DNA of 64,000 nt from Pelosinus fermentans JBW45 (GTDB lineage Bacteria > Bacillota > Negativicutes > DSM-13327). The position numbers and the translations under genes were made by a program. Position 1 is the stretch's first letter. Each line of letters begins with the position of its first letter. Below the pieces are notes generated by a model. The model was not told the origin of the DNA and searched no databases. It saw only the letters and a list, made by a program, of their open reading frames with translations. This document shows positions 1-64,000 of this stretch, one piece after another. The stretch lies in contig NZ_CP010978.1 in assembly GCF_000271665.2 (NCBI RefSeq), forward strand, positions 2,510,501-2,574,500, in the 5' to 3' direction.

Positions 1-278
1 CCAATGGAATTGCTGATAATTTACTCAGTCGTGCAGCTGACGTTATGTTAAAAGAAGGACGGAAATTGATTATTGTTCCTCGGGAAACACCTCTTAATGC
101 GATACATTTGGCTAATATGTTAAAACTATCTCAGTTAGGGGTTAGAATTCTTCCTGCTAGCCCTGGATTTTATCATCGTCCTACTACTTTAAACCAAATG
201 ATTGATATGATGGTTGGCAAAATATCTGATTCCATTGGTATTGACCATGATTTATTTCCCAGATGGCAAGGTGAATAA
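1..278 (+). CDS. ubiX: UbiX-family flavin prenyltransferase, C-terminal part
   Basis: The gene enters from the left edge; the reading frame starts at base 3 and the 5' end is outside the window. UbiX enzymes attach a dimethylallyl group to FMN to make the prenyl-FMN cofactor of UbiD decarboxylases. The visible part has the family's GIADNLLSRAADV stretch, the VPRETPLNAIHLANM stretch and the C-terminal PASPGFYHRP segment, which contribute to flavin and phosphate binding. It ends 17 bases before the GTG of the next gene. No UbiD gene is in the window, so the partner decarboxylase cannot be seen. Confidence 0.93.
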   Translation, partial: NGIADNLLSRAADVMLKEGRKLIIVPRETPLNAIHLANMLKLSQLGVRILPASPGFYHRPTTLNQMIDMMVGKISDSIGIDHDLFPRWQGE

Positions 279-295
279 TTTTCGGAGGTAACTTT

Positions 296-1819
296 GTGTT
301 TTCACAAACATTTGGATCGACTACAATCGGATTAAATGGTATTGTAATAACCGTAGAAGTAGATATATCTAATGGTTTGCCAGCATTAGATATCGTTGGC
401 TTACCTGATACTGCCGTAAGAGAATCAAAAGAACGAGTAAGGGCAGCCATAAAGAATTCTGGATTTGAGTTTCCCTCACGGCGTATCACAATTAATCTCG
501 CACCTGCCGACCTCAAAAAAGATAGCTCAGGATTAGATTTGCCTATTGCGATTGCGATCTTGGCAGCCAGTGGACAAATTATCTTACATCATTATCAACA
601 GTATGTATTTGTCAGTGAATTATCTTTAGAGGGAAAGTTGCGTGGCATTTCAGGAGTATTGTCGATGGCAATTCATTGCTCTGAGCAAGGAATAAACCAA
701 ATGATTGTTGCTCCTGATAATACGCAAGAGGCCTTACTGGTAAAAGGGTTAACAGTATATGCACCAACGACTTTGGAGCAATTGGTATTACATCTCAATC
801 AGGTCACTCAACTGCTCCCTGCAACGAAAGAACCTTTTTCTCCTCCAATGAGCAATGATAGTGAGGATTTTGCTGACGTACAAGGACAATTTGTTGCGAA
901 GCGGGCTTTGGAAGTAGCTGCATCTGGAGGTCACAATCTGCTCATGACTGGTCCACCAGGATCAGGTAAAACCATGTTAGCCAGACGAATTACATCTATT
1001 TTGCCAGTCATGTCACCTCGTGAAGCATTAGAAGTCACAAAAATATATAGTATTGCAGAGCTATTGCCTACTCATACTGGGTTAATAAGCACAAGACCTT
1101 TTAGAAGCCCACACCATACCATTTCTGCTGCAAGTATGGTAGGGGGTGGACGCATCCCTAAGCCAGGTGAAGTAACATTAAGCCATAATGGCGTATTGTT
1201 CTTAGATGAATTGGCAGAATTCCCCAGAACCGTATTAGAGGTATTACGGCAACCTTTAGAAGACGGACAAGTAACCATTTCTAGAGTGAACGCTTCTTTT
1301 TCCTATCCCGCAAGGTTTATGCTATTATGTGCTAAAAATCCATGTCCGTGTGGATTCTTAGGAGACAATAAAAAAGATTGTACTTGTAGTACAGGCGATA
1401 TTAAGCGTTACCGCAAGAAAATATCTGGACCTTTATTAGATCGAATGGATATACATGTGCATGTGCCACGTTTAGAATATAGTGAAATGACTACTAGCAT
1501 ACCAACGGAGTCTTCCAGTGAAATCCGCCAGCGAGTGACTGCCGCAAGGGCTATACAATATTCTCGCTTGCAGAAATACAATATATTTTGTAATGCCCAA
1601 ATGGGCCATAGACATGTAAAAACAACTTGTCATATGACTCACAATGCACAAGTTATGCTAAAACAAGCGTTTGAAGCAATGAACCTTAGCGCTCGAGGCT
1701 ATGATCGTATATTAAAAGTAGCACGTACCATTGCTGATTTGGCTAATTCGGAACAGATTAGTGATATTCACGTCGCAGAAGCGATTCATTTTCGAAATAA
1801 TATTCAAGAATTTTCTTAG
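296..1819 (+). CDS. yifB: YifB/ComM-family Mg-chelatase-like AAA+ ATPase
   Basis: The 507-residue protein has the N-terminal ChlI-like domain (GLPDTAVRESKERV near residue 40), a Walker A motif GPPGSGKTM near 219, a Walker B motif LFLDELAEF near 301 and the C-terminal Mg-chelatase helical domain. A Cys cluster (CAKNPCPCG, then CTC) lies around 350-365. ComM, the best studied member, is a hexameric helicase that promotes branch migration of incoming DNA during natural transformation. The pilus cluster and ComFB gene further on make a competence role plausible here, but this is inference. The start is a GTG with a good GGAGGT site 6 bases upstream. Confidence 0.93.
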   Translation: MFSQTFGSTTIGLNGIVITVEVDISNGLPALDIVGLPDTAVRESKERVRAAIKNSGFEFPSRRITINLAPADLKKDSSGLDLPIAIAILAASGQIILHHYQQYVFVSELSLEGKLRGISGVLSMAIHCSEQGINQMIVAPDNTQEALLVKGLTVYAPTTLEQLVLHLNQVTQLLPATKEPFSPPMSNDSEDFADVQGQFVAKRALEVAASGGHNLLMTGPPGSGKTMLARRITSILPVMSPREALEVTKIYSIAELLPTHTGLISTRPFRSPHHTISAASMVGGGRIPKPGEVTLSHNGVLFLDELAEFPRTVLEVLRQPLEDGQVTISRVNASFSYPARFMLLCAKNPCPCGFLGDNKKDCTCSTGDIKRYRKKISGPLLDRMDIHVHVPRLEYSEMTTSIPTESSSEIRQRVTAARAIQYSRLQKYNIFCNAQMGHRHVKTTCHMTHNAQVMLKQAFEAMNLSARGYDRILKVARTIADLANSEQISDIHVAEAIHFRNNIQEFS

Positions 1820-1865
1820 CTAATTAATAAAGAGAATACTCATTTTTATCTGGAGGTAAAAATTT

Positions 1866-2402
1866 TTGTATAACCTTTTATGTCCTCATATGATCTTAAA
1901 TTCTTTACATGATCTTGAGTACCACCAATTAAAAGAACTAGGAATTGAGGGAATTATTTTTGATTTAGATAATACGATTATTCCCTGGGATCAGCAGCAG
2001 ATGTCACCTGAGATTATTGAATGGGTAAATGCTTTGCTAAAGGAAGGGTTTAAAATTTGTTTGTTATCCAACAATATGGGTAAGAGAGTAAAAGATATAG
2101 CTGAAATTTTTAACGTTCCTTTTGTCTCTAGAGCCTATAAGCCAGCAAAATCAGGATTTCGTCATGCAATAGCAGCTATGGAATTGTCTCAGGATCAGGT
2201 AGCGGTGATCGGTGACCAATTATTTACAGACATACTTGGTGGTAATCGTATTGGTTTAATTACGATTTGGGTTCGTCCATTAAGTGCACAAGAATTTATT
2301 GGTACTAAAGTTACCCGGCGCTTGGAACGATTAGCTGTACGAGTTTTAAAGGCAAAAGGATTTATAAGTAAAAGCGCGATTATTAAAAATAATAATTATT
2401 GA
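1866..2402 (+). CDS. yqeG: YqeG family HAD-IIIA phosphatase
   Basis: This 178-residue protein carries the HAD motif I DLDNT at residues 33-37, a SNN motif II near 69 and a GDQLFTD acidic motif III/IV near 117. YqeG belongs to the HAD subfamily that includes the phosphatidylglycerophosphate phosphatase Gep4, so a role in phospholipid synthesis is possible; the substrate here is not known. It starts at TTG after a clear TGGAGGT site. In Bacillus yqeG lies two genes before the shikimate dehydrogenase gene; here the intervening GTPase gene yqeH is missing and aroE follows directly. Confidence 0.88.
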   Translation: MYNLLCPHMILNSLHDLEYHQLKELGIEGIIFDLDNTIIPWDQQQMSPEIIEWVNALLKEGFKICLLSNNMGKRVKDIAEIFNVPFVSRAYKPAKSGFRHAIAAMELSQDQVAVIGDQLFTDILGGNRIGLITIWVRPLSAQEFIGTKVTRRLERLAVRVLKAKGFISKSAIIKNNNY

Positions 2403-2417
2403 AATGGAGCTAGTACA

Positions 2418-3263
2418 ATGATTACGAGTAAAACCCAAAAAATAGGTATATTAGGATGGCCCCTGGGACATTCCTTATCACCTATAATGCATAATGCAGC
2501 TTTTAAATCCCTTCACCTTGATTATGTATATATTCCACTGCCTGTTCATCCGGAGAATTTAGCTCAAGCCGTTGCAGGTTTGAAAGCAATGGAATTTACG
2601 GGTGTAAATGTTACCATACCTCATAAGGTGGAGATAATGTCCTATCTTGATGAAATTGATTTCAGTGCCCAGCTAGTTGGGGCTGTAAATACAGTTGTAA
2701 TAAAAGACGGTAAATCGATTGGATATAATACAGATGCTCAAGGGTTTGTCCAATCAATACTTTCAAATGGTATTAAAATTACTGAACAAACAGCGGTCAT
2801 ACTAGGAGCTGGCGGGGCTGCGAGGGCCGTTGCATGTGGTCTTTTTCAACATGGGATAAAAAAAATTATAATTGGAGCAAGAAATCTTGAAAAAGCGCAG
2901 CAATTCGTAAAACTCTTCTCAACAAATGTAGATATACAAGCTTATGATTGGGAGGATTTCGGTTTTAAAAATTTGTTGCAAGAATGTGATATTCTGATAA
3001 ATAGTACTCCAATTGGTATGTCAGTTCATGATACAGAAGTGTTGCGTATACCTTGGGAGATCTTAAATCCAGAGGCTGCTGTTTGCGATTTAATCTATAA
3101 TCCATCCAAGACTCAACTGTTACTTTCTGCTAAAAAACACGGTCATATAGCTATAAATGGTCTGGGAATGCTAATTGAACAAGGTGCCTTGGCTTTTGAA
3201 CTTTGGACAGGTGAGCAAGGTCCCCGACAAATTATGTCTGACGCATTAACAGAATATCTGTAA
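2418..3263 (+). CDS. aroE: Shikimate dehydrogenase (NADP+)
   Basis: AroE reduces 3-dehydroshikimate to shikimate in aromatic amino acid synthesis. The 281-residue protein has the shikimate-binding GHSLSPIMHNAAF segment at 17-29, the catalytic lysine in NVTIPHK near 71, the catalytic aspartate in NTDAQGF near 108 and a GAGGAARA nucleotide-binding loop near 131. It follows yqeG by 15 bases and is probably cotranscribed with it. Two later shikimate genes, aroK and aroB, lie 12 kb downstream on the other side of the pilus genes. Confidence 0.95.
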   Translation: MITSKTQKIGILGWPLGHSLSPIMHNAAFKSLHLDYVYIPLPVHPENLAQAVAGLKAMEFTGVNVTIPHKVEIMSYLDEIDFSAQLVGAVNTVVIKDGKSIGYNTDAQGFVQSILSNGIKITEQTAVILGAGGAARAVACGLFQHGIKKIIIGARNLEKAQQFVKLFSTNVDIQAYDWEDFGFKNLLQECDILINSTPIGMSVHDTEVLRIPWEILNPEAAVCDLIYNPSKTQLLLSAKKHGHIAINGLGMLIEQGALAFELWTGEQGPRQIMSDALTEYL

Positions 3264-3342
3264 GTATTGCTTTTTATTAATCATTAAACTCACTAAAGCA
3301 AGAAGCTCCCAAATTAGTAGAATATACTTAATTAGGACATTG

Positions 3343-3374
3343 AGGCTTAGGTCCTAGGATCTGAGCCTTTTGTT
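3343..3374 (+). terminator. Intrinsic terminator after aroE
   Basis: AGGCTTAG (3343-3350) pairs with CTGAGCCT (3361-3368) with one G-T pair; the loop TCCTAGGA can also fold on itself. A short TTTTGTTG run follows. It would separate the yqeG-aroE transcript from the pilus cluster. Confidence 0.5.
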
Positions 3375-3457
3375 GTGCAATATAAATTGGACATGTAAAT
3401 ATTCCAGGAATATTATTGCAGTTGCTTTATAATCAATGGATTAGGAGTGGGGAAACT

Positions 3458-4021
3458 TTGGAGAAATTAAAGCAATTAAAAAAAATTACTGCAAACCAGC
3501 GCCTAAAGGTAATATTTGTAATTGGGGTGACAGCCATAATTGCAACAATTTTTTTTATGCCTTCAAAGATCCAGGTTACTCCTAGTGTTGTTAATAAGAC
3601 TACCACATCCCTTGTTAGAAATACGGATAAAGTAGTTATGTCTGTTGGACATCAACATAATGGTGAATTGAAACGTGATCCTTTTGCCCCTCCTTCTATC
3701 GGCGCGGATAATTTTGAAACGCAGAAAGAAAGTATATCTCCTACAAAATCTAACAATGAATCTGTGATAGCCGCAAATCCAATTACTCTCCTTAAACCAA
3801 AAGAGAAGATAAGACTTACTGGAATTATCAATACAAATAATCAGCATGTTGCAGTTATACAATCGGATAATAAAAGCAAGACTTATCAGTTAGATGAATT
3901 TATTGGTACCTACCAACTTATTTCAATACAAGAAGATTCTATTATTCTAAAAAGTGGTAATAGTCAAATGTTCTTGTCATTAGAGCCAGCGGGAAAAGGG
4001 AGGGTACTAAATAATGAATAG
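3458..4021 (+). CDS. PilP/GspC-like pilus assembly protein
   Basis: The protein has about 187 residues: a short cytoplasmic start, one membrane segment near 17-33, a low-complexity linker, the RDPFAPP motif near 72 and a C-terminal beta domain (LTGII, then VAVIQ) like the HR domain of PilP and GspC, which link the inner-membrane platform to the secretin. The frame is open from a TTG at 3416, but only the TTG at 3458 has a ribosome site (AGGAGTGG, 3443-3450), so I prefer it. It overlaps the secretin gene by 8 bases, which fits a PilP-PilQ pair. Sequence similarity to known PilP is weak, and the name rests on domain shape and neighbours. Confidence 0.7.
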   Translation: MEKLKQLKKITANQRLKVIFVIGVTAIIATIFFMPSKIQVTPSVVNKTTTSLVRNTDKVVMSVGHQHNGELKRDPFAPPSIGADNFETQKESISPTKSNNESVIAANPITLLKPKEKIRLTGIINTNNQHVAVIQSDNKSKTYQLDEFIGTYQLISIQEDSIILKSGNSQMFLSLEPAGKGRVLNNE

Positions 4022-5234
4022 GACACATCTCTGCGTAATGATATTGTTACTGTCAATCACAATCTGTGGTATTGCTATGGCAGAGCCGCAAAGTATTGAT
4101 CTTAGTTTCGTAGATGAAGATGTGCGGGTAATATTACATACACTCGCTATTATTAGCAATGTTGATATCATTATTGATGAATCGATAAAAGGTAATATTA
4201 CGCTGAAACTTAAGAGTACAACTTTCGAGAATGCCCTAATTCTAATTACGTCAGCTAAGGGGCTATCCTATCGAAAAATAGGTGAGTCCTTTATTATAGA
4301 ACCTGTGGATATGGGGACAACAGAGATATATAAGTTGCGTTATATTCGTGCTGTTGATATAAAAAAAACATTGGAACCTATTATGAATAGTCTTAAATTA
4401 AAAGCTGAAATTGATGAGATATCAAATAGTTTGATATTTAGTGGTTCACCTACAGGTTGTGCTCGCATTAAAATATTATTAACAGATCTTGATGTTCCGC
4501 AGCAACAAGTGGTTATCGAGGCTAAAGTTGTGGCTATTAACAAAGCCAAGACAAAAGAGCTAGGGATCGATTGGTCATGGGACGTTACACCTCAATACGC
4601 AGAATATAGTGCAGAACAAGTCAATATTGCTAATGGTGTAACGACTATTGAACCAGGTAAAGTTACGCGTGATACTGGAAAAGGAATTATTCAATTTGGT
4701 CGTAATCCTGAAGGTCATCCTTATGAATTTTACTATCAAGCAAAAATTAATGCTCTCATTAGTAATGGTAATGCTAAAATCTTAGCTAGTCCTAAAGTAA
4801 CTACCATTAATGGAAATGAGGCTCGGATTTTAATTGGTGATCATATTCCAGTACTTACTGAGAGAATGGAAGACGGGAAAACGACTACTACAGTAGAATA
4901 TATTGATACGGGCATAAAACTTACCTATACCCCTACGATTACTGCTGATGGAACTATTACAGCAAAAGTACATACAGAGGTTAGTACTCCTAGCTTAGTA
5001 ACGGATATTAAGAACTATCGCATTACGACCCGTGAGGTAGAAAGTATGGTCTGCATGAAAGATGGTGAGACGATGGTGATTGGTGGTCTCATTGGCAGTG
5101 AAGAATCTAAAACAAATAATAAAATACCTTTCTTAAGCGAACTACCATTAATTGGTACGCTGTTTAAAAGTGTACATAATTCAAAAGTAGAAACGGAAGT
5201 AATCATCTTTTTGACAGCAAAATTAGTTAAATGA
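4014..5234 (+). CDS. pilQ: Secretin (PilQ/GspD family), short form
   Basis: Secretins form the outer-membrane gate for type IV pili or type II secretion. The 406-residue protein has a signal peptide ending at about AMA-E (residue 24), an STN-like N domain (VRVILHTLA, then GNITLKL), a NolW-type domain ending near VPQQQVVIEAKV, and a C-terminal secretin core (ILASPKVTTINGNEARI, then GIKLTYTP and MVIGGLI). It is much shorter than typical PilQ of 600-700 residues and close to the length of HofQ; it lacks AMIN domains. Its presence is direct evidence for an outer membrane. It overlaps the PilP-like gene. Confidence 0.9.
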   Translation: MNRTHLCVMILLLSITICGIAMAEPQSIDLSFVDEDVRVILHTLAIISNVDIIIDESIKGNITLKLKSTTFENALILITSAKGLSYRKIGESFIIEPVDMGTTEIYKLRYIRAVDIKKTLEPIMNSLKLKAEIDEISNSLIFSGSPTGCARIKILLTDLDVPQQQVVIEAKVVAINKAKTKELGIDWSWDVTPQYAEYSAEQVNIANGVTTIEPGKVTRDTGKGIIQFGRNPEGHPYEFYYQAKINALISNGNAKILASPKVTTINGNEARILIGDHIPVLTERMEDGKTTTTVEYIDTGIKLTYTPTITADGTITAKVHTEVSTPSLVTDIKNYRITTREVESMVCMKDGETMVIGGLIGSEESKTNNKIPFLSELPLIGTLFKSVHNSKVETEVIIFLTAKLVK

Positions 5235-5455
5235 CATAAAAAGCAGAAAATAGATTGTAATTTGGTATTTTAAGCAGGAACTTATTGTAAAATGTAGAAG
5301 AATAAGTATTAAAATAGATGTGAAAACATTCGCAATAATATTGGGAACTTGATCCTGGATTGAGTAGTGCAATCGGCTGGTAAATATGCATTTACAATTT
5401 TAATAAATGTATTTGAAGTTTGGTTGCTTTTCTGTATAAGAGGCGGTGTAAAAGC

Positions 5456-6997
5456 ATGAAATGTGAAGTCTTAAAAACTCGATTAGGTATACCTCAGATT
5501 GATTTGTCAAGTATCTGCGTTAAACCAGAGTTAGCAGAACTGATTCCAGCGACATTAGCGGAGCGGCATCAAGTGATTCCGGTAAAAGTTGCTGGTAATA
5601 AGATTATTTTAGCAATGACTGATCCAACAAATTTTTATGCGATTGATGATATTCGTATGGTTTCAGGTTTTGACGTAGAGCCTGTTATCGCTGCAGAAAA
5701 AGATATATTACGAGCTATCAGAGAATGCTACGGTGTACAAGACTTAGTTGAAAAGGCCATTAATAAAATGCGCCCAGAAGATATAAGGCTAACAGCAAAG
5801 CTCCAAACAGCAGATGATGCTCCAATCATTGGATTAGTTAATTCTCTTATGGATCAAGCAATTAAAGATATGGCTAGTGATATACATATTGAACCTCAAG
5901 ATACATCATTGCGTGTCCGTTTTCGCATTGATGGTATGCTACGAGAGATCGGCAGTTTTCCCCGCGAGATTCACCCCGCGATTGTTGCTCGAATTAAGAT
6001 TATTAGTGATATGGATATTGCAGAAAAACGCATACCGCAAGATGGGCGAATTAAAATTAAAGGAGTAGAGAGTGATATTGATATTCGAGTGTCTACCTTA
6101 CCTACTATTATGGGTGAAAAAGTGGTTATGCGTTTGTTAGATCAACAGACAGTTATTTTGGATATTAATAAACTTGGTTTTTCTACTGAAAATAGTAAAA
6201 GTTATCATAAGATATATTCTCAATCTTATGGAATGGTGCTAGTCACTGGTCCTACAGGTTCGGGTAAAACGACTACTTTATACTCTACGTTGAATCAAGT
6301 GAATTCGCCAAGTCAGAATATCATTACTTTAGAAGATCCTGTAGAATATCGTATAGGAGGAGTCAATCAGGTACAGGTTCACCCAAAAGCAGGCTTAACT
6401 TTTGCCAGTGGACTTCGGTCTGCATTGCGGCAAGACCCGAATGTCTTATTAGTGGGAGAAATACGAGATAGTGAAACTGCTGATATTGCCATTAGAGCGG
6501 CTTTAACTGGTCATCTTGTCTTTAGCACTTTGCATACAAATGATGCGGCAGGAACAATTACTCGTTTACTTGAAATGGATGTTGAACCCTTTCTAGTGGC
6601 TTCATCAGTTCTAGGGGTAGTTGCACAACGACTCGTCAGAACACTTTGTCCCAAGTGTCGAGAAAGTTACATACCTTCTACTGATGCCTTAGAACGTTTA
6701 TTTTTAGGTGTTGAACCTGACGTACCTATTAGATTGCATCAAGGAGCCGGGTGTGCCTATTGTAATCATACAGGCTATCAAGGTCGTATGGCAATTCATG
6801 AAGTCATGCCCATAACTTCTCAAATTAGAGAGGCTATTAATCGTAGAGCTTCTAGTGATGAAATTTGCAAGATTGCTATTGCACAAGGCATGATAACCAT
6901 GCGTCAGGATGGTATTGAAAAAGCACGTACTGGTTTGACAGATGTAAAAGAAATTATGCGTGTAGCATATGCTGAAGCTAGTGGAGGACAATTGTGA
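5456..6997 (+). CDS. pilB: PilB/GspE-type pilus extension ATPase
   Basis: This 513-residue ATPase powers pilin polymerisation. It has an N-terminal MshEN-type domain, a Walker A motif GPTGSGKTT near 264, the Asp box/Walker B region LLVGEIRDSETA near 330, and a zinc site of two CxxC pairs (CPKC near 398, CAYC near 433) that is typical of GspE/PilB and absent from PilT. The frame is open from 5420, but the ATG at 5456 has the AGGCGGTG ribosome site. The 221-base gap before it shows no clear terminator or riboswitch. Its stop overlaps the pilT start (TGATG). Confidence 0.94.
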   Translation: MKCEVLKTRLGIPQIDLSSICVKPELAELIPATLAERHQVIPVKVAGNKIILAMTDPTNFYAIDDIRMVSGFDVEPVIAAEKDILRAIRECYGVQDLVEKAINKMRPEDIRLTAKLQTADDAPIIGLVNSLMDQAIKDMASDIHIEPQDTSLRVRFRIDGMLREIGSFPREIHPAIVARIKIISDMDIAEKRIPQDGRIKIKGVESDIDIRVSTLPTIMGEKVVMRLLDQQTVILDINKLGFSTENSKSYHKIYSQSYGMVLVTGPTGSGKTTTLYSTLNQVNSPSQNIITLEDPVEYRIGGVNQVQVHPKAGLTFASGLRSALRQDPNVLLVGEIRDSETADIAIRAALTGHLVFSTLHTNDAAGTITRLLEMDVEPFLVASSVLGVVAQRLVRTLCPKCRESYIPSTDALERLFLGVEPDVPIRLHQGAGCAYCNHTGYQGRMAIHEVMPITSQIREAINRRASSDEICKIAIAQGMITMRQDGIEKARTGLTDVKEIMRVAYAEASGGQL

Positions 6998-8046
6998 TGG
7001 ATCAGCTATTGGATCAAGCTGTACATAGCCGAGCATCTGACCTGCACATTACAGTAGGCGCACCACCCATATTCAGAATTGATGGTCAACTTGTACCTAC
7101 TAACCATCAGCTACTAAACGTAAAAAATACAGAAAGATTGTTTAAAGCCATTACAACGCCGCAGCAACAGCAATATTTTAATGAGCATGGTGAAATTGAC
7201 TTTTCCTTTGCAGTTCCTGGCCTTAGCCGTTTTCGAGTCAATGCTTTTCACCAACGTGGTTCAGTGGCTATAGTGATTCGCGTTATAGATGAAAATATAC
7301 CTACATTAGAAGGGCTGGGACATCCACGTGTTATAAGAACTCTTGCTTGTCAGGCTAGAGGTTTAGTTCTAGTTACCGGTCCCACAGGTAGTGGCAAATC
7401 AACAACTTTGGCGGCGATGATTAATCTGATTAACCAGGAACGATTCTGTCATATTCTTACACTAGAAGATCCTATTGAATTTTTACATAAGCATAACAAG
7501 TCAATTATCAATCAGCGGGAAATCAATACTGATACCAAATCGTTTACGGTTGCTCTCAGAGCTGCTTTAAGAGAAGATCCAGATGTTATTTTGGTAGGAG
7601 AAATGCGTGATTCGGAAACCATTGCTACAGCCATTACGGCAGCAGAAACAGGACACTTAGTCTTTGCTACTTTACACACTAGCAGTGCTGTTCAAACTAT
7701 AGATCGCATTATTGATGCTTTTCCTTCACATCAACAGCAGCAAATTCGTATACAGCTGTCCGTTACCCTGCAAGGAATTATTGCTCAGCAGTTATTACCT
7801 CGAATGGATCAGATTGGCAGAGTATCTGCTTTAGAAATTCTGGTAGCTACTCCTGCAGTGCGTAACATGATTCGTGAAGGAAAGACCCATCAACTGACTT
7901 CCTTCATTCAAACGGGCGCAAAGTTTGGTATGCAAACGATGGACATTGCTTTACGGGATTTATATCGTCGTGGAATCATCTCGTATGGTGAAGCTATAAT
8001 GCGCGTCATAGATGAAGAGAACTTCGCTCGTTTCGCCAATAATTAA
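6997..8046 (+). CDS. pilT: Twitching motility retraction ATPase PilT
   Basis: PilT disassembles the pilus and produces retraction. The 349-residue protein starts with the family's short PAS-like domain (SRASDLHITVGAPP), followed by Walker A GPTGSGKST near 128, the GEMRDSET box near 203 and the C-terminal VRNMIREGKTHQL segment near 287, the counterpart of the AIRNLIRE motif needed for retraction. A GTG at 6994 is also possible; the ATG at 6997 is better spaced from GGAGGA. A dedicated retraction motor indicates a dynamic pilus (motility or DNA uptake) rather than a pure secretion system. Confidence 0.94.
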   Translation: MDQLLDQAVHSRASDLHITVGAPPIFRIDGQLVPTNHQLLNVKNTERLFKAITTPQQQQYFNEHGEIDFSFAVPGLSRFRVNAFHQRGSVAIVIRVIDENIPTLEGLGHPRVIRTLACQARGLVLVTGPTGSGKSTTLAAMINLINQERFCHILTLEDPIEFLHKHNKSIINQREINTDTKSFTVALRAALREDPDVILVGEMRDSETIATAITAAETGHLVFATLHTSSAVQTIDRIIDAFPSHQQQQIRIQLSVTLQGIIAQQLLPRMDQIGRVSALEILVATPAVRNMIREGKTHQLTSFIQTGAKFGMQTMDIALRDLYRRGIISYGEAIMRVIDEENFARFANN

Positions 8047-8071
8047 ACAAATGGAAAGTAGGAGAGCATAA

Positions 8072-9292
8072 ATGGCGAAAATTTTTGGATATAGAGCTAA
8101 AGACCGTAATGGACAAGTACTAATCGGTAGTATTTTGGCTGAAAGCGAATCGGCAGTGGCAGCTCATATCCGAGAAAAAGGCTATTTTATTACTCAAATT
8201 AAGGAAGAAGGTGGTGCAAGTTTATATAATAACCTTATTGATCACTTAAGAAGTAGCAGTTTAAAAGAGATTTCGATTCTTTGTCGTTTATTTGCCACTA
8301 TGATCGATGCAGGTTTACCGTTAATAGCTTCTCTTGATGTTCTCATTGCACAAACAAATAATCTACGAATGAAAAAAGCGTTACAAAATGTCTATAAAAA
8401 AGTCAAGGAAGGAGAAACATTATCCCGTTCTTTAGGTGATTATCCTACCATATTTCCTAGTCTTATGGTTAACATGGTAGAAGTTGGAGAAGTGGGCGGG
8501 TTACTAGATGATGTACTCAATCGTTTAGCCAATCACTTTGAAAAAGAACATAAATTGAATGAGAAGATTAAATCAGCTCTGACCTATCCGGCAGTAGTCA
8601 GTGTTATGGCAAGTGTATCTGTTGTTTTTATTTTAACCTTTGTTTTACCGACTTTTGTACAAATGTTTGATAATTTGAAAATGGAGTTACCATTACTTAC
8701 ACGCATATTACTGGCGACTAGCAATACTCTGCATCATTATGCTCTATTTTTGATCGCTTTTATTGTAGTGGGAACATATGGGTTAAAGATTGCATATCAA
8801 CGAGAATCATCCAGAAAAATGATTGATAAGTTGATACTAAAAATTCCTGTAGTTGGCATGTTATCTCGTAAAATTGGTATTGCCCGCTTCAGCCGTACCT
8901 TAAGCACTTTGCTTCATGGTGGTGTGCCGATTATAACTGCCTTAGACGTTGTGAAAAAGACTACTGGCAATCTTAGTATCATGGAAGCGTTAGAACAAGC
9001 ACAAGCTGGTATTAAAGAAGGGATGGCGCTAGCATCTACTTTGGCACAAAGTAAAGTTTTTACTCCTATGGTCATTCAGATGGTTTCCATCGGTGAAGAA
9101 AGTGGTGCATTGGACAAGATGCTCGAAAAGATCGCCGATTTCTATGAAAGTGATGTAGATGATGTAGTTGGTCGTTTAAGCAGTATTATTGAACCTGTTA
9201 TTATTGGGACTTTGGGAGTAGTCATTGGCTTGATTGTGATATCCATTATGATACCGATATTTGATATTATAACGAATCCTGGGAACCTATAA
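8072..9292 (+). CDS. pilC: Inner-membrane platform protein PilC/GspF
   Basis: PilC couples the cytoplasmic ATPases to pilin assembly. The 406-residue protein shows two T2SSF repeats (first around 70-190, second around 270-390) with the paired motifs VGEVGG and IGEESGALD, and membrane segments near 170-195, 220-240 and 375-400. It begins at ATG 25 bases after pilT behind AGGAGA. It is of normal length for the family. Confidence 0.94.
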   Translation: MAKIFGYRAKDRNGQVLIGSILAESESAVAAHIREKGYFITQIKEEGGASLYNNLIDHLRSSSLKEISILCRLFATMIDAGLPLIASLDVLIAQTNNLRMKKALQNVYKKVKEGETLSRSLGDYPTIFPSLMVNMVEVGEVGGLLDDVLNRLANHFEKEHKLNEKIKSALTYPAVVSVMASVSVVFILTFVLPTFVQMFDNLKMELPLLTRILLATSNTLHHYALFLIAFIVVGTYGLKIAYQRESSRKMIDKLILKIPVVGMLSRKIGIARFSRTLSTLLHGGVPIITALDVVKKTTGNLSIMEALEQAQAGIKEGMALASTLAQSKVFTPMVIQMVSIGEESGALDKMLEKIADFYESDVDDVVGRLSSIIEPVIIGTLGVVIGLIVISIMIPIFDIITNPGNL

Positions 9293-9341
9293 CTGCTTAT
9301 GATGGACTTTAGTAGAATATAAGCATAAAAGAGGTAATTAT

Positions 9342-9740
9342 ATGTTTATCAAATTAAAGAAGAAAATGAGAGATCAAAAAGGATTTACATTAATCGAATT
9401 GATGGTCGTAATTGCAATTATTGGAGTTTTAGCAGCTATTGCGATGCCGAAACTTACTGCTTCAACTGCGTCGGCAAGAGATGGGAGGCTTAAAGCTGAT
9501 CTTCGTACGGTTGATAGTGCTCTTATATTGTATCGTGCAAATAATAATATGTATCCATCTACTAAAGCAGATCTAGCAACTTACATTAATGTTTGGCCTA
9601 AGGATGCCCAAGCCATCGCTGCTGATTTGAGTTATACGAAAGGGAGTAGTGATGATTATAAATTAACTGGTGTATCTTCAAATGGTACAACAAGAAAATC
9701 CCCTGGCAGCTCAGATTATACTTCCACTGATATATGGTAA
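9342..9740 (+). CDS. Major type IV pilin / GspG-like pseudopilin
   Basis: The prepilin has a 14-residue basic leader ending in glycine and then FTLIELMVVIAIIGVLAAIA, the class III cleavage and assembly signal, with the essential Glu at mature position 5. The mature protein is about 118 residues. The segment DLRTVDSALILYRANNNMYP resembles GspG pseudopilins, and there are no cysteines for a disulfide loop. As the first pilin of the set it is probably the main subunit. The prepilin peptidase follows after a 65-base gap. Confidence 0.9.
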   Translation: MFIKLKKKMRDQKGFTLIELMVVIAIIGVLAAIAMPKLTASTASARDGRLKADLRTVDSALILYRANNNMYPSTKADLATYINVWPKDAQAIAADLSYTKGSSDDYKLTGVSSNGTTRKSPGSSDYTSTDIW

Positions 9741-9805
9741 CAAATCATAAATACCGCTATGTGTTACCTTCTGGTATTTCGATTCAGATATAAGGGAGAA
9801 ATATA

Positions 9806-10546
9806 GTGTTTATAATAATCCTATTAGGTCTTCTTATCGGCAGCTTTCTTAATGTCTGCATCTACCGTTTACCACAAAATCAATCCATTATCTTTCCGCC
9901 GTCCCACTGCAGCACTTGCGGTACACATCTTAAGCCATGGGATTTAATCCCAGTAATTAGTTATCTGTTATTAGGAGGTAGCTGCCGGTATTGCAAAGTT
10001 ACGTTTTCCTCACGCTATATTTTAGTAGAGATAGTAACGGCTATTTTATTTGCTTGGTGTTTTCAAATATATGGATTATCTTTTCTGTTTATAAAAGCCA
10101 TTGTCTTCACAACTTTTTTACTTATCATTACGTTCATTGATTACGATCACCAGCTGATTTTAGATAAAGTCCTCCTATGGTTCTCTGGAGCTGGTATTGT
10201 TATAAATTCTTGGACGAATAGTTTGGACTTTTGGGATATGCTGCTGGCTAGTTCACTTGGGGGTGGATTGCTACTTCTAATTGCACTTGTCAGTCGTGGT
10301 GGAATGGGAGATGGTGATATCAAGTTTGCTGCAGCTCTTGGTATGTGGCTAAGCTGGAAATGTTTATTACTTGCGTTACTACTATCCTTTGTATGTGGTG
10401 GAATAGGTGGTTTGCTGTTAGTGCTTTTCAAATTAAAAAGCCGTAAAGATTTTATTCCCTTTGGCCCTTTTATAGCTCTTAGTGCCTTTACTATTATGTT
10501 ATATGGCAGTGAAATAATTATTTGGTATATAGAAAAGCTATATTGA
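9806..10546 (+). CDS. pilD: Prepilin peptidase/N-methyltransferase PilD
   Basis: PilD cleaves prepilin leaders and methylates the new N-terminus in the inner membrane. The 246-residue protein has several membrane segments, the cytoplasmic zinc loop with Cys pairs at 35/38 and 60/63, and the two catalytic aspartates in IDYDH near 112 and in the GMGDGD (GxGD) motif near 170. It starts at GTG behind AAGGGAG. It should process the pilins on either side. Confidence 0.94.
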   Translation: MFIIILLGLLIGSFLNVCIYRLPQNQSIIFPPSHCSTCGTHLKPWDLIPVISYLLLGGSCRYCKVTFSSRYILVEIVTAILFAWCFQIYGLSFLFIKAIVFTTFLLIITFIDYDHQLILDKVLLWFSGAGIVINSWTNSLDFWDMLLASSLGGGLLLLIALVSRGGMGDGDIKFAAALGMWLSWKCLLLALLLSFVCGGIGGLLLVLFKLKSRKDFIPFGPFIALSAFTIMLYGSEIIIWYIEKLY

Positions 10547-10555
10547 GGTGGACAT

Positions 10556-11017
10556 ATGCAACGAGGTGTTACCTTAATTGAACTTCTAGTATGTATTGCT
10601 ATCCTTAGTATTTTTGCGAGTGTGACAATACCAACCCTGGGACAATCATTAGAGAAACAAGAGCTAGAGAGTACATCTCGTCAATTGGCAGCTGATATTC
10701 GCTGGCTGCAACAAATTTCAATTAACGCTGGGGTAGATACAACTGCGTATGCAATGTTCTTTTATAATACTACACCTTATGGCTATTACGTTACTGCAAA
10801 TACTACCAGAATAAAGAATGTTATATTTCCAGAATCGGTGACTCTTTCCGGCAGCCATTCTTACATTTCATTTGCACAGAGTGGAGCACCGAAAACTGGC
10901 GCACAAACCATTTCTATACGGAGTAAGAAATTAAAACGATGGAAATATGTTATCCTTGCACCAATTACTGGACGTGTCCGTATAAGCGATTTTATAAATA
11001 CACAACCTGAAGAATAG
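10556..11017 (+). CDS. GspH/FimT-like minor pilin
   Basis: The 153-residue prepilin has a four-residue leader (MQRG) followed by VTLIELLVCIAILSIFASVT, with Glu at mature position 5. The rest has the beta-rich pattern of GspH/FimT minor pilins. Minor pilins H, I, J and K form the tip complex that starts pilus assembly, and the next three genes fit the I, J and X/K places in order. Confidence 0.85.
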   Translation: MQRGVTLIELLVCIAILSIFASVTIPTLGQSLEKQELESTSRQLAADIRWLQQISINAGVDTTAYAMFFYNTTPYGYYVTANTTRIKNVIFPESVTLSGSHSYISFAQSGAPKTGAQTISIRSKKLKRWKYVILAPITGRVRISDFINTQPEE

Positions 11018-11027
11018 AAGGTAATCT

Positions 11028-11432
11028 ATGATGTCAAGGCTGAAGGGAAATCAAGGTTTTGTTTTAGTTGATGTAACGCTGGGACTTTTTATTATTAGTG
11101 TCGCGTTACTTTGTATTTCTATGTTGTTTACCCAAGCATTACAATTGGAAGAAATTGCAGGGGATTATACACTAGCCACGAATGTAGCACAGAAACAATT
11201 AGAGTTATTAAAAAATAAGTCTCCAGTATATTGGGCAGAGTTGCAGTTACCTTGCACAATACCTTGGGAAGATGAGAGGTTTCCTCCTCCGGCAGACTAC
11301 GAGCTGACAACCTATGCTGTGCCATCCACGCGCGGTAGTCATCTTGTGCAAGTAACAGTAATTGTTACTTGGCAAGAACGACAAAAAGATTATAGTATCC
11401 AGCTTGTGACTTTATATTCCAAGATGAACTAA
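11028..11432 (+). CDS. PilV/GspI-like minor pilin with Asp at position 5
   Basis: The 134-residue protein has a leader ending in Gly10 and a hydrophobic helix FVLVDVTLGLFIISVALLCI. The residue at mature position 5 is Asp rather than the near-universal Glu. In tip complexes one of the minor pilins (GspK) naturally lacks Glu5, so the change may mark its tip position. It is separated by 10 bases from the gene before and starts at an ATGATG pair behind GAAGGT. Confidence 0.78.
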   Translation: MMSRLKGNQGFVLVDVTLGLFIISVALLCISMLFTQALQLEEIAGDYTLATNVAQKQLELLKNKSPVYWAELQLPCTIPWEDERFPPPADYELTTYAVPSTRGSHLVQVTVIVTWQERQKDYSIQLVTLYSKMN

Positions 11433-11459
11433 AGTCGTTCTTATATTGAAGGTGAATCA

Positions 11460-11969
11460 ATGAAGAGAAAATACTTTGTAGCGCAACATGGACTGACTTT
11501 AATAGAACTGGTAATTGGTATGGCTTTAATACTATGTTTGCTTTCTGGTATCGTAGGTTTATTTTCCGGTTCTTTAAAAGTTTGGGTATTTGGTAAGCAG
11601 CAAAGTCATCTCAATCAAACAGCGCGCATTGCGATGGATTCTATTGTTAAGGAAATACGATATGCTCAACAAATTACCTTAAAGAATACTTCATCTTTAG
11701 TAGTAACAAAGGTAAACGGAGAAATTAGAACCTTACAATTAGGCGAAGGACTTCATTCCAGAACATTATATGTTATTATAGATAAGACAAAGACAATTCC
11801 TCCTGGTGGTATTTCTAGCAGTCCAATAACAGAAAATCTTGTGACAAACCTGCAGTTTCTTCAGCGTGGAAATAGCAAGGCTGTACTGGTAACTTTAGAA
11901 GTCACTAATGAGAGTACTGGGGAAAGAAAGTTGCTTCGGACAGCCTGTTATCCTTTAAATTTACAGTGA
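11460..11969 (+). CDS. PilW/GspJ-like minor pilin
   Basis: The 169-residue prepilin has an 11-residue leader ending in glycine, then LTLIELVIGMALILCLLSGI with Glu5 intact. The following region (ARIAMDSIVKEIRYA) is characteristic of GspJ/PilW proteins. It starts at ATG behind GAAGGTG. Confidence 0.85.
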   Translation: MKRKYFVAQHGLTLIELVIGMALILCLLSGIVGLFSGSLKVWVFGKQQSHLNQTARIAMDSIVKEIRYAQQITLKNTSSLVVTKVNGEIRTLQLGEGLHSRTLYVIIDKTKTIPPGGISSSPITENLVTNLQFLQRGNSKAVLVTLEVTNESTGERKLLRTACYPLNLQ

Positions 11970-11996
11970 CCCATTATGGGAAAGGGGATGTTTACC

Positions 11997-12440
11997 TTGC
12001 TATATATCGTGAGAAATGAGCGTGGTTTGGCTGCCGTACTAGCGCTGATTGCTATGATGTTATTAGGGATAATGGGGATTGGTCTTATGGTATTAAGTAA
12101 AATAGACATAGAAATAGCAGCGAATCATCGTGATGGTGTTGCTGCACAGTATGTAGCTGAAGGAGGAATACAATGGGCAATTGTTCAGCTTAAGACAGAT
12201 CCAGATTTTGTTATTGAAACTAAAGCTCAAAAAAATGTAACAACGTATGTTATTGATGAAAATGGATCTACTTTTGCCAGTTGTACTGTTACAACCACAG
12301 TCAAACCAACAACGACTGATGAGAATCTAAGAGTGGTCACATCCATTGGGAGTGTTAACAAGGCAAAGCGCCAAATAAGCACGCAAATACGATTGCCGGC
12401 AGGAAAAGAAGATCCGCTTGAGGTTATTTGGGATGATTAA
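11997..12440 (+). CDS. PilX-like minor pilin
   Basis: The protein begins with a short basic segment and the hydrophobic helix GLAAVLALIAMMLLGIMGIG, followed by the EIAANHRDGVAAQYVAEGGI segment of PilX N-terminal domain proteins; these lack Glu5. The frame is open from the ATG at 11976, but that codon has no ribosome site, while AAAGGGG at 11981-11987 suits the TTG at 11997, giving 147 residues. Either start keeps the helix. Confidence 0.75.
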   Translation: MLYIVRNERGLAAVLALIAMMLLGIMGIGLMVLSKIDIEIAANHRDGVAAQYVAEGGIQWAIVQLKTDPDFVIETKAQKNVTTYVIDENGSTFASCTVTTTVKPTTTDENLRVVTSIGSVNKAKRQISTQIRLPAGKEDPLEVIWDD

Positions 12441-12454
12441 GGAAAGTGGCTACT

Positions 12455-12717
12455 ATGGAAATAAAAAATTATATGGAAATATTAGTAATGGAAAAACTGG
12501 ATATCGTTATAAAGGCCAATCGTACAACGTGTAATTGTAAGCGCTGTCGATATGACATCGCTGCATTAGCCCTAAATTCTCTGCCTACACGTTATGTTGC
12601 AACATCTTCAGGACAACATATTCTAAAATAGATTCATTGGATCAACAGTTTCATGTTGATATCGTTTCTGTTATTACTCAAGCAATTAAAATTGTAAAGA
12701 AATCTCCTCATCATTAA
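12455..12717 (+). pseudogene. comFB: ComFB family protein, frameshifted
   Basis: The first 54 or so codons encode a late-competence ComFB domain: KNYMEILVMEKLD, the CNCKRCRYDIAALALNSLP core with a cysteine trio, and RYVATSSGQ. The frame then hits TAG at 12629. In the -1 frame the typical C-terminus continues at once (SKIDSLDQQFHVDIV, then a VKKSPHH end) to the TAA at 12715-12717. A single missing base near 12610-12620 (for example one A in CAACA) would restore a normal protein of about 87 residues. It may be a real mutation or a sequencing error. Confidence 0.75.
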
Positions 12718-12734
12718 GAAAATAGGTGATTTTC

Positions 12735-13802
12735 ATGTGGAAGAGAATCCAAAAGTTCTTATTAAAAGGAAAGCGGGATGTAGTTGGAATTGATATAGGA
12801 ACAGGTGCTATTAAAATTGTAGAAATTTCTTGGAACAAGGATCAACCTGTACTAAAAAGTTTAGGTATCGAAATGTTGCCTCCTAAAATTATTGAAGATG
12901 GACAAGTTTTTAATAGTAAAGGATTAACCGATATCCTTATTCAATTGCTTGCAAAGACTCATATATCAAGCAAACATGCCATAATAGCTGTTGGCGGTCG
13001 CGGGATGCTTGCTCGCGAATTGATCCTTCCAGTAATGACAAAAGAAGAGTTGCAGGAAGCCATTAAATGGGAGCTGGAAAAATATATCCCTTATCCACCC
13101 AACAGTTTTTATTTTGATTTTTCAATAATGGGTAAAGGTGAAATTGAATCAGAAATAAAGGTATTATTAGTGGCAGCACCTCATGAATTTATTAATACGA
13201 TTACCAGCATTGTCAAAAATGTAGGTCTTATACCAGTCGCTATCGATGTGGAGCCCTTGGCTTTATATCGTACTTTTACTGACGCAGAAAATGCTATGAT
13301 TATTGACATTGGTGAACTATTATCTCAAATTACCGTATTTCAAAAAGGTATCCCTGTCATCATTCGTAATATTCCTTTAGGCGGTCAACGCATGACTGAA
13401 GTTATAATGCAAGTACAGAGAATTTCATCTTATGAAGCAGAGCAATTAAAGAAAAAGCATATCGATTTATTTAGTTTTGACTCTTCCAAAGAGCGTAATG
13501 AAACAAAGCAACAATTAGAATTATTCTTCGATGAATTTCTCAGAGATGTACGACGAACTGTTGAATACTATCAACTGCAAAATAAAATGATGTCTATTGA
13601 TAAAATCTATCTCACTGGTGGCGGATCTCAAATAAAGAATTTGGTCTCCTATTTGAGTAAACCACTAGATCTACCTGTTTTTATGCATGATCCATTCGTT
13701 AAATTAAAAATCCCAAAGTCCTTTGATAAATCGTATCTGCAAAAAATAGCCCCTCAATTGGGTGTCGCAATTGGCTTGTCCTTACGTGGAGGTGGAAAGT
13801 GA
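12735..13802 (+). CDS. pilM: Pilus assembly actin-like ATPase PilM
   Basis: PilM is a cytoplasmic actin-fold protein that binds the N-terminus of PilN and anchors the alignment complex. The 355-residue protein has the phosphate-1 loop GIDIGTGAIKIVEI near 19, the WELEKYIPYP segment, an AMIIDIGE phosphate-2 region near 190 and an adenosine-site LTGGGSQI near 295. The ATG at 12735 is preceded by AGGTGAT. Its stop overlaps the start of pilN (GTGA). Confidence 0.92.
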   Translation: MWKRIQKFLLKGKRDVVGIDIGTGAIKIVEISWNKDQPVLKSLGIEMLPPKIIEDGQVFNSKGLTDILIQLLAKTHISSKHAIIAVGGRGMLARELILPVMTKEELQEAIKWELEKYIPYPPNSFYFDFSIMGKGEIESEIKVLLVAAPHEFINTITSIVKNVGLIPVAIDVEPLALYRTFTDAENAMIIDIGELLSQITVFQKGIPVIIRNIPLGGQRMTEVIMQVQRISSYEAEQLKKKHIDLFSFDSSKERNETKQQLELFFDEFLRDVRRTVEYYQLQNKMMSIDKIYLTGGGSQIKNLVSYLSKPLDLPVFMHDPFVKLKIPKSFDKSYLQKIAPQLGVAIGLSLRGGGK

Positions 13803-14335
13803 ATCCTATCAATCTCTTACCTTTTGTTGAACGCCAACCTAAATGGTCAATTGATAAGTTGATTTTCATCTTTAGTATTTTATTGGTATTAATCTATAGT
13901 AGTATATATACGTATAATGTATGTAAGATTTTGAGAATAGAAAAAGAACTGCAAGCAACTCGTAACCAATATGAATTATTGCAACCAACATTGGAGATCA
14001 TGCAAAAGAGCAATGATAAGCTGCAATTAATTGACACAAAAAATAAAATTGCAGCACTTTTAACGAATGAACGTCAACCTTTGTATACTTTGATTCAACG
14101 CATCGTAGCGATAATGCCGCAGCAACTGTGGTTTACTAATCTGAGTAAATCTGAAAAAGGTCTATTAGAAATGAAAGGAGCAGCAACAACCTATTCTGTT
14201 GTTGCTGAATTTATAGAAAATATGGAAAAGGATCCTTTCTTCCTTGATCCGACTTTGGTCAAAGTTGAAATTGATACAGCTGCATCGCTTCTTATATTTG
14301 AAATAACAGTAAAACCTAAGGGGATGCAACAATGA
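13799..14335 (+). CDS. pilN: PilN alignment-complex protein
   Basis: The 178-residue protein starts with the conserved MNPINLLPF tail that docks on PilM, then one membrane segment near 24-42, a coiled-coil stretch and a periplasmic ferredoxin-like domain. The GTG start overlaps the pilM stop by 4 bases, and its own stop overlaps the next start by 4 bases, so pilM, pilN and pilO are translationally linked. Confidence 0.9.
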   Translation: MNPINLLPFVERQPKWSIDKLIFIFSILLVLIYSSIYTYNVCKILRIEKELQATRNQYELLQPTLEIMQKSNDKLQLIDTKNKIAALLTNERQPLYTLIQRIVAIMPQQLWFTNLSKSEKGLLEMKGAATTYSVVAEFIENMEKDPFFLDPTLVKVEIDTAASLLIFEITVKPKGMQQ

Positions 14336-14916
14336 TTTCTTTGTCATGGAATAAGATGGCGGTTAAGCATAAACTATCTTTAGTGACTGTGGGTATGATA
14401 GCAGCAAATTGGTTAGTTTATTCGTCCTTATTGTTGCCTCAATGGGATAGTATTGATCAATTAACAATCCGATTTTACACAGAGCGTCAACAGGTGAAAA
14501 TCATTGAAGATTTCCTGCTCATTCATCCTAATCCAGAACAATACATACTTGAATTAGATCAAAAATTAATGCAGATTGATAGAATTCTTCCTGACAACCC
14601 TGAGAGTAGTTCTTTTCTAGTGCAAGTTGAAGAACTTTCAAAAGAATGCGGTATACAACTTAATTATCTGAAACCAACTAAAATTATGAATAAAGACGGT
14701 TATCGAGAATATGAGATAGAACTATCTCTAATTGGTGGTTTTATAGAATCTATGCAATTTATAAATAAATTTGAAAATAAATCTCGTTTTACTAATGTGA
14801 CTACGATTGTCATGCTACCTAATAAAAATAGCTTAGAAACTAAATTATCAGCAAAGATTTATAGTTTCGGTGTACCTTTTTTAACTAACAAAAATAGTAA
14901 AACTACTGATAAATAA
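14332..14916 (+). CDS. pilO: PilO-like alignment-complex protein
   Basis: The 194-residue protein has a short cytoplasmic start, one membrane segment near 18-36, a coiled-coil region (RFYTERQQVKIIEDFL) and the C-terminal domain with LVQVEELSKECGI and GFIESMQFI, as in PilO. PilN and PilO form the heterodimer that connects PilM to the PilP-like protein and secretin. The cluster places the PilP/PilQ pair at its start instead of directly after pilO. Confidence 0.87.
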   Translation: MISLSWNKMAVKHKLSLVTVGMIAANWLVYSSLLLPQWDSIDQLTIRFYTERQQVKIIEDFLLIHPNPEQYILELDQKLMQIDRILPDNPESSSFLVQVEELSKECGIQLNYLKPTKIMNKDGYREYEIELSLIGGFIESMQFINKFENKSRFTNVTTIVMLPNKNSLETKLSAKIYSFGVPFLTNKNSKTTDK

Positions 14917-14989
14917 AAAAAATTACAATTAACTTTAGATATTTACAATTATATAGTAAAATATTATATAATAAGCCTTGAAAAGTAGT

Positions 14990-15060
14990 ACATGCGGTGC
15001 TGTTATTAATAGCGAAATGGGAAGAAGCGCAACATTAATAACCGTACTGCATGTTTATTT
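14990..15060 (+). terminator. Long hairpin and T-run after the pilus operon
   Basis: ACATGC..GTTATTAAT (14990-15010) pairs over 21 positions with 15034-15054, with three mismatched or wobble positions. The 23-base loop can form a small GCG/CGC stem. TTTATTTTTT follows. It looks like a strong intrinsic terminator ending the pilus transcript, or a cis-acting leader for the genes that follow. Confidence 0.65.
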
Positions 15061-15087
15061 TTTAGTATTTTAATGAGGTGAGTCCAG

Positions 15088-15183
15088 ATGGCTGACGTGA
15101 TTCCCATAGTTAAACCCTCTAAACGTAGTTTCACTGATTTACATGCTACAGTAGATGTATATTGCCAAAGAGCTTCTCGGTAA
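15088..15183 (+). CDS. Small 31-residue ORF upstream of aroK
   Basis: An ATG behind GAGGTGAGTC opens a 31-codon frame (MADVIPIVKPSKRS, then DLHATVDVYCQRASR). It stops 5 bases before the aroK ATG, which has no ribosome site of its own, so translation of this peptide may be coupled to aroK. I do not recognise the peptide. It could be a small conserved protein or a leader. Confidence 0.45.
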   Translation: MADVIPIVKPSKRSFTDLHATVDVYCQRASR

Positions 15184-15188
15184 TAGCC

Positions 15189-15719
15189 ATGAAAAATATT
15201 GTATTGATAGGCTTTATGGGAACTGGGAAAACAACCGTTGGCAGATTGTTGGCTAATCGTTTGGGGCGACCATTTTTTGATAGTGATAAAAAAATTGAAT
15301 ATGAAAATAATCTCAGTATTCGTGAAATCTTTGAAGTATATGGCGAACTCTATTTTCGACAACAAGAAAAAATGATTATTGCCAAATTGTCTCGTTATAA
15401 TAACGCTGTAATTGCAACAGGCGGTGGTGTAGTATTATCCCTTGAAAATATGAACAATTTAAAACGGAACGGTGTTATCATCACTCTCACTGCTTCTGTT
15501 GAAACCATCTTAGAGCGAACAAGTCGACGTAATACGCGTCCATTATTAGATGATTTTGATCAGCGTGAGAAAATCGTAAATAAATTACTTAAAGAAAGAG
15601 CCGAACTATACTATAATGCAGACTATAGTATCAATACCAATAGTAAATCACTACAACAGGTTATTAACGAAATTATGTTTTTTTTACGACAAGGAGGTTA
15701 CTTACGTGGTAAACGTTAA
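15189..15719 (+). CDS. aroK: Shikimate kinase
   Basis: AroK phosphorylates shikimate at the 3-hydroxyl. The 176-residue protein has the P-loop GFMGTGKTT at residues 8-16, the DSDKKIE shikimate-binding segment near 34, the FRQQE arginine near 57, the GGGVV motif near 78 and the lid arginine in RNTRPLL. The frame is open from 15162 (TTG), but the family starts at MKNIVLIG. The last 14 bases overlap aroB. Confidence 0.94.
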   Translation: MKNIVLIGFMGTGKTTVGRLLANRLGRPFFDSDKKIEYENNLSIREIFEVYGELYFRQQEKMIIAKLSRYNNAVIATGGGVVLSLENMNNLKRNGVIITLTASVETILERTSRRNTRPLLDDFDQREKIVNKLLKERAELYYNADYSINTNSKSLQQVINEIMFFLRQGGYLRGKR

Positions 15720-16806
15720 AGTTAATTTAGAGAAGAGAAGTTATAATATTCATATTGATGTCTCCACTAGTAATTTAATCGGTAACTTTATGCAGATTAT
15801 GAAAGTAAATAAAAAAATACTAGTGATTTCTGATACTACTGTTGGGAATCTATATGGCATTCAAATGGTAGAGCTACTAATAAAAGATGGCTTTATTGCA
15901 GAGTTATATTGTGTGCCGCCTGGAGAGCATTCTAAAAACCTAGATGTGGCAATGGAGTTGTATACAAAAGCAATTACCTTAGAACTTGACCGTAATTGTG
16001 CCATTGTTGCATTAGGTGGTGGCGTAATTGGTGATTTATCGGGTTTTGTAGCAGCTACATATTTAAGAGGCGTACCTTTTATACAAATACCAACCTCATT
16101 ATTAGCTCAAGTAGATTCCAGTGTGGGTGGGAAGGTTGCTGTTAATCATCCTATGGGAAAAAATTTAATTGGTGCTTTTTATCAGCCTCGCATGGTACTG
16201 ATCGATATTAATTTTTTAAGTACATTGCCAAACCGTGAGCTATATACTGGTTTAGCAGAGGTTATAAAATACGGTATGATTGCTGATAACAAGTTCTTTA
16301 CCTATCTTTGTGATCATTCTCGGCAGATTTTAGATAAAAGACCTGATGTATTAACCGAAATTGTGCGTAGATCATGTGAGATTAAGGCGTGGGTGGTAGA
16401 GCAAGATGAATGTGAGAGTTCGATACGGGCTATTCTAAATTTTGGACATACCATTGGTCATGCAATTGAGGCTGATACTAATTTTAGTGTATATAATCAT
16501 GGTGAAGCAGTTGCTATTGGTATGTATGGAGCAGCACTCATTAGTAATCACCTAGGTATGTGCAGTAAAGCAACGGTTGATGTTCTAAAGCATATTCTGC
16601 TGCAATTCAATTTACCAGTATATGCACCCGAATGTGGGATTGAGGACTTATTTAAACTGTTATATAGAGATAAAAAGGTGCTAGATAATAAAATTACGTG
16701 GGTTTTACTCAATGATATTGGCGAGGTAAATTTATGTAATCAAGTGCCAGAGAATATTGTAAAACTGGCATTAGCAGAAATCACTCAGTCAAATACTCTA
16801 TCTTAG
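15706..16806 (+). CDS. aroB: 3-Dehydroquinate synthase
   Basis: AroB converts DAHP to 3-dehydroquinate using NAD and a divalent metal. The 366-residue protein has the NAD-binding GGGVIGDLSGFVAATYLRG segment, the DSSVGGKVAVNHP segment, LAEVIKYG with the metal-binding Glu, and the two metal histidines in NFGHTIGHAIE and YNHGEAVAIG. The frame is open from 15616 but the GTG at 15706 has a strong AAGGAGG site and matches the family start. With aroK upstream it repeats the pil-aroK-aroB order known from Gammaproteobacteria. Confidence 0.94.
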   Translation: MVNVKVNLEKRSYNIHIDVSTSNLIGNFMQIMKVNKKILVISDTTVGNLYGIQMVELLIKDGFIAELYCVPPGEHSKNLDVAMELYTKAITLELDRNCAIVALGGGVIGDLSGFVAATYLRGVPFIQIPTSLLAQVDSSVGGKVAVNHPMGKNLIGAFYQPRMVLIDINFLSTLPNRELYTGLAEVIKYGMIADNKFFTYLCDHSRQILDKRPDVLTEIVRRSCEIKAWVVEQDECESSIRAILNFGHTIGHAIEADTNFSVYNHGEAVAIGMYGAALISNHLGMCSKATVDVLKHILLQFNLPVYAPECGIEDLFKLLYRDKKVLDNKITWVLLNDIGEVNLCNQVPENIVKLALAEITQSNTLS

Positions 16807-16873
16807 ATATAAATATATTCTTACAAATCGAATGAAGCATAGGAATGTGCAAATTTCATGGAGGTTTAGAGTA

Positions 16874-18004
16874 GTGAATGCAAGTAAGAAAAAAAGTATT
16901 ATTATGATAGGTTTCGTTGTACTCGCGCTATTCGGTGTGATTTCCTACCGTATTTATGACAATATTTCAGCCAATAAAGAGCGTGCTGCAAAAGTATCTC
17001 AAGGGCGTGGTATAGCAGTGGAGATTGATGTGGTTAGCAGGCGCGATATTATTCCTATGCTAAGCTTTTCTGCTAATCTTGAACCATTGTGGAATGCAGA
17101 TATTTCTCCCAAAGTCGATGGTAGAATTGATAAATTATATGTTAATGAAGGAGATGTTGTAACTGCCGGTATGGTTATTGGCACTCTAGATACCAATGAA
17201 TTATCGGCCCAAGTCATGCAAGCAGAAGGTAATTTATTATCTAGTCAAGCAAGTTTAGAACAAGCCGAGCTAGATTTATCCCGCGCTCAAGAGCTTGCTA
17301 AGCAGGGGGCAGTGGCAGCGCAAGCATTAGATAGTGCCCGGACAAAAAGAGATTTAACGCTGGGACAAGTTCGCTCTGCGCAAGGAAATTTAGTGTTGCT
17401 TCAAGCTAGATTGGATAATGCAAATATTATTGCACCACGCAGCGGTATTATTATAAAAAGATACTTACAGGCTGGCTCATATGTGAAAGCTGGCTCTCAA
17501 GTCATAAGCATAGCTGATGTTTCATCCCTATTAGGAAAAGCCACAATTGGTGAATCACAGCTTAATGAAATCACCATAGGTTTACCAGTAATAATCAAAG
17601 TCAACGCTTTACAAGATCAAGAATTTTCGGGTGTCATTACGCGTATTTCTCCTGCCGCGACATTGCCTGCACGAACATTTACTGCTGAAATCACTATTCC
17701 AAATAGCGGGATATTAAAATCAGGCATGTTTAGTAAAATCATAATTCCAGGATCGATACATAAAAATGCTTTGGTCGTGCCTGAGCGTGCATTAGTAATG
17801 CGTGAAGATCAAAAAACAATTTATGTCCTTACTGCAGAAAACAAAGTACAGCAACGCATGTTAAAATTAGGGTACGTTGGTGAAGGTTGGGCTGAGGTTT
17901 TGGAAGGTTTAGCTGATGGTGAACGTATCGTAATTGACGGGCAAAATAAATTGAAAGATGGCTCTACGGTGAATGCTTCTAGTGGTAAAGAGGGTGAGAA
18001 ATAA
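16874..18004 (+). CDS. RND efflux periplasmic adaptor (membrane fusion protein)
   Basis: The 376-residue protein has an N-terminal membrane segment near 9-25, a split lipoyl domain (DGRIDKLYVNEGDVV, then ARLDNANIIAPRSGII), a coiled-coil hairpin between them (about 100-170), a beta-barrel domain and a membrane-proximal domain. Adaptors join the RND pump to an outer-membrane channel. I prefer the GTG at 16874 behind TGGAGGTTT over the ATG at 16832. Its stop TAA directly precedes the pump's ATG. Confidence 0.9.
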   Translation: MNASKKKSIIMIGFVVLALFGVISYRIYDNISANKERAAKVSQGRGIAVEIDVVSRRDIIPMLSFSANLEPLWNADISPKVDGRIDKLYVNEGDVVTAGMVIGTLDTNELSAQVMQAEGNLLSSQASLEQAELDLSRAQELAKQGAVAAQALDSARTKRDLTLGQVRSAQGNLVLLQARLDNANIIAPRSGIIIKRYLQAGSYVKAGSQVISIADVSSLLGKATIGESQLNEITIGLPVIIKVNALQDQEFSGVITRISPAATLPARTFTAEITIPNSGILKSGMFSKIIIPGSIHKNALVVPERALVMREDQKTIYVLTAENKVQQRMLKLGYVGEGWAEVLEGLADGERIVIDGQNKLKDGSTVNASSGKEGEK

Positions 18005-21000
18005 ATGATTGGTACTTTTATTAAAAGACCTGTATTTACCACTATGATCGTTATGCTGCTTGTAGTGTTTGGGTTAGGTGCTTATCCATCTTTAGGTATT
18101 GATTTAAATCCTGATGTTGAATATCCCATAGTCAATGTCACTGTTACTTATACTGGTGCATCACCGGAGGAAATAGAAAGTCTAATAACCAAGCCCATTG
18201 AAGATGCTGTTAGTTCTGTTTCTGGAATAAAATCTTTATCTTCTGTTTCCCGGGAGGGTGCTTCTCAAGTTACATTAGAATTTGAATTTGGTACAAATCC
18301 GAAATTAGCTGCCAATGAAGTCAGAGAAAAAGTAGCAGGAGTACGGAAGAGACTTCCTGATCAAATTGATGAGCCAGTGGTACAACGTTTTGATATTACA
18401 GCACAATCAATTGTATATTTTAGTTTAGCATCTGATACACGCAGCCGTGGAGAAATTCGTAAACTTGCTATTGATGTTGTTAAAGATGAATTACAACGAA
18501 TGGATGGAGTTGCTCAAGTTGATGTTTTTGGCGCAACAGATCGTGAAATTCAAATTTATATTGATCCTAAAAAAATAGAATCCTATAACATATCATTTCA
18601 GCAAATATGCGATGCGATTAATGATCAAAATCTAAATACACCTGGTGGTAAGGTAAATGAAAAAGGTACTGAGCTAACAGTACGTACCATGGGAAAATAT
18701 AAAAGTATTGATGATATCAAAAATACCATTGTAGCAAATCAGCAGGGGCGCCTGATTCCCTTAAAAGATGTTGTTACGATTGAAGATGGTTGGGCAGAAG
18801 AACGTGTATACGCACGTACAAACGGTACGCCAAGTGTAATTATTGCTGTGCAGAAACAGTCAGGTACGAATACTGTAGATGTCGCAGAGCGAGTAATAAA
18901 AAGTATGGAGCATATAAAGACTAATTTACTGCCGCCCGACATAAAAGTTTCGATCGTTCGTGATAGCTCAAAGTATATTCGAAGTAGTGTCGAAGATGTT
19001 ATGGTCTCCTTAATTTTTGGCGGATTTTTAGCAGTTGTAATCACATTTTTGTTTTTACAAAATACTCGTGCGACATTAATAGGTGCCATTGCAATCCCTA
19101 CATCGATTATTGCTACTTTCTTTGCGCTGAAAGTGATGGGGTTTACCCTAAATAATATGTCTCTCATGGGACTTAGTCTAGCAGTAGGTATTTTAATTGA
19201 TGATGCCATTGTAGTTATTGAAAATATCTTTCGACATATGGAAGAAGGCTTGTCTCCTATGGATGCGGCTATGCTTGGTACCAATGAGATTTCTTTAGCA
19301 GTCGTAGCCACGACATTATCTATTTTAGCCGTATTTGTACCTGTGGGTAATATGGGCGAAATTATTGGCCAATTCTTTAAGCAATTTGGTATTACCGTAG
19401 CTTTTGCTGTAGCTTTCTCATTATTTGTGGCTTTTACCTTAACCCCGACATTAGCAGCTTATTGGCTGAAAAATAATCATGGAGAGAACCAAAAGCTACA
19501 AGGTAATTGGACTGGGCTACAAAAGATTCTTGATAAATGGGAAGAGGGATTCTTAACCTTGCGAGATTATTATAGATCCATTCTCCAATGGTCATTAAAA
19601 CGTCCTAAAAAATTGGTTGCATTTGCGATATTATCCTTATTTCTTAATGCTCTTTTACTACCTTTTATTGGTGTCGAGTTTCAGCCTACCTATGATTCGG
19701 GTGAGTTTAATGTAATACTTACCGCTACTTCTGGTACATCAATGGATAAGATGAAAGAGTTAGTAGAACCAATAGAAAAGCAAGTACTAGCCATCCCTGA
19801 GCTTGAATCTGCCTTTGTTTTAATTGGTGCTAATCGACAAGTAAATAAAGTAAGTATTGGTGTGCGATTAATTGATAGTGATAAGCGCTCGCGGTCTATG
19901 TCTCAAATTATGGATCAACTTAGAGTTGCTTTTCGCAACGTAAAAAACCTGAAAGTTGCAGTACAATCCAACCAAGGTTTAGGTAGAGGTGATTCGCGCC
20001 CAGTGCAGGTTGGTCTGAGAGGACCAGAGTTGGAAGTGCTAAATCGTAGCGCTTATGATCTAGCAGAAGCGATTAAGCAAATTCCAGGTACAACGGATGT
20101 AGATATTTCCAGCGATCAATCAGAACCAGAGGTCCAAATAAAATTAGATGCTATAAAAGCTGCTGATACTGGAATTGACAGTACCATTGCAGGGGATGTA
20201 ATCCAAATCGCATTTTTAGGAAAGACGACTAAAAATCAATATAATGTTGCGGATAGTGATTATGATATTCGTGTGCAATTACAGCCTGCTAGTCGTTTAA
20301 GTATACAAGATGTTTCTAATTTAAGGATATCATCCAAAACAGGTACTTTTGTGCGGCTTGGCGATATTGCTGATGTAAAATTCTCTTCAGGTCCTACGCA
20401 AATTGACCGTGAATCTCGTCAGCGTCAGGTTATTGTTTATGCCAACACAGTAGGTGCATCAACAGGTGAGGTACTTAATAAAGTTAAAGAACTAATTCCT
20501 GATTTAAACTTGCCATTGGGTTATACTTATAAATTTGTTGGTCAAGCTCAAATGATGCAGGATTCTTTTAAAGAGATTGGCAAAGCATTACTATTAGCTG
20601 TCATTCTAATTTATATGGTATTAGCAGCAGAATTTGAGAGTTTTGTCCATCCCTTAACAATTATGCTTTCATTACCTTTTTCATTAGTTGGGGCAATCTT
20701 AGGTCTTTTAATTTCAGGAAAAACGATTAATATGATGTCTTTAATTGGTGTTATCATGTTAATGGGTCTTGTTACGAAAAATGCTATTTTATTAATTGAT
20801 AACACCATACACTTACAAAAAAATGGTATGTCAATTATGGATGCTTTAGTTGAAGCTGGGGTTTTGAGATTAAGACCTATTCTTATGACCACCATGGCTA
20901 TGATTTTTGGCATGATGCCTGTTGCATTGGGTCTAGGGGCAGGGGCAGAATTACGTTCATCAATGGGGGTTGTTTTAATTGGTGGATTAGTTACGTCCAC

Positions 21001-21100
21001 ATTTTTAACTCTCATTATTGTACCATTAGTATATTTTTTAATTGATAAAATACAGCAATCGTCTCAAGCACGTAAATCAGATAAAGTTATAAACTCCTAA
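18005..21100 (+). CDS. RND multidrug efflux pump (AcrB/MexB type, HAE1-like)
   Basis: The 1031-residue inner-membrane pump has the N-terminal IKRPVFTTMIVML helix, two large periplasmic loops, and the proton-relay residues in GILIDDAIVVIENI (the Asp pair of TM4) and LMGLVTKNAILLIDN (the Lys of TM10). It is of full length. The substrate cannot be read from sequence. No TolC-type outer-membrane factor follows; the 25-codon ORF at 21152 might be what is left of one. Confidence 0.93.
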   Translation: MIGTFIKRPVFTTMIVMLLVVFGLGAYPSLGIDLNPDVEYPIVNVTVTYTGASPEEIESLITKPIEDAVSSVSGIKSLSSVSREGASQVTLEFEFGTNPKLAANEVREKVAGVRKRLPDQIDEPVVQRFDITAQSIVYFSLASDTRSRGEIRKLAIDVVKDELQRMDGVAQVDVFGATDREIQIYIDPKKIESYNISFQQICDAINDQNLNTPGGKVNEKGTELTVRTMGKYKSIDDIKNTIVANQQGRLIPLKDVVTIEDGWAEERVYARTNGTPSVIIAVQKQSGTNTVDVAERVIKSMEHIKTNLLPPDIKVSIVRDSSKYIRSSVEDVMVSLIFGGFLAVVITFLFLQNTRATLIGAIAIPTSIIATFFALKVMGFTLNNMSLMGLSLAVGILIDDAIVVIENIFRHMEEGLSPMDAAMLGTNEISLAVVATTLSILAVFVPVGNMGEIIGQFFKQFGITVAFAVAFSLFVAFTLTPTLAAYWLKNNHGENQKLQGNWTGLQKILDKWEEGFLTLRDYYRSILQWSLKRPKKLVAFAILSLFLNALLLPFIGVEFQPTYDSGEFNVILTATSGTSMDKMKELVEPIEKQVLAIPELESAFVLIGANRQVNKVSIGVRLIDSDKRSRSMSQIMDQLRVAFRNVKNLKVAVQSNQGLGRGDSRPVQVGLRGPELEVLNRSAYDLAEAIKQIPGTTDVDISSDQSEPEVQIKLDAIKAADTGIDSTIAGDVIQIAFLGKTTKNQYNVADSDYDIRVQLQPASRLSIQDVSNLRISSKTGTFVRLGDIADVKFSSGPTQIDRESRQRQVIVYANTVGASTGEVLNKVKELIPDLNLPLGYTYKFVGQAQMMQDSFKEIGKALLLAVILIYMVLAAEFESFVHPLTIMLSLPFSLVGAILGLLISGKTINMMSLIGVIMLMGLVTKNAILLIDNTIHLQKNGMSIMDALVEAGVLRLRPILMTTMAMIFGMMPVALGLGAGAELRSSMGVVLIGGLVTSTFLTLIIVPLVYFLIDKIQQSSQARKSDKVINS

Positions 21101-21151
21101 AAGCTTAATGCATTTTAAAAGGTATCGTTAAGGGAAATTAAGGAGTATTTT

Positions 21152-21229
21152 ATGCGCAGCATAAAGTGCTCTTTGATTTTTCTGATGCTCGCTTTCATAC
21201 TTAAAAGCACCCTTATCAGTACGAAATAA
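21152..21229 (+). CDS. 25-residue hydrophobic peptide ORF
   Basis: A TAAGGAG site 7 bases upstream of an ATG opens a 25-codon frame resembling a signal peptide (MRSIKCSLIFLMLAFIL). The stop lies inside the following terminator hairpin. It is either a small membrane peptide or the remaining start of a deleted secreted protein, perhaps the outer-membrane channel expected after an RND pump. Coding status is uncertain. Confidence 0.3.
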   Translation: MRSIKCSLIFLMLAFILKSTLISTK

Positions 21230-21260
21230 ATCATATTGATAAGGGTGCTTTGCTTTTTTT
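21206..21260. terminator. Bidirectional terminator between pump operon and rpmB
   Basis: AGCACCCTTATCA (21206-21218) pairs perfectly with 21237-21249 over 13 bp. A TTTTTTT run follows on the plus strand and TTTTAA on the minus strand, so it can end both the RND operon and the convergent rpmB gene. Confidence 0.85.
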
Positions 21261-21337
21261 ACAACTTGAAACTAAGAAGTGCCTACTTTCAAGTTGATGT
21301 GCTTTAGTTATAATCTATAATGACTTTTACATTTAAA

Positions 21338-21529
21338 TTAGATAGCACGTTGAACTTTTCCAGAACGTAAGCAACGAGTACAAGTGTTAACTCTTTTAGT
21401 TTCACCATTCACAACCGCTTTAACTCGTTGAATGTTAGGTTTCCAAGTGCGTTTCGTTTTTAAATGAGAGTGGCTGACATTAGAGCCAGTAGTTTGACTT
21501 TTACTGCAGATTTCACAAAGATTTGCCAT
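21338..21529 (-). CDS. rpmB: 50S ribosomal protein L28
   Basis: The 63-residue protein starts MANLCEICSK and has two CxxC pairs (CEIC near 5, CTRC near 53), so it is the zinc-binding C+ form of L28. The core KRTWKPNIQ and the C-terminus RSGKV are typical. The ATG at 21529 follows AAGGAGGTGG; the upstream in-frame extension is not needed. It is transcribed alone, convergent to the RND operon. Confidence 0.95.
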   Translation of the reverse strand: MANLCEICSKSQTTGSNVSHSHLKTKRTWKPNIQRVKAVVNGETKRVNTCTRCLRSGKVQRAI

Positions 21530-21719
21530 GTATTCCACCTCCTTTGATGAGGGACAAGATATCCTCATTACCATAACATCAATATTTTAGCATAACCTAC
21601 GTACTAAATGCAAGGCATAAGTAGAATTCTTTATCTTAAAATACTGTTGCAGGAGTTTTTATTATTAATATTGAAGTAAAAACGGATAATAAAAATGGTA
21701 GAGATAGGAGGAGTACAGA

Positions 21720-21917
21720 ATGATTACGAAGGAGACATCAATAAATGAGTTGCTCCGATCTCATCCCTTGGTACGTGAAGTTTTTGCCAAACATGGTATG
21801 GGATGTATTGGATGCATGGGAGCAGCCACAGAAACAATTGAGAATGGTGCTAAGATGCACAATATTGATGTTGAGGCACTTTTGAAAGAATTAAATGAAT
21901 TGTGCGATAAAAAATAG
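21720..21917 (+). CDS. DUF1858 domain protein
   Basis: This 65-residue protein begins MITKETSINELLRSHP and has the GMGCIGCMGA segment with a CxxC pair, typical of DUF1858 (PF08984) proteins, which occur alone or fused to redox proteins such as hybrid-cluster or NrfA-like enzymes. No biochemical function is established for the stand-alone form. It has an AGGAGGAG site and its own terminator. Confidence 0.85.
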   Translation: MITKETSINELLRSHPLVREVFAKHGMGCIGCMGAATETIENGAKMHNIDVEALLKELNELCDKK

Positions 21918-21942
21918 GCAAAGCAATTTTGCCTATTTTCTA
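21911..21942 (+). terminator. Terminator after the DUF1858 gene
   Basis: AAAATAGGCAAA (21911-21922) pairs perfectly with TTTGCCTATTTT (21928-21939) around a five-base loop. It overlaps the stop codon region of the gene. Confidence 0.85.
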
Positions 21943-21994
21943 TTGCTTTGATTGCAGCTAATAATGCTTAGTACGATGTATGAAGGTGATAAGT

Positions 21995-24043
21995 TTGGAA
22001 AATTTCAGAAAAGATAATATACAATACATTAAAGGCGTGGGCCCTAAAAAAGCAAATTTATTGACGAAATTAGGGATTTTCACAATTGGAGATTTGTTAG
22101 AACATTATCCTCGACGTTATGAAGACCGTAGTCAGCTTAAGATGATAAATAACTTAACCGATGGACAAGTAGAGAACTTTAAAGCTAGAATGATGAATTG
22201 TGCAGAGAGTAAACCTCGCCGAGGTCTTCAGATAACTAAAATTACAGTAGGTGATTCTACAGGAACGGTTCAATTGGTGTGGTTTAATCAACCTCACCGA
22301 AAAAAGATATACAGACTTGGAGCAGATATTCTTGTTACAGGTAAGGTGAAAAAAATATATCAAGTGGAAATCCAAAATCCAGAGATTGAGATGATCACAG
22401 ATGTGGATACGCTGGAAGCTGGTTATATTACACCTATATATGCTGCTAATGAAAGTATTACTCAAAGATTTTTGCGAAACCTAATACGTCAGATTTTAAC
22501 GGAATGTAATACGACAACTGAAATACTGCCTCCTATCATAATAGATCAATTTTCATTATTAGATCGTAAGACTGCCTTTGAAAACATCCATTTCCCTCTG
22601 AATATGGATGTGCTAAAACAGGCGAGAAGAAGATTAGTATTTGAGGAGTTATATTTATTGCAATGTGGATTATTATATATCAAAAAACAAAACAGGAGTA
22701 ATACTATTGGTATAAAACATGGACCAGACGGACGCCTCGTTAAACAAGTCAGAGAACAGTTACCATTTAGCCTCACAGAGGATCAGCAAAAAGTATTATT
22801 AGAGATTGCACTTGATATGGAAGATGCAAAACCTATGCAACGGTTGCTTCAAGGAGATGTGGGATCAGGTAAGACTGTGATTGCGGCATTGGCCTTAGCG
22901 AAAACGGTCGAAAATGGTTATCAAGGAGCTATGATGGTTCCTACGGAAATATTGGCTGAACAGCATTATACTACGTTATCAGATTTATTTTTACCATTAG
23001 GTATTCGAGTAAAAATACTGACTGGCAAGCTGCCAAAGCGCACTCATGAACAAGTTGTAGCAGAAATTAAGTCTGGTTTAGTGGATGTAGTGATAGGTAC
23101 TCATGCATTAATTCAAGAATCTGTTGAATTTCAATATTTAGGTTTAGTAATTACAGATGAACAACATCGCTTTGGAGTTCGACAACGAGCAAAATTACAG
23201 AAAAAAGGCAATATGCCTGATGTCTTGGTTATGACAGCTACACCGATACCACGTACAATGGCTCTAACAGTGTATGGTGATCTTGATGTGTCTACTATAA
23301 AACAATTACCTCCTGGACGTAAAACAATAAAAACATATGTTCGGGGATCTGATAGGCGTCAATTAGTATATGATTTTATTGAAAAGGAAGTCAATAGTGG
23401 ACGCCAAGCGTATGTGGTTTGTCCTTTAGTAGAAGAATCGGAGAAAGTAAATGCTCAATCTGCTGTAGAGTTATATGATGAATTGCTGGAGACGGAGCTA
23501 GTGAATATTTCCTGTGGTTTAGTCCATGGAAGAATGAAGTCTGTTGAGAAGGACTTAGTAATGGATAGATTTTATCGTGGTGAGATAAAAGTCTTAGTAG
23601 CTACGACGGTAATTGAGGTTGGAGTAAATGTGCCCAATGCTACAGTTATGATCATTGAGAATGCTGAACGTTTTGGTTTAGCCCAATTACATCAACTACG
23701 AGGACGAATTGGAAGAGGTGACCATCAGTCCTATTGTATTTTACTTTCTGATAATAAAAAACCAGAAACCCAAGATCGACTTTCAATTATAGCAAAGACG
23801 AACGATGGTTTTCTGCTAGCGGAAGAAGATTTGAAAATTCGTGGTCCAGGACAATTTTTTGGTATAAGGCAGCATGGTCTACCGGATTTAAAAATTGCAG
23901 ATATTATAAATGATATAGATGTTTTTTTAGAGGCGCGTCAGGCAGCGGAAAAAACAGTAGCTAGACCTGAATCTTTTGACATGTTGCGTCCTGCTTTACA
24001 AGCACGATTTGGTAAGGAATTTAGTATGATATTTTCTAGTTGA
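21995..24043 (+). CDS. recG: ATP-dependent DNA helicase RecG
   Basis: RecG remodels stalled forks and branch-migrates Holliday junctions. The protein has about 682 residues: an N-terminal helix-hairpin-helix (IKGVGPKKANLL), an OB-fold wedge domain (TAKITVGDSTGTVQLVWFN region), Walker A GDVGSGKT near 285, the DEQH box near 382, a TATPIPRT motif III, and C-terminal motifs ending in the HQLRGRIGRG arginine motif. The frame is open from the ATG at 21980, but AAGGTGAT (21983-21990) suits the TTG at 21995. Confidence 0.94.
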   Translation: MENFRKDNIQYIKGVGPKKANLLTKLGIFTIGDLLEHYPRRYEDRSQLKMINNLTDGQVENFKARMMNCAESKPRRGLQITKITVGDSTGTVQLVWFNQPHRKKIYRLGADILVTGKVKKIYQVEIQNPEIEMITDVDTLEAGYITPIYAANESITQRFLRNLIRQILTECNTTTEILPPIIIDQFSLLDRKTAFENIHFPLNMDVLKQARRRLVFEELYLLQCGLLYIKKQNRSNTIGIKHGPDGRLVKQVREQLPFSLTEDQQKVLLEIALDMEDAKPMQRLLQGDVGSGKTVIAALALAKTVENGYQGAMMVPTEILAEQHYTTLSDLFLPLGIRVKILTGKLPKRTHEQVVAEIKSGLVDVVIGTHALIQESVEFQYLGLVITDEQHRFGVRQRAKLQKKGNMPDVLVMTATPIPRTMALTVYGDLDVSTIKQLPPGRKTIKTYVRGSDRRQLVYDFIEKEVNSGRQAYVVCPLVEESEKVNAQSAVELYDELLETELVNISCGLVHGRMKSVEKDLVMDRFYRGEIKVLVATTVIEVGVNVPNATVMIIENAERFGLAQLHQLRGRIGRGDHQSYCILLSDNKKPETQDRLSIIAKTNDGFLLAEEDLKIRGPGQFFGIRQHGLPDLKIADIINDIDVFLEARQAAEKTVARPESFDMLRPALQARFGKEFSMIFSS

Positions 24044-24057
24044 ATGCAAAAAAAAGA

Positions 24058-24071
24058 CGGCCATATGGCCG
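24058..24071. repeat. Perfect 14-bp palindrome after recG
   Basis: CGGCCATATGGCCG reads the same on both strands. An A-run precedes it, so it has terminator form only for minus-strand transcription, where no gene is seen. Confidence 0.5.
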
Positions 24072-24219
24072 CCAATTATGGGAGAGGAGAAAATTTACAT
24101 TATCATTGTGCCACACATAGATTCTTTTTATGCATAAAAGTTTAAAATATTTATAAAGTATTTTCTTGCATTTTGAGTACACACTATTATTAAAGATTAA
24201 TAATAGAGGTGATGGTAAT

Positions 24220-24429
24220 ATGAAATCTACCTGTAGTGAACAGCAATTAAGAGGTATTGCCAGTGAATGTTTAGAATTTGAACATATTATTAATGCTATG
24301 GGATACGGATATTCATTACTAAATGTATCACCCAATGATTTTGTCAGGCGCTGTAGCGATTGTGTGAATTGGTTTGGTGGTGAATGCGTTATTTATCAGC
24401 ATGAAAGTAAGAAGACTAACACTTTTTAG
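24220..24429 (+). CDS. Small Cys-containing hypothetical protein
   Basis: This 69-residue soluble protein is not recognised. It has four or five cysteines, with the C-terminal group CSDCVNWFGGEC (residues about 46-57) spaced like a metal or disulfide site. The ATG at 24220 has a good AGAGGTGAT site; the frame is open further upstream but without signals. It stands alone between recG and the TVP38-family gene. Confidence 0.65.
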   Translation: MKSTCSEQQLRGIASECLEFEHIINAMGYGYSLLNVSPNDFVRRCSDCVNWFGGECVIYQHESKKTNTF

Positions 24430-24459
24430 AAAGTTAGTTTCGTTTGAATTTTAATTGTA

Positions 24460-24570
24460 TTTACCAGAACGTAACCGTTCTAAAACTCCAGTTTGGGCAA
24501 GGGAGTCTTAGGGCGGTTTGGTCATTAGTTAACATTTAATGACCTTTCAGGTTGCCTTTTTATAGGATTT
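24460..24570 (+). promoter_or_regulatory. Candidate structured leader with terminator
   Basis: Three stems occur in series: AGAACG/CGTTCT with a four-base loop (about 24465-24480), ACTCC/GGAGT (about 24486-24508), and GGTCATTA/TAATGACC (about 24519-24543), which can extend through GGC..GCC and is followed by TTTTTATA. It lies 50-160 bases before the TVP38-family gene. It may be an attenuator or riboswitch-like leader. It does not match any riboswitch class I can recall. Confidence 0.4.
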
Positions 24571-24623
24571 TTAGTATAGTACAGTATTGGAGAGGTTATT
24601 GTTCTGTAGTATGGAGGGGTATG

Positions 24624-25286
24624 ATGATCAGGTTTTTTGGGTGGTTGTTTATTATTGTTTTATTTGGAGCGATTTATCTATGGCAACCGGAATTTTTTCA
24701 GCATTCATACAGTATACTTAAACATGGAGATATTATTGCTTTGGCAGAATATCTGCGAAGCTTTGGTCCCTGGTCGATACTCATAACGATACTTTTATTT
24801 ATTATTATGACATTTACCATTGTCTTCCCTTTTATGATTTTATCAGGGGCATCTGGTATTATGTATGGCTTATTTTGGGGAACTGTCATTTCATGGGGTG
24901 GAGAAGTTATTGGCGCGATATGTATGTTTATTTTTGCCCGCTATTTCTTTCGTCAGTTAGTAGCAGGATGGATAGCGAATAGTAGATATTTACAGCAAGT
25001 GGATGATTATAGTGCCACCAACGGCTTTAAAGCTTTGTTAATAGCGCGATTATTGCCGTTGGCACCTTCAGGTATTATTACTGCTGTAGCAGCTATTAGT
25101 AGAATGAGTTTTAAGGACTTCTTTTTAGCAACGATTATTGGTAAACTACCACCGGTTATTATTAAAGTCCTCATTGGTCATGACATAGTCTTTGCTGGAG
25201 AAAACCTGACACGCTTACTCTTGGTAATTCTACTTGTTATTGTTGTATATGTAGGGTTGTGGTGGTATAAACGGAATAAAGGATAA
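24624..25286 (+). CDS. TVP38/TMEM64 (DedA-superfamily) membrane protein
   Basis: The 220-residue integral membrane protein has a VTT (SNARE-associated) domain with re-entrant loops: FMILSGASGIMYGLFWGT near 70-90 and ARLLPLAPSGIITAVAAIS near 140-160. Superfamily members act as lipid scramblases or transporters of undecaprenyl phosphate; the substrate here is not known. The frame is open from 24552, but GGAGG at 24613-24617 selects the ATG pair at 24621/24624. Confidence 0.85.
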   Translation: MIRFFGWLFIIVLFGAIYLWQPEFFQHSYSILKHGDIIALAEYLRSFGPWSILITILLFIIMTFTIVFPFMILSGASGIMYGLFWGTVISWGGEVIGAICMFIFARYFFRQLVAGWIANSRYLQQVDDYSATNGFKALLIARLLPLAPSGIITAVAAISRMSFKDFFLATIIGKLPPVIIKVLIGHDIVFAGENLTRLLLVILLVIVVYVGLWWYKRNKG

Positions 25287-25381
25287 AATAAGCTGAGTAT
25301 TCATTTTAAGTAAAATGAATTGGCAGGGATATTGTTATATATGGCGAATAAAACATACATAATAATTAGGGGGATGATTTT

Positions 25382-25567
25382 ATGCCAATTGTACAGATTG
25401 ATCTGATTGAAGGACGCACTACAGAGCAAAAGCGTGAAATGGTGAAGAGGGTTACGGAAGCAATAACGCAAACAGCTAATTGTCCTGCTGAAGCAGTAAC
25501 AATTGTTATTAGAGAAGCTGCTAAACAGCATATCGCTAAAGCTGGGACATTAATGCTCGATAAATAA
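25382..25567 (+). CDS. 4-Oxalocrotonate tautomerase family protein
   Basis: The 61-residue protein starts Met-Pro, exposing the catalytic Pro1 after Met removal, followed by IVQIDLIEGRTTEQK with the conserved arginine near 12. Members are homohexameric keto-enol tautomerases; the physiological substrate here is unknown. It is monocistronic, with an RBS AGGGGGATG and a strong terminator. Confidence 0.9.
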   Translation: MPIVQIDLIEGRTTEQKREMVKRVTEAITQTANCPAEAVTIVIREAAKQHIAKAGTLMLDK

Positions 25568-25588
25568 GGAACAAATTCTTTAAATTCT

Positions 25589-25628
25589 AAAGATCTTCAT
25601 TAATGATGTAATGAAGATCTTTTTATAT
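25589..25628 (+). terminator. Terminator after the tautomerase gene
   Basis: AAAGATCTTCATTA (25589-25602) pairs perfectly with 25609-25622 (14 bp), followed by TTTTTATA. Confidence 0.88.
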
Positions 25629-25788
25629 ATTTTTTATGAATCTTTGCTATAGAAGGTTGGTATAACACTATACAAAGTATAAGATTTCCATAGTTTATTA
25701 CACAATTACATAAAAAAGAGTGGATTAGGTAACTTTAAGTATGTTATTATAGTTGAAATAACTTGTTCTATTGATATGAAAGGAGTAA

Positions 25789-27246
<1,458 letters not shown>

Positions 27247-27256
27247 ATAGACAAAA

Positions 27257-27297
27257 CAAAAAACAACACCGCTGTGCTTACCAAGCAGGCGGTGTTG
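27257..27297 (-). terminator. Terminator overlapping the deacetylase stop codon
   Basis: CAACACCGC (27264-27272) pairs with GCGGTGTTG (27289-27297). On the minus strand the hairpin is followed by TTTTTTG. The stop codon of the minus-strand deacetylase gene lies in the loop. It may also end guaB readthrough less well on the plus strand. Confidence 0.75.
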
Positions 27298-28177
27298 CTT
27301 TATTAATAACACGAAATTCGAAACCTTGCTCTTTATAAAATTTAATAATCGAAGGCAAGGCTTTTACTGTTTCGCTATGTCCTCTACCATCATGCATTAG
27401 AAGGATAGCGTGGCTCCATAAAAAAGTATTTTTATTTGTTTGGCTTATGATGTTTTGGATTAGGGCATCGGCTTTAGCATTCGAAGCGTCGCCAGAGCTA
27501 ATATTCCATCCTACTTCAATATACCCTTCGGTCTTTAACCTCTTCCAATATTCTGTAGTAAAGTGTCCTATTGTTCCACCTGGGGCGCGAGAAATTCGAG
27601 GACGTACATTAAGAATATTTTTGATTAATTCATCGTTATGTTGTAGCTGCTCTATATAAGTGGCAGGCGACTGATAGAGTTCACGATAAATATGATTATA
27701 AGTATGATTGCCTATAGCGTGTCCTGCTGCATAGATTTGTTTTACAAGCTCAGGATGCTTGCTTACTTCAGTTCCTACTACAAAAAACGTAGCTTTAATG
27801 TTATTTTCTTGTAGAATTGCAAGAATTAAAGGGGTGTTTTCTGGGTCAGGACCATCGTCAAAAGTTAAATAGATTGTCTTATTTCCGTAATAAGGTTCAA
27901 TACTAGTTAATTCCGCTGCTAATTGACGTTCTTTTCGTTCCTGGACTGTAAATATGTCATATTCCGGTTTATTATTGGTCGGAATAACGTCATTCACTTC
28001 AGTGAAATAGTATACATCAGGCTGTGGTCCCTTTTCCAAAAGCTGTGTTGTAGCGGGGATTGATGGCGCTTCTTCGATATTTGGCACTGCAAAGGAAAGA
28101 GGAGAGGATGTAAGAAAAATAAGAACAATTAGAAAAATGATACCAATAATGCTTAACAAACCATATTTTTTTAGCAT
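27278..28177 (-). CDS. Polysaccharide deacetylase (NodB domain)
   Basis: The 299-residue protein has an N-terminal signal or anchor segment (about 7-30), a linker and a carbohydrate esterase 4 domain: TFDDGPDP with the catalytic and metal Asp pair near 107, the HTYNH metal histidines near 157, SRAPGG near 196 and LLMHDG near 263. It probably deacetylates peptidoglycan or a related glycan outside the inner membrane; spore-formers have several such enzymes. It is divergent from the PBP1A gene with a 142-base shared upstream region. Confidence 0.9.
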   Translation of the reverse strand: MLKKYGLLSIIGIIFLIVLIFLTSSPLSFAVPNIEEAPSIPATTQLLEKGPQPDVYYFTEVNDVIPTNNKPEYDIFTVQERKERQLAAELTSIEPYYGNKTIYLTFDDGPDPENTPLILAILQENNIKATFFVVGTEVSKHPELVKQIYAAGHAIGNHTYNHIYRELYQSPATYIEQLQHNDELIKNILNVRPRISRAPGGTIGHFTTEYWKRLKTEGYIEVGWNISSGDASNAKADALIQNIISQTNKNTFLWSHAILLMHDGRGHSETVKALPSIIKFYKEQGFEFRVINKATPPAW

Positions 28178-28319
28178 AGTCGTCTCCTGGGATGTTATTT
28201 TACAAAATATTTAAGTGAATTTCTTACTATTACCTGCATATTCGACATTAAAGTATGTATTCCTGCGGGTAAAGTTTAATATGCTTTGGAATACTAAAGC
28301 TAATAAGGAGTGTGATGGA

Positions 28320-30293
28320 ATGCGGCAATTATGTATTATTAGTATCATTGTTATCATCATTGTAAGTTTGTTTGTTAATAGTAGTTATGCTTTTTTTATG
28401 CCGCAAGTTGATAACTTGGATAACTTGCAATTAGTTGCAGCAACACAAGTATTTGATGTGAACGGACAACTTATTTCTAAATTATTTGAAGAAAATCGGG
28501 TTGTAGTGTCCATCAATAATATGTCACCTTATATACAACAAGCTATCATTGCAAATGAAGATAGTCGATTTTACAATCATTTTGGTATAGACCCCATCGG
28601 TATCATTCGTGCCATGTGGGTTAATCTGCGTTCAGGTAGTCTAGTAGAGGGAGGGAGTACCTTAACACAGCAGTTGGCGAAAAATATGTTTTTAACCCAG
28701 GAACGTACCTTTACACGAAAAGCAAAAGAATTTTTCTGGGCGATCATTATTGAACGTAAATTTTCAAAGCAAGAAATCTTACAAGCGTATTTAAATCAAG
28801 TATACTTTGGTGAAGGTGCGTATGGAGTAGAAGCTTCTTCACAGGTGTATTTTGGTAAACATGCTAGTGAACTAACTTTAGCAGAAAGTGCATTATTAGC
28901 AGGATTGCCGCGTGGTCCCAATATTTACTCTCCATATGTTGATATGAATGCCGCTATGGAGCGTAGAACTACGGTGTTGGCAGGTATGATAAAAGAAGGC
29001 TATATTACGCAAAAACAATTTGAATTAGCAAAAAAAGAACCTATAGTATTAGTTGGAAAAAAGAAACGTGTAATACAAGCATCCTATTTTATTGATTATA
29101 TAGCGAATCAATTAGTAGGGCGTTATGGTGCTAATCGAGTATATAAAGGCGGCTTAAAAGTATATACAACGATGGATAGTAAAGTTCAGCAAGGGGCTGA
29201 AGCAGTGTTAGGTCAGTATCAAGGTGCTGTACTCGCTCTTGATCCTCAGACAGGCTATATTAAAGCTATGGTAGGCGGGCGTAATTATGAAGAAAGTCAA
29301 TTAAATAGAACAGTGGTTGAGGTGCGTCAACCGGGTTCTGCATTTAAACCTTTTGTATATGCTACTGCTCTTGGTCAGGGATTGACGGCTAATTCTATTA
29401 TTCTTGATCAGCCAATTAATATTGCTGGATATGCACCACAAAATTATGATAAAAAATTCCGTGGGCCAGTCACCCTTAAAAAAGCGATCCGCTTATCAGT
29501 CAATGTAGCTGCAGTAAAACTTGGTCAGCAAGTTGGTATCGATAATGTTCTTAGTTTGGCAAAAAGTATGGGCATTACGACCTTGGTTCCCCAAGACGAT
29601 AATTTAGCTACCGCTCTGGGGGGATTAACACAAGGCGTAAATTTGTTTGATATGGCTACGGCTTATACCGCCTTTGCAAATGGGGGAATCGTATCTCAAC
29701 CTATTGCCATTTTAAAAGTGGTGGATGAAAATAATCAAGTATTAGAAGAAGCACAATTAAAACAGCAATCTGTATTAAGTCGCGAAGTTGCATACATTAT
29801 AACAAATATGATGCAGGGAGTAATCGAAAGTGGTACAGGTACGCCTGCTAATATTGGACGGATAGCAGCAGGAAAAACAGGAACAACTGATGGATATGAA
29901 ACAGCTTGGTTTATGGGCTATACACCTGAGTTATTAGTTGGTATTTATGTAGGAAATGATAATCGAACACCTGTAGGAATCTCAGGTGCCGAAGTGGCAG
30001 GCTTATGGGGGAAAATGATGTCAAACGTGCTAACTGGTGTTAGTCCCAGTGACTTTTTTGTTCCTCCCAATATAATAACGAGTGTACCTATTTGTGCTGA
30101 TTCTGGCAAACTAGCTACTCAAGGATGTCCAGAGATCGAGTATAGCGCTTTTATTAAAGGTACGGAACCGACTGTTGCCGACAATCGGATGCGTTCCAAA
30201 GATCCAACAAATGAAAAAGCAGAGCAGCCAGGTAGAAAAGAGAAAAAGTCACCATGGTGGAAACTTCCATTACCACGATTGCCCAGCTTCTAA
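28320..30293 (+). CDS. Class A penicillin-binding protein (PBP1A family)
   Basis: The 657-residue bifunctional murein synthase has a membrane anchor near 5-22, a glycosyltransferase 51 domain with the catalytic Glu in IANEDSRFYNHFG near 79 and EGGSTLTQQLAKN near 110, and a transpeptidase domain with PGSAFKPF (SxxK), the SVN motif in RLSVNVAA and AGKTGTT. The C-terminal tail is Lys/Pro-rich. The ATG at 28320 with AAGGAG is preferred to the longer open frame from 28215. Confidence 0.93.
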   Translation: MRQLCIISIIVIIIVSLFVNSSYAFFMPQVDNLDNLQLVAATQVFDVNGQLISKLFEENRVVVSINNMSPYIQQAIIANEDSRFYNHFGIDPIGIIRAMWVNLRSGSLVEGGSTLTQQLAKNMFLTQERTFTRKAKEFFWAIIIERKFSKQEILQAYLNQVYFGEGAYGVEASSQVYFGKHASELTLAESALLAGLPRGPNIYSPYVDMNAAMERRTTVLAGMIKEGYITQKQFELAKKEPIVLVGKKKRVIQASYFIDYIANQLVGRYGANRVYKGGLKVYTTMDSKVQQGAEAVLGQYQGAVLALDPQTGYIKAMVGGRNYEESQLNRTVVEVRQPGSAFKPFVYATALGQGLTANSIILDQPINIAGYAPQNYDKKFRGPVTLKKAIRLSVNVAAVKLGQQVGIDNVLSLAKSMGITTLVPQDDNLATALGGLTQGVNLFDMATAYTAFANGGIVSQPIAILKVVDENNQVLEEAQLKQQSVLSREVAYIITNMMQGVIESGTGTPANIGRIAAGKTGTTDGYETAWFMGYTPELLVGIYVGNDNRTPVGISGAEVAGLWGKMMSNVLTGVSPSDFFVPPNIITSVPICADSGKLATQGCPEIEYSAFIKGTEPTVADNRMRSKDPTNEKAEQPGRKEKKSPWWKLPLPRLPSF

Positions 30294-30362
30294 TAGTGTG
30301 ATACAATGTATTAGATAATTTAAAAGATTAGATTTCTAAATAGTAAGGAGACTCTATGTATA

Positions 30363-31088
30363 GTGCGCAATAGAATAGCTGTTTTAAATGTGATGATTGA
30401 TGTTGTGACTATGAAAGAAGCGGTTGAGGCTGTAAAACAATTTATTCTACAGAAGAAATCTCATTTAGTAGTTACCCCGAACCCGGAAATAATAATGATG
30501 GCTAATAAGGATGAACAATTAGCACGTATTATTAATAATGCAGATTTAGTTGTACCTGATGGTGCAGGAGTTGTATGGGCTGCACGTTATCAAGGTGATG
30601 CCATGCCCGAGCGTGTAGCAGGATATGATTTAGTACAAAATTTATTAATAGAAGCCATGAGCGAAAAATATAAGATTTATTTGTTTGGCGGAGCACCAGG
30701 TATTGCAGAGAAGGCTAAAAAAATAGCTGAAGAGCGTTATCCTGGTGTACAAATTGTCGGTACACGCAATGGCTTCTTTACAAAACAAAATGAATCTGAA
30801 ATTGTAAATGACATAAAAGCTTGCCAGCCAGATATTTTATTAGTAGCCTTGGGTGTGCCAAGACAAGAAAAATGGCTGGAAGAATATAAAGAAGAATTAA
30901 AAGTTCCCGTATCCATCGGCGTAGGTGGAACATTTGATGTAATGGCCGGGGTTGTAAAGCGAGCACCATTATGGATGCAACGTAGTAATTTAGAATGGCT
31001 ATTTCGCTTGTTGTCAGAGCCGAAACGTGCCATTCGCATGCTAGCTTTGCCACATTTTGTAATAAAAATAATGACTACAAAAAAATAG
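30363..31088 (+). CDS. WecG/TagA/CpsF family glycosyltransferase
   Basis: The 241-residue protein has the GT26 motifs VVTPNPEIIM near 40, DLVVPDGAGVVWAA near 61, LFGGAPG near 105 and ALGVPRQEKWL near 161. Members transfer ManNAc or ManNAcA to lipid-linked GlcNAc for teichoic-acid linkage units or surface polymers. The GTG start is 12 bases from AAGGAG; the better-spaced ATG at 30356 in another frame gives only five codons (Met-Tyr-Ser-Ala-Gln), so reinitiation is possible. Confidence 0.9.
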   Translation: MRNRIAVLNVMIDVVTMKEAVEAVKQFILQKKSHLVVTPNPEIIMMANKDEQLARIINNADLVVPDGAGVVWAARYQGDAMPERVAGYDLVQNLLIEAMSEKYKIYLFGGAPGIAEKAKKIAEERYPGVQIVGTRNGFFTKQNESEIVNDIKACQPDILLVALGVPRQEKWLEEYKEELKVPVSIGVGGTFDVMAGVVKRAPLWMQRSNLEWLFRLLSEPKRAIRMLALPHFVIKIMTTKK

Positions 31089-31138
31089 AAGGAAACAATT
31101 TATACTTTTAGATAATTGTTTGTAGATGAGGTGGATAA

Positions 31139-31777
31139 ATGGTTAAAGCGCCGATAGTAAAAGAAGGTTACATATTTATAGTTATTCTTGCTATCATTAC
31201 AATTCTTGTTTATGTGACTGTTAATCCATATTGGAGTATTATTCCAGTTGTTTTAATGGGATTTATTACTTTCTTTTTTCGTAATCCTAAGAGAAACATT
31301 CCCAATGATGACAGATTAATTTTGTCACCTGCTGATGGAAAAGTTATGAGCGTTTGCGAAGTTTATGATGATCAATTTCTCAACCAAGTCGGTCTTAAAG
31401 TGACAATATTTTTATCGGTTTTTGATGTACATCTTAACCGTAGTCCTATTGCTGGTGAGATAAAATTTCAACAATATACTTGTGGTCGCTTTCGACCCGC
31501 ATATAAGAAGACTGTAGGCTGTGAAAATGAACGCCATTCTATAGGTATAGAAAATGATAAAATGAAAGTATTGGTAACACAAATAGCTGGTATTTTAGCG
31601 CGGCGTATCGTTTCATGGGTAACTCTTGGAAGTATCCTGCAAAAAGGTGAGCGATATGGTATGATTAAATTTGCATCCTGTACTGAAATTATTGTACCTA
31701 AAACAGTGGAAATAGTAGTCAAAAAAGGGGACAAAGTTAAGGGTGGCGAGACCGTTATAGGGAGGTTGTTGCAATGA
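31139..31777 (+). CDS. psd: Phosphatidylserine decarboxylase, short form
   Basis: Psd makes phosphatidylethanolamine from phosphatidylserine using a pyruvoyl group formed by self-cleavage before a serine. The 212-residue protein has two N-terminal membrane helices, FFRNPKR near 42, SPADGKVM near 62, the VFDVHLNRSP block near 95 and the C-terminal block ERYGMIKFASCTEI near 170. Short-form enzymes normally have Phe-Gly-Ser at this last site; here it is Phe-Ala-Ser. It overlaps pssA by 4 bases. Confidence 0.9.
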   Translation: MVKAPIVKEGYIFIVILAIITILVYVTVNPYWSIIPVVLMGFITFFFRNPKRNIPNDDRLILSPADGKVMSVCEVYDDQFLNQVGLKVTIFLSVFDVHLNRSPIAGEIKFQQYTCGRFRPAYKKTVGCENERHSIGIENDKMKVLVTQIAGILARRIVSWVTLGSILQKGERYGMIKFASCTEIIVPKTVEIVVKKGDKVKGGETVIGRLLQ

Positions 31778-32451
31778 GAAGCGTTATTCCCAATGCGTTA
31801 ACAGCATTAAATTTAGTATTAGGCATGTGTGCGATTATTTCTACCTTCCATAATGAATTTTATCAAGCAGCGATATTTATAGTCGCAGCGATGATTAGTG
31901 ATGGGTTAGATGGTAGAGTTGCTAGATATTTAAATGTAAGTAGTGAGTTTGGTAAGGAATTGGATTCATTGTGTGACTTAGCATCATTTGGTGTAGCACC
32001 TGCGATTTTGGCTTACGCCTTTTTATTAAAAGATTTTGGCATTATAGGATCTCTTATAGCTGCATTTTTCGCAACTTGTGGAGCATTGCGCTTAGCTCGT
32101 TTCAATGTCAATACCACTACAGTAAAAGGCTATTTTATGGGATTGCCCATTCCTGCCGCTGGCTGTGTTGTTGCTACTTTTGTTATGCTTGGAATTAAAC
32201 CAGTTGGTTGGATATTTCCAATCTTAGTTATCGTTTTTGCATATTTGATGGTTAGTACTATTAAATATCCTGATTTTAAAGGAAAAGGTGAAAAAATTAG
32301 GATTATTCCTGTAATTATAACAATACTAGTTGCTGGCTATATACTCTTCATGACCAAAGATGCTGTCCTATTTACGCCATTCTTTGCATATGCTTTATTT
32401 GGGATCTTAAATACTGTTTTTGGATTATTTGATTATAAAACCACTACGTAG
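31774..32451 (+). CDS. pssA: CDP-diacylglycerol-serine O-phosphatidyltransferase
   Basis: The 225-residue membrane enzyme has the CDP-alcohol phosphotransferase signature spread over DGLDGRVARYLNVSSEFGKE and the following LDSLCD (residues about 44-69), with the metal-binding aspartates in place. It makes phosphatidylserine, the substrate of the Psd encoded just before, so the pair covers phosphatidylethanolamine synthesis. Confidence 0.94.
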   Translation: MRSVIPNALTALNLVLGMCAIISTFHNEFYQAAIFIVAAMISDGLDGRVARYLNVSSEFGKELDSLCDLASFGVAPAILAYAFLLKDFGIIGSLIAAFFATCGALRLARFNVNTTTVKGYFMGLPIPAAGCVVATFVMLGIKPVGWIFPILVIVFAYLMVSTIKYPDFKGKGEKIRIIPVIITILVAGYILFMTKDAVLFTPFFAYALFGILNTVFGLFDYKTTT

Positions 32452-32475
32452 TAAGTAGTGGTAAGAAAAATAATT

Positions 32476-32506
32476 GTATCCTGATCATTGGATGCTTATT
32501 TTTTTG
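32476..32506 (+). terminator. Terminator after pssA
   Basis: GTATCC (32476-32481) pairs with GGATGC (32490-32495, one G-T pair), followed by TTATTTTTTTG. A separate ACCACTAC/GTAGTGGT inverted repeat overlaps the pssA stop codon just before. Confidence 0.6.
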
Positions 32507-32557
32507 TAATTTTAAAAGATATCATGCGTTAATGAATGTGTTTAAATAACGAATATC

Positions 32558-32587
32558 TTGACAATTTAGTGAAGTTAGAATTAGAAT
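32558..32587 (+). promoter_or_regulatory. Sigma-70-type promoter for the GT2 gene
   Basis: TTGACA (32558-32563), an 18-base spacer and TAGAAT (32582-32587, 5 of 6 consensus bases). It lies 73 bases before the glycosyltransferase start and upstream of the palindrome at 32608. Confidence 0.55.
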
Positions 32588-32607
32588 GTTATGTGTGTTT
32601 TAAGTTG

Positions 32608-32627
32608 AAGTATATTTAAATATACTT
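32608..32627. promoter_or_regulatory. 20-bp perfect palindrome, candidate operator
   Basis: AAGTATATTTAAATATACTT is its own reverse complement. It lies about 20 bases downstream of the predicted -10 box and 33 bases before the GT2 start, where a repressor could block transcription. Confidence 0.45.
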
Positions 32628-32659
32628 TAAAAAAACAGGCTTTTAAAGGAGAAAAATCC

Positions 32660-33943
32660 ATGAATTATATTTTTGACTATATTATGATTCCATTACAGCT
32701 TATTATTGTATTTTTTACTTTATATTATTTTATTATTGCATTTTTTGGTATTTGGCGCAGAAAAGAGAAGAAAATTATGACACCTCAAAATAGCTTTGCT
32801 GTTATTGTAGCGGCGCATAATGAGGAACAAGTAATAGGCCAATTGGTAGAAAATCTCCACGTTTTGAAGTATCCTCGTGAGCTATATGATATTTTTGTAG
32901 TGGCAGATAATTGTAAGGATAATACGGCAGAAATTGCTCGCGGAGCGGGTGCAATTGTTTATGAACGTTTTTGCTTAGAACAGCGCGGTAAAGGTTATGC
33001 TATGGAATGGATGTTTGCAAAACTATTTAAACTAGAGCGTAATTATGATAGTGTAGTAATATTTGATGCAGATAATTTGGTGGATCAAAATTTTCTTTTA
33101 GAAATGAATAATCGCTTATGTAAAGGTGAGAAAGTGATTCAGGGATATTTGGATTCTAAAAACCCTCATGATACATGGGTTGCTGGTACGTTTGCTATTT
33201 CTTTCTGGGTTGTAAATCATATTTGGCATCTCGCTAAATATAATATAGGATTGTCAAGTGTCCTTGGTGGCACTGGTATGTGTATATCGACAGATGTGCT
33301 GCGAAAGTTTGGTTGGGGAGCAACTTGTCTTACTGAAGATATGGAATTTACGATGAAGGTATTATTAAAAGGTATCCCCACCACTTGGGCTCATGATGCT
33401 ATTGTATACGATGAAAAACCTTTAACCTTTGAACAGTCATGGCGTCAGCGTAAACGATGGGCACAAGGACATTTTGATATAGCAGGCCGATATATCCCCA
33501 GCATGTTGTATGAGGGGATTAAACAACGTGATATTAGAATTTTAGATGGTGTATTGCATCTATTTCAACCATATTTTTTAATCTTATCAACAAGTTTTGT
33601 GTTAATGAGTTATATCTATACCATTGTCCCCTTTTATACTAATATTATAAATAAAATATTACCCGTTGAGGTTATGACAGCGATAGGTGTTGGACAATAT
33701 CTATTCCCAGTGATGATCTTAGGGATGATTGGTGCTAAAGGGAAGTCATGGTGGTACTTAATTTTCTATCCATTGTTTGTTTATAGCTGGATACCGATTA
33801 CTATTTTAGGCTTCTTCCATCGTAATGACCGAGAGTGGAGTCATACACAGCATACTCGTAGTATTAGTTATAAAGATGTATTGTTGACACAAAAAAATGA
33901 ATTTAGTAAGGAAGATTTTTTAAGTAAGCAAGCTGTTAAATAA
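32660..33943 (+). CDS. Membrane glycosyltransferase family 2
   Basis: The 427-residue protein has an N-terminal membrane helix (about 8-30), a GT-A domain (IVAAHNEEQVIG near 50, VVADNCKDNT near 80, FDADN as the DxD motif near 136, LTEDMEF near 227 and RQRKRWAQG near 257, the Q/RxxRW motif) and three or four C-terminal membrane helices. This is the processive-type layout of cellulose-, hyaluronan- or PNAG-synthase relatives; the sugar is unknown. It is monocistronic with its own promoter and terminator. Confidence 0.88.
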   Translation: MNYIFDYIMIPLQLIIVFFTLYYFIIAFFGIWRRKEKKIMTPQNSFAVIVAAHNEEQVIGQLVENLHVLKYPRELYDIFVVADNCKDNTAEIARGAGAIVYERFCLEQRGKGYAMEWMFAKLFKLERNYDSVVIFDADNLVDQNFLLEMNNRLCKGEKVIQGYLDSKNPHDTWVAGTFAISFWVVNHIWHLAKYNIGLSSVLGGTGMCISTDVLRKFGWGATCLTEDMEFTMKVLLKGIPTTWAHDAIVYDEKPLTFEQSWRQRKRWAQGHFDIAGRYIPSMLYEGIKQRDIRILDGVLHLFQPYFLILSTSFVLMSYIYTIVPFYTNIINKILPVEVMTAIGVGQYLFPVMILGMIGAKGKSWWYLIFYPLFVYSWIPITILGFFHRNDREWSHTQHTRSISYKDVLLTQKNEFSKEDFLSKQAVK

Positions 33944-33972
33944 AAGATGAGTATTATACTCATCTTTTTTCA
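33942..33972 (+). terminator. Terminator after the GT2 gene
   Basis: AAAAGATGAGTA (33942-33953) pairs perfectly with TACTCATCTTTT (33957-33968) around a three-base loop; T residues continue. Confidence 0.88.
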
Positions 33973-34025
33973 CAAAATAATACATGATAAGAGTTTTTAT
34001 TATTAGGAAGCATAGGGGGTTAGGT

Positions 34026-34403
34026 ATGTTTGAGTTGACAATTGCGGTGAATTTTGAAGCTGCTCATTGTATTCGAAATTACCCAGGAAAGTGTAATCGA
34101 TTGCATGGACATAATTGGAAAGTAGAAGTAAATATATATGGTTCGCAATTAAACGATTTAGGAATGTTAGTTGATTTTGTTGATTTGAAAGCGGCGATAA
34201 ATGGTATTATGGTGAATTTAGATCATTATTATCTCAATGAAATTGAACCCTTTTGCAGAATAAATCCTACAGCAGAAAACCTTGCCAAATATATATATGA
34301 AGAATTAGCTAAAACACCGATCTTTAATGAGAATGTTAAATTGCGCTCTATCAGAATATGGGAATCGTCTAATTCTGCAGCCGCATATAGCCAGGAGGCA
34401 TAA
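34026..34403 (+). CDS. queD: 6-Carboxytetrahydropterin synthase
   Basis: QueD converts dihydroneopterin triphosphate to 6-carboxytetrahydropterin in queuosine (preQ0) synthesis. The 125-residue protein has FEAAHCI near 10, the catalytic and zinc site CNRLHGHNW near 24 and the LDHYYLN histidine near 68. I prefer the ATG at 34026 (AGGGGGT 6 bases upstream) to the open frame from 33984. The stop overlaps queE. Confidence 0.93.
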   Translation: MFELTIAVNFEAAHCIRNYPGKCNRLHGHNWKVEVNIYGSQLNDLGMLVDFVDLKAAINGIMVNLDHYYLNEIEPFCRINPTAENLAKYIYEELAKTPIFNENVKLRSIRIWESSNSAAAYSQEA

Positions 34404-35140
34404 TGGTGTCTCATAAGCTCAATATTGTTGAAGTTTTTTCTTCTATTCAAGGTGAGGGAGAATTTGTTGGTTATCGTCAAGTCTTTGTACGTTTGGCTGG
34501 CTGTAATTTAGAGTGTGATTTTTGTGATACCCCTTCATCAAGAACAAATGCCATGGAAGGTCAAATTGAAATGACTGCTGGAAAGCGCGATTTTAAGAAG
34601 ACAAAAAATCCAATCTCAATTGTAGATCTGTCGAATTATATTAATAATTTATTGATAGTACCCCATCATTCAGTTAGTTTTACAGGCGGAGAACCTTTAT
34701 GCCAAGCTGAAGGCATAGCTCAACTTCTACCGCACATCAAAGGACGTATCTATTTAGAGACGAACGGTACATTGCCAGAAAAATTAAAATTGGTATTACC
34801 TCATATTCATATAGTCAGTATGGATATTAAGTTGCCTAGCATTATTCATCAAGATGTGTGGCAACAACATAGGCAATTTCTTTCCATAGCTAATGCGTGC
34901 AATACTTTTGTAAAGATAGTAGTTACAGGTAAAACGAATAGAATCGAATTTCAAAAAGCGGTAGAGTTAATTGCGGCAATTGATCAAAAGATTCCCTTAA
35001 TCATACAACCAGTAACTCCTATTCATGATTGTGAGGGCGTTACTCCGGATATGATGTTGTTATGGCAAGAGCAGGCCCTTATTTTCCTTACAGATGTACG
35101 GGTCATTCCGCAAACTCATAAATTTATGGGACAATTATAA
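34403..35140 (+). CDS. queE: 7-Carboxy-7-deazaguanine synthase (radical SAM)
   Basis: QueE uses the QueD product to build the deazaguanine ring. The 245-residue protein has the SIQGEG segment near 14, the cluster motif CNLECDFC (CxxxCxxC) near 34-41 and SFTGGEPL near 92. The ATG overlaps the queD stop by one base. queC and queF are not in the window. Confidence 0.92.
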   Translation: MVSHKLNIVEVFSSIQGEGEFVGYRQVFVRLAGCNLECDFCDTPSSRTNAMEGQIEMTAGKRDFKKTKNPISIVDLSNYINNLLIVPHHSVSFTGGEPLCQAEGIAQLLPHIKGRIYLETNGTLPEKLKLVLPHIHIVSMDIKLPSIIHQDVWQQHRQFLSIANACNTFVKIVVTGKTNRIEFQKAVELIAAIDQKIPLIIQPVTPIHDCEGVTPDMMLLWQEQALIFLTDVRVIPQTHKFMGQL

Positions 35141-35153
35141 GGGAGGAATCAGT

Positions 35154-35909
35154 TTGCGTATTTTATTAACCAATGATGATGGAATTGATGCGACTGGTAT
35201 TCAGGTTCTTTGGCAAGAACTTTTGAAAATAGGGGAAGTAGTGGTGGTTGCACCTGATGCCGAGCGAAGTGCTGCTAGTCAGGCTATTACGGTACATAGC
35301 CCTATACGAGTAGATAAATATTGTGCTAGTGATTCTCGGCTTTGTGGTTGGCGTATTGGAGGTACCCCTGCTGATTGTGTGAAAATTGCCTTAGAAACTT
35401 TAGTCAGTGCAACACCTGATTTTGTGGTGTCTGGAATTAATCATGGACCTAATTTGGGCACTGATGTATTGTATTCAGGAACAGTAAGCGCTGCAATCGA
35501 AGGATCTTTGCATGGGATACCATCAGTGGCTGTTTCACTGGACTCTTGGAAATCCTCCGATTTTAAGCCTGCGGCTGAATTTACAGCAAAGTTACTGCAA
35601 GATATCTATCAACGCTCATTACCTTCTAATACCTTGTTAAATGTAAATGTACCTGCTCTTTCTGCAGAGCAGATTGATGGGGTAGCAATTACCAAGCTAG
35701 GAGTAAGGCAGTATGCAAATGTTTTTGAGCCTCGCCTTGATCCTAGAGGACGAACATATTATTGGATGGGAGGAGAAGTTGTAGAGAATGTAAATGATGC
35801 GGATAGCGATATTGTTGCGATCAATAAGTCCAAAATCTCAGTTACTCCCATTCATTTTGATCTGACTAATTATGGGATTATGGAAACACTAAAAAGTTGG
35901 AAGTTATAA
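35154..35909 (+). CDS. surE: 5'/3'-Nucleotidase SurE
   Basis: SurE is a metal-dependent phosphatase acting on nucleoside monophosphates, linked to stationary-phase survival. The 251-residue protein has the metal-binding LTNDDG at 5-10, the PDAERSAAS segment near 38, GGTPADCVK near 72 and SGINHGPNLG near 93. The TTG at 35154 follows GGGAGGA and matches the family start; the frame is open further upstream. Confidence 0.94.
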   Translation: MRILLTNDDGIDATGIQVLWQELLKIGEVVVVAPDAERSAASQAITVHSPIRVDKYCASDSRLCGWRIGGTPADCVKIALETLVSATPDFVVSGINHGPNLGTDVLYSGTVSAAIEGSLHGIPSVAVSLDSWKSSDFKPAAEFTAKLLQDIYQRSLPSNTLLNVNVPALSAEQIDGVAITKLGVRQYANVFEPRLDPRGRTYYWMGGEVVENVNDADSDIVAINKSKISVTPIHFDLTNYGIMETLKSWKL

Positions 35910-36046
35910 TAGATAGGATATGGTGATTAGCTTAGCAACAAAATCGAAATATTATAAATAATATATAAATATGGTATTATTTACTTTTATACTGCATATT
36001 TTACAATAGCAATCCTAGTAATACCTACTTGAGGGAGGGGAATTCT

Positions 36047-36460
36047 GTGTCTAAACGTATTGGTAAGACACGTTTTAATACTACGCCCAAGGGACCGGGA
36101 ACAGCTATGTTGATAGGAAAAGGCTTTTTTGTCAGTATAATCGTTTCATTGGTTTGCACCTTCTTTTTATCCATTATTAGCTTAGTGACCGAAAATACAT
36201 ACATTGATTATTACATGCAATACGTTATGGTTGGGGTAACTATGGTTAGTATTTTTATTGGTAGTGTATATGCTACCCAGCAGGCCGAGTCTAGAGGATT
36301 AATCATAGGTGTTGTGATTGGGATCATCTATGTTTTACTTTCTGTAGGTATTGGTATGGAAATTAGCCAAGAGTCCATTTCGCTATTTGTATTAGCTAAC
36401 AAATTTATGGCTGGAATTGCGGTAGGAATACTAGGCGGTTTAGTTGGTGTAAATTTGTAA
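36047..36460 (+). CDS. TIGR04086-type small membrane protein
   Basis: The 137-residue protein has a basic N-terminus and four predicted membrane helices (about 22-45, 55-75, 84-102, 112-135) rich in Gly, as in the TIGR04086 family found in spore-forming Bacillota. Its function is unknown. The GTG at 36047 follows GAGGGAGGGG. Confidence 0.7.
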   Translation: MSKRIGKTRFNTTPKGPGTAMLIGKGFFVSIIVSLVCTFFLSIISLVTENTYIDYYMQYVMVGVTMVSIFIGSVYATQQAESRGLIIGVVIGIIYVLLSVGIGMEISQESISLFVLANKFMAGIAVGILGGLVGVNL

Positions 36461-36489
36461 TCGTTTGTAAATCTAAGATGTATTTTCGT

Positions 36490-36514
36490 GAGGCTTTGAG
36501 CCTCTTTTTCTTTT
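36490..36514 (+). terminator. Terminator after the small membrane protein gene
   Basis: GAGGCT (36490-36495) and AGCCTC (36499-36504) with a three-base loop, followed by TTTTTCTTTT. Confidence 0.85.
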
Positions 36515-36549
36515 CGTGTATACGAATATAAATTGTGCTTGGGGGCTAC

Positions 36550-37173
36550 TGAATTGATATATAGCAGTTTTATTTGATCTAGATGGTACAATTCTTGCAT
36601 ACCTCAGATCTAATTATCAGCGCATTTAGACATACCTTTCAAAAACATTATAATAGCAAGTTTACTTCTCTGAAGATCCATGCGTTTTTTTGAAAAACAC
36701 TAAGGAGTGCAATGGAACATTATGGACCAGATCAAGTTGAGGAGTTAATTCAGACTTATCGAGAATATAGCCTAGTTCATCATGATCAAATGACTAAAAT
36801 CTTTAGCGGTGTAGCAAAAAACCATTCGAGCATTGCATGAAGCCGGTATTATAACGGCTATCGTTACTTCAAAGACAAAGAAAACAACGTTGCATGGACT
36901 AACATTATTTAATTTAGATCAACTATTTTCCGGTAATTATTGGTGCAGATCAGTGTCAAAATCATAAGCCTCATCCGGAACCAATTCAGAAAGCTTTACT
37001 TCAATTAGAGATAAAACCTGAAGAATGCTTAATGGTAGGTGAGTGCTAAACAAGCTGGTGTAAAGACAGTCGCTGTTCGTTGGACTCGCGTATCATGGGA
37101 GATGATTTTACATGAGACGCCAGACTTTACTTTAGAGAATATGCATGAGTTATTAACTATTTGTGGTGTTTAA
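36550..37173 (+). pseudogene. HAD-family phosphatase (PpaX/Gph-like), multiply broken
   Basis: Joined across frames the region reads as a HAD hydrolase: AVLFDLDGTIL, then SDLIISAFRHTFQKHY, FFxKTLRSAMEHYGPDQVEE, RALHEAGIITAIVTSK, VIIGADQCQNHKPHPEPIQK and SAKQAGVKTVAVRWTRVSWE. Visible lesions: no start codon in frame, an extra C after ATTCTTG near 36588, a TGA for a Gly codon near 36690, an extra A in an A-run near 36816, an extra base near 36940, and an internal deletion near 37041 removing most of the GDxxxD motif. Six independent lesions mean a dead gene rather than sequencing error. Confidence 0.85.
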
Positions 37174-37258
37174 TAAATTTAGTAGTTTATTGTGAAGCCT
37201 ACTATATAGTACAATAGAAGAAATAGTAGCAAGCTATATTGAAATGGTTGGTGAGAAT

Positions 37259-38053
37259 ATGATACATATAGGAATTATTGGTGGTACTGGAGTATATGAT
37301 CCTAATATCTTAGAAAATGTACAGCAAGATGAAGTCCTAACGCCTTATGGCTCAGTGTCTTATAAAGTTGGTGATTTTGCAGGAAAGAGTATCGCTTTTA
37401 TTCCCCGACATGGCAGCAAGCATTCGATTGCGCCACATTTAATCAATTATCAAGCCAATATTTGGGCTATGAAAAAAATTGGTGTTAAAATAATTTTAGC
37501 AACGGCTGCGGTAGGCTCTTTGAATTTAGATATGAAGTTAGGGGATTTTGTTTTAATCGATCAATTCATTGACTTTACTAAAAATAGGAAAAGTACATTT
37601 TATGAAGGTGGAAAAAGAAAAGTAGTTCATGTGGATTTAACAACGCCTTATTGCTCTGCTTTAAGAAAAAAAATATTAGCAGTTGCTCAAGAGAATGGCA
37701 TTGTGGTTCATAAATATGGAACGTATGTTTGTACCGAAGGACCACGGTTTGAAACACCAGCTGAAATTTGTATGTTCGCTAAGTTTGGTGGGCATTTGGT
37801 GGGGATGACTAATGTGCCGGAAGTGGTATTGGCTCGTGAAGCTGAGATGTGCTATGCGACTATTGCTATGGTAACAAACTATGCAGCAGGTATTTCATCC
37901 CAGCCTTTAACCTATGGTGAAGTGTTTCACGTTATGAATGCGAATACAGAAAAGCTAAAAAAAGTCCTTATGAATACTATTAAATGTATTGATTTTGAAG
38001 CTGACTGTAGCTGCCAACAAGCTTTAAAAGAATATGGTGGTTTTAAATTATAA
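37259..38053 (+). CDS. mtnP: Methylthioadenosine/methylthioinosine phosphorylase
   Basis: The 264-residue protein belongs to the MTAP family: GIIGGTGVYDP near 4, the phosphate-binding FIPRHGSKHSIAPH near 48, TAAVGSL near 81, CTEGPRFETPAEI near 161 and GMTNVPEVVLAREAEM near 184. It phosphorolyses the methylthio-nucleoside to methylthioribose 1-phosphate, which MtnA then uses. The mtaD gene in the same cluster suggests the substrate may be methylthioinosine instead of methylthioadenosine. Confidence 0.9.
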   Translation: MIHIGIIGGTGVYDPNILENVQQDEVLTPYGSVSYKVGDFAGKSIAFIPRHGSKHSIAPHLINYQANIWAMKKIGVKIILATAAVGSLNLDMKLGDFVLIDQFIDFTKNRKSTFYEGGKRKVVHVDLTTPYCSALRKKILAVAQENGIVVHKYGTYVCTEGPRFETPAEICMFAKFGGHLVGMTNVPEVVLAREAEMCYATIAMVTNYAAGISSQPLTYGEVFHVMNANTEKLKKVLMNTIKCIDFEADCSCQQALKEYGGFKL

Positions 38054-38068
38054 AGAGAGGTGATAAAT

Positions 38069-39118
38069 TTGTTGCAGACAATAGAGTGGAAAAATAGTAC
38101 GCTATGGTTATTAGACCAAACCCTGTTGCCTAATCGTATTGAATTTATTGAATGTCATAACTTTCAAAGAGTAGCGCAAGCAATAAAAAGGTTAGAAGTC
38201 CGCGGAGCTCCTGCTATTGGTGCTGCGGCTGCATTTGGCTTGGTTCTTGGAGCGAAGGAACTTTGTAATGATTCTGACTTTGGGACCAGTATCGAGAGGG
38301 TGGCCGAGGAATTACGACAGACCAGACCTACTGCTGTAAATCTGTTTTGGGCAATTGAGAGAATGATGTCTATTATTCATAAAGCGAATCGTGACAAAGA
38401 TATTATTGATTTGGTAAAGGATTTAGAAAAAGAGGCTATTTCCATTGCCAGTGAAGATTGCGCTATGAATCATAAGATTTCTCAATATGGTGCTCAGTTA
38501 TTTAATGAGCCCGTATCGATTCTTACCCATTGCAATGCTGGAGCCTTGGCGACTGCTGGTTTTGGGACCGCTTTAGGAGTAATTCGCCAAGCCTTCTCTG
38601 AAGGGAAGATTACCCGGGTATTTGCTGATGAAACTAGGCCATTGCTTCAGGGTGCTCGTTTGACAGCATGGGAATTGATGCAGGAAAATATTCCAGTTAC
38701 TCTAATTACAGATAATATGGCAGGCTGGGTTATGAAAAAAAATATGGTACAGGTTGTTATCGTCGGAGCCGATAGAATTACTTTAAATGGTGATGTGGCG
38801 AATAAAATTGGCACTTATAGTGTGGCAGTATTAGCCAAAGAACATAATATACCTTTTTATGTGGCTGCCCCTGTTTCTACTTTTGATTTTACTATGGACA
38901 GTGGTCTGGATATTCCGATTGAAGAAAGACATGCCGATGAGGTAGCCCAGTTTGCTGGAGTTCTGACAGCGCCAGAAGGTGTAGAAGTTTTTAATCCTGC
39001 ATTTGATGTCACACCTAATTCCTTAATTTCAGCAATTATAACGGAATATGGTGTACTGGAACAACCTTATCATGAGGCAATTATTGCATTACAACAAAAA
39101 ATTAAAGGAGTGCTGTAA
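38069..39118 (+). CDS. mtnA: S-methyl-5-thioribose-1-phosphate isomerase
   Basis: MtnA isomerises methylthioribose 1-phosphate to the ribulose form in methionine salvage. The 349-residue protein has the VRGAPAIGAAAAFG motif near 45, the catalytic Cys in ILTHCNAGALATAGFGTALG near 155 and the catalytic Asp in VGADRITLNGDVANKIGTY near 235. Upstream, GAGAGGTGA best fits the TTG at 38069; GTG 38060 is possible. The later salvage genes are not in the window. Confidence 0.93.
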   Translation: MLQTIEWKNSTLWLLDQTLLPNRIEFIECHNFQRVAQAIKRLEVRGAPAIGAAAAFGLVLGAKELCNDSDFGTSIERVAEELRQTRPTAVNLFWAIERMMSIIHKANRDKDIIDLVKDLEKEAISIASEDCAMNHKISQYGAQLFNEPVSILTHCNAGALATAGFGTALGVIRQAFSEGKITRVFADETRPLLQGARLTAWELMQENIPVTLITDNMAGWVMKKNMVQVVIVGADRITLNGDVANKIGTYSVAVLAKEHNIPFYVAAPVSTFDFTMDSGLDIPIEERHADEVAQFAGVLTAPEGVEVFNPAFDVTPNSLISAIITEYGVLEQPYHEAIIALQQKIKGVL

Positions 39119-39119
39119 A

Positions 39120-40361
39120 ATGGAATCAATTATTCGCGATATAAAATTGGCATCACAAGGTCATGATAAAATTAATTGGGTTAAAGAATTTATGCCTGTG
39201 TTAAACGTATTAAATGAGGATCTGTCAAAGAATAAACCTTTAAGTGGTAAGAATGTAGTTATAACTATGCATCTAGAAGCTAAGACGGCTTATTTAGCCT
39301 TAGTTCTAAGAAATGCAGGAGCAAATGTTGCTGTAACTGGAAGCAATCCATTATCGACTCAAGATGATGTAGCGGCCGCTTTAGTGGAAGAAGGCATTAA
39401 GGTTTTTGCCTGGTATAATACCACAACTGAAGAGTACGAGAAGTTTTTACATAAAGCTTTAGATACTAAGCCGGATATCATTGTTGATGATGGGGGCGAT
39501 TTAGTATCGTTGCTTCATGGTGAGCGAAGTGAGTTACTATCTAATATCTTGGGAGGATCTGAAGAGACTACAACCGGTGTTATACGTTTAAAATCCTTAG
39601 CAGCTGAAGGACGTTTGAAGTTCCCTATGGTAGCCGTAAATGACGCATATTGTAAGTATTTATTTGATAATCGATATGGTACAGGTCAATCAACCTGGGA
39701 TGGTATTATGCGCACGACTAACCTTACTGTCACAGGTAAAACCGTTGTAGTTGCTGGATACGGCTGGTGCGGCAAAGGTGTAGCAATGCGTGCTAAAGGA
39801 TTGGGTGCAAATGTAATCGTTACAGAAATTGATCCTATAAAAGCCATTGAAGCCGTATATGATGGCTTTAGGGTGATGACCATGGCGGAAGCTGCAAAGT
39901 ATGGTGATATTTTTGTGACTTTAACAGGTTGCAAAAATGTTATTCGTGGTGAACATATTACTGCTATGAAGTCTGGAGCCGTTTTGGCTAATGCAGGTCA
40001 TTTTGATCTTGAAATTAATAAAGATGAACTTGCAGAATTAGCAGTTTCTCGACGGACAGTGCGTAAAAATATTGAAGTATTTGTTATGAAAGATGATCGT
40101 AAGATCTATTTATTAGCTGAAGGACGTTTGGTTAATCTTGCCGCTGGCGATGGACATCCTACTGAAATTATGGATTTATCCTTTGCTATGCAGGCGTTGG
40201 CGGTATTGCATATTTTAGAAAATCATAAGGAAATGAAAAATGAAGTATATAATTTACCTGATGAAGTTAATTCTGAAGTTGCTAGACTTAAATTACATGC
40301 TTTGGGTATGTCAATCGATGCCTTATCAAATGAACAGAAAGCTTATTTAGGACAATTTTAA
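39120..40361 (+). CDS. S-adenosylhomocysteine hydrolase homologue, probably S-inosylhomocysteine-specific
   Basis: The 413-residue protein has the full NAD-dependent SAHH framework: DDGGDL, SEETTTGV, the catalytic Lys and Asp in NDAYCKYLFDN, GYGWCGKGVAMRAKG, NAGHFDLEI and LVNLAAGDGHP. At the adenine-contact segment it reads HLEAKTA where adenosine enzymes read HMTVETA, so the Thr and Glu that contact the adenine (Thr57 and Glu59 in the human enzyme) are Glu and Lys. This change suits an oxo purine (inosine). The neighbouring MtaD deaminates SAH to S-inosylhomocysteine, which fits. It starts at ATG behind AAAGGAG. Confidence 0.85.
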   Translation: MESIIRDIKLASQGHDKINWVKEFMPVLNVLNEDLSKNKPLSGKNVVITMHLEAKTAYLALVLRNAGANVAVTGSNPLSTQDDVAAALVEEGIKVFAWYNTTTEEYEKFLHKALDTKPDIIVDDGGDLVSLLHGERSELLSNILGGSEETTTGVIRLKSLAAEGRLKFPMVAVNDAYCKYLFDNRYGTGQSTWDGIMRTTNLTVTGKTVVVAGYGWCGKGVAMRAKGLGANVIVTEIDPIKAIEAVYDGFRVMTMAEAAKYGDIFVTLTGCKNVIRGEHITAMKSGAVLANAGHFDLEINKDELAELAVSRRTVRKNIEVFVMKDDRKIYLLAEGRLVNLAAGDGHPTEIMDLSFAMQALAVLHILENHKEMKNEVYNLPDEVNSEVARLKLHALGMSIDALSNEQKAYLGQF

Positions 40362-40398
40362 ATCTAAGAGTGTTTTCTAGATGGTCCAATATTGCTAA

Positions 40399-40461
40399 AT
40401 AAAAACGGAAGTCTTACAAGTGGAGTATGCTTGTGCTATACATAAGTATAGCACCGTTTTT
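40399..40461 (+). promoter_or_regulatory. Nested hairpins between the SAHH homologue and mtaD
   Basis: A perfect 10-bp outer stem (ATAAAAACGG, 40399-40408, with CCGTTTTTAT, 40452-40461) encloses a second stem GTGCTATA/TATAGCAC and about 20 further bases that may form a third arm. It is either a terminator with a side arm or a leader controlling mtaD. It does not match the SAH or SAM riboswitch patterns I know. Confidence 0.4.
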
Positions 40462-40504
40462 ATGAAGAGTATTATTGGCAGCGCCAAAAAGGGAGGAAGA
40501 TAGA

Positions 40505-41794
40505 ATGACAAAAATTTTATTGAAAAATGCTGAAGTATTAGGTGCAGATGGTATTGTTAAGTCAGCTGATATTGCAGTAGAAGGTACCTTAATTCATCAG
40601 GTTGGTAAAATATCAGCTGAGTGGCACGCTGACAAGGTGATCGATTGCACAAATAAATTGGCAATACCTGGTTTAGTTAATACACATACACACGCAGCTA
40701 TGACGCTTTTTCGTAGCTATGCTGATGATATGGTACTAATGGATTGGTTGCAGAATAAGATTTGGCCAGCTGAGGGAAATTTAGTTGCTGAAGATGTGTA
40801 CTGGGGTACATCATTAGCAATTGCAGAAATGATAAAATCAGGTACTACTACTTTTTCCGATATGTATTTTCACATGCCTCAAGTAGCTGAAGCTGTAGCT
40901 GAAAGTGGTATAAGAGCTGTATTAGCTAGAGGTATGGCAGGAGTAGCACCAAATGGTGAACAAGCATTGATAGAAAGTGAAGATTTTTTCCAACAATATC
41001 ATAATGCTGCTGATGGTCGTATTACTGTAATGCTTGGACCTCATGCGCCTTATACTTGTCCGCCGGAATATTTGAAGCGAGTGGCGAATCTGGCACAACG
41101 TTTAGGAGCAGAAATTCACATCCACTTATCTGAAACATTCGGAGAAGTAGTTGAATGTAAAAAAAAGCATGGAAAATCGCCAATTGAATTAATGAAAGAT
41201 CTGGGCGTACTTGAATGTGGCGTATTAGCTGCTCATTGTGTACATGTATCGGATGCAGATATACTTCTTATGAAAGAGGCAAATGTTAGAGTTGCTCATA
41301 ATCCTGGAAGTAATATGAAATTAGCAAGTGGCGTTGCTCCTGTACCTGCTATGTTGAAAGCGGGGTTATGCGTAGGGTTAGGTACCGACGGTGCAGCTAG
41401 TAATAATAATTTAGATATGCTGGAGGAACTAAGATTAGTAGCTATGTTACATAAGGTTCATGCTCTGGATCCATTATTGATACCTGCTAATACTGCTGTA
41501 AGCATGGCTACAGCTAATGGTGCTCAGGCTTTGGGGCTTGGCAATGTAGCGGGTAGGATTGCACCTGGGCTTAAAGCCGACATTACATTATTTAATATGC
41601 ATGCTCCTCACTGGTATCCACGTCATGATAGGGTATCACTACTAGCATATTCTGCTGGAGCTGGGGATGTTCATACAGTAATGGTGGATGGTAAAATTCT
41701 ATTAGATAACAAATGTTTAACGACCATTGATGAAGAGCGGCTCATGTATGAGGCTGATAGACGTGGTAGGCACCTAGTTCAGCATCAATCCTAA
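40505..41794 (+). CDS. mtaD: 5-Methylthioadenosine/S-adenosylhomocysteine deaminase
   Basis: The 429-residue amidohydrolase has the metal motif NTHTHAAMTLF near 61, GPHAPYTCP near 179, HIHLSETFGE near 208, AAHCVH near 240 and the catalytic LGTDGAASNNN near 296. Members deaminate methylthioadenosine, SAH and 5'-deoxyadenosine to the inosine forms. The ATG at 40505 follows GGGAGGA. With the SAHH homologue and mtnP it forms a possible inosine-route salvage pathway. Confidence 0.9.
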   Translation: MTKILLKNAEVLGADGIVKSADIAVEGTLIHQVGKISAEWHADKVIDCTNKLAIPGLVNTHTHAAMTLFRSYADDMVLMDWLQNKIWPAEGNLVAEDVYWGTSLAIAEMIKSGTTTFSDMYFHMPQVAEAVAESGIRAVLARGMAGVAPNGEQALIESEDFFQQYHNAADGRITVMLGPHAPYTCPPEYLKRVANLAQRLGAEIHIHLSETFGEVVECKKKHGKSPIELMKDLGVLECGVLAAHCVHVSDADILLMKEANVRVAHNPGSNMKLASGVAPVPAMLKAGLCVGLGTDGAASNNNLDMLEELRLVAMLHKVHALDPLLIPANTAVSMATANGAQALGLGNVAGRIAPGLKADITLFNMHAPHWYPRHDRVSLLAYSAGAGDVHTVMVDGKILLDNKCLTTIDEERLMYEADRRGRHLVQHQS

Positions 41795-42070
41795 TCCTGT
41801 GTGTGTCGGGGTATTTTTCGTAAGCCTGTGTTGGTGTCAATCGGAATACGTCCGGTATGCTTCATTCCTTCTCTTTGTTTTACTAAATATCCACTCGCCG
41901 CTATATTTATAGTTTTAAAGTTGATGCTGTACTAGTCAAATAAAAGTTTTAAAACATAGTTTTCTTTCATAAGTTAAATTGAATCAAAAGGATTTAAAGA
42001 GGATTTAAAGCCAAATATCACGAATACATAATTCTAACAGGAATGGATTAGTTATTTTAAGGAGGTATGA

Positions 42071-42421
42071 ATGCTGCGTGCTTTAAATTTTTATTCATCC
42101 AATTATCATAGCCAATTAATCTGTAGGCGTAAGACTTGCACCATTCGCCGCGGAGATAAAACTCATAAATACAATGAGGGTGATATTATATGGGTAACAG
42201 TTGGAAAACGCTTTGCTCAAAAGAAGAAAATATATACCGCTGTTATTGATCGAGTTTTAGTTAAACCCATATCTCAATTAACAAAAGAAGATTTACAAGG
42301 AGAGAATCCTGAAATTACGAATGTTGATGATTTGATGGTCTTTTTACAAAGTATCTATGATAAAACATTTACATTAAGTGATACTGTGACTGTAGTGTAT
42401 TTTTCAGAAATTATTGAATAA
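42071..42421 (+). CDS. ASCH/PUA-like hypothetical protein
   Basis: The 116-residue protein begins LRALNFYSSNYHSQLICRRK and has a YNEGDIIWVTVG strand-turn, a pattern of ASCH (PUA-like) proteins, which are thought to bind RNA or nucleotides. I am not sure of the family. It has a strong AAGGAGGT site and stands alone. The 276 bases before it hold no clear gene. Confidence 0.6.
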   Translation: MLRALNFYSSNYHSQLICRRKTCTIRRGDKTHKYNEGDIIWVTVGKRFAQKKKIYTAVIDRVLVKPISQLTKEDLQGENPEITNVDDLMVFLQSIYDKTFTLSDTVTVVYFSEIIE

Positions 42422-42498
42422 GTATTCTACCGAAATTTTTTATGCGTATAATATAAACTATATTATAAATATATTTATTTTTGAGGAGTGTTTATAGC

Positions 42499-43074
42499 AT
42501 GTTAGAAACAAAAGTTCCAGTAGGTATTTCAGCAAGACATATCCATGTATCCCAAGCAGATTTGGATATTTTATATGGAGAAGGGTATCAGCTCACTATT
42601 AAGAAAGACTTATTACAGGTAGGGCAGTTTGCTGCTAATGAAACAGTGGATTTGGTTACAGAGAAATCTTCTTTTAAAAATGTTCGAATTTTAGGACCTG
42701 TGCGTAAGCAAACTCAGGTGGAAATAGCTCTTACAGATGCATTAAAGCTTAAAATAGGCATTCCAGTTCGTGAGTCAGGAGATACAAAGGGCTCTGCCGG
42801 CATTACTGTTGTTGGACCTAAAGGTACAGTGACTCTTGAAGAGGGTGTTATTGCTGCAGGGCGCCATATCCATATGAGCATTGATGATGCTCAAAAATTT
42901 GGTGTACAGGATAATGACATTGTTAAAGTGCGTTGTGACGGCGAAAGAGGTTTGACTTTTGATAATGTATTAATAAGAGTTCATGAAAACTTCCGCTTGG
43001 AGATGCATATTGACACTGATGAAGCAAATGCAGCAATGTGCAAAAATGGCTGTACAGTTGAAATAATTAAGTAG
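42499..43074 (+). CDS. pduL: Phosphate acyltransferase PduL
   Basis: PduL interconverts acyl-CoA and acyl phosphate. The 191-residue protein has two zinc-binding HIH motifs, SARHIHVS near 12 and AGRHIHMS near 121, and the LGPVRKQTQVEI segment near 67. There is no N-terminal microcompartment-targeting extension and no shell gene nearby, so it probably serves as a general phosphotransacetylase for acetate or propionate metabolism. The ATG at 42499 has GAGGAG ten bases upstream. Confidence 0.93.
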   Translation: MLETKVPVGISARHIHVSQADLDILYGEGYQLTIKKDLLQVGQFAANETVDLVTEKSSFKNVRILGPVRKQTQVEIALTDALKLKIGIPVRESGDTKGSAGITVVGPKGTVTLEEGVIAAGRHIHMSIDDAQKFGVQDNDIVKVRCDGERGLTFDNVLIRVHENFRLEMHIDTDEANAAMCKNGCTVEIIK

Positions 43075-43084
43075 TAAATAAAAG

Positions 43085-43128
43085 AAAAGACTTGATCAAC
43101 TTTCTAGAAAACGTTGATCAAGTCTTTT
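43085..43128 (+). terminator. Strong terminator after pduL
   Basis: AAAAGACTTGATCAAC (43085-43100) pairs perfectly with 43113-43128 (16 bp) around a 12-base loop, ending in TTTT. Confidence 0.88.
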
Positions 43129-43606
43129 GGCATTTATAAACGATCAAACAGTGTACCAGATTAACAAAATGCGTTAAATTTCAGCTTTCTTTCAGAATGA
43201 AGTTTTATAATTGTTTTAAACAATACGGATGACAAACTAGCGCCTTTGCTGTTTATAATAGAAATACTATCCTCTCTTTTATATTTTTATCAGTGACAGT
43301 ACTTCCATAATCGCTAACATTAGATCTGATAACACTATGATTATAAAAGGAACATATTGAATTTTATAGCATATCTTTTGTTTTTATACTGGCAGATTAT
43401 GATAAAATAGAGTCTAAAGTAGATACTAACCAAAGTTAGTTAGCTAAGTACACTATGCCTAAAAATGATTTAGCACCTTTTTGCGCAACAATTTCTAATT
43501 CAGTAATGTAGAAAATACATTTGAAAAAATTATATTCTACAAAAAAGAATCATTCGAGAATAGAGGTTTAAGTAGAGTCCTATCAAATAGGAAGGGATAA
43601 AAGAGG
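43129..43606. other. 478-bp intergenic region before the two-component genes
   Basis: No gene is seen. It contains a symmetric ATTGTTT-T-AAACAAT site at 43210-43224 and a CTAAC/GTTAG hairpin near 43428-43441; either might be a regulator site. I cannot assign a promoter with confidence. Confidence 0.4.
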
Positions 43607-44278
43607 ATGCAAATTTTACTTGCTGAAGATGATCTTCGCCTTGGTAGATTAATCAAACATATGTTTGAAAGAGAAGGAGCGAAAATAGACTGGGTAGTGG
43701 AAGGCGAAGCGGCATTTGAGTATGCAGTTTATTCTTCTTATGACATTATTATTCTAGATTGGATGATGCCTGGAGAAAGTGGGCTCAGTGTATGTGATCG
43801 ATTAAGAAAGCATGGATATCAAGGAGTCATTTTAATGTTAACGGCTAAGGATGCAGTAGAAGATCGGGTTTCAGGTCTTGATACAGGGGCTGATGATTAT
43901 CTTGTTAAACCCTTTGAATTTTCTGAACTAATGGCTCGAATTCGTGCCCTTTTCCGACGCAGTAATAATAAACTGATAGAGGATATTGTTATAATTGGAA
44001 AGCTTATTTTCAATAGGACCACCAAAATTATGAAGTATGATTCAAGGGAAATTTGTCTTTCTGGAAGAGAGTTTCAAATGTTGGATTTGCTTATTCAAAA
44101 TAGAGGTCAAGTAGTTCCTCGTGAGGTCATATTAGATCGCGTGTGGGGACTTGAATCTGAGGTAACATCAAATAATTTGGATGCCTATGTCCGGCTTTTA
44201 CGAAAGAAGATAGACTCGCCTGATGGTAAGACATTTATTCATACTGTTCGGGGAGTTGGATATAGGTTGGAGGAATAG
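43607..44278 (+). CDS. OmpR-family response regulator
   Basis: The 223-residue protein has a receiver domain (acidic pair in LAEDDLRL near 5-11, phospho-acceptor Asp in LDWMMPG near 51, LTAKD near 81, the KPF lysine near 102) and a winged-helix DNA-binding domain (about 125-222). It overlaps its kinase gene by one base. The signal and targets are unknown. Confidence 0.93.
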   Translation: MQILLAEDDLRLGRLIKHMFEREGAKIDWVVEGEAAFEYAVYSSYDIIILDWMMPGESGLSVCDRLRKHGYQGVILMLTAKDAVEDRVSGLDTGADDYLVKPFEFSELMARIRALFRRSNNKLIEDIVIIGKLIFNRTTKIMKYDSREICLSGREFQMLDLLIQNRGQVVPREVILDRVWGLESEVTSNNLDAYVRLLRKKIDSPDGKTFIHTVRGVGYRLEE

Positions 44279-45555
44279 TGTTTAGTAGAATCAGAAAACA
44301 TCTTACTTTTTTATATTCAGGAATTATGGTTTTTTTTCTGCTGACTTTTGTAGGATTTACCTATATTGGGTTAACATGGGCTGTTTATTCAGAAGAAAAG
44401 CAGGAATTACTTCTTTTTGCGGAAGAAGAGGCTCAGGAGCATTCTTTGTTTTTGCAGCACCAGGAATTACTGCGGCAAACGCCTCAAGATGAATATCGGG
44501 GAGGAAGAATGTTTTTCTATGCATTTGGCAATGATGGAAAGCTTGCTAACGCAGCAGAAGCTTCCTCTATATTTCAGGATCGTATTGTGGAGAAAATTAA
44601 TACATGGGATGTCGAAGATGGAGATGTAGTGCTATTGATGCCAGACGTACATAATAATAGGGCAATTGTTATGATGGCGTCTCTTCCGGTAATGTATGGC
44701 GAAGAGCATTTAGGAAAGATATATGTAGGACGAGATGTTACTGCATTTTATCAAGTATTAAAGAATGTTTTTCTCATTTTGACAATTATATCTCTACTCT
44801 TTCTTTTTCTTGCCTCAGGAGGAGGTTATATGATGGCAGGTCGTGCCATTATTCCCATAAAGAAGTCTTATGATCGCCAGCGGGAATTTGTTGCAGATGC
44901 ATCTCATGAACTTCGGACACCATTAAGTATATTCATGGCCTCTGTAGAGGCCATACAAAGAGATAAGGAGAGCAAAATATCCCCTTTTGCTGAGTTAGTA
45001 TTGGCTGATATGAAAGATGAGATAAAGAAAATGTCTAAGACTGTTAGTGATATGTTAACTTTAGCACGAAGTGATGCCGAGGCAACTACGATTCTGAAAG
45101 AAAAATTTAACTTATTGGATATTGTTGAACAAGTTTTACGCTCATTACAGCCTTTAGCTAATGAGAAAAACATCCAGCTCAGTTTTGAAAACCCAATAGA
45201 AAAAGTAATTTTGGCGGATAAGGAACGTATTCGCCAACTGCTTTTAATTCTGTTAGATAATGCAATAAAATATACTCCACCTCAGGGAAAGGTATCTGTT
45301 GGATTGGAATTTTCTACAAAAGTACCTGATATTAAGATCATAATAAAAGATTCTGGAATGGGAATTCCTGCTGAAGATCAAGAACTCATCTTTGAACGAT
45401 TTTATCGTGTTGATAAAACTCGTTCAAGAGAAATTGGTGGAACTGGATTAGGGTTGTCCATTGCAAAATGGATTGTATTAGCTCATGGAGGAAGTGTGAA
45501 AATAGAGAGTCAGATGGGGCAAGGATCAACATTTATAATCATCTTACCACAGTAA
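44278..45555 (+). CDS. Sensor histidine kinase
   Basis: The 425-residue kinase has two membrane helices (about 11-36 and 160-185) flanking a roughly 120-residue extracytoplasmic sensor domain, the H-box DASHELRTPLSIF near 208, an N-box LLILLDNAIKYT near 323, G1 DSGMGIP near 358 and G2 GGTGLGLSIAK near 387. The GTG start overlaps the response regulator stop. The layout resembles CusS-like/YkoH-type kinases, but the ligand cannot be named. Confidence 0.92.
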   Translation: MFSRIRKHLTFLYSGIMVFFLLTFVGFTYIGLTWAVYSEEKQELLLFAEEEAQEHSLFLQHQELLRQTPQDEYRGGRMFFYAFGNDGKLANAAEASSIFQDRIVEKINTWDVEDGDVVLLMPDVHNNRAIVMMASLPVMYGEEHLGKIYVGRDVTAFYQVLKNVFLILTIISLLFLFLASGGGYMMAGRAIIPIKKSYDRQREFVADASHELRTPLSIFMASVEAIQRDKESKISPFAELVLADMKDEIKKMSKTVSDMLTLARSDAEATTILKEKFNLLDIVEQVLRSLQPLANEKNIQLSFENPIEKVILADKERIRQLLLILLDNAIKYTPPQGKVSVGLEFSTKVPDIKIIIKDSGMGIPAEDQELIFERFYRVDKTRSREIGGTGLGLSIAKWIVLAHGGSVKIESQMGQGSTFIIILPQ

Positions 45556-45588
45556 AACCCGGAGGTTTATTACTGTGGATTTTTTTGT
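45547..45588 (+). terminator. Terminator overlapping the kinase stop codon
   Basis: CCACAGTAAAACC (45547-45559) pairs with GGTTTATTACTGTGG (45564-45578), with two extra bases on the right arm, followed by ATTTTTTT. The stop codon is inside the left arm. Confidence 0.8.
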
Positions 45589-45722
45589 AAATATTTTACT
45601 GCATTAACGAATTTGTATTAAGTGAAAAAATACACCATAGGGTTAGTTTTTTACATATTATGTGACACCGTATTGCATCTGCTATTCATAGAATATAGTA
45701 AGTGTGTATATGAGGTGATGTT

Positions 45723-46649
45723 ATGACTGGCAAAAGTAATGAATACAAGTTAAATAATAGAAAGCAAAAGGTAGGAGTAGCCTTGAGTGGCGGTGGCATT
45801 CGAGGCATGGCACACATAGGAGTACTAAAAGTATTAGTTGAACATAACATTCCGATTGATATGATTAGCGGGACCAGCGCAGGTGCGATCATTGCTAGTA
45901 TGTATGCTTGTGGCTATACTCCACAACAAATGCAGAATATGATACAAAATATTAAAATGGATGAGCTAATTGACTTAAATGTTACTGTCGGCGATCTCTT
46001 CAAGCACGGTATGAAATGGTTGTTTAATGGTGCGTTTCGTTTTTGGTCTGTATTACCTACTGGTTTTATAAAAGGGGAAAAGGTAGAACAATATTTTTAT
46101 CATTTATGGCAGAATAAGACTGTAAGAGATACCCAGATTCCAATTGCCATTACGGCTGTTGATTTACATTCTGCAGATACTATATTCTTTACTACTCCAG
46201 TCTTTGATCGCCGTGGTATTTTAAATGCAAGATATTATCATAATACCTCATTAACAGAAGCTGTTCGTGCAAGTATTTCAATACCAGGAATATTCTTTCC
46301 AAAGAAATATCGAAGTATGACATTAGTAGATGGGGCAGTTAAAAATAATTTGCCAACTGATATTTTGCGTCATATGGGGGCTGATATAGTAATCGGAGTG
46401 GATTTAGGCTATGATGGTCAGTTTAACTATGATATTAAGACTGTAGGAGAAATATTAATACAATGTATTGAAATAATGGGGCGGGAAGTAACCTTACTTA
46501 AAGCAGAGCAATATGCTGATATTATTATTCGCCCTAATACTTTTGAAACAAAATTTAAAGATACGAAACAAGCTTTGCTATGTATAGGTCAAGGAGAACA
46601 AGCTGCAAAAGATAAATTATCATTGATAAAAGCCTTATTGAATAATTAA
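45723..46649 (+). CDS. Patatin-like phospholipase (RssA/YchK type)
   Basis: The 308-residue protein has the oxyanion motif LSGGGIRGMAHIG near 21, the nucleophile elbow GTSAGA near 54 and the catalytic Asp in DGAVKNN near 201, the Ser-Asp dyad of patatin acyl hydrolases. A role in lipid turnover is likely; the substrate is unknown. Start ATG with GAGGTGAT. Confidence 0.9.
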   Translation: MTGKSNEYKLNNRKQKVGVALSGGGIRGMAHIGVLKVLVEHNIPIDMISGTSAGAIIASMYACGYTPQQMQNMIQNIKMDELIDLNVTVGDLFKHGMKWLFNGAFRFWSVLPTGFIKGEKVEQYFYHLWQNKTVRDTQIPIAITAVDLHSADTIFFTTPVFDRRGILNARYYHNTSLTEAVRASISIPGIFFPKKYRSMTLVDGAVKNNLPTDILRHMGADIVIGVDLGYDGQFNYDIKTVGEILIQCIEIMGREVTLLKAEQYADIIIRPNTFETKFKDTKQALLCIGQGEQAAKDKLSLIKALLNN

Positions 46650-46675
46650 TCATAAACCTATAGTAGTTATTAATT

Positions 46676-46702
46676 ACCGCTTTTTTATTAGGCGGTCTTT
46701 TT
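46676..46702 (+). terminator. Probable terminator after the patatin gene
   Basis: ACCGC (46676-46680) pairs with GCGGT (46692-46696), followed by CTTTTTAT. The stem is short. Confidence 0.45.
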
Positions 46703-46737
46703 ATGATTTTCATCAGTGAAATTAAGTATAGCGATAA

Positions 46738-46765
46738 TGAAAATAGCTGCTCTTGATAGAGCAGC
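46738..46765 (-). terminator. Terminator for the minus-strand 40-residue ORF
   Basis: GCTGCTCT (46746-46753) pairs perfectly with AGAGCAGC (46758-46765), loop TGAT. On the minus strand it is followed by TATTTTC. It lies 65 bases downstream of the small ORF. Confidence 0.5.
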
Positions 46766-46829
46766 CAATACAAGTAAATACATTCTAAAAATACTACATA
46801 TTGCAAACAAATATAGAGATGAATGTTGC

Positions 46830-46952
46830 TTATTGATGAGCTTTTTTTTCTTCTTTGGAATCTTTAGATGATATGGTAGTGGTTTTCATATTTTTCAATG
46901 CTTGTTGTTGTTTATTCCATTCATTCGTACGATCAGGATGCTTTTCACCCAT
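46830..46952 (-). CDS. 40-residue Lys/Gln-rich small protein
   Basis: An ATG preceded by a near-perfect AGGAGGTGAT site opens a 40-codon frame: MGEKHPDRTNEWNKQQQ, a middle KNMKTTTISSKDS, and a very basic and acidic end KEEKKAHQ. It is hydrophilic and without cysteine. I do not recognise it; the consensus ribosome site and a following hairpin support a real gene. Confidence 0.55.
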   Translation of the reverse strand: MGEKHPDRTNEWNKQQQALKNMKTTTISSKDSKEEKKAHQ

Positions 46953-47040
46953 AATTATCACCTCCTGATTTAGCTTTCCCAAGGCTTTTTATTAAATTCA
47001 ACGTATATTATTCTAAAATAACATGGGAAGATTTAGTTAA

Positions 47041-47095
47041 TTATAGTTAAAAGCCTAATTCCAACTCATTTGTTGGATTTAGGCTTTAACTATAA
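47041..47095. terminator. Near-perfect 25-bp inverted repeat
   Basis: 47041-47065 and 47072-47095 (GTTGGATTTAGGCTTTAACT and flanks) are reverse complements apart from one unpaired A and one mismatch, around a six-base loop. It lies just downstream of the minus-strand gene ending at 47103 and can terminate transcription there, though the T-run is short. Confidence 0.6.
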
Positions 47096-47102
47096 TTCAG
47101 AT

Positions 47103-47414
47103 TTAATTGCTAGAAGTAATGGTGGTAGCGTCTGTATCGCAGATACCGCCAGGAGCAATAAATAAGATTTGTTCAACATTAACAGCGATAATTGTACCTA
47201 CGGGGAATTCCGGTCCATTTATTACATCAACTGGACACGTTAATTGTAATAGAATAAATTCGGAATCCTCCTGCACGCTAACATAAGTTGGTTCCTTACA
47301 ATGGCGGTTTTCTATTTCGCCTAGAAATGTTCCAGTTAAAGAGTATTCTTCGAGTACTACCGTTAAAATTAAGCCACCAGTAAGATCAAAACCCTTTCCT
47401 TTTGGATATTTCAT
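47103..47414 (-). CDS. Hypothetical protein of about 103 residues
   Basis: I do not recognise this gene. The protein begins MKYPKGKGFDLTGG and is mostly predicted beta strand (LILTVVLEEYSLTGTFLG, later GTIIAVNVEQILFIAPGG) with three cysteines and no signal peptide. An upstream ATG at 47432 is in frame, but AAGGAG nine bases before 47414 favours the shorter form. It is transcribed leftward, alone. Confidence 0.65.
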   Translation of the reverse strand: MKYPKGKGFDLTGGLILTVVLEEYSLTGTFLGEIENRHCKEPTYVSVQEDSEFILLQLTCPVDVINGPEFPVGTIIAVNVEQILFIAPGGICDTDATTITSSN

Positions 47415-47432
47415 TTGTCTCTGCTCCTTCAT

Positions 47433-47885
47433 TCATTTTAGTCATATATAATAATCACCTGCTGTATACTATTCGTGGTTTATAGTAAAGGTGACATAGT
47501 AAGTTATTGTTCATTATCTTTTATTAAAATACAAAGAATTTAACGAATAAATGAGTGCTGAACTGTAACAATATATTAAAATGAAACCATGTCTGGAAAA
47601 AGAGTGATGGAATTAGTGGAAAAGGAAATCAAGACGATTAAAATATAACGTTGATAGCAATATTTATTATCAAATCAATTAAGATTATTGCTAAATTTTA
47701 ATAGTTCAAACTTTTAGCAAAGTAATAATGAAAATATAATAAGTAGGAGAAAAAACTAGCCATTCATAATTGAGCTAGTTTTTTTTATTAAAAGTTGATC
47801 GTATCATCTTAAGCTTGTTTGATAAACTGATTCATTTAAGCTATAATATTGAAGAATAATGTAGAATTTATGGGAGTTGATATAT
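47433..47885. other. 453-bp intergenic region before miaB
   Basis: No protein gene is supported. It should hold the divergent promoters of the 103-residue gene and miaB. It also contains an intrinsic terminator at 47752-47786 with no gene upstream of it on the plus strand. Confidence 0.4.
47752..47786 (+). terminator. Orphan intrinsic terminator upstream of miaB
   Basis: AAAACTAGC (47752-47760) pairs perfectly with GCTAGTTTT (47774-47782), followed by TTTT. No plus-strand gene ends nearby, so it may end a small RNA or attenuate miaB. Confidence 0.7.
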
Positions 47886-49262
47886 ATGTCAAAACCAGAT
47901 CAATATAATGTAGAAATACCATCAAATGAAATGAAGGATTCCAATATAAAATATTTTACTACGTATACTTATGGTTGCCAAATGAACCATCATGACTCTG
48001 AGCGATTAGCTGGTCAACTTAAAAGTATTGGTTATGAATATACTGAGAGTCTAGAGGACGCCAGTTTTATTTTAATTAATACTTGCTGTGTACGAGAAAG
48101 CGCTGAGAAAAAAATCTATGGTAAAATCGGAGAACTGAAAAATTTAAAAGTAAGCAATCCGAATCTCATTATTGCCATTGCGGGTTGCATGGCTCAAAAG
48201 GATAAAGAAAAGTTATTTAAAAAAGCTCCACATATCGATTTAATTATTGGTACTCACAACGTGCATCAGTTGGTAGAGATTGTAAAAGAGTTTGAGGAAT
48301 CAAAAGATCGCGTTTTAGCGGTTTGGGATCAAGCCGAACGTTTAGCACCTGACGTACCTACGATACGTCGCGGAAAAATTTCAGCGTGGGTACCTATTAT
48401 GTATGGTTGCAATAATTTTTGTACATATTGTATTGTACCTTATGTGAGGGGACGTGAACGGAGCCGCCCTTTACATGATATTATAGAGGAAATTTATCAA
48501 TTAGGACTAGACGGATTTAAAGAGATTACATTATTAGGACAAAATGTTAATTCCTATGGCAATGATACAAAAGAATATGGTGATTTTGCTGATTTACTTA
48601 AGGCCGTTGATCAAGTGGAAACCATTGAACGTGTTCGCTATATGACATCTCATCCACGTGATATAAACGATAAGGTAATTGATACGATTTTAAATAGTAA
48701 AAAAATCTGTGATCATTTTCATTTACCTGTTCAGTCAGGTAGTGATACCATTTTAAAAATGATGAATAGAGGCTATACAACTGACTATTATCGTGAACTA
48801 GTTAGAAAAATTCGCAAAGCTATTCCTCATGCGAGTCTTACTACTGATATTATTGTAGGTTTTCCTGGTGAAACTGATGAATTATTTCAAGAAACTCTTG
48901 AATTTCTTAAAGAAATTCGCTTTGATGCTTCCTATACATTTTTGTATTCCAAACGTTCTGGTACACCAGCAGCTACAATGGCTGATCAAGTACCTTTGGT
49001 AGTCAAAAAAGAAAGACTGCAAAAATTAATGGATGTACAGAATGATATAAGTTTAGAAATTAATCAACAATTTACAGATACTGTAGTAACTGTTATAGTG
49101 GAGGGGCCTAGTCAAAGAGATGAGAACAGGCTTATTGGGCGTACCACCACTAATAAGATAGTTCTATGGGACAAGCAAGGAACAGAGGAAGTTGGTCAGC
49201 TTGCAAATATTAAAATTACAACTGCACAAACCTGGATATTAAAGGGAAAACTAATTGATTAA
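47886..49262 (+). CDS. miaB: tRNA-2-methylthio-N6-dimethylallyladenosine synthase
   Basis: MiaB adds a methylthio group to i6A37 of tRNA. The 458-residue radical SAM enzyme has an N-terminal UPF0004 domain with three cluster cysteines (YGCQMN, NTCCVRE, AGCMAQ), the radical SAM motif CNNFCTYC near 177, and a C-terminal TRAM domain. The i6A substrate is made by MiaA, encoded about 5 kb downstream. ATG 47886 follows GGGAGTTGA. Confidence 0.94.
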   Translation: MSKPDQYNVEIPSNEMKDSNIKYFTTYTYGCQMNHHDSERLAGQLKSIGYEYTESLEDASFILINTCCVRESAEKKIYGKIGELKNLKVSNPNLIIAIAGCMAQKDKEKLFKKAPHIDLIIGTHNVHQLVEIVKEFEESKDRVLAVWDQAERLAPDVPTIRRGKISAWVPIMYGCNNFCTYCIVPYVRGRERSRPLHDIIEEIYQLGLDGFKEITLLGQNVNSYGNDTKEYGDFADLLKAVDQVETIERVRYMTSHPRDINDKVIDTILNSKKICDHFHLPVQSGSDTILKMMNRGYTTDYYRELVRKIRKAIPHASLTTDIIVGFPGETDELFQETLEFLKEIRFDASYTFLYSKRSGTPAATMADQVPLVVKKERLQKLMDVQNDISLEINQQFTDTVVTVIVEGPSQRDENRLIGRTTTNKIVLWDKQGTEEVGQLANIKITTAQTWILKGKLID

Positions 49263-49328
49263 CATAATTTATATAACGACATCCTTTTTTATAATCTCGA
49301 CTACACCAAGGAAGAGAGGCAAACACCT

Positions 49329-51923
49329 ATGACGATAAAGTATACCCCTATGATGGAACAATATTTGGAGATTAAAAGTAAGCATGAAAATGAAATTTTA
49401 TTTTTTCGTATGGGAGATTTTTATGAGATGTTTTTTACGGATGCAGAGCTGGCATCACGTGAATTAGAAATTACACTTACAGCAAGAGATGGCGGACAAC
49501 GTGTTCCTATGTGTGGTATACCTTATCATGCAGCAGATACTTATATTGCGAAATTGATTAGCAAAGGCTATAAAGTAGCCATTTGTGAACAAGTCGAAGA
49601 TCCAAAGCAAGCCAAGGGGATCGTTAAGCGTGAGGTTATCAAAATTATTACTCCGGGTACCATAATTGCCGAAAATCTTTTACCAGATAATAATAATAAC
49701 TATCTGGCAGTGTTATATGAAGAAGAGGAAGAGCTAATTCTTGCTGCTGCTGATATTTCAACAGGTGAATGTCTCTGGGCAACCTTTTTAGGCTCTCAGC
49801 GATTAACAGCATTATACGATCAATTATTTCGATTAATGCCTACGGAGTTAGTATTAGCAAGCAAAATTGAAAACATCGAAAAGTTAAATACTTTTATTAG
49901 TAATCGCATATCTCATTGTACTCATACAACGTTAGCAATTGATAATCTAAAGCTAGTTAGCGATTTACCAAAGCAGCATTTTATGATGGATGATTTGCCT
50001 CAACAAGACGTGGCTCTTGCTGCCATTGGTTGTTTATTATATTATTTACACCAGACGGTAAAAACCGATTTGTCACATATCAATCGGCTTATAAATTATA
50101 ATGCATTTGAATATTTGACAATTGATTCGACCAGTATGCGTAATTTGGAGGTGACACGCAACGTAAGAGATGGGGGTAAAAAAGATACCCTGCTTTATGT
50201 GTTAGATTATACAAAAACGGCAATGGGTGGCCGTTTGCTCAAAAAGTGGTTGGAATACCCATTAATGAATACAACTCATATTATACAACGACAAGACTCT
50301 ATTGCAGAACTTTTAGAAAAACCCACATTGCGTCAAACCATCCATGAAACATTAGCTAATATTTATGACCTTGAACGAATTTTAACTCGTATTGAAGTAG
50401 GTACTGCAAGCGCTCGTGATTTAATTGCCTTAAAGTCCTCATTAGTGGTATTACCTACGATCAAAGAGCAGCTACAAAAAACCAATACGATCTTTTTAAG
50501 TAATTTACACTTTTATTTGCATACTCATGTCGATCTTGTTACCTTAGTTGATACTGCTATTGTAGATAATCCACCATTCTCTGTGCGTGAGGGTGGCTTA
50601 ATTAAACGTGGCTATGATCTAGAATTAGATGAATTACATACGATAGCGCGAGACAGTAAACAATTTGTGCAGGATATCGAAACGAGAGAAAGAGAAAACA
50701 CCGGTATTAAGTCTCTCAAAGTCGGATATAATAAAGTTTTTGGCTATTATATTGAGGTTACTCATTCTCATACAGCTTCTGTTCCACTTAGCTATGTTCG
50801 AAAACAAACCCTAGCAAATGCGGAACGCTACATTACGCCTGAGTTAAAAGAATTTGAATCTAAGATTCTCGGAGCTCAAGAAAAAATTGTTACGATTGAA
50901 TATCGTCTGTTTTCTAAAATACGGGATCATATTAAAGTATATATTAAAGAAATTCAAGAAACAGCCAGACAATTAGCACAGCTTGATGCTATTATTAGTT
51001 TAAGTGAAGTTGCTTTTCGTAATAATTATATTAGACCTACAATAACCCAAACAAGAGAAATCACTATTAAAGATGGTCGTCACCCGATTGTAGAGCGACT
51101 ATTAAAACGGGAGTTATTTGTTCCTAATGATAGTGAACTAAACCATCATAGTAATGAAATCATGATTATTACTGGTCCTAATATGGCAGGTAAATCCACT
51201 TATATGCGTCAAGTAGCATTACTTGTGCTTATGGCACAAATCGGTAGCTTTATTCCCGCCCGAGAAGCGATCATTAGCCCTGTTGACCGAATCTTTACCA
51301 GGGTAGGAGCCAGTGATGATTTATCAACTGGGCAAAGTACATTTATGGTAGAAATGAATGAAGTTGCACAAATACTAAAGCATGCTACATCGCAAAGCTT
51401 AATTATTTTAGATGAAATTGGACGAGGAACGAGTACCTTTGATGGGATGAGTATTGCTCGCGCTGTAATTGAATACATCAAAGAACGCGTTAAAGCTAAA
51501 ACACTATTTGCGACTCATTATCATGAGCTTACAGAACTAGCTGATTATCATAAAATCGTTAAAAATTATTCCGTGGCAGTAAAAGAGAGAGGGAGCGATG
51601 TAGTTTTTTTACGCCGCATAATCCCTGGTGGTGCGGATAAAAGCTATGGTATACATGTAGCCCAGTTAGCAGGCTTACCACAAAAGGTAATTAAACGAGC
51701 GCAAGAATTGTTAGTAGAATTGGAACAAAATCATGTACAATCACAAAATCTTTCTCTTTCTGTAGAGGAATCTGCTGCTGCCACCACTCCCATGTCCCTA
51801 TTCACGTCATCGACGGTAGATGAATTATTAGCAATAGACATTACAACAATTACTCCCATTGAAGCGATCAATATTCTCTATCAATTACAAAATCAGGCAA
51901 GACAGGAGTCTGGTAAATTATGA
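49329..51923 (+). CDS. mutS: DNA mismatch repair ATPase MutS
   Basis: The 864-residue protein has the mismatch-reading FFRMGDFYEMFFTDA motif near 23-37 (Phe-x-Glu), connector and lever domains, and an ABC-type ATPase: Walker A GPNMAGKSTYMRQ near 617, signature STGQSTFMVEM near 665, Walker B LIILDEIGRGTSTFDG near 693 and the H-loop THYHEL. It is full length and overlaps mutL by 4 bases. Confidence 0.96.
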   Translation: MTIKYTPMMEQYLEIKSKHENEILFFRMGDFYEMFFTDAELASRELEITLTARDGGQRVPMCGIPYHAADTYIAKLISKGYKVAICEQVEDPKQAKGIVKREVIKIITPGTIIAENLLPDNNNNYLAVLYEEEEELILAAADISTGECLWATFLGSQRLTALYDQLFRLMPTELVLASKIENIEKLNTFISNRISHCTHTTLAIDNLKLVSDLPKQHFMMDDLPQQDVALAAIGCLLYYLHQTVKTDLSHINRLINYNAFEYLTIDSTSMRNLEVTRNVRDGGKKDTLLYVLDYTKTAMGGRLLKKWLEYPLMNTTHIIQRQDSIAELLEKPTLRQTIHETLANIYDLERILTRIEVGTASARDLIALKSSLVVLPTIKEQLQKTNTIFLSNLHFYLHTHVDLVTLVDTAIVDNPPFSVREGGLIKRGYDLELDELHTIARDSKQFVQDIETRERENTGIKSLKVGYNKVFGYYIEVTHSHTASVPLSYVRKQTLANAERYITPELKEFESKILGAQEKIVTIEYRLFSKIRDHIKVYIKEIQETARQLAQLDAIISLSEVAFRNNYIRPTITQTREITIKDGRHPIVERLLKRELFVPNDSELNHHSNEIMIITGPNMAGKSTYMRQVALLVLMAQIGSFIPAREAIISPVDRIFTRVGASDDLSTGQSTFMVEMNEVAQILKHATSQSLIILDEIGRGTSTFDGMSIARAVIEYIKERVKAKTLFATHYHELTELADYHKIVKNYSVAVKERGSDVVFLRRIIPGGADKSYGIHVAQLAGLPQKVIKRAQELLVELEQNHVQSQNLSLSVEESAAATTPMSLFTSSTVDELLAIDITTITPIEAINILYQLQNQARQESGKL

Positions 51924-53740
51924 GCTTTATTCATGTCTTAGATGAAAATACAGCGAATAAAATTGCTGCAGGAGAAGTGGTTGAACGCCCATCTTCTATT
52001 GTTAAAGAACTTGTTGAAAATTCTATTGATGCACAAAGCAAAAATATCGAAATTGAAATTGCTGAAGGCGGTATTGGTTTTATTCGAATCACTGATGATG
52101 GTATTGGTATGAGTTCTGAGGATGCACAACTTGCTATTTTACGTCATGCTACGAGTAAAATTAGTGCAGCGGAAGATTTAGCAACAATCACCTCATTAGG
52201 CTTTCGTGGCGAGGCTCTTCCTAGTATTGCAGCAGTGTCTAAGTTTTCTTTGACCACCCGTCTTCATGAAAATCAATCATTGGCAACATATGTAGAGGTG
52301 GTAGGAGGAATTAACACTGACATCCGAGAAGCAGGTGGAAGTGTAGGTACAAGTATTGTCGTTAAAGACTTATTCTTTAATACTCCTGTTCGCAAGAAGT
52401 TCTTAAAAACGCCCTCTACTGAAAGCTCTCATATTCATGATATTTTAACGAAAATTGCGTTAGCCAATCCTAACATTGCCTTTAAGTTGATTAATAATAA
52501 TCGATTGGTTCTTTCTACTCCTGGTAATAATCAGTTACAGGACACATTAACTAATATATATGGACAAAAAATTGCTCCTGATTTGTTGCCAGTTCATTAT
52601 GAAAATACAATTGATAACATAAAAATATCCGGTTATTTATCCAAACCGACCTTGCTAAAAAGTAGTCGTCAGTGGCAAACTGTTATTGTTAATGCAAGAG
52701 TGATTAATAGTCGTTCAATAGCGAAAGCTCTGGATAATGCGTATCATTCTTTATTACCTAAGAGCGGATATCCTTTGGCTGTTTTAAATGTTAGCGTTCC
52801 CACAGATACGATTGATGTCAATGTTCATCCGCAGAAAAGTGAAGTTAAATTCAGTGATGAACAAAAAATTTTTAGAGCTGTATATAAGGCTGTCATAGAG
52901 GTTTTGTCTGCACCGCATGCTCCTGATCAACTGGCAGCTACGGTTGAGTTTAAACCTAACCCCAGCTCTTATTCTCATTCTGCTTCGAATCCATATACGA
53001 ATAATGACTACAAAAAGCCTTCTTATAATGCTGTTTCTGTTCCTATAGTAAGTTCTTGGCAAGAAACTCCGCTTCCCCTAAATGTAGTGCGAGATACATT
53101 AGAGAAGGAAGAAATGATGTCCTTCGATACACCAGCTCCTAATGTGATATCAAGAATTATAGAGGATTCTCAGTTTACGTTATATCCTCTAGGACAAGTC
53201 GATGATTGCTTTATTATCAGTAAAGGTCCTGATGGTTTGTACATTATTGATCAACATGCAGCCCATGAACGTATCCTTTATGATAAAATGAGTCAACACA
53301 CAGAGCGTATTCCTTCACAACAATTACTAGTACCTTTATTTTTGGATTTTGATACTACTGAAATTAATATTATTTCAGAATATCATGATACTTTCTACAA
53401 ATTAGGATTCACGCTAGAATTAGCTGGACCTAATACCATGCGTTTATCTGAATTACCTAGTGATATTCCATTGTCAGAAACGGAGGCGTCGATTAGGCAA
53501 ATATTAGAATATATTCAAAATATGCATGAGCCTAATCCACAGGAATTACGTCATCACTGCCTGCAAATAGCATCTTGCCGTGCTGCGATTAAGGCTGGGG
53601 AAACACTGAATATGCGGCAAATGCAAGCTTTAATTGGGGAATTGTGTAATACCCATTTGCCCTATACTTGTCCTCATGGGCGGCCTGCAATGATACGTTT
53701 TACTCCTAAAGACTTATATAAAATGTTTAAACGTACATAA
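51920..53740 (+). CDS. mutL: DNA mismatch repair endonuclease MutL
   Basis: The 606-residue protein has the GHKL ATPase motifs (AAGEVVERPSSIVKELVENS near 16, ITDDGIGM near 57, LGFRGEALPSI near 93) and a C-terminal dimerisation/endonuclease domain with DQHAAHERILYD near 448, the metal-binding nicking motif typical of species without MutH. CRAAIKAG and PYTCPHGRP complete the zinc sites. Confidence 0.95.
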   Translation: MSFIHVLDENTANKIAAGEVVERPSSIVKELVENSIDAQSKNIEIEIAEGGIGFIRITDDGIGMSSEDAQLAILRHATSKISAAEDLATITSLGFRGEALPSIAAVSKFSLTTRLHENQSLATYVEVVGGINTDIREAGGSVGTSIVVKDLFFNTPVRKKFLKTPSTESSHIHDILTKIALANPNIAFKLINNNRLVLSTPGNNQLQDTLTNIYGQKIAPDLLPVHYENTIDNIKISGYLSKPTLLKSSRQWQTVIVNARVINSRSIAKALDNAYHSLLPKSGYPLAVLNVSVPTDTIDVNVHPQKSEVKFSDEQKIFRAVYKAVIEVLSAPHAPDQLAATVEFKPNPSSYSHSASNPYTNNDYKKPSYNAVSVPIVSSWQETPLPLNVVRDTLEKEEMMSFDTPAPNVISRIIEDSQFTLYPLGQVDDCFIISKGPDGLYIIDQHAAHERILYDKMSQHTERIPSQQLLVPLFLDFDTTEINIISEYHDTFYKLGFTLELAGPNTMRLSELPSDIPLSETEASIRQILEYIQNMHEPNPQELRHHCLQIASCRAAIKAGETLNMRQMQALIGELCNTHLPYTCPHGRPAMIRFTPKDLYKMFKRT

Positions 53741-53823
53741 ATTCTAAGCAACTTGACTATACATTAAAGATACTTTGTTATAAATTAAGATCAAAATATT
53801 TGTATTAGATAATAGGTGATGGA

Positions 53824-54609
53824 ATGGACTTACTAGTGACAACAATACAATCCCCTTCCTGCGCAATAGAAGAATTAGCACAAGAAATAGCGAGAACATT
53901 ACAAGTTCCTTTAATCTCTCGGGATCGTTATTCAATTACCGCACTAAAAAACAACTATCAAGTGGAAAATATAGTTGTCATTACGAAAAATGGTCCGATT
54001 GTCCATACACTAGGCGGTGAGTATTTTTTTCATTTAAATATGGCTGAATTGCGAATAGAAAATCTGAAAAATGGTAAAAATGACCATATGATAACAGCTA
54101 TGTCATTATCTGCAGGTATGTCAGTGTTAGATTGTACATTAGGATTAGCTACGGATGCAATTGTGGCCAGTTTTATTGTTGGTCTGACAGGGAAGGTCAT
54201 TGGTATTGAAACTTCACCTATTCTTGCCTTTGTCGCAAGTTATGGTTTACAACATTTTACCCATGAGAAAGAAGATATTACCAAGGCATTACGTCGTATT
54301 CAAGTGAAAAGTAAACATTGCCATGACGTTCTTATTAATTTGCCTGATAATAGCTTTGATGTCGTATTTTTTGATCCTATGTTTCGTCAGCCGATTTATA
54401 GCAGTTCAAACTTAAAACCTCTGCGCTATTTAGCTGATAATAGTCCCATAGCAGAAAGTACTTTTGCAGAAGCCTGTCGAGTAGCAAGAAAAAGGGTAGT
54501 TATTAAAGAAGCGTCTCACAATAATGAGTTTGATCGTTTAGGCATTACTACTATTTGCGGTGGAAAATATAGTAGTATTCAATATGGTGTTATTAAGGTG
54601 GAGAACTAA
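53824..54609 (+). CDS. RsmJ-like SAM-dependent methyltransferase
   Basis: The 261-residue protein has a Rossmann methyltransferase core: LDCTLGLATDAIVAS (motif I) near 100, IGIETSP near 129, and the catalytic-type VVFFDPMFRQP near 180. DPMF plus the overall order resembles RsmJ (16S rRNA guanine N2 methyltransferase) and the Bacillus YpiP group. The RNA target is not proven. It sits 3 bases before miaA. Confidence 0.75.
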   Translation: MDLLVTTIQSPSCAIEELAQEIARTLQVPLISRDRYSITALKNNYQVENIVVITKNGPIVHTLGGEYFFHLNMAELRIENLKNGKNDHMITAMSLSAGMSVLDCTLGLATDAIVASFIVGLTGKVIGIETSPILAFVASYGLQHFTHEKEDITKALRRIQVKSKHCHDVLINLPDNSFDVVFFDPMFRQPIYSSSNLKPLRYLADNSPIAESTFAEACRVARKRVVIKEASHNNEFDRLGITTICGGKYSSIQYGVIKVEN

Positions 54610-54612
54610 ATT

Positions 54613-55566
54613 ATGGAAAAGCTGATTGCTGTCATAGGACCAACTGCTGTAGGTAAAACGAAAGTGAGCATTGAGCTTGCAAAAATGTTGAATACTGAGA
54701 TTATCTCTGGTGATTCGATGTTGGTTTATAAAGAAATGAATATTGGAACTGCTAAGCCTTCTAGTGATGAACGATCTAATATAACTCATCATCTAATAGA
54801 CATTTTGGAACCCCAGGCAGATTTTAGTGTAGTTGATTTCACAGCGCTTGCCAGCCAACATATTACGAATATAAATCAAAAAGGAGTAATACCTATTTTA
54901 GCAGGTGGTACTGGGTTGTATGTAAAAGCCTTATTGGAAGGCTATCAATTTAATCCCACGCCTAGTGATGAGAAATTACGTATACAATTAGATGATTTAG
55001 CAAAAAAACATGGGAATCAATATCTTCATGATCGATTAGCAGCAGTATCCCCAGATACAGCTGCACGTTTGCATCCTAATGATTTACGCCGTATCATTCG
55101 TGCTTTAGAAATCTATTATCGTAGTGGTGAAACCGTATCCCAAAATAAGCTAATGGAGCAGCATAGACTTTTATATGATGCTGTTGTTATTGGGCTTACA
55201 ATGGAGCGAAAGTTATTATATGAAAGGATTAATCAACGAGTCGATTTGATGATGTCTCAAGGCTTGGTAAATGAAGTAGAAAAATTGTTAAACAGTGGTA
55301 TACCAGCTAACTGTCAGGCGATGCAAGGTATTGGTTATAAAGAAATCGTTAAGTACTTGCAAAAAGAAATCGATTTAGCTACGGCGATTGGCAGTATTAA
55401 ACAAGCTACAAGGAATTTTGCAAAACGTCAATTAACTTGGTATCGGAAAATGCCATATATTATCTGGTTTGATGTAAAAATTTTCGATACAACAAATGAG
55501 ATGATGGAAACTATTTACAAAGAAATTGCAGGAAAACGTAACCTTAGAATCGAATCATTAAGATAA
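54613..55566 (+). CDS. miaA: tRNA dimethylallyltransferase
   Basis: MiaA attaches a dimethylallyl group to A37 of tRNAs reading UNN codons. The 317-residue protein has the P-loop GPTAVGKTK at 8-16, the substrate Asp in [19 protein letters not shown] near 34-52, [13 protein letters not shown] near 97 and [10 protein letters not shown] near 236. It supplies MiaB with substrate and precedes hfq by 25 bases, as in many bacteria. Confidence 0.96.
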
Positions 55567-55591
55567 AAATAAAAATCGGAGGGGTTTAACT

Positions 55592-55858
55592 ATGCTAAAT
55601 AAAGCTATTAACTTACAAGATAGTTTTCTAAACCAAATCCGCAAAGAAAACAATCTGCCTGTAATTATTTATCTTATTAACGGTTTCCAATTGAGAGGTG
55701 TCGTTAAAGGATTTGATAACTTTACTGTAATTATAGAAAATGATGGTAAACAGCAATTGGTATATAAACATGCCATATCGACGATTACGCCTCTGAGACC
55801 GCTATCATCAACTTCTCATGAAAAAAAAGAAGATAATAAATCAGATAAATCACTATAA
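55592..55858 (+). CDS. hfq: RNA chaperone Hfq
   Basis: The 88-residue protein has the Sm1 motif ([19 protein letters not shown]) and Sm2 motif (YKHAISTI) of the hexameric Hfq ring, with the proximal-face lysine/histidine pair of YKH near 57. The C-terminal tail is short and charged. Start ATG with CGGAGGGG. Confidence 0.95.
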
Positions 55859-55892
55859 AAAAATTCTAGGCATTTGCCTAGAATTTTTTTAT
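55859..55892 (+). terminator. Terminator after hfq
   Basis: AAAATTCTAGGCA pairs perfectly with TGCCTAGAATTTT (55875-55887) around a short TT loop, followed by a T-run. It separates hfq from spoVK. Confidence 0.88.
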
Positions 55893-55955
55893 CACCGTTT
55901 GTTGCATGTTGCGTATAATGTATATCATCTATAACCATAGGGTGGGGTGATTTAA

Positions 55956-56519
55956 ATGACCTATGTTTATCCACAAGATGTTTTTACAGCTGTTGGAAAT
56001 GGCGAAATTTCACCGACTCAGGCATTTAAGTCTTTGCGAGAGTTAGATAATATAACTGCTCATCATACTAAAATCGATAATCGGCAAAAGCGAATAGAAG
56101 AAATCTTATATGAATTAGACCATTTAATAGGATTGTCAGAAGTGAAAAAATTAGTAAGAGAGATTTACGCATTTATTGAAATTCAGCGTCGACGCGTACA
56201 GGAAAAATTAAATACGGAACCATTAGTACTACATATGATCTTTAAGGGAAATCCAGGTACAGGAAAAACCACCGTGGCTAGGCTCCTTGGGCAAATATTT
56301 CGTGAGATTGGAGTATTACAACGTGGTCATCTTATTGAGGTTGAGAGAGCTGATTTGGTTGGAGAATACATTGGGCATACAGCCCAAAAAACTCGAGAAC
56401 AATTAAAGAAAGCATATGGCGGCATCTTATTTATTGATGAAGCATACTCCTTAGCCCGGGGCGGTGAAAAAGATTTTGGTAAAGAATCTATTGATGTATT
56501 GGTAAGAACCAGTATGTAA
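55956..56519 (+). pseudogene. spoVK: Stage V sporulation protein K, 5' part, split by the element
   Basis: SpoVK is a CbbX-like AAA+ ATPase needed for spore maturation, normally about 300-320 residues. Here 187 codons are open. The reading includes [19 protein letters not shown], Walker [15 protein letters not shown] near 92, Walker [14 protein letters not shown] near 151 and [14 protein letters not shown] near 169-182; then the sequence departs from the family and stops at TAA 56517. The sensor and lid regions are missing. A recombinase gene starts its 3' end 40 bases beyond. The promoter side (GGGTGGGGTGA ribosome site) is intact, so the gene could function if the element excises. Confidence 0.88.
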
Positions 56520-56559
56520 TGACCTAAAGGAATAAATGCATATATGGTACCATGGGTTT

Positions 56560-58089
56560 TTATAAAAACTTCAAATCAATCGTAAATTCAGGCTTGCTAT
56601 TCTTGGCATAGGTAGTGTCAATTCGTTCAACATTTACTTTATCGAGTACAGCACGCATAGCAATCTTTCGTTCTTCCTCAGAGTAATACTGAGTATCTTT
56701 GAAGTATTTATTAAGATTCATTGCAATATCTGCGGGGCTAGTTTGAGATGTAAGAAAATTCAATTCATCATTCAAGCGTTTTGTTGTAACTTCAATGTCA
56801 ATAAGTTGCTTGTTAATCTCATCTAACTGTTTTTCGGCATCACTGCCATTAATAATTTGTTGCCGAAACCATCGCATAATGGTTTCCTTTTGAGTGCTTA
56901 TTTTTTTCTCAGTATCTTTTAGTTTTACCAAAGTGTTTTTAATCTTTGCTGTTGCAATAGGATTGCCAATATCTTGTGCGTATTGATCAATTAGTTCGGG
57001 GTTTTCTGCCAACTCATGTAACTTATCCCATACCAATTCATCTAGTATAACAGCAGGGATACGTCTGGCTGTACATTTATCATTTTCTAAGTACATATAG
57101 GATGTGCTAACTTGCGTTAAGCAAGCATAATAGCTGACCGGATTATTGCTATTCCCCGAATGTTTGATAGTCATTTTTCTCCCACAGCGTGCACAGCAGA
57201 CTAGACCATTTAGAAGATAATCATTTTTTAAATTTCTTTTTGCTAAATCCTTATTCGATTGCAGTTGCTTTTGCGCAGAGTGCCAGGTGATTTCATCGAC
57301 AATAGCAGGTACTTTGATGGGTATCCATTCAGATTCCGGTCGAGTCTCAATTGTACGAGTGTTAAAACCTGTCTTGGTAGATTTGTGCTTCATACTATAA
57401 ATAACGCCTCTATAGGCTGTATTCGTAAGTATGCGGTGTATGCTGGAGACAATCCAACGATTACCACGGGGAGCGGGGATACCTTCACGGTTCAATTCTT
57501 TGCTGATCAGGGCGGTACCCATTTTGTCTTTTATGCACAAATCAAATATTTGACGTATAATAGCAGCTTGATCCTCATTTATAATGTACATACTGTTAAC
57601 TTTATCATAGTCATATCCAAAACAGCGCCCATTGTTTACAAGCTTACCTTGGCGAGCCTTTCCCTTCTTACCGCGGGTTGTACGTTCTTTGATTTTCTCT
57701 TTTTCATAGGCGGATATGGCGCCTCGCATGGAGTAAAATAATTTTCCTTCAGGAGATGCTTCAAAGGTAACGGAGACAAACAGTAGTTTTGCTCCGGATT
57801 TTTCTATTTCATCCGTAATAATGAGTTGGTGAGCTAGGTTTCTGGCCAAACGATCAGGGTCGTATATAACAACTATATCAAATTCTCTTCTTTCTAATCC
57901 ATCACGCAGTTGGGTGAGGGCAGGGCGATCAATATACTCCCCACTATAACCATCGTCAATAAACTCAACGAAAGCTGTTGCCCCCAATTCACTTGCCTTC
58001 TGGCGATTTTCCGACAACTGAGTCTCAAGAGAATATCCTTTCTCTGCTTGATCTGTTGTAGATACACGTATATAAAGTGCTGCAATCAT
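56560..58089 (-). CDS. Large serine recombinase (integrase/excisionase)
   Basis: The protein has about 509 residues: a resolvase catalytic domain with Ser10 in ALYIRVSTTDQAEKGYSLE, the YDPDRLARN arginine motif near 78, a recombinase domain (about 150-260) with GYDYDKVN and RGNRWIVSSIHRILTN, a zinc ribbon beginning CCARCGRKM, and a coiled-coil tail. The ATG at 58089 follows AGGAGG; the frame is open 44 codons further. No lesion is seen. Such enzymes integrate and excise phages or intervening elements between attP and attB, usually with a separate directionality factor. It points toward the spoVK junction. Confidence 0.95.
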   Translation of the reverse strand: MIAALYIRVSTTDQAEKGYSLETQLSENRQKASELGATAFVEFIDDGYSGEYIDRPALTQLRDGLERREFDIVVIYDPDRLARNLAHQLIITDEIEKSGAKLLFVSVTFEASPEGKLFYSMRGAISAYEKEKIKERTTRGKKGKARQGKLVNNGRCFGYDYDKVNSMYIINEDQAAIIRQIFDLCIKDKMGTALISKELNREGIPAPRGNRWIVSSIHRILTNTAYRGVIYSMKHKSTKTGFNTRTIETRPESEWIPIKVPAIVDEITWHSAQKQLQSNKDLAKRNLKNDYLLNGLVCCARCGRKMTIKHSGNSNNPVSYYACLTQVSTSYMYLENDKCTARRIPAVILDELVWDKLHELAENPELIDQYAQDIGNPIATAKIKNTLVKLKDTEKKISTQKETIMRWFRQQIINGSDAEKQLDEINKQLIDIEVTTKRLNDELNFLTSQTSPADIAMNLNKYFKDTQYYSEEERKIAMRAVLDKVNVERIDTTYAKNSKPEFTIDLKFL

Positions 58090-58221
58090 ATATAGCCTCC
58101 TATCCGTAACAAGGTTGATAAAGTCTAATATGTAATTACAAGAAATAGATGAGATTGTTATAGTTACTAACCTATAATAATTAAAAACAATCAGAGAATA
58201 GCGTGGCTTAAGTTTGTTCAA

Positions 58222-58416
58222 TTGCCATTGCTTGATAAAGAGAGATGTTTTTAATAATAGTTGTCGATTAATTTTGCTTTTATTTTGGTACCATCACTTT
58301 TAATTAATAATAGAACAATAGTATTTTACCACGATATTACAATATTGGCATTTATATTTGTAGAATTAAAGGAAGAAATGATCTTTCTTAGAAATTGAGC
58401 AACTATCATTAAAACA
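58222..58416. other. Intergenic region upstream of the recombinase
   Basis: AT-rich sequence that should hold the recombinase promoter. I see no clear sigma-E, sigma-K or sigma-A promoter pair on the minus strand. The 9-mer TGGTACCAT occurs here (near 58288) and also near 56545 by the recombinase 3' end. Confidence 0.3.
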
Positions 58417-58959
58417 TTGCTACTAAGCATGGAGGTTGCGGAAAATATTTTGAATCAATACATTAAAAAAGAAACTTGTTATTGGAGTATTCATTTCATC
58501 GCTTTTATTTGTCCTTATATGATCAACAGATTGATAATGTTGATTCAACAATTTCTAAAAGTTATTGCCGAGCATTTAACTAGACCTGACTTACTTAATC
58601 TTAATAATGACGAATTGATTTACGAAAAGCTAAAAATCCCGAATAGCGTCATAGGGGCATATGATGGAGGAAAATTAGTTGACTATCATGCTATGAACAT
58701 GGTTGATTTAACAAAAGAATTGATCAATATTGATGTAAGCTGGCTACCAGGCACAGTTACTAGAATCACTAAGTTAGGACCGACTGCAGTACATGCCATA
58801 CAAGCCGTCTTTATTGGTATAGTACATCAGCCCAAATACATCTTAGATGCAGATATTGCCAAATGTTTTGATAGGATTGACCACTGGTCAAACCTTTGTA
58901 AACGCTTCATGACAATTCCACCTTTTATACACAAAGGCACAGCCTGTCCATTCAAATAA
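58417..58959 (+). pseudogene. Chimeric ORF ending in a group II intron reverse-transcriptase fragment
   Basis: The open frame of up to 180 codons has two parts. Residues about 125-155 (AVHAIQAVFIG, then KPKYxLDADI-like PKYILDADIAKCFDRIDH) match the RT palm region of group II intron proteins with the first catalytic Asp, but the rest of the RT domain and the YADD box are missing. The first half (LKIPNSVIGAYDGGKLVDY region) is not recognised. The C-terminus runs into a terminator. It looks like a deletion remnant. Confidence 0.6.
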
Positions 58960-58988
58960 TGGAGTAAGGCTGTGCTTATTTCTTTTTT
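58937..58988 (+). terminator. Terminator after the RT remnant
   Basis: GCACAGCCT (58937-58945) pairs perfectly with AGGCTGTGC (58967-58975), with an inner CCATT/AATGG stem, followed by TTATTTCTTTTTT. Confidence 0.75.
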
Positions 58989-59006
58989 CAGACTAGATCA
59001 TAATTG

Positions 59007-60173
59007 TCATTGTAAGCAAGAATTATTTTCTAAAGTAAGTTCTAAGCTTGCTATAATAAACTGCACCATGTTGCCGATATCAGCAGGAGAATTAAACGTT
59101 ACTATGCTAGACTCATCTTTACTTGAGATCTTATAGTAAGGACATAGTTCATTGGTTACAGAAGCATCAAGATAGGAGCTGAAATGGCATTGGTCGCTTG
59201 ATTTAAATCTTAAAAACTCATAGTTGTTAAAATTCAAAACAAGCTCATCAGGTAACAATTTAAAACTAAGCATTGATATGTCATGTTCATTATCCTGTAG
59301 AACCTTTTCAATACGAGCAAAGACACGCTGTTCGATGTCATACATTTCTTGCCTTAATTGTTCTTTCGTTATTATTACTGGTTGTTCAGGAACTATTTGG
59401 CAGGACAATGGTTCAATAGAGTGGGTTGGCTTAGGGACATTTTTTATAGTCTTTGCTGTAGTAGGCTGCAATACTTCTTTACTAACCTCATTAAAAATTT
59501 CAGATAATGTTGATAGTAGGGATTCCTTTACCAATGGACGGTATCTTTCAATGGCTCCATTTGTTAATCGTATTTTACCAGTTTGCTTGATAATTAGTCT
59601 GATAAACTCGTCAGAAGGGTCATTGAATAAATTTCTCAACACTTCTTGTATTGAAATTACAGAGGATAAGTCTTCTGCTAGTTTAGTAATAACATTGTTC
59701 TCAATAAGTTTTTTTCTAAAGTGTGATAGTGTTTGTATATCTGCTTTTGTGATTGAAGAAAAATCAATTTGAAAGAATGGAGTAGTGTCCATTATGTTTA
59801 GTTGCTTCACATCCGAAAAAAATTTATATTTAACGCCATCTGTTATAATAGCCAATTTTAATTCAGGAGTAGAGTTAAAATAGCGGCATAATTGAGCATT
59901 GTGATTATCAAGCCTACTACCGACAGGCTTAGCTTCAATAAACATAATAATTTTATTATTCTTCAATACTGCATAGTCTACTTTTTCACCCTTTTTCTTT
60001 CCGAAGTCTGCCGTATATTCAGGCTGAACTTCAAGTGGATTGAAAACATCAAAACCCAGCAGTTGTATGAACGGAATTATCAGTGAATGCTTGGTCATTT
60101 CCTCATTAGTAATATGGGATTTCCGTTGCTGGATTTGAGCAGCTAATGTTTGAACTTCTTCTTCAAAATTCAT
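59007..60173 (-). CDS. HsdR N-terminal-like nuclease-domain protein
   Basis: The 388-residue protein starts with a type I restriction HsdR-N-like domain: the PD-(D/E)xK pattern has Asp66 (GEKVDYAVL), Glu80 and Lys82 (MFIEAKPVG), preceded by IIPFIQLLGFDV and followed by LAIITDGVKYKFFSD. The C-terminal half (beyond about 260) is unrelated to the helicase of HsdR and not recognised. No HsdM or HsdS is nearby. Such solitary proteins are common in prophages and defence islands; a DNA-degrading or defence role is inference. Confidence 0.75.
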   Translation of the reverse strand: MNFEEEVQTLAAQIQQRKSHITNEEMTKHSLIIPFIQLLGFDVFNPLEVQPEYTADFGKKKGEKVDYAVLKNNKIIMFIEAKPVGSRLDNHNAQLCRYFNSTPELKLAIITDGVKYKFFSDVKQLNIMDTTPFFQIDFSSITKADIQTLSHFRKKLIENNVITKLAEDLSSVISIQEVLRNLFNDPSDEFIRLIIKQTGKIRLTNGAIERYRPLVKESLLSTLSEIFNEVSKEVLQPTTAKTIKNVPKPTHSIEPLSCQIVPEQPVIITKEQLRQEMYDIEQRVFARIEKVLQDNEHDISMLSFKLLPDELVLNFNNYEFLRFKSSDQCHFSSYLDASVTNELCPYYKISSKDESSIVTFNSPADIGNMVQFIIASLELTLENNSCLQ

Positions 60174-60289
60174 AATAACATCTCCTCGTATATTAATTCT
60201 TTCTATAACTAACCAAACTCAAAAAGTTATTCCTCACAAACTAGCAACGCATTCAATGTGGCAAAGAAATATTGTTTTGAGTTGCTTTA

Positions 60290-61393
60290 TTACATCTCAC
60301 ACCCTAATTTACGGATTTCCTTCATCAATAAGTTGTAGCTATGCTCAGCAGTATATAAACTATTTTCCAAGTTGATTTTAGAGATGGTGTCTATAAATAG
60401 ATCCCAAAGTGACTGTTCACTGAGAGCTGACTCTTTCTTGATAGCAACTACACGAGCTACAACTTTAGGGGCTAAAAAGCTCATTTTTTCAGAAACAGAA
60501 CCAGAATCCATAAGGCCACTTAAATCTCTATAACAAACTTCCAGCAAAAATTCTAATTCTTTTGCATGATCTTTCATATCACCGTAGACGATAGACATGC
60601 CAAGGATGTTATTTCTATAGAGACCCCAGCTTTTCGATTGCTCGTATTCATATAGTCTTTTAGTGAGCATTTCTAAAAATAGCTGATAATGATTTAATAG
60701 GGGATTCTCTTTTTTAAAATTATCGGCATCCCTAACGGATATACCTATATCATTTCGATGTCTGTGAGAATACATAATATGCTGATTGTCTGCTAATATC
60801 TCAATTGCCTTATCGGTACACTCAAAATGAGAATTATTAAAGTATGCAGCAGAATCTTCTTCAGGAGATTCATTTATTATCCGGGTGATCAAATCTTCCT
60901 TTTTTCCTGTTACATTTAATCCCTTATCCTTTAAATAGCTCTTTAATTCTGGGAGCTTACATTTAGTCATATTAAATTTATAATCAGATTCTTGTAAATA
61001 TCCATTATTAAATAGTTTTTCAATTACAGCTTGATAATCTAAATTATATTCATGAGTCCAATACCCCGCGATATTCGGATCTTTAATACTTTTACCATTT
61101 ATATAATCTAAAAAAAGTATTTCGTAAGGAGTAAGAGGTGAGTAGTCCTTTTTTGAATTGCTAATATTGTTTATATTAATGGCTTTAGTTTTATTGCTAT
61201 GTATTTTAGAAAACTCATCTGAACGTTTCATAGCTTTTTCATATGCTTCTTTTTTAAATTTCTCGATTTCTTCATCTGATAATCCGATGATGTCTCTTCT
61301 TTGCCTTTTATTCAATATTTTGCCCGAGGGTTTATTATTTTCTAGATCTTTAGTTGAGGTAAAAGCCCTTCTAAGGAAATCAAATAATCCCAT
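60290..61393 (-). CDS. SAP-domain protein of unknown function
   Basis: The roughly 367-residue protein has a charged, possibly coiled N-terminal region (about 25-75), and a SAP-type helix-loop-helix near 147-172 (KLPELKSYLKDKGLNVTGKK) that binds DNA in other proteins. The rest is alpha-helical and not recognised. AAGGAG suits the ATG at 61393; ATG 61402 touches it. SAP-domain proteins of this kind occur in phages of Bacillota. Confidence 0.65.
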   Translation of the reverse strand: MGLFDFLRRAFTSTKDLENNKPSGKILNKRQRRDIIGLSDEEIEKFKKEAYEKAMKRSDEFSKIHSNKTKAININNISNSKKDYSPLTPYEILFLDYINGKSIKDPNIAGYWTHEYNLDYQAVIEKLFNNGYLQESDYKFNMTKCKLPELKSYLKDKGLNVTGKKEDLITRIINESPEEDSAAYFNNSHFECTDKAIEILADNQHIMYSHRHRNDIGISVRDADNFKKENPLLNHYQLFLEMLTKRLYEYEQSKSWGLYRNNILGMSIVYGDMKDHAKELEFLLEVCYRDLSGLMDSGSVSEKMSFLAPKVVARVVAIKKESALSEQSLWDLFIDTISKINLENSLYTAEHSYNLLMKEIRKLGCEM

Positions 61394-61413
61394 GTCGCGC
61401 ATCTCCTTTATTA

Positions 61414-61790
61414 TTACTTCCTACAACTAACCCACTCCACAATCCCTTCCTCCCTAACATATCGACCAATATCATTGTCATATTCGAAACGACAAGCCTC
61501 CTCATCAAATAATAGCTGCCAAGCAAACTCATTAACCTCACGCTCAAAGCGACTAGGGAGAAGAGATATGTTCGCTCCAGCCTTTGTGGAGTAGGGCATG
61601 TCTTAATTCATGAGCATACGTTTGCCGTTACTTATATAGCTCTAGATCACTATTAATTACAATAAATTTGCGTCGAAGAACGCATAAAAACCGTGAATAT
61701 GTAAAGGCAGAGAAGTTAATCTAATTTCAATTTTTAGTAATCTGCAAGCTCATTTCGTTCTAATTTGCAATCCTGCATTAACAAACACAT
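61414..61790 (-). pseudogene. ImmA/IrrE-family metallopeptidase, broken
   Basis: Read across frames: an N-terminal ATG-initiated piece (MQDCKLERNELADY then stop), IEIRLTSLPLHIHGFYAFF in a second frame, KFIVINSDLELYK, a TAA stop, RQTYAHELRHALLHKGWSEH, then a frame change to SLLPSRFEREVNEFAWQLLF and the C-terminus. The zinc motif HExxH is HELRH. ImmA-type proteases cleave phage or ICE repressors to induce excision; loss of it fits an element no longer under normal induction. Confidence 0.75.
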
Positions 61791-62051
61791 CCTTTCGATT
61801 TATAGTTGTTAACTAAAATTATTCTATAACAGGAAGAAAAACCCTGTATTAAATTGTAAAAAAATGATGATATAAGAAGATTATTAAAGCAAAAAAGATT
61901 TTAGTAAGGGATATTAAAAGGAGTGGATTACTTAAAAGAGGTGTAATTCTGCTAAATGAAGCAATTATTGAAAACAAAAACAATTGTAAAGCGGACAATC
62001 ATATGCAGCATAAACTGTATCAGGCAACGATTTGAATAGGAGGCGAAAATT
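61791..62051. other. Divergent control-type region of the element
   Basis: This gap separates the leftward block from rightward phage-like ORFs, the place where a lysogeny switch would lie. ACAGG/CCCTGT half-sites near 61830-61848 might be an operator. No repressor gene is seen; only very short frames are open. Confidence 0.3.
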
Positions 62052-62225
62052 TTGGAAAGTACTCAAAAGACCAATCGATCTAAAATATCGCCAGAAAAAC
62101 TAAAAGAAATAAAAGTGCATTGGAGGATGCTAAATCAACCAACCCAAGAAGCGCTGAAGAATTACAATCGGATTTTAGCAAAGGCTCAACTTAGAGTTTA
62201 CCACGAAGTATTTGGAAGCAAATAG
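62052..62225 (+). CDS. 57-residue helical phage-like protein
   Basis: A TTG preceded by ATAGGAGGCG opens 57 codons: MESTQKTNRSKISPEKL, a basic amphipathic middle and the end RVYHEVFGSK. It is predicted fully helical and basic. I do not recognise it. The ribosome site is the best support. Confidence 0.5.
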   Translation: MESTQKTNRSKISPEKLKEIKVHWRMLNQPTQEALKNYNRILAKAQLRVYHEVFGSK

Positions 62226-62469
62226 CCGGTGCTCCGGCTGTAAAAAAAGTGGACAGGCGGTGATTTGGTGAGCGAAAAAAGCTGATTACATATAGGGATG
62301 GATCAGCTATTAGTGCTGTGATGCTGTGGTAGAAAAAGAATCCGTTTTAGAGGACAGTGCAACAACAAGTTACGGTACTGCAGACTCAGAGAGATCAACA
62401 GACCAATTTGCAAACTGAGGATGTGCACTTAAAAGAAGAACTTGCTGGCGTTAGAAGAGCGGGAGTGGT
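62226..62469 (+). other. Decayed phage-like segment
   Basis: Protein-like fragments occur in different frames, none with good start signals: one of 42 codons from GTG 62357 (QQQVTVLQTQRDQQTNLQTE, coiled-coil-like) that overlaps the next ORF by 16 bases, and another in a second frame ending EDSATTSYGTADSER. It looks like phage tail-module DNA that has lost frames. Confidence 0.35.
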
Positions 62470-62727
62470 ATGGCAGAGACATTAGATATCATCGTTGGGG
62501 GGGCTGGTGATGAGCGCTTTGGGAGTCAATCAGATGAGATTTTACCGATGGTTATTGATGCGGTGAAGCAGGTTGCTAGTCGATTTGGTGTAGTGCTTGT
62601 CATTGGTCGCGTTAAGGCCGTTCAGGAAGTCTTTGACCAAAAGCCGGAGGATGAGTCCGTGGAAGTATTGGTGCATAGCTCAGATGCGCTTTTATTTACT
62701 GCTAAAACGAAGAGCATTCCACCATAA
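62470..62727 (+). CDS. 85-residue hypothetical protein of the element
   Basis: The frame opens at an ATG behind GGGAGTGG. The protein has an alpha/beta pattern: DIIVGGAGDERFG, then EILPMVIDAVKQVASRFGV and VLVIGRVKAVQEVF, ending KTKSIPP. Not recognised. Its GC content is higher than the chromosomal genes to the left, in line with foreign origin. Confidence 0.5.
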   Translation: MAETLDIIVGGAGDERFGSQSDEILPMVIDAVKQVASRFGVVLVIGRVKAVQEVFDQKPEDESVEVLVHSSDALLFTAKTKSIPP

Positions 62728-62747
62728 AGTAGAAATGGGGTAATAGA

Positions 62748-62772
62748 AGATAAGGTGCCCAGCACCTTATCT
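62748..62772. repeat. Perfect 11-bp hairpin with three-base loop
   Basis: AGATAAGGTGC (62748-62758), loop CCA, GCACCTTATCT (62762-62772). No T-run follows, so it is not a classical terminator. Confidence 0.6.
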
Positions 62773-63120
62773 AAAGTGACAATATCTATCAATTATTTAC
62801 CTCCTGTAAAAGTCAAGATAGAACAGCATATGCGGAAGGTAATAAAATGATTCCTATTAAATTGGAGGGGAGAGAAAATATCATGAATCAACGGTATTGG
62901 TAGAAAGCTAGATAATTATGCTCCTATTTTCTCGTCAGATTGCCAAGGATGAATGCCATGGGATTGGATTTGTAAAGTCGAAGCCAACTGGTGTAATGGC
63001 TGAATGTAGTTGTAAGCAGAGGTTTGATATAGCCTGAATAAGATCATCATCGTACTTTTATTTTCTGGGAAATATTAGGATATTTGTATGGTGATAACTT
63101 CACTTTCCCACTAGGGAGGG
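62773..63120 (+). other. Segment with short broken frames
   Basis: Open fragments include VTISINYLPPVKVKIEQHM (62776-62847) with no ribosome site, and a 39-40-codon frame with KDECHGIGFVKSKPTG and a CSCKQRF cysteine group (about 62915-63036). They read like pieces of real proteins, but none can be called a gene. Confidence 0.3.
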
Positions 63121-63286
63121 ATGAGTGTGGGACCATGTGTGCGTTGTGGTCGGTTAAAGGATGATGTGGAGAATACTCGCTCTCATTGCCAGCAGCGTAA
63201 AGAAAACTGCTGTTAATTCAGAGGTACGCAGCCAGATCGATAAGGCTGTTAAGTGGCGGCGCAATATTATAAAGGATTTCGGGTGA
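63121..63286 (+). pseudogene. Small zinc-finger-like protein with one frameshift
   Basis: GGGAGGG precedes ATG 63121 and GTG 63127 in the same frame: GPCVRCGRLKDDVENTRS, then HCQQRKENCC and stop at 63216. Shifting one base near 63205 continues protein-like sequence, VNSEVRSQIDKAVKWRRNII then KDFG, to TGA 63284-63286, which overlaps the next start as GTGA. The CxxC...HC pattern suggests a small zinc site. It is probably a 54-55-residue phage protein broken by one base, or two short ORFs. Confidence 0.45.
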
Positions 63287-63417
63287 TTCAGAACCAGCTT
63301 GGGGAGATATTAGTGTTTCCAACTGCGGTACCTATAAAGGCTGAGCATATGACTGATCTAAGAAACATCAAGAATATTGGCCATGATTACAAAGATCCAT
63401 GTCAATTGATTGATTAG
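63283..63417 (+). CDS. 44-residue hypothetical protein
   Basis: GTG at 63283 follows AAAGGA by six bases and overlaps the preceding frame as GTGA. The product (NQLGEILVFPTAVPIKAEHM, then DLRNIKNIGHDYKDPCQLID) is not recognised. Confidence 0.4.
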   Translation: MIQNQLGEILVFPTAVPIKAEHMTDLRNIKNIGHDYKDPCQLID

Positions 63418-63419
63418 AT

Positions 63420-63458
63420 AAAAAAAGAACAAGACCAGCTCCGTTGATGGTCTTGTTC
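63420..63458 (-). terminator. Minus-strand terminator-like hairpin
   Basis: GAACAAGACCA (63427-63437) pairs perfectly with TGGTCTTGTTC (63448-63458). The T-run lies on the minus strand (TTTTTTT), so it would stop transcription coming from the right. Confidence 0.6.
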
Positions 63459-63581
63459 CAGGAGAATATGTACAGGCTCCATTGTTATGGTCACCTGTTG
63501 GAAGAGAATATGTGCACAATCATATTATTGCCAATTAAGGCATAGGATATACGCGGAAGGAGTAAGTAAGAGGAGATGGCG

Positions 63582-63803
63582 TTGAGAATGAAGCAGTTTA
63601 TTCTGATGTTAGCTGTAGTGGCAATGCAATATACAGTGAACTCTGGTGACACACTGCAGTCTATTGCTGAACAGTATTGCCAAGGGGATGATCCGCGTCA
63701 GGTTGCGGAGTTTCGCGAGGGAATCAGGGAGCTGAATTATGACGTGATTGGTGAGAGTGATGTGTGGGAGGGGGTAGTTTTAGAAATTAATCGGTGGATG
63801 TGA
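63582..63803 (+). CDS. Small LysM-domain protein, phage tail type
   Basis: The protein of about 73 residues has an N-terminal hydrophobic stretch (about 4-14) and a LysM domain, YTVNSGDTLQSIAEQYC, ending EGVVLEINRW. Short LysM proteins of this form occur in tail modules of Bacillota phages. AGGAG at 63571-63575 suits the TTG at 63582; the ATG at 63576 touches it and the ATG at 63588 is also possible. Confidence 0.75.
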   Translation: MRMKQFILMLAVVAMQYTVNSGDTLQSIAEQYCQGDDPRQVAEFREGIRELNYDVIGESDVWEGVVLEINRWM

Positions 63804-63978
63804 AATGAAGTTTTATAGCAAGAACTAGATCATCTTGACAGCTTTTCGAAATGGAAGATCTAATGATACGTATAAACATCAAAAATAATATCCAGTCAGC
63901 TACATAAGAGTACCAAGAAGTCCATCCATGGTGATGAGCCATATGCCCTGTATTGATATGGATGTATTCAATAAGCAC
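63787..63978 (-). CDS. Possible small membrane protein, minus strand
   Basis: A GTG (63978) or ATG (about 63942) opens a frame with GWTSWYSYVADWILFLMFIRI, one likely membrane segment, and a polar tail. It has no good ribosome site and overlaps the LysM gene by 17 bases. The terminator at 63420-63458 on the same strand gives some support. Low confidence. Confidence 0.25.
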   Translation of the reverse strand: MLIEYIHINTGHMAHHHGWTSWYSYVADWILFLMFIRIIRSSISKSCQDDLVLAIKLHFTSTD

Positions 63979-64000
63979 CGCGAATAACGTCCATGGGAAA

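Follow-up and report, generated by a model that had tools for sequence, protein, structure and literature searches.

The sporulation gene spoVK of Pelosinus fermentans JBW45 and other Negativicutes is split at one codon by a serine-recombinase element that is probably excised during sporulation

A sporulation gene that breaks off in the middle, with the gene of a large serine recombinase at the break, raises the question of whether it has simply been destroyed or whether it is reassembled when spores are formed. We encountered such a locus in Pelosinus fermentans JBW45, whose genome is a single contig of 5,380,816 bases. The window analysed here is a stretch of 64,000 nucleotides of this contig (C1:2510501-2574500), and the interrupted gene is spoVK. 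In Bacillus subtilis, the deletion of spoVK causes an about million-fold sporulation defect (PMC10659427). This gene, nearly essential for spores in that species, has so far stood outside the interrupted genes reported in the open-access literature.

The open reading frame at positions 55956-56519 (plus strand) matched the SpoVK model TIGR02881 only at positions 3-136 of 261 (E 1e-72). The likeness to SpoVK stops at the Val codon 56502-56504, and the closing codons RTSM with the stop codon 56517-56519 are sequence of the inserted element. An earlier sequence-only reading of this DNA had put the end of the similarity near 56500, after the Walker B motif; the model match and the junction alignment now place the break exactly at 56502. 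The cut lies inside the AAA+ domain, in the interval between Walker B and the arginine finger, and the truncated protein is missing the arginine-finger segment (NPGLRSRF) together with the C-terminal domain. The same reading had described an intact large serine recombinase directly after the break, with its 3' end towards it, and this description holds, with a gap of 58 bp and three Pfam domains in the enzyme (Table 1).

The remainder of the gene, which the sequence-only reading had expected to the right and in the same frame, is indeed present there. A profile search of the complete chromosome found TIGR02881 positions 130-261 at C1:2575787-2576179 (plus strand), 1.3 kb past the window end. 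Both halves of spoVK are on the same strand and in the same frame, with 8,797 bp between them, and merging them at the GTA codon (56502 in the window; C1:2575799) within the shared GTAA yields a full-length SpoVK without a stop codon. The complete JBW45 genome contains no second spoVK, of which an intact copy had also been considered; only the two halves reach E 1e-20, and the remaining AAA+ matches have at most about 27 bits. A GTPase-like gene (L010 10194-11579) overlaps the end of spoVK and more ORFs stand close behind it, so that excision of the element would also bring this apparent operon under the spoVK promoter.

Table 1. Features of the split spoVK locus of JBW45. Positions are those of the window unless preceded by the contig name C1.
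Feature	Position	Strand	Details
Promoter-like site of spoVK, CACC-N15-CGTATAATG	55893..55920	+	resembles a sigma-K promoter; conserved
spoVK 5' part	55956..56504	+	codons 1-183 of 314, with Walker A and Walker B; TIGR02881 match and junction alignment
Crossover core GTAA (attL)	56502..56505	+	common to the 5' and 3' junctions; junction sequences of 23 two-half genomes
Intervening element	56502..64000 in the window; end at C1:2575798 (window-equivalent 65298)		7.5 of 8.8 kb in the window
Large serine recombinase, 509 aa	56560..58089	-	ATG at 58089, GGAGG upstream; Pfam Resolvase, Recombinase, Zn_ribbon_recom
Cargo: HSDR_N endonuclease-like protein	59007..60173	-	Pfam HSDR_N; phrog_4225, E 8e-84
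Cargo: SAP-domain protein with phage relatives	60290..61402	-	Pfam SAP; phrog_10777
57-aa ORF, candidate recombination directionality factor	62052..62225	+	TTG start, AGGAGG site
Cargo: small LysM-like protein with phage relative	63576..63803	+	Pfam LysM; phrog_30153
spoVK 3' part	C1:2575799-2576197, past the window end	+	begins where the element ends

Is the arrangement peculiar to this strain? We surveyed 380 Negativicutes genomes, with follow-up, and found 47 that bear spoVK, which is intact in 22 and split at the same Val codon in 25, the latter distributed over seven families; one genome with a contiguous but frameshifted spoVK (G287) was left out of the split count. A homologous recombinase (at least about 48% identity), encoded on the strand opposite spoVK, is found at all 25 split loci. 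In three exceptional genomes (G298, G299, and G318), the halves are far apart or on different contigs, and the recombinase is with the 3' half. Joining the halves gives an open spoVK frame in each of 23 genomes out of 23. With the same codon split and a homologous recombinase present in 24 further genomes, chance is excluded as the origin of the JBW45 split. Within the genus Pelosinus, five genomes have both halves, and two drafts have one half with the same recombinase. Uninterrupted spoVK, which the sequence-only reading had suggested looking for in related genomes, is found in one Pelosinus genome (G007) and, within the sister genus, in two, with identical junction codons. Twelve recombinases from the wider group, 48-54% identical and including those of Sporomusa acidovorans and Propionispora sp. 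2/2-37, are all located at a split spoVK. In G298, the two halves are 292 kb apart and inverted on one contig (L082, G298:C4:734633; L083, C4:442892), and gene repair there would therefore need an inversion instead of an excision; a chromosomal rearrangement or an assembly error may account for this arrangement.

Outside the Negativicutes, spoVK is mostly intact among 398 Bacillota genomes. In one genome of another class (G442), about 75 kb of DNA (G442:C60:5637-82096) interrupts spoVK at this position, with a different recombinase (29% identical) adjoining the 3' half. Polysaccharide-synthesis-like genes were noticed in this 75-kb stretch. In another genome (G651), contig C74 ends and contig C60 starts exactly at the spoVK junction, with a few codons of overlap, as expected if the assembly had met both split and rejoined forms. 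From these two genomes, the spoVK site seems to be a repeated target.

The codons targeted by the insertion read I-D-x-L-V/K-x-M-E-D, with the junction at the slash. GTRA(AA) is common to both sides of the junction in all 23 split genomes with both halves. The inner arms are mutually inverted repeats in nine of ten third-clade genomes (15-23 of 28 matches, p < 0.02), nearly always with an equal offset; the arm symmetry is weak in Pelosinus. In JBW45, only the GTAA core links the element ends at the junction, and there is no direct repeat longer than 9 bp. Neither the junction of an excised circle nor the rejoined spoVK junction was found in viral contigs, which is a weak test.

The recombinase is the sole gene found in every spoVK element. 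Elements that could be measured whole range from 2,969 bp, comprising the recombinase and a 170-aa ORF (G303), to 23,103 bp (G078). The 509-residue recombinase of the JBW45 element is the predicted excision enzyme. The 57-aa ORF and a conserved block upstream of it are present in all seven Pelosinus spoVK elements, and family searches returned no match for its product; by analogy with CD1234 of Clostridioides difficile and SprB of SPbeta (PMC5025042), it is the best candidate for a directionality factor. The 170-aa ORF, typical of Sporomusa-type elements, is an uncertain candidate for a directionality factor in general, since a further copy is located upstream of the intact spoVK in G304.

With 8.8 kb in total, the JBW45 element lacks the full set of structural and replication genes that an active temperate prophage such as SPbeta would have. 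Besides the integrase, only the endonuclease-like, SAP-domain, and small LysM-like genes have phage relatives among the ORFs tested. As for a phage with the same integrase, the nearest viral contig is 46% identical and has no spoVK in the stretch compared. The ORF at window positions 58417-58959 seems to be a fusion of remnants, the start of which resembles a chemotaxis-type protein intact in the G003 element, suggesting decaying cargo. Close to the 3' end of the element are coding sequences for a Cys/His-rich protein of 73 residues (L010 8761-8982, plus strand) and a short Gly/Cys-rich protein (L010 about 9090-9212, minus strand), YjcZ-like by eye. The block with these two proteins also occurs in G003, G005, and partly in G004; in B. 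subtilis, yjcZ is a sigma-K gene (PMC517825).

Are the separated halves still in use? In three clades, the 5' half has a median dN/dS of 0.03-0.05 and the 3' half one of 0.05-0.06, while the recombinase has 0.07-0.11; these values are approximate, with synonymous changes near saturation in some pairs. Strong purifying selection thus acts on the 3' half in each split clade tested, and a half that lacks its own start would not be conserved to this degree unless it became part of a functional protein after rejoining.

The recombinase tree places the 25 enzymes from spoVK loci together, with one long branch (L100 of G083) among them. The split is scattered on the SpoVK tree and needs about 11 changes. 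Recombinase and SpoVK distances agree in families f22 and f27 (r 0.95, p 0.0005), where the split is present in eight of eight genomes. They also agree in Pelosinus (r 0.81, p 0.03) and disagree in families f8, f16, f25, and f31 (r 0.26, p 0.09). We read these trees and distances as long vertical retention with clean losses in some lineages and transfer between others, loss and independent gain being indistinguishable for individual intact genomes.

Of 45 Negativicutes spoVK genes, intact or split, 40 are preceded by the motif CAC-N15-18-NRTATAMT (shuffled mean 0.08), nearly always 55-67 nt before the start. The sigma-K consensus of B. subtilis consists of AC and CATAnnnTA separated by 16-17 bp. 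The Negativicutes motif resembles this consensus. B. subtilis has both a sigma-E and a sigma-K promoter at spoVK and can sporulate without the former (PMC517825). The JBW45 genome contains a strict form of the motif at three places: at spoVK, ahead of a YkuD-domain gene (ykuD belongs to the sigma-K genes of B. subtilis; PMC517825), and ahead of a short ORF that lies behind the sigE-sigG cluster and has a serine recombinase immediately after it. The genome-wide occurrence is only suggestive, because a control pattern gave two matches; it is the conservation at spoVK that points to a sigma-K-like promoter. No sporulation promoter of the sigma-E or sigma-K type stood out before the recombinase in the 25 genomes.

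We consider it very likely that the insertion belongs with the intervening elements of the skin, vfbin, vrin, gin, and yin kind and undergoes programmed developmental excision in the mother cell. An 8.8-kb element would have been inserted at a fixed site in spoVK by its own large serine recombinase, and any SpoVK made while it is in place would be truncated, retaining Walker A and Walker B. When the mother cell sporulates, attL and attR would be recombined by this enzyme, probably together with a directionality factor encoded by the element (for which the 57-aa ORF is the candidate). The element would be released as a circle, and the frame ...IDVLV-KSMEDH... would be restored under the sigma-K-like spoVK promoter. 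The interrupted copy would stay in the spore, because the rearrangement would be limited to the mother-cell chromosome. Excision is the best explanation because both halves are conserved, spoVK is nearly essential in B. subtilis, and a probable split strain sporulates: Pelosinus strain UFO1, which makes heat-resistant spores (PMC6107796), is very probably the split genome G006. It is further favoured by the fixed codon and opposite-strand recombinase shared by 25 genomes, the inverted-repeat arms in one clade, the correlated distances in two clades, and the sigma-K-like promoter present at split and intact spoVK alike. The weak att symmetry in Pelosinus counts against excision, as do the negative search of viral contigs, the lack of a prominent sporulation-type promoter ahead of the recombinase, and the scattered distribution, which also fits a mobile element.

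An ordinary integrative island or defective prophage with spoVK as its attB would excise at a low, constant rate without developmental control, and only element-free cells would sporulate. All spores would then be free of the element, and its persistence in all eight genomes of families f22 and f27 with a congruent history would be impossible; the retention of 3-kb elements comprising one recombinase and one other ORF also speaks against such an island. In favour of an island are the scattered distribution, with approximately 11 changes needed on the SpoVK tree, the recombinase history that is incongruent in families f8, f16, f25, and f31, the phage-related cargo, the lack of a recognizable sporulation promoter ahead of the recombinase, and the unrelated 75-kb element at the same site in another class. 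We regard this explanation as unlikely.

We find it highly improbable that spoVK is simply broken, so that JBW45 and the other split strains would have no SpoVK or no spores and the halves would be decaying. The dN/dS values of both halves (0.03-0.06 in three clades) and the stop-free rejoined frames contradict decay, and other Pelosinus strains form spores (PMC4582584, PMC6107796); spore formation by JBW45 itself is, however, undocumented (PMC4582584), which fits a broken gene and counts against the excision reading. We give hardly any credence to separately expressed halves that cooperate as a split protein without DNA rearrangement. A possible in-frame start for the 3' half inside the element exists in some genomes, but the in-frame extension of this half varies between genomes with neither a conserved start nor a conserved ribosome site. 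Moreover, the cut falls inside the AAA+ domain, after Walker B and before the arginine finger, and the recombinase is always retained.

Excision of the spoVK element might not be the only DNA elimination in this strain. sigK is also split in JBW45 (L122, G000:C1:2225000-2240000; 1562-2053 and about 8150-8413), with a SpoIVCA-like recombinase (L122 2065-3618, minus strand) immediately after the 5' half and another serine recombinase following the 3' half. A split sigK was also observed in G003, G005, G006, G007, G008, G092, G296, and G303, with probable further cases in G078 and G083; in G305 and G312, sigK is intact. The spoVK element is distinct from skin, as it sits in spoVK and the sigK gene of the same genome has a separate element. 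At a further locus (L123, G000:C1:2341000-2352000; 4710-4900), after sigE-sigG and one further ORF, there is a sigma-K-like site ahead of a 43-aa ORF that runs up to a large serine recombinase gene (L123 4887-6371), the 3' end of which faces the ORF. The 43-aa ORF has no family match, and by its arrangement the locus is possibly a third split sporulation gene. The nearest recombinase not associated with spoVK (47%) was observed at L125 (G083:C92; 765-2405 and 2344-3927), where its 3' end overlaps an asparagine synthetase gene that appears truncated; in B. subtilis, asnO is among the sporulation genes (PMC517825). We regard it as possible, while leaning slightly against it, that the spoVK element is an ancient and partly domesticated switch of the Negativicutes, with one recombinase lineage, one codon, and cargo turnover, which would act in series with the sigK split and thus entail two DNA eliminations per spore.

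If the excision reading is true, spoVK is probably rebuilt by DNA removal at every spore formation. With an occurrence across a whole class, relatives with and without the split, and elements from 3 to 23 kb, form a natural series in which one can ask whether such elements are regulators benefiting the host or parasites in a gene needed only in a dying cell. The compact 3-kb element of G303 would be a good system in which to search for directionality factors.

One of the closest precedents is skin in sigK of B. subtilis and C. difficile, where the gene is likewise split in frame, a large serine recombinase adjoins the 5' half, and sigK is rebuilt in the mother cell (PMC5025042, PMC4191935). 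The spoVK element differs in its target gene and in its recombinase, which is only distantly related (about 25% identity with the SpoIVCA-like sigK recombinase of JBW45), and its excision is a prediction. Serine-recombinase elements in other mother-cell sporulation genes, namely vfbin (spoVFB), vrin (spoVR), gin (gerE), and SPbeta (spsM), have been described in Bacilli, and their targets are restored by precise excision (PMC4191935, PMC5595907). The spoVK elements are much smaller (from 3 kb) and combine one recombinase lineage with one codon in seven families of a class. The yin element in yabG of Clostridium botulinum similarly has a recombinase downstream of the 5' half, a candidate directionality factor, and a conserved empty site in relatives, but was described as unique to one strain (PMC10747680), whereas the spoVK element is widespread and old. 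Beyond sporulation, the fdxN element of heterocystous cyanobacteria undergoes developmental excision by the serine recombinase XisF in a terminal cell. Of the profiles matched by the JBW45 recombinase, XisF is one of the better ones (E 7e-33), but the 114 bits fall far short of the equivalog cut-off of 375 bits; programme, gene, and phylum are different. The targets named in the sequence-only reading (sigK, spoVFB, spoVR, and spsM) are correct but incomplete: with gerE (gin; PMC5595907) and yabG (yin; PMC10747680) added, they make up the interrupted genes reported in the open-access literature, all in Bacilli and Clostridia. We found no report of spoVK as an interrupted gene in open-access full texts, although an earlier report is possible. 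The spoVK element thus most likely extends a known type of switch to another target gene and another bacterial class, for neither of which we found a report, and it is unusually deeply conserved.
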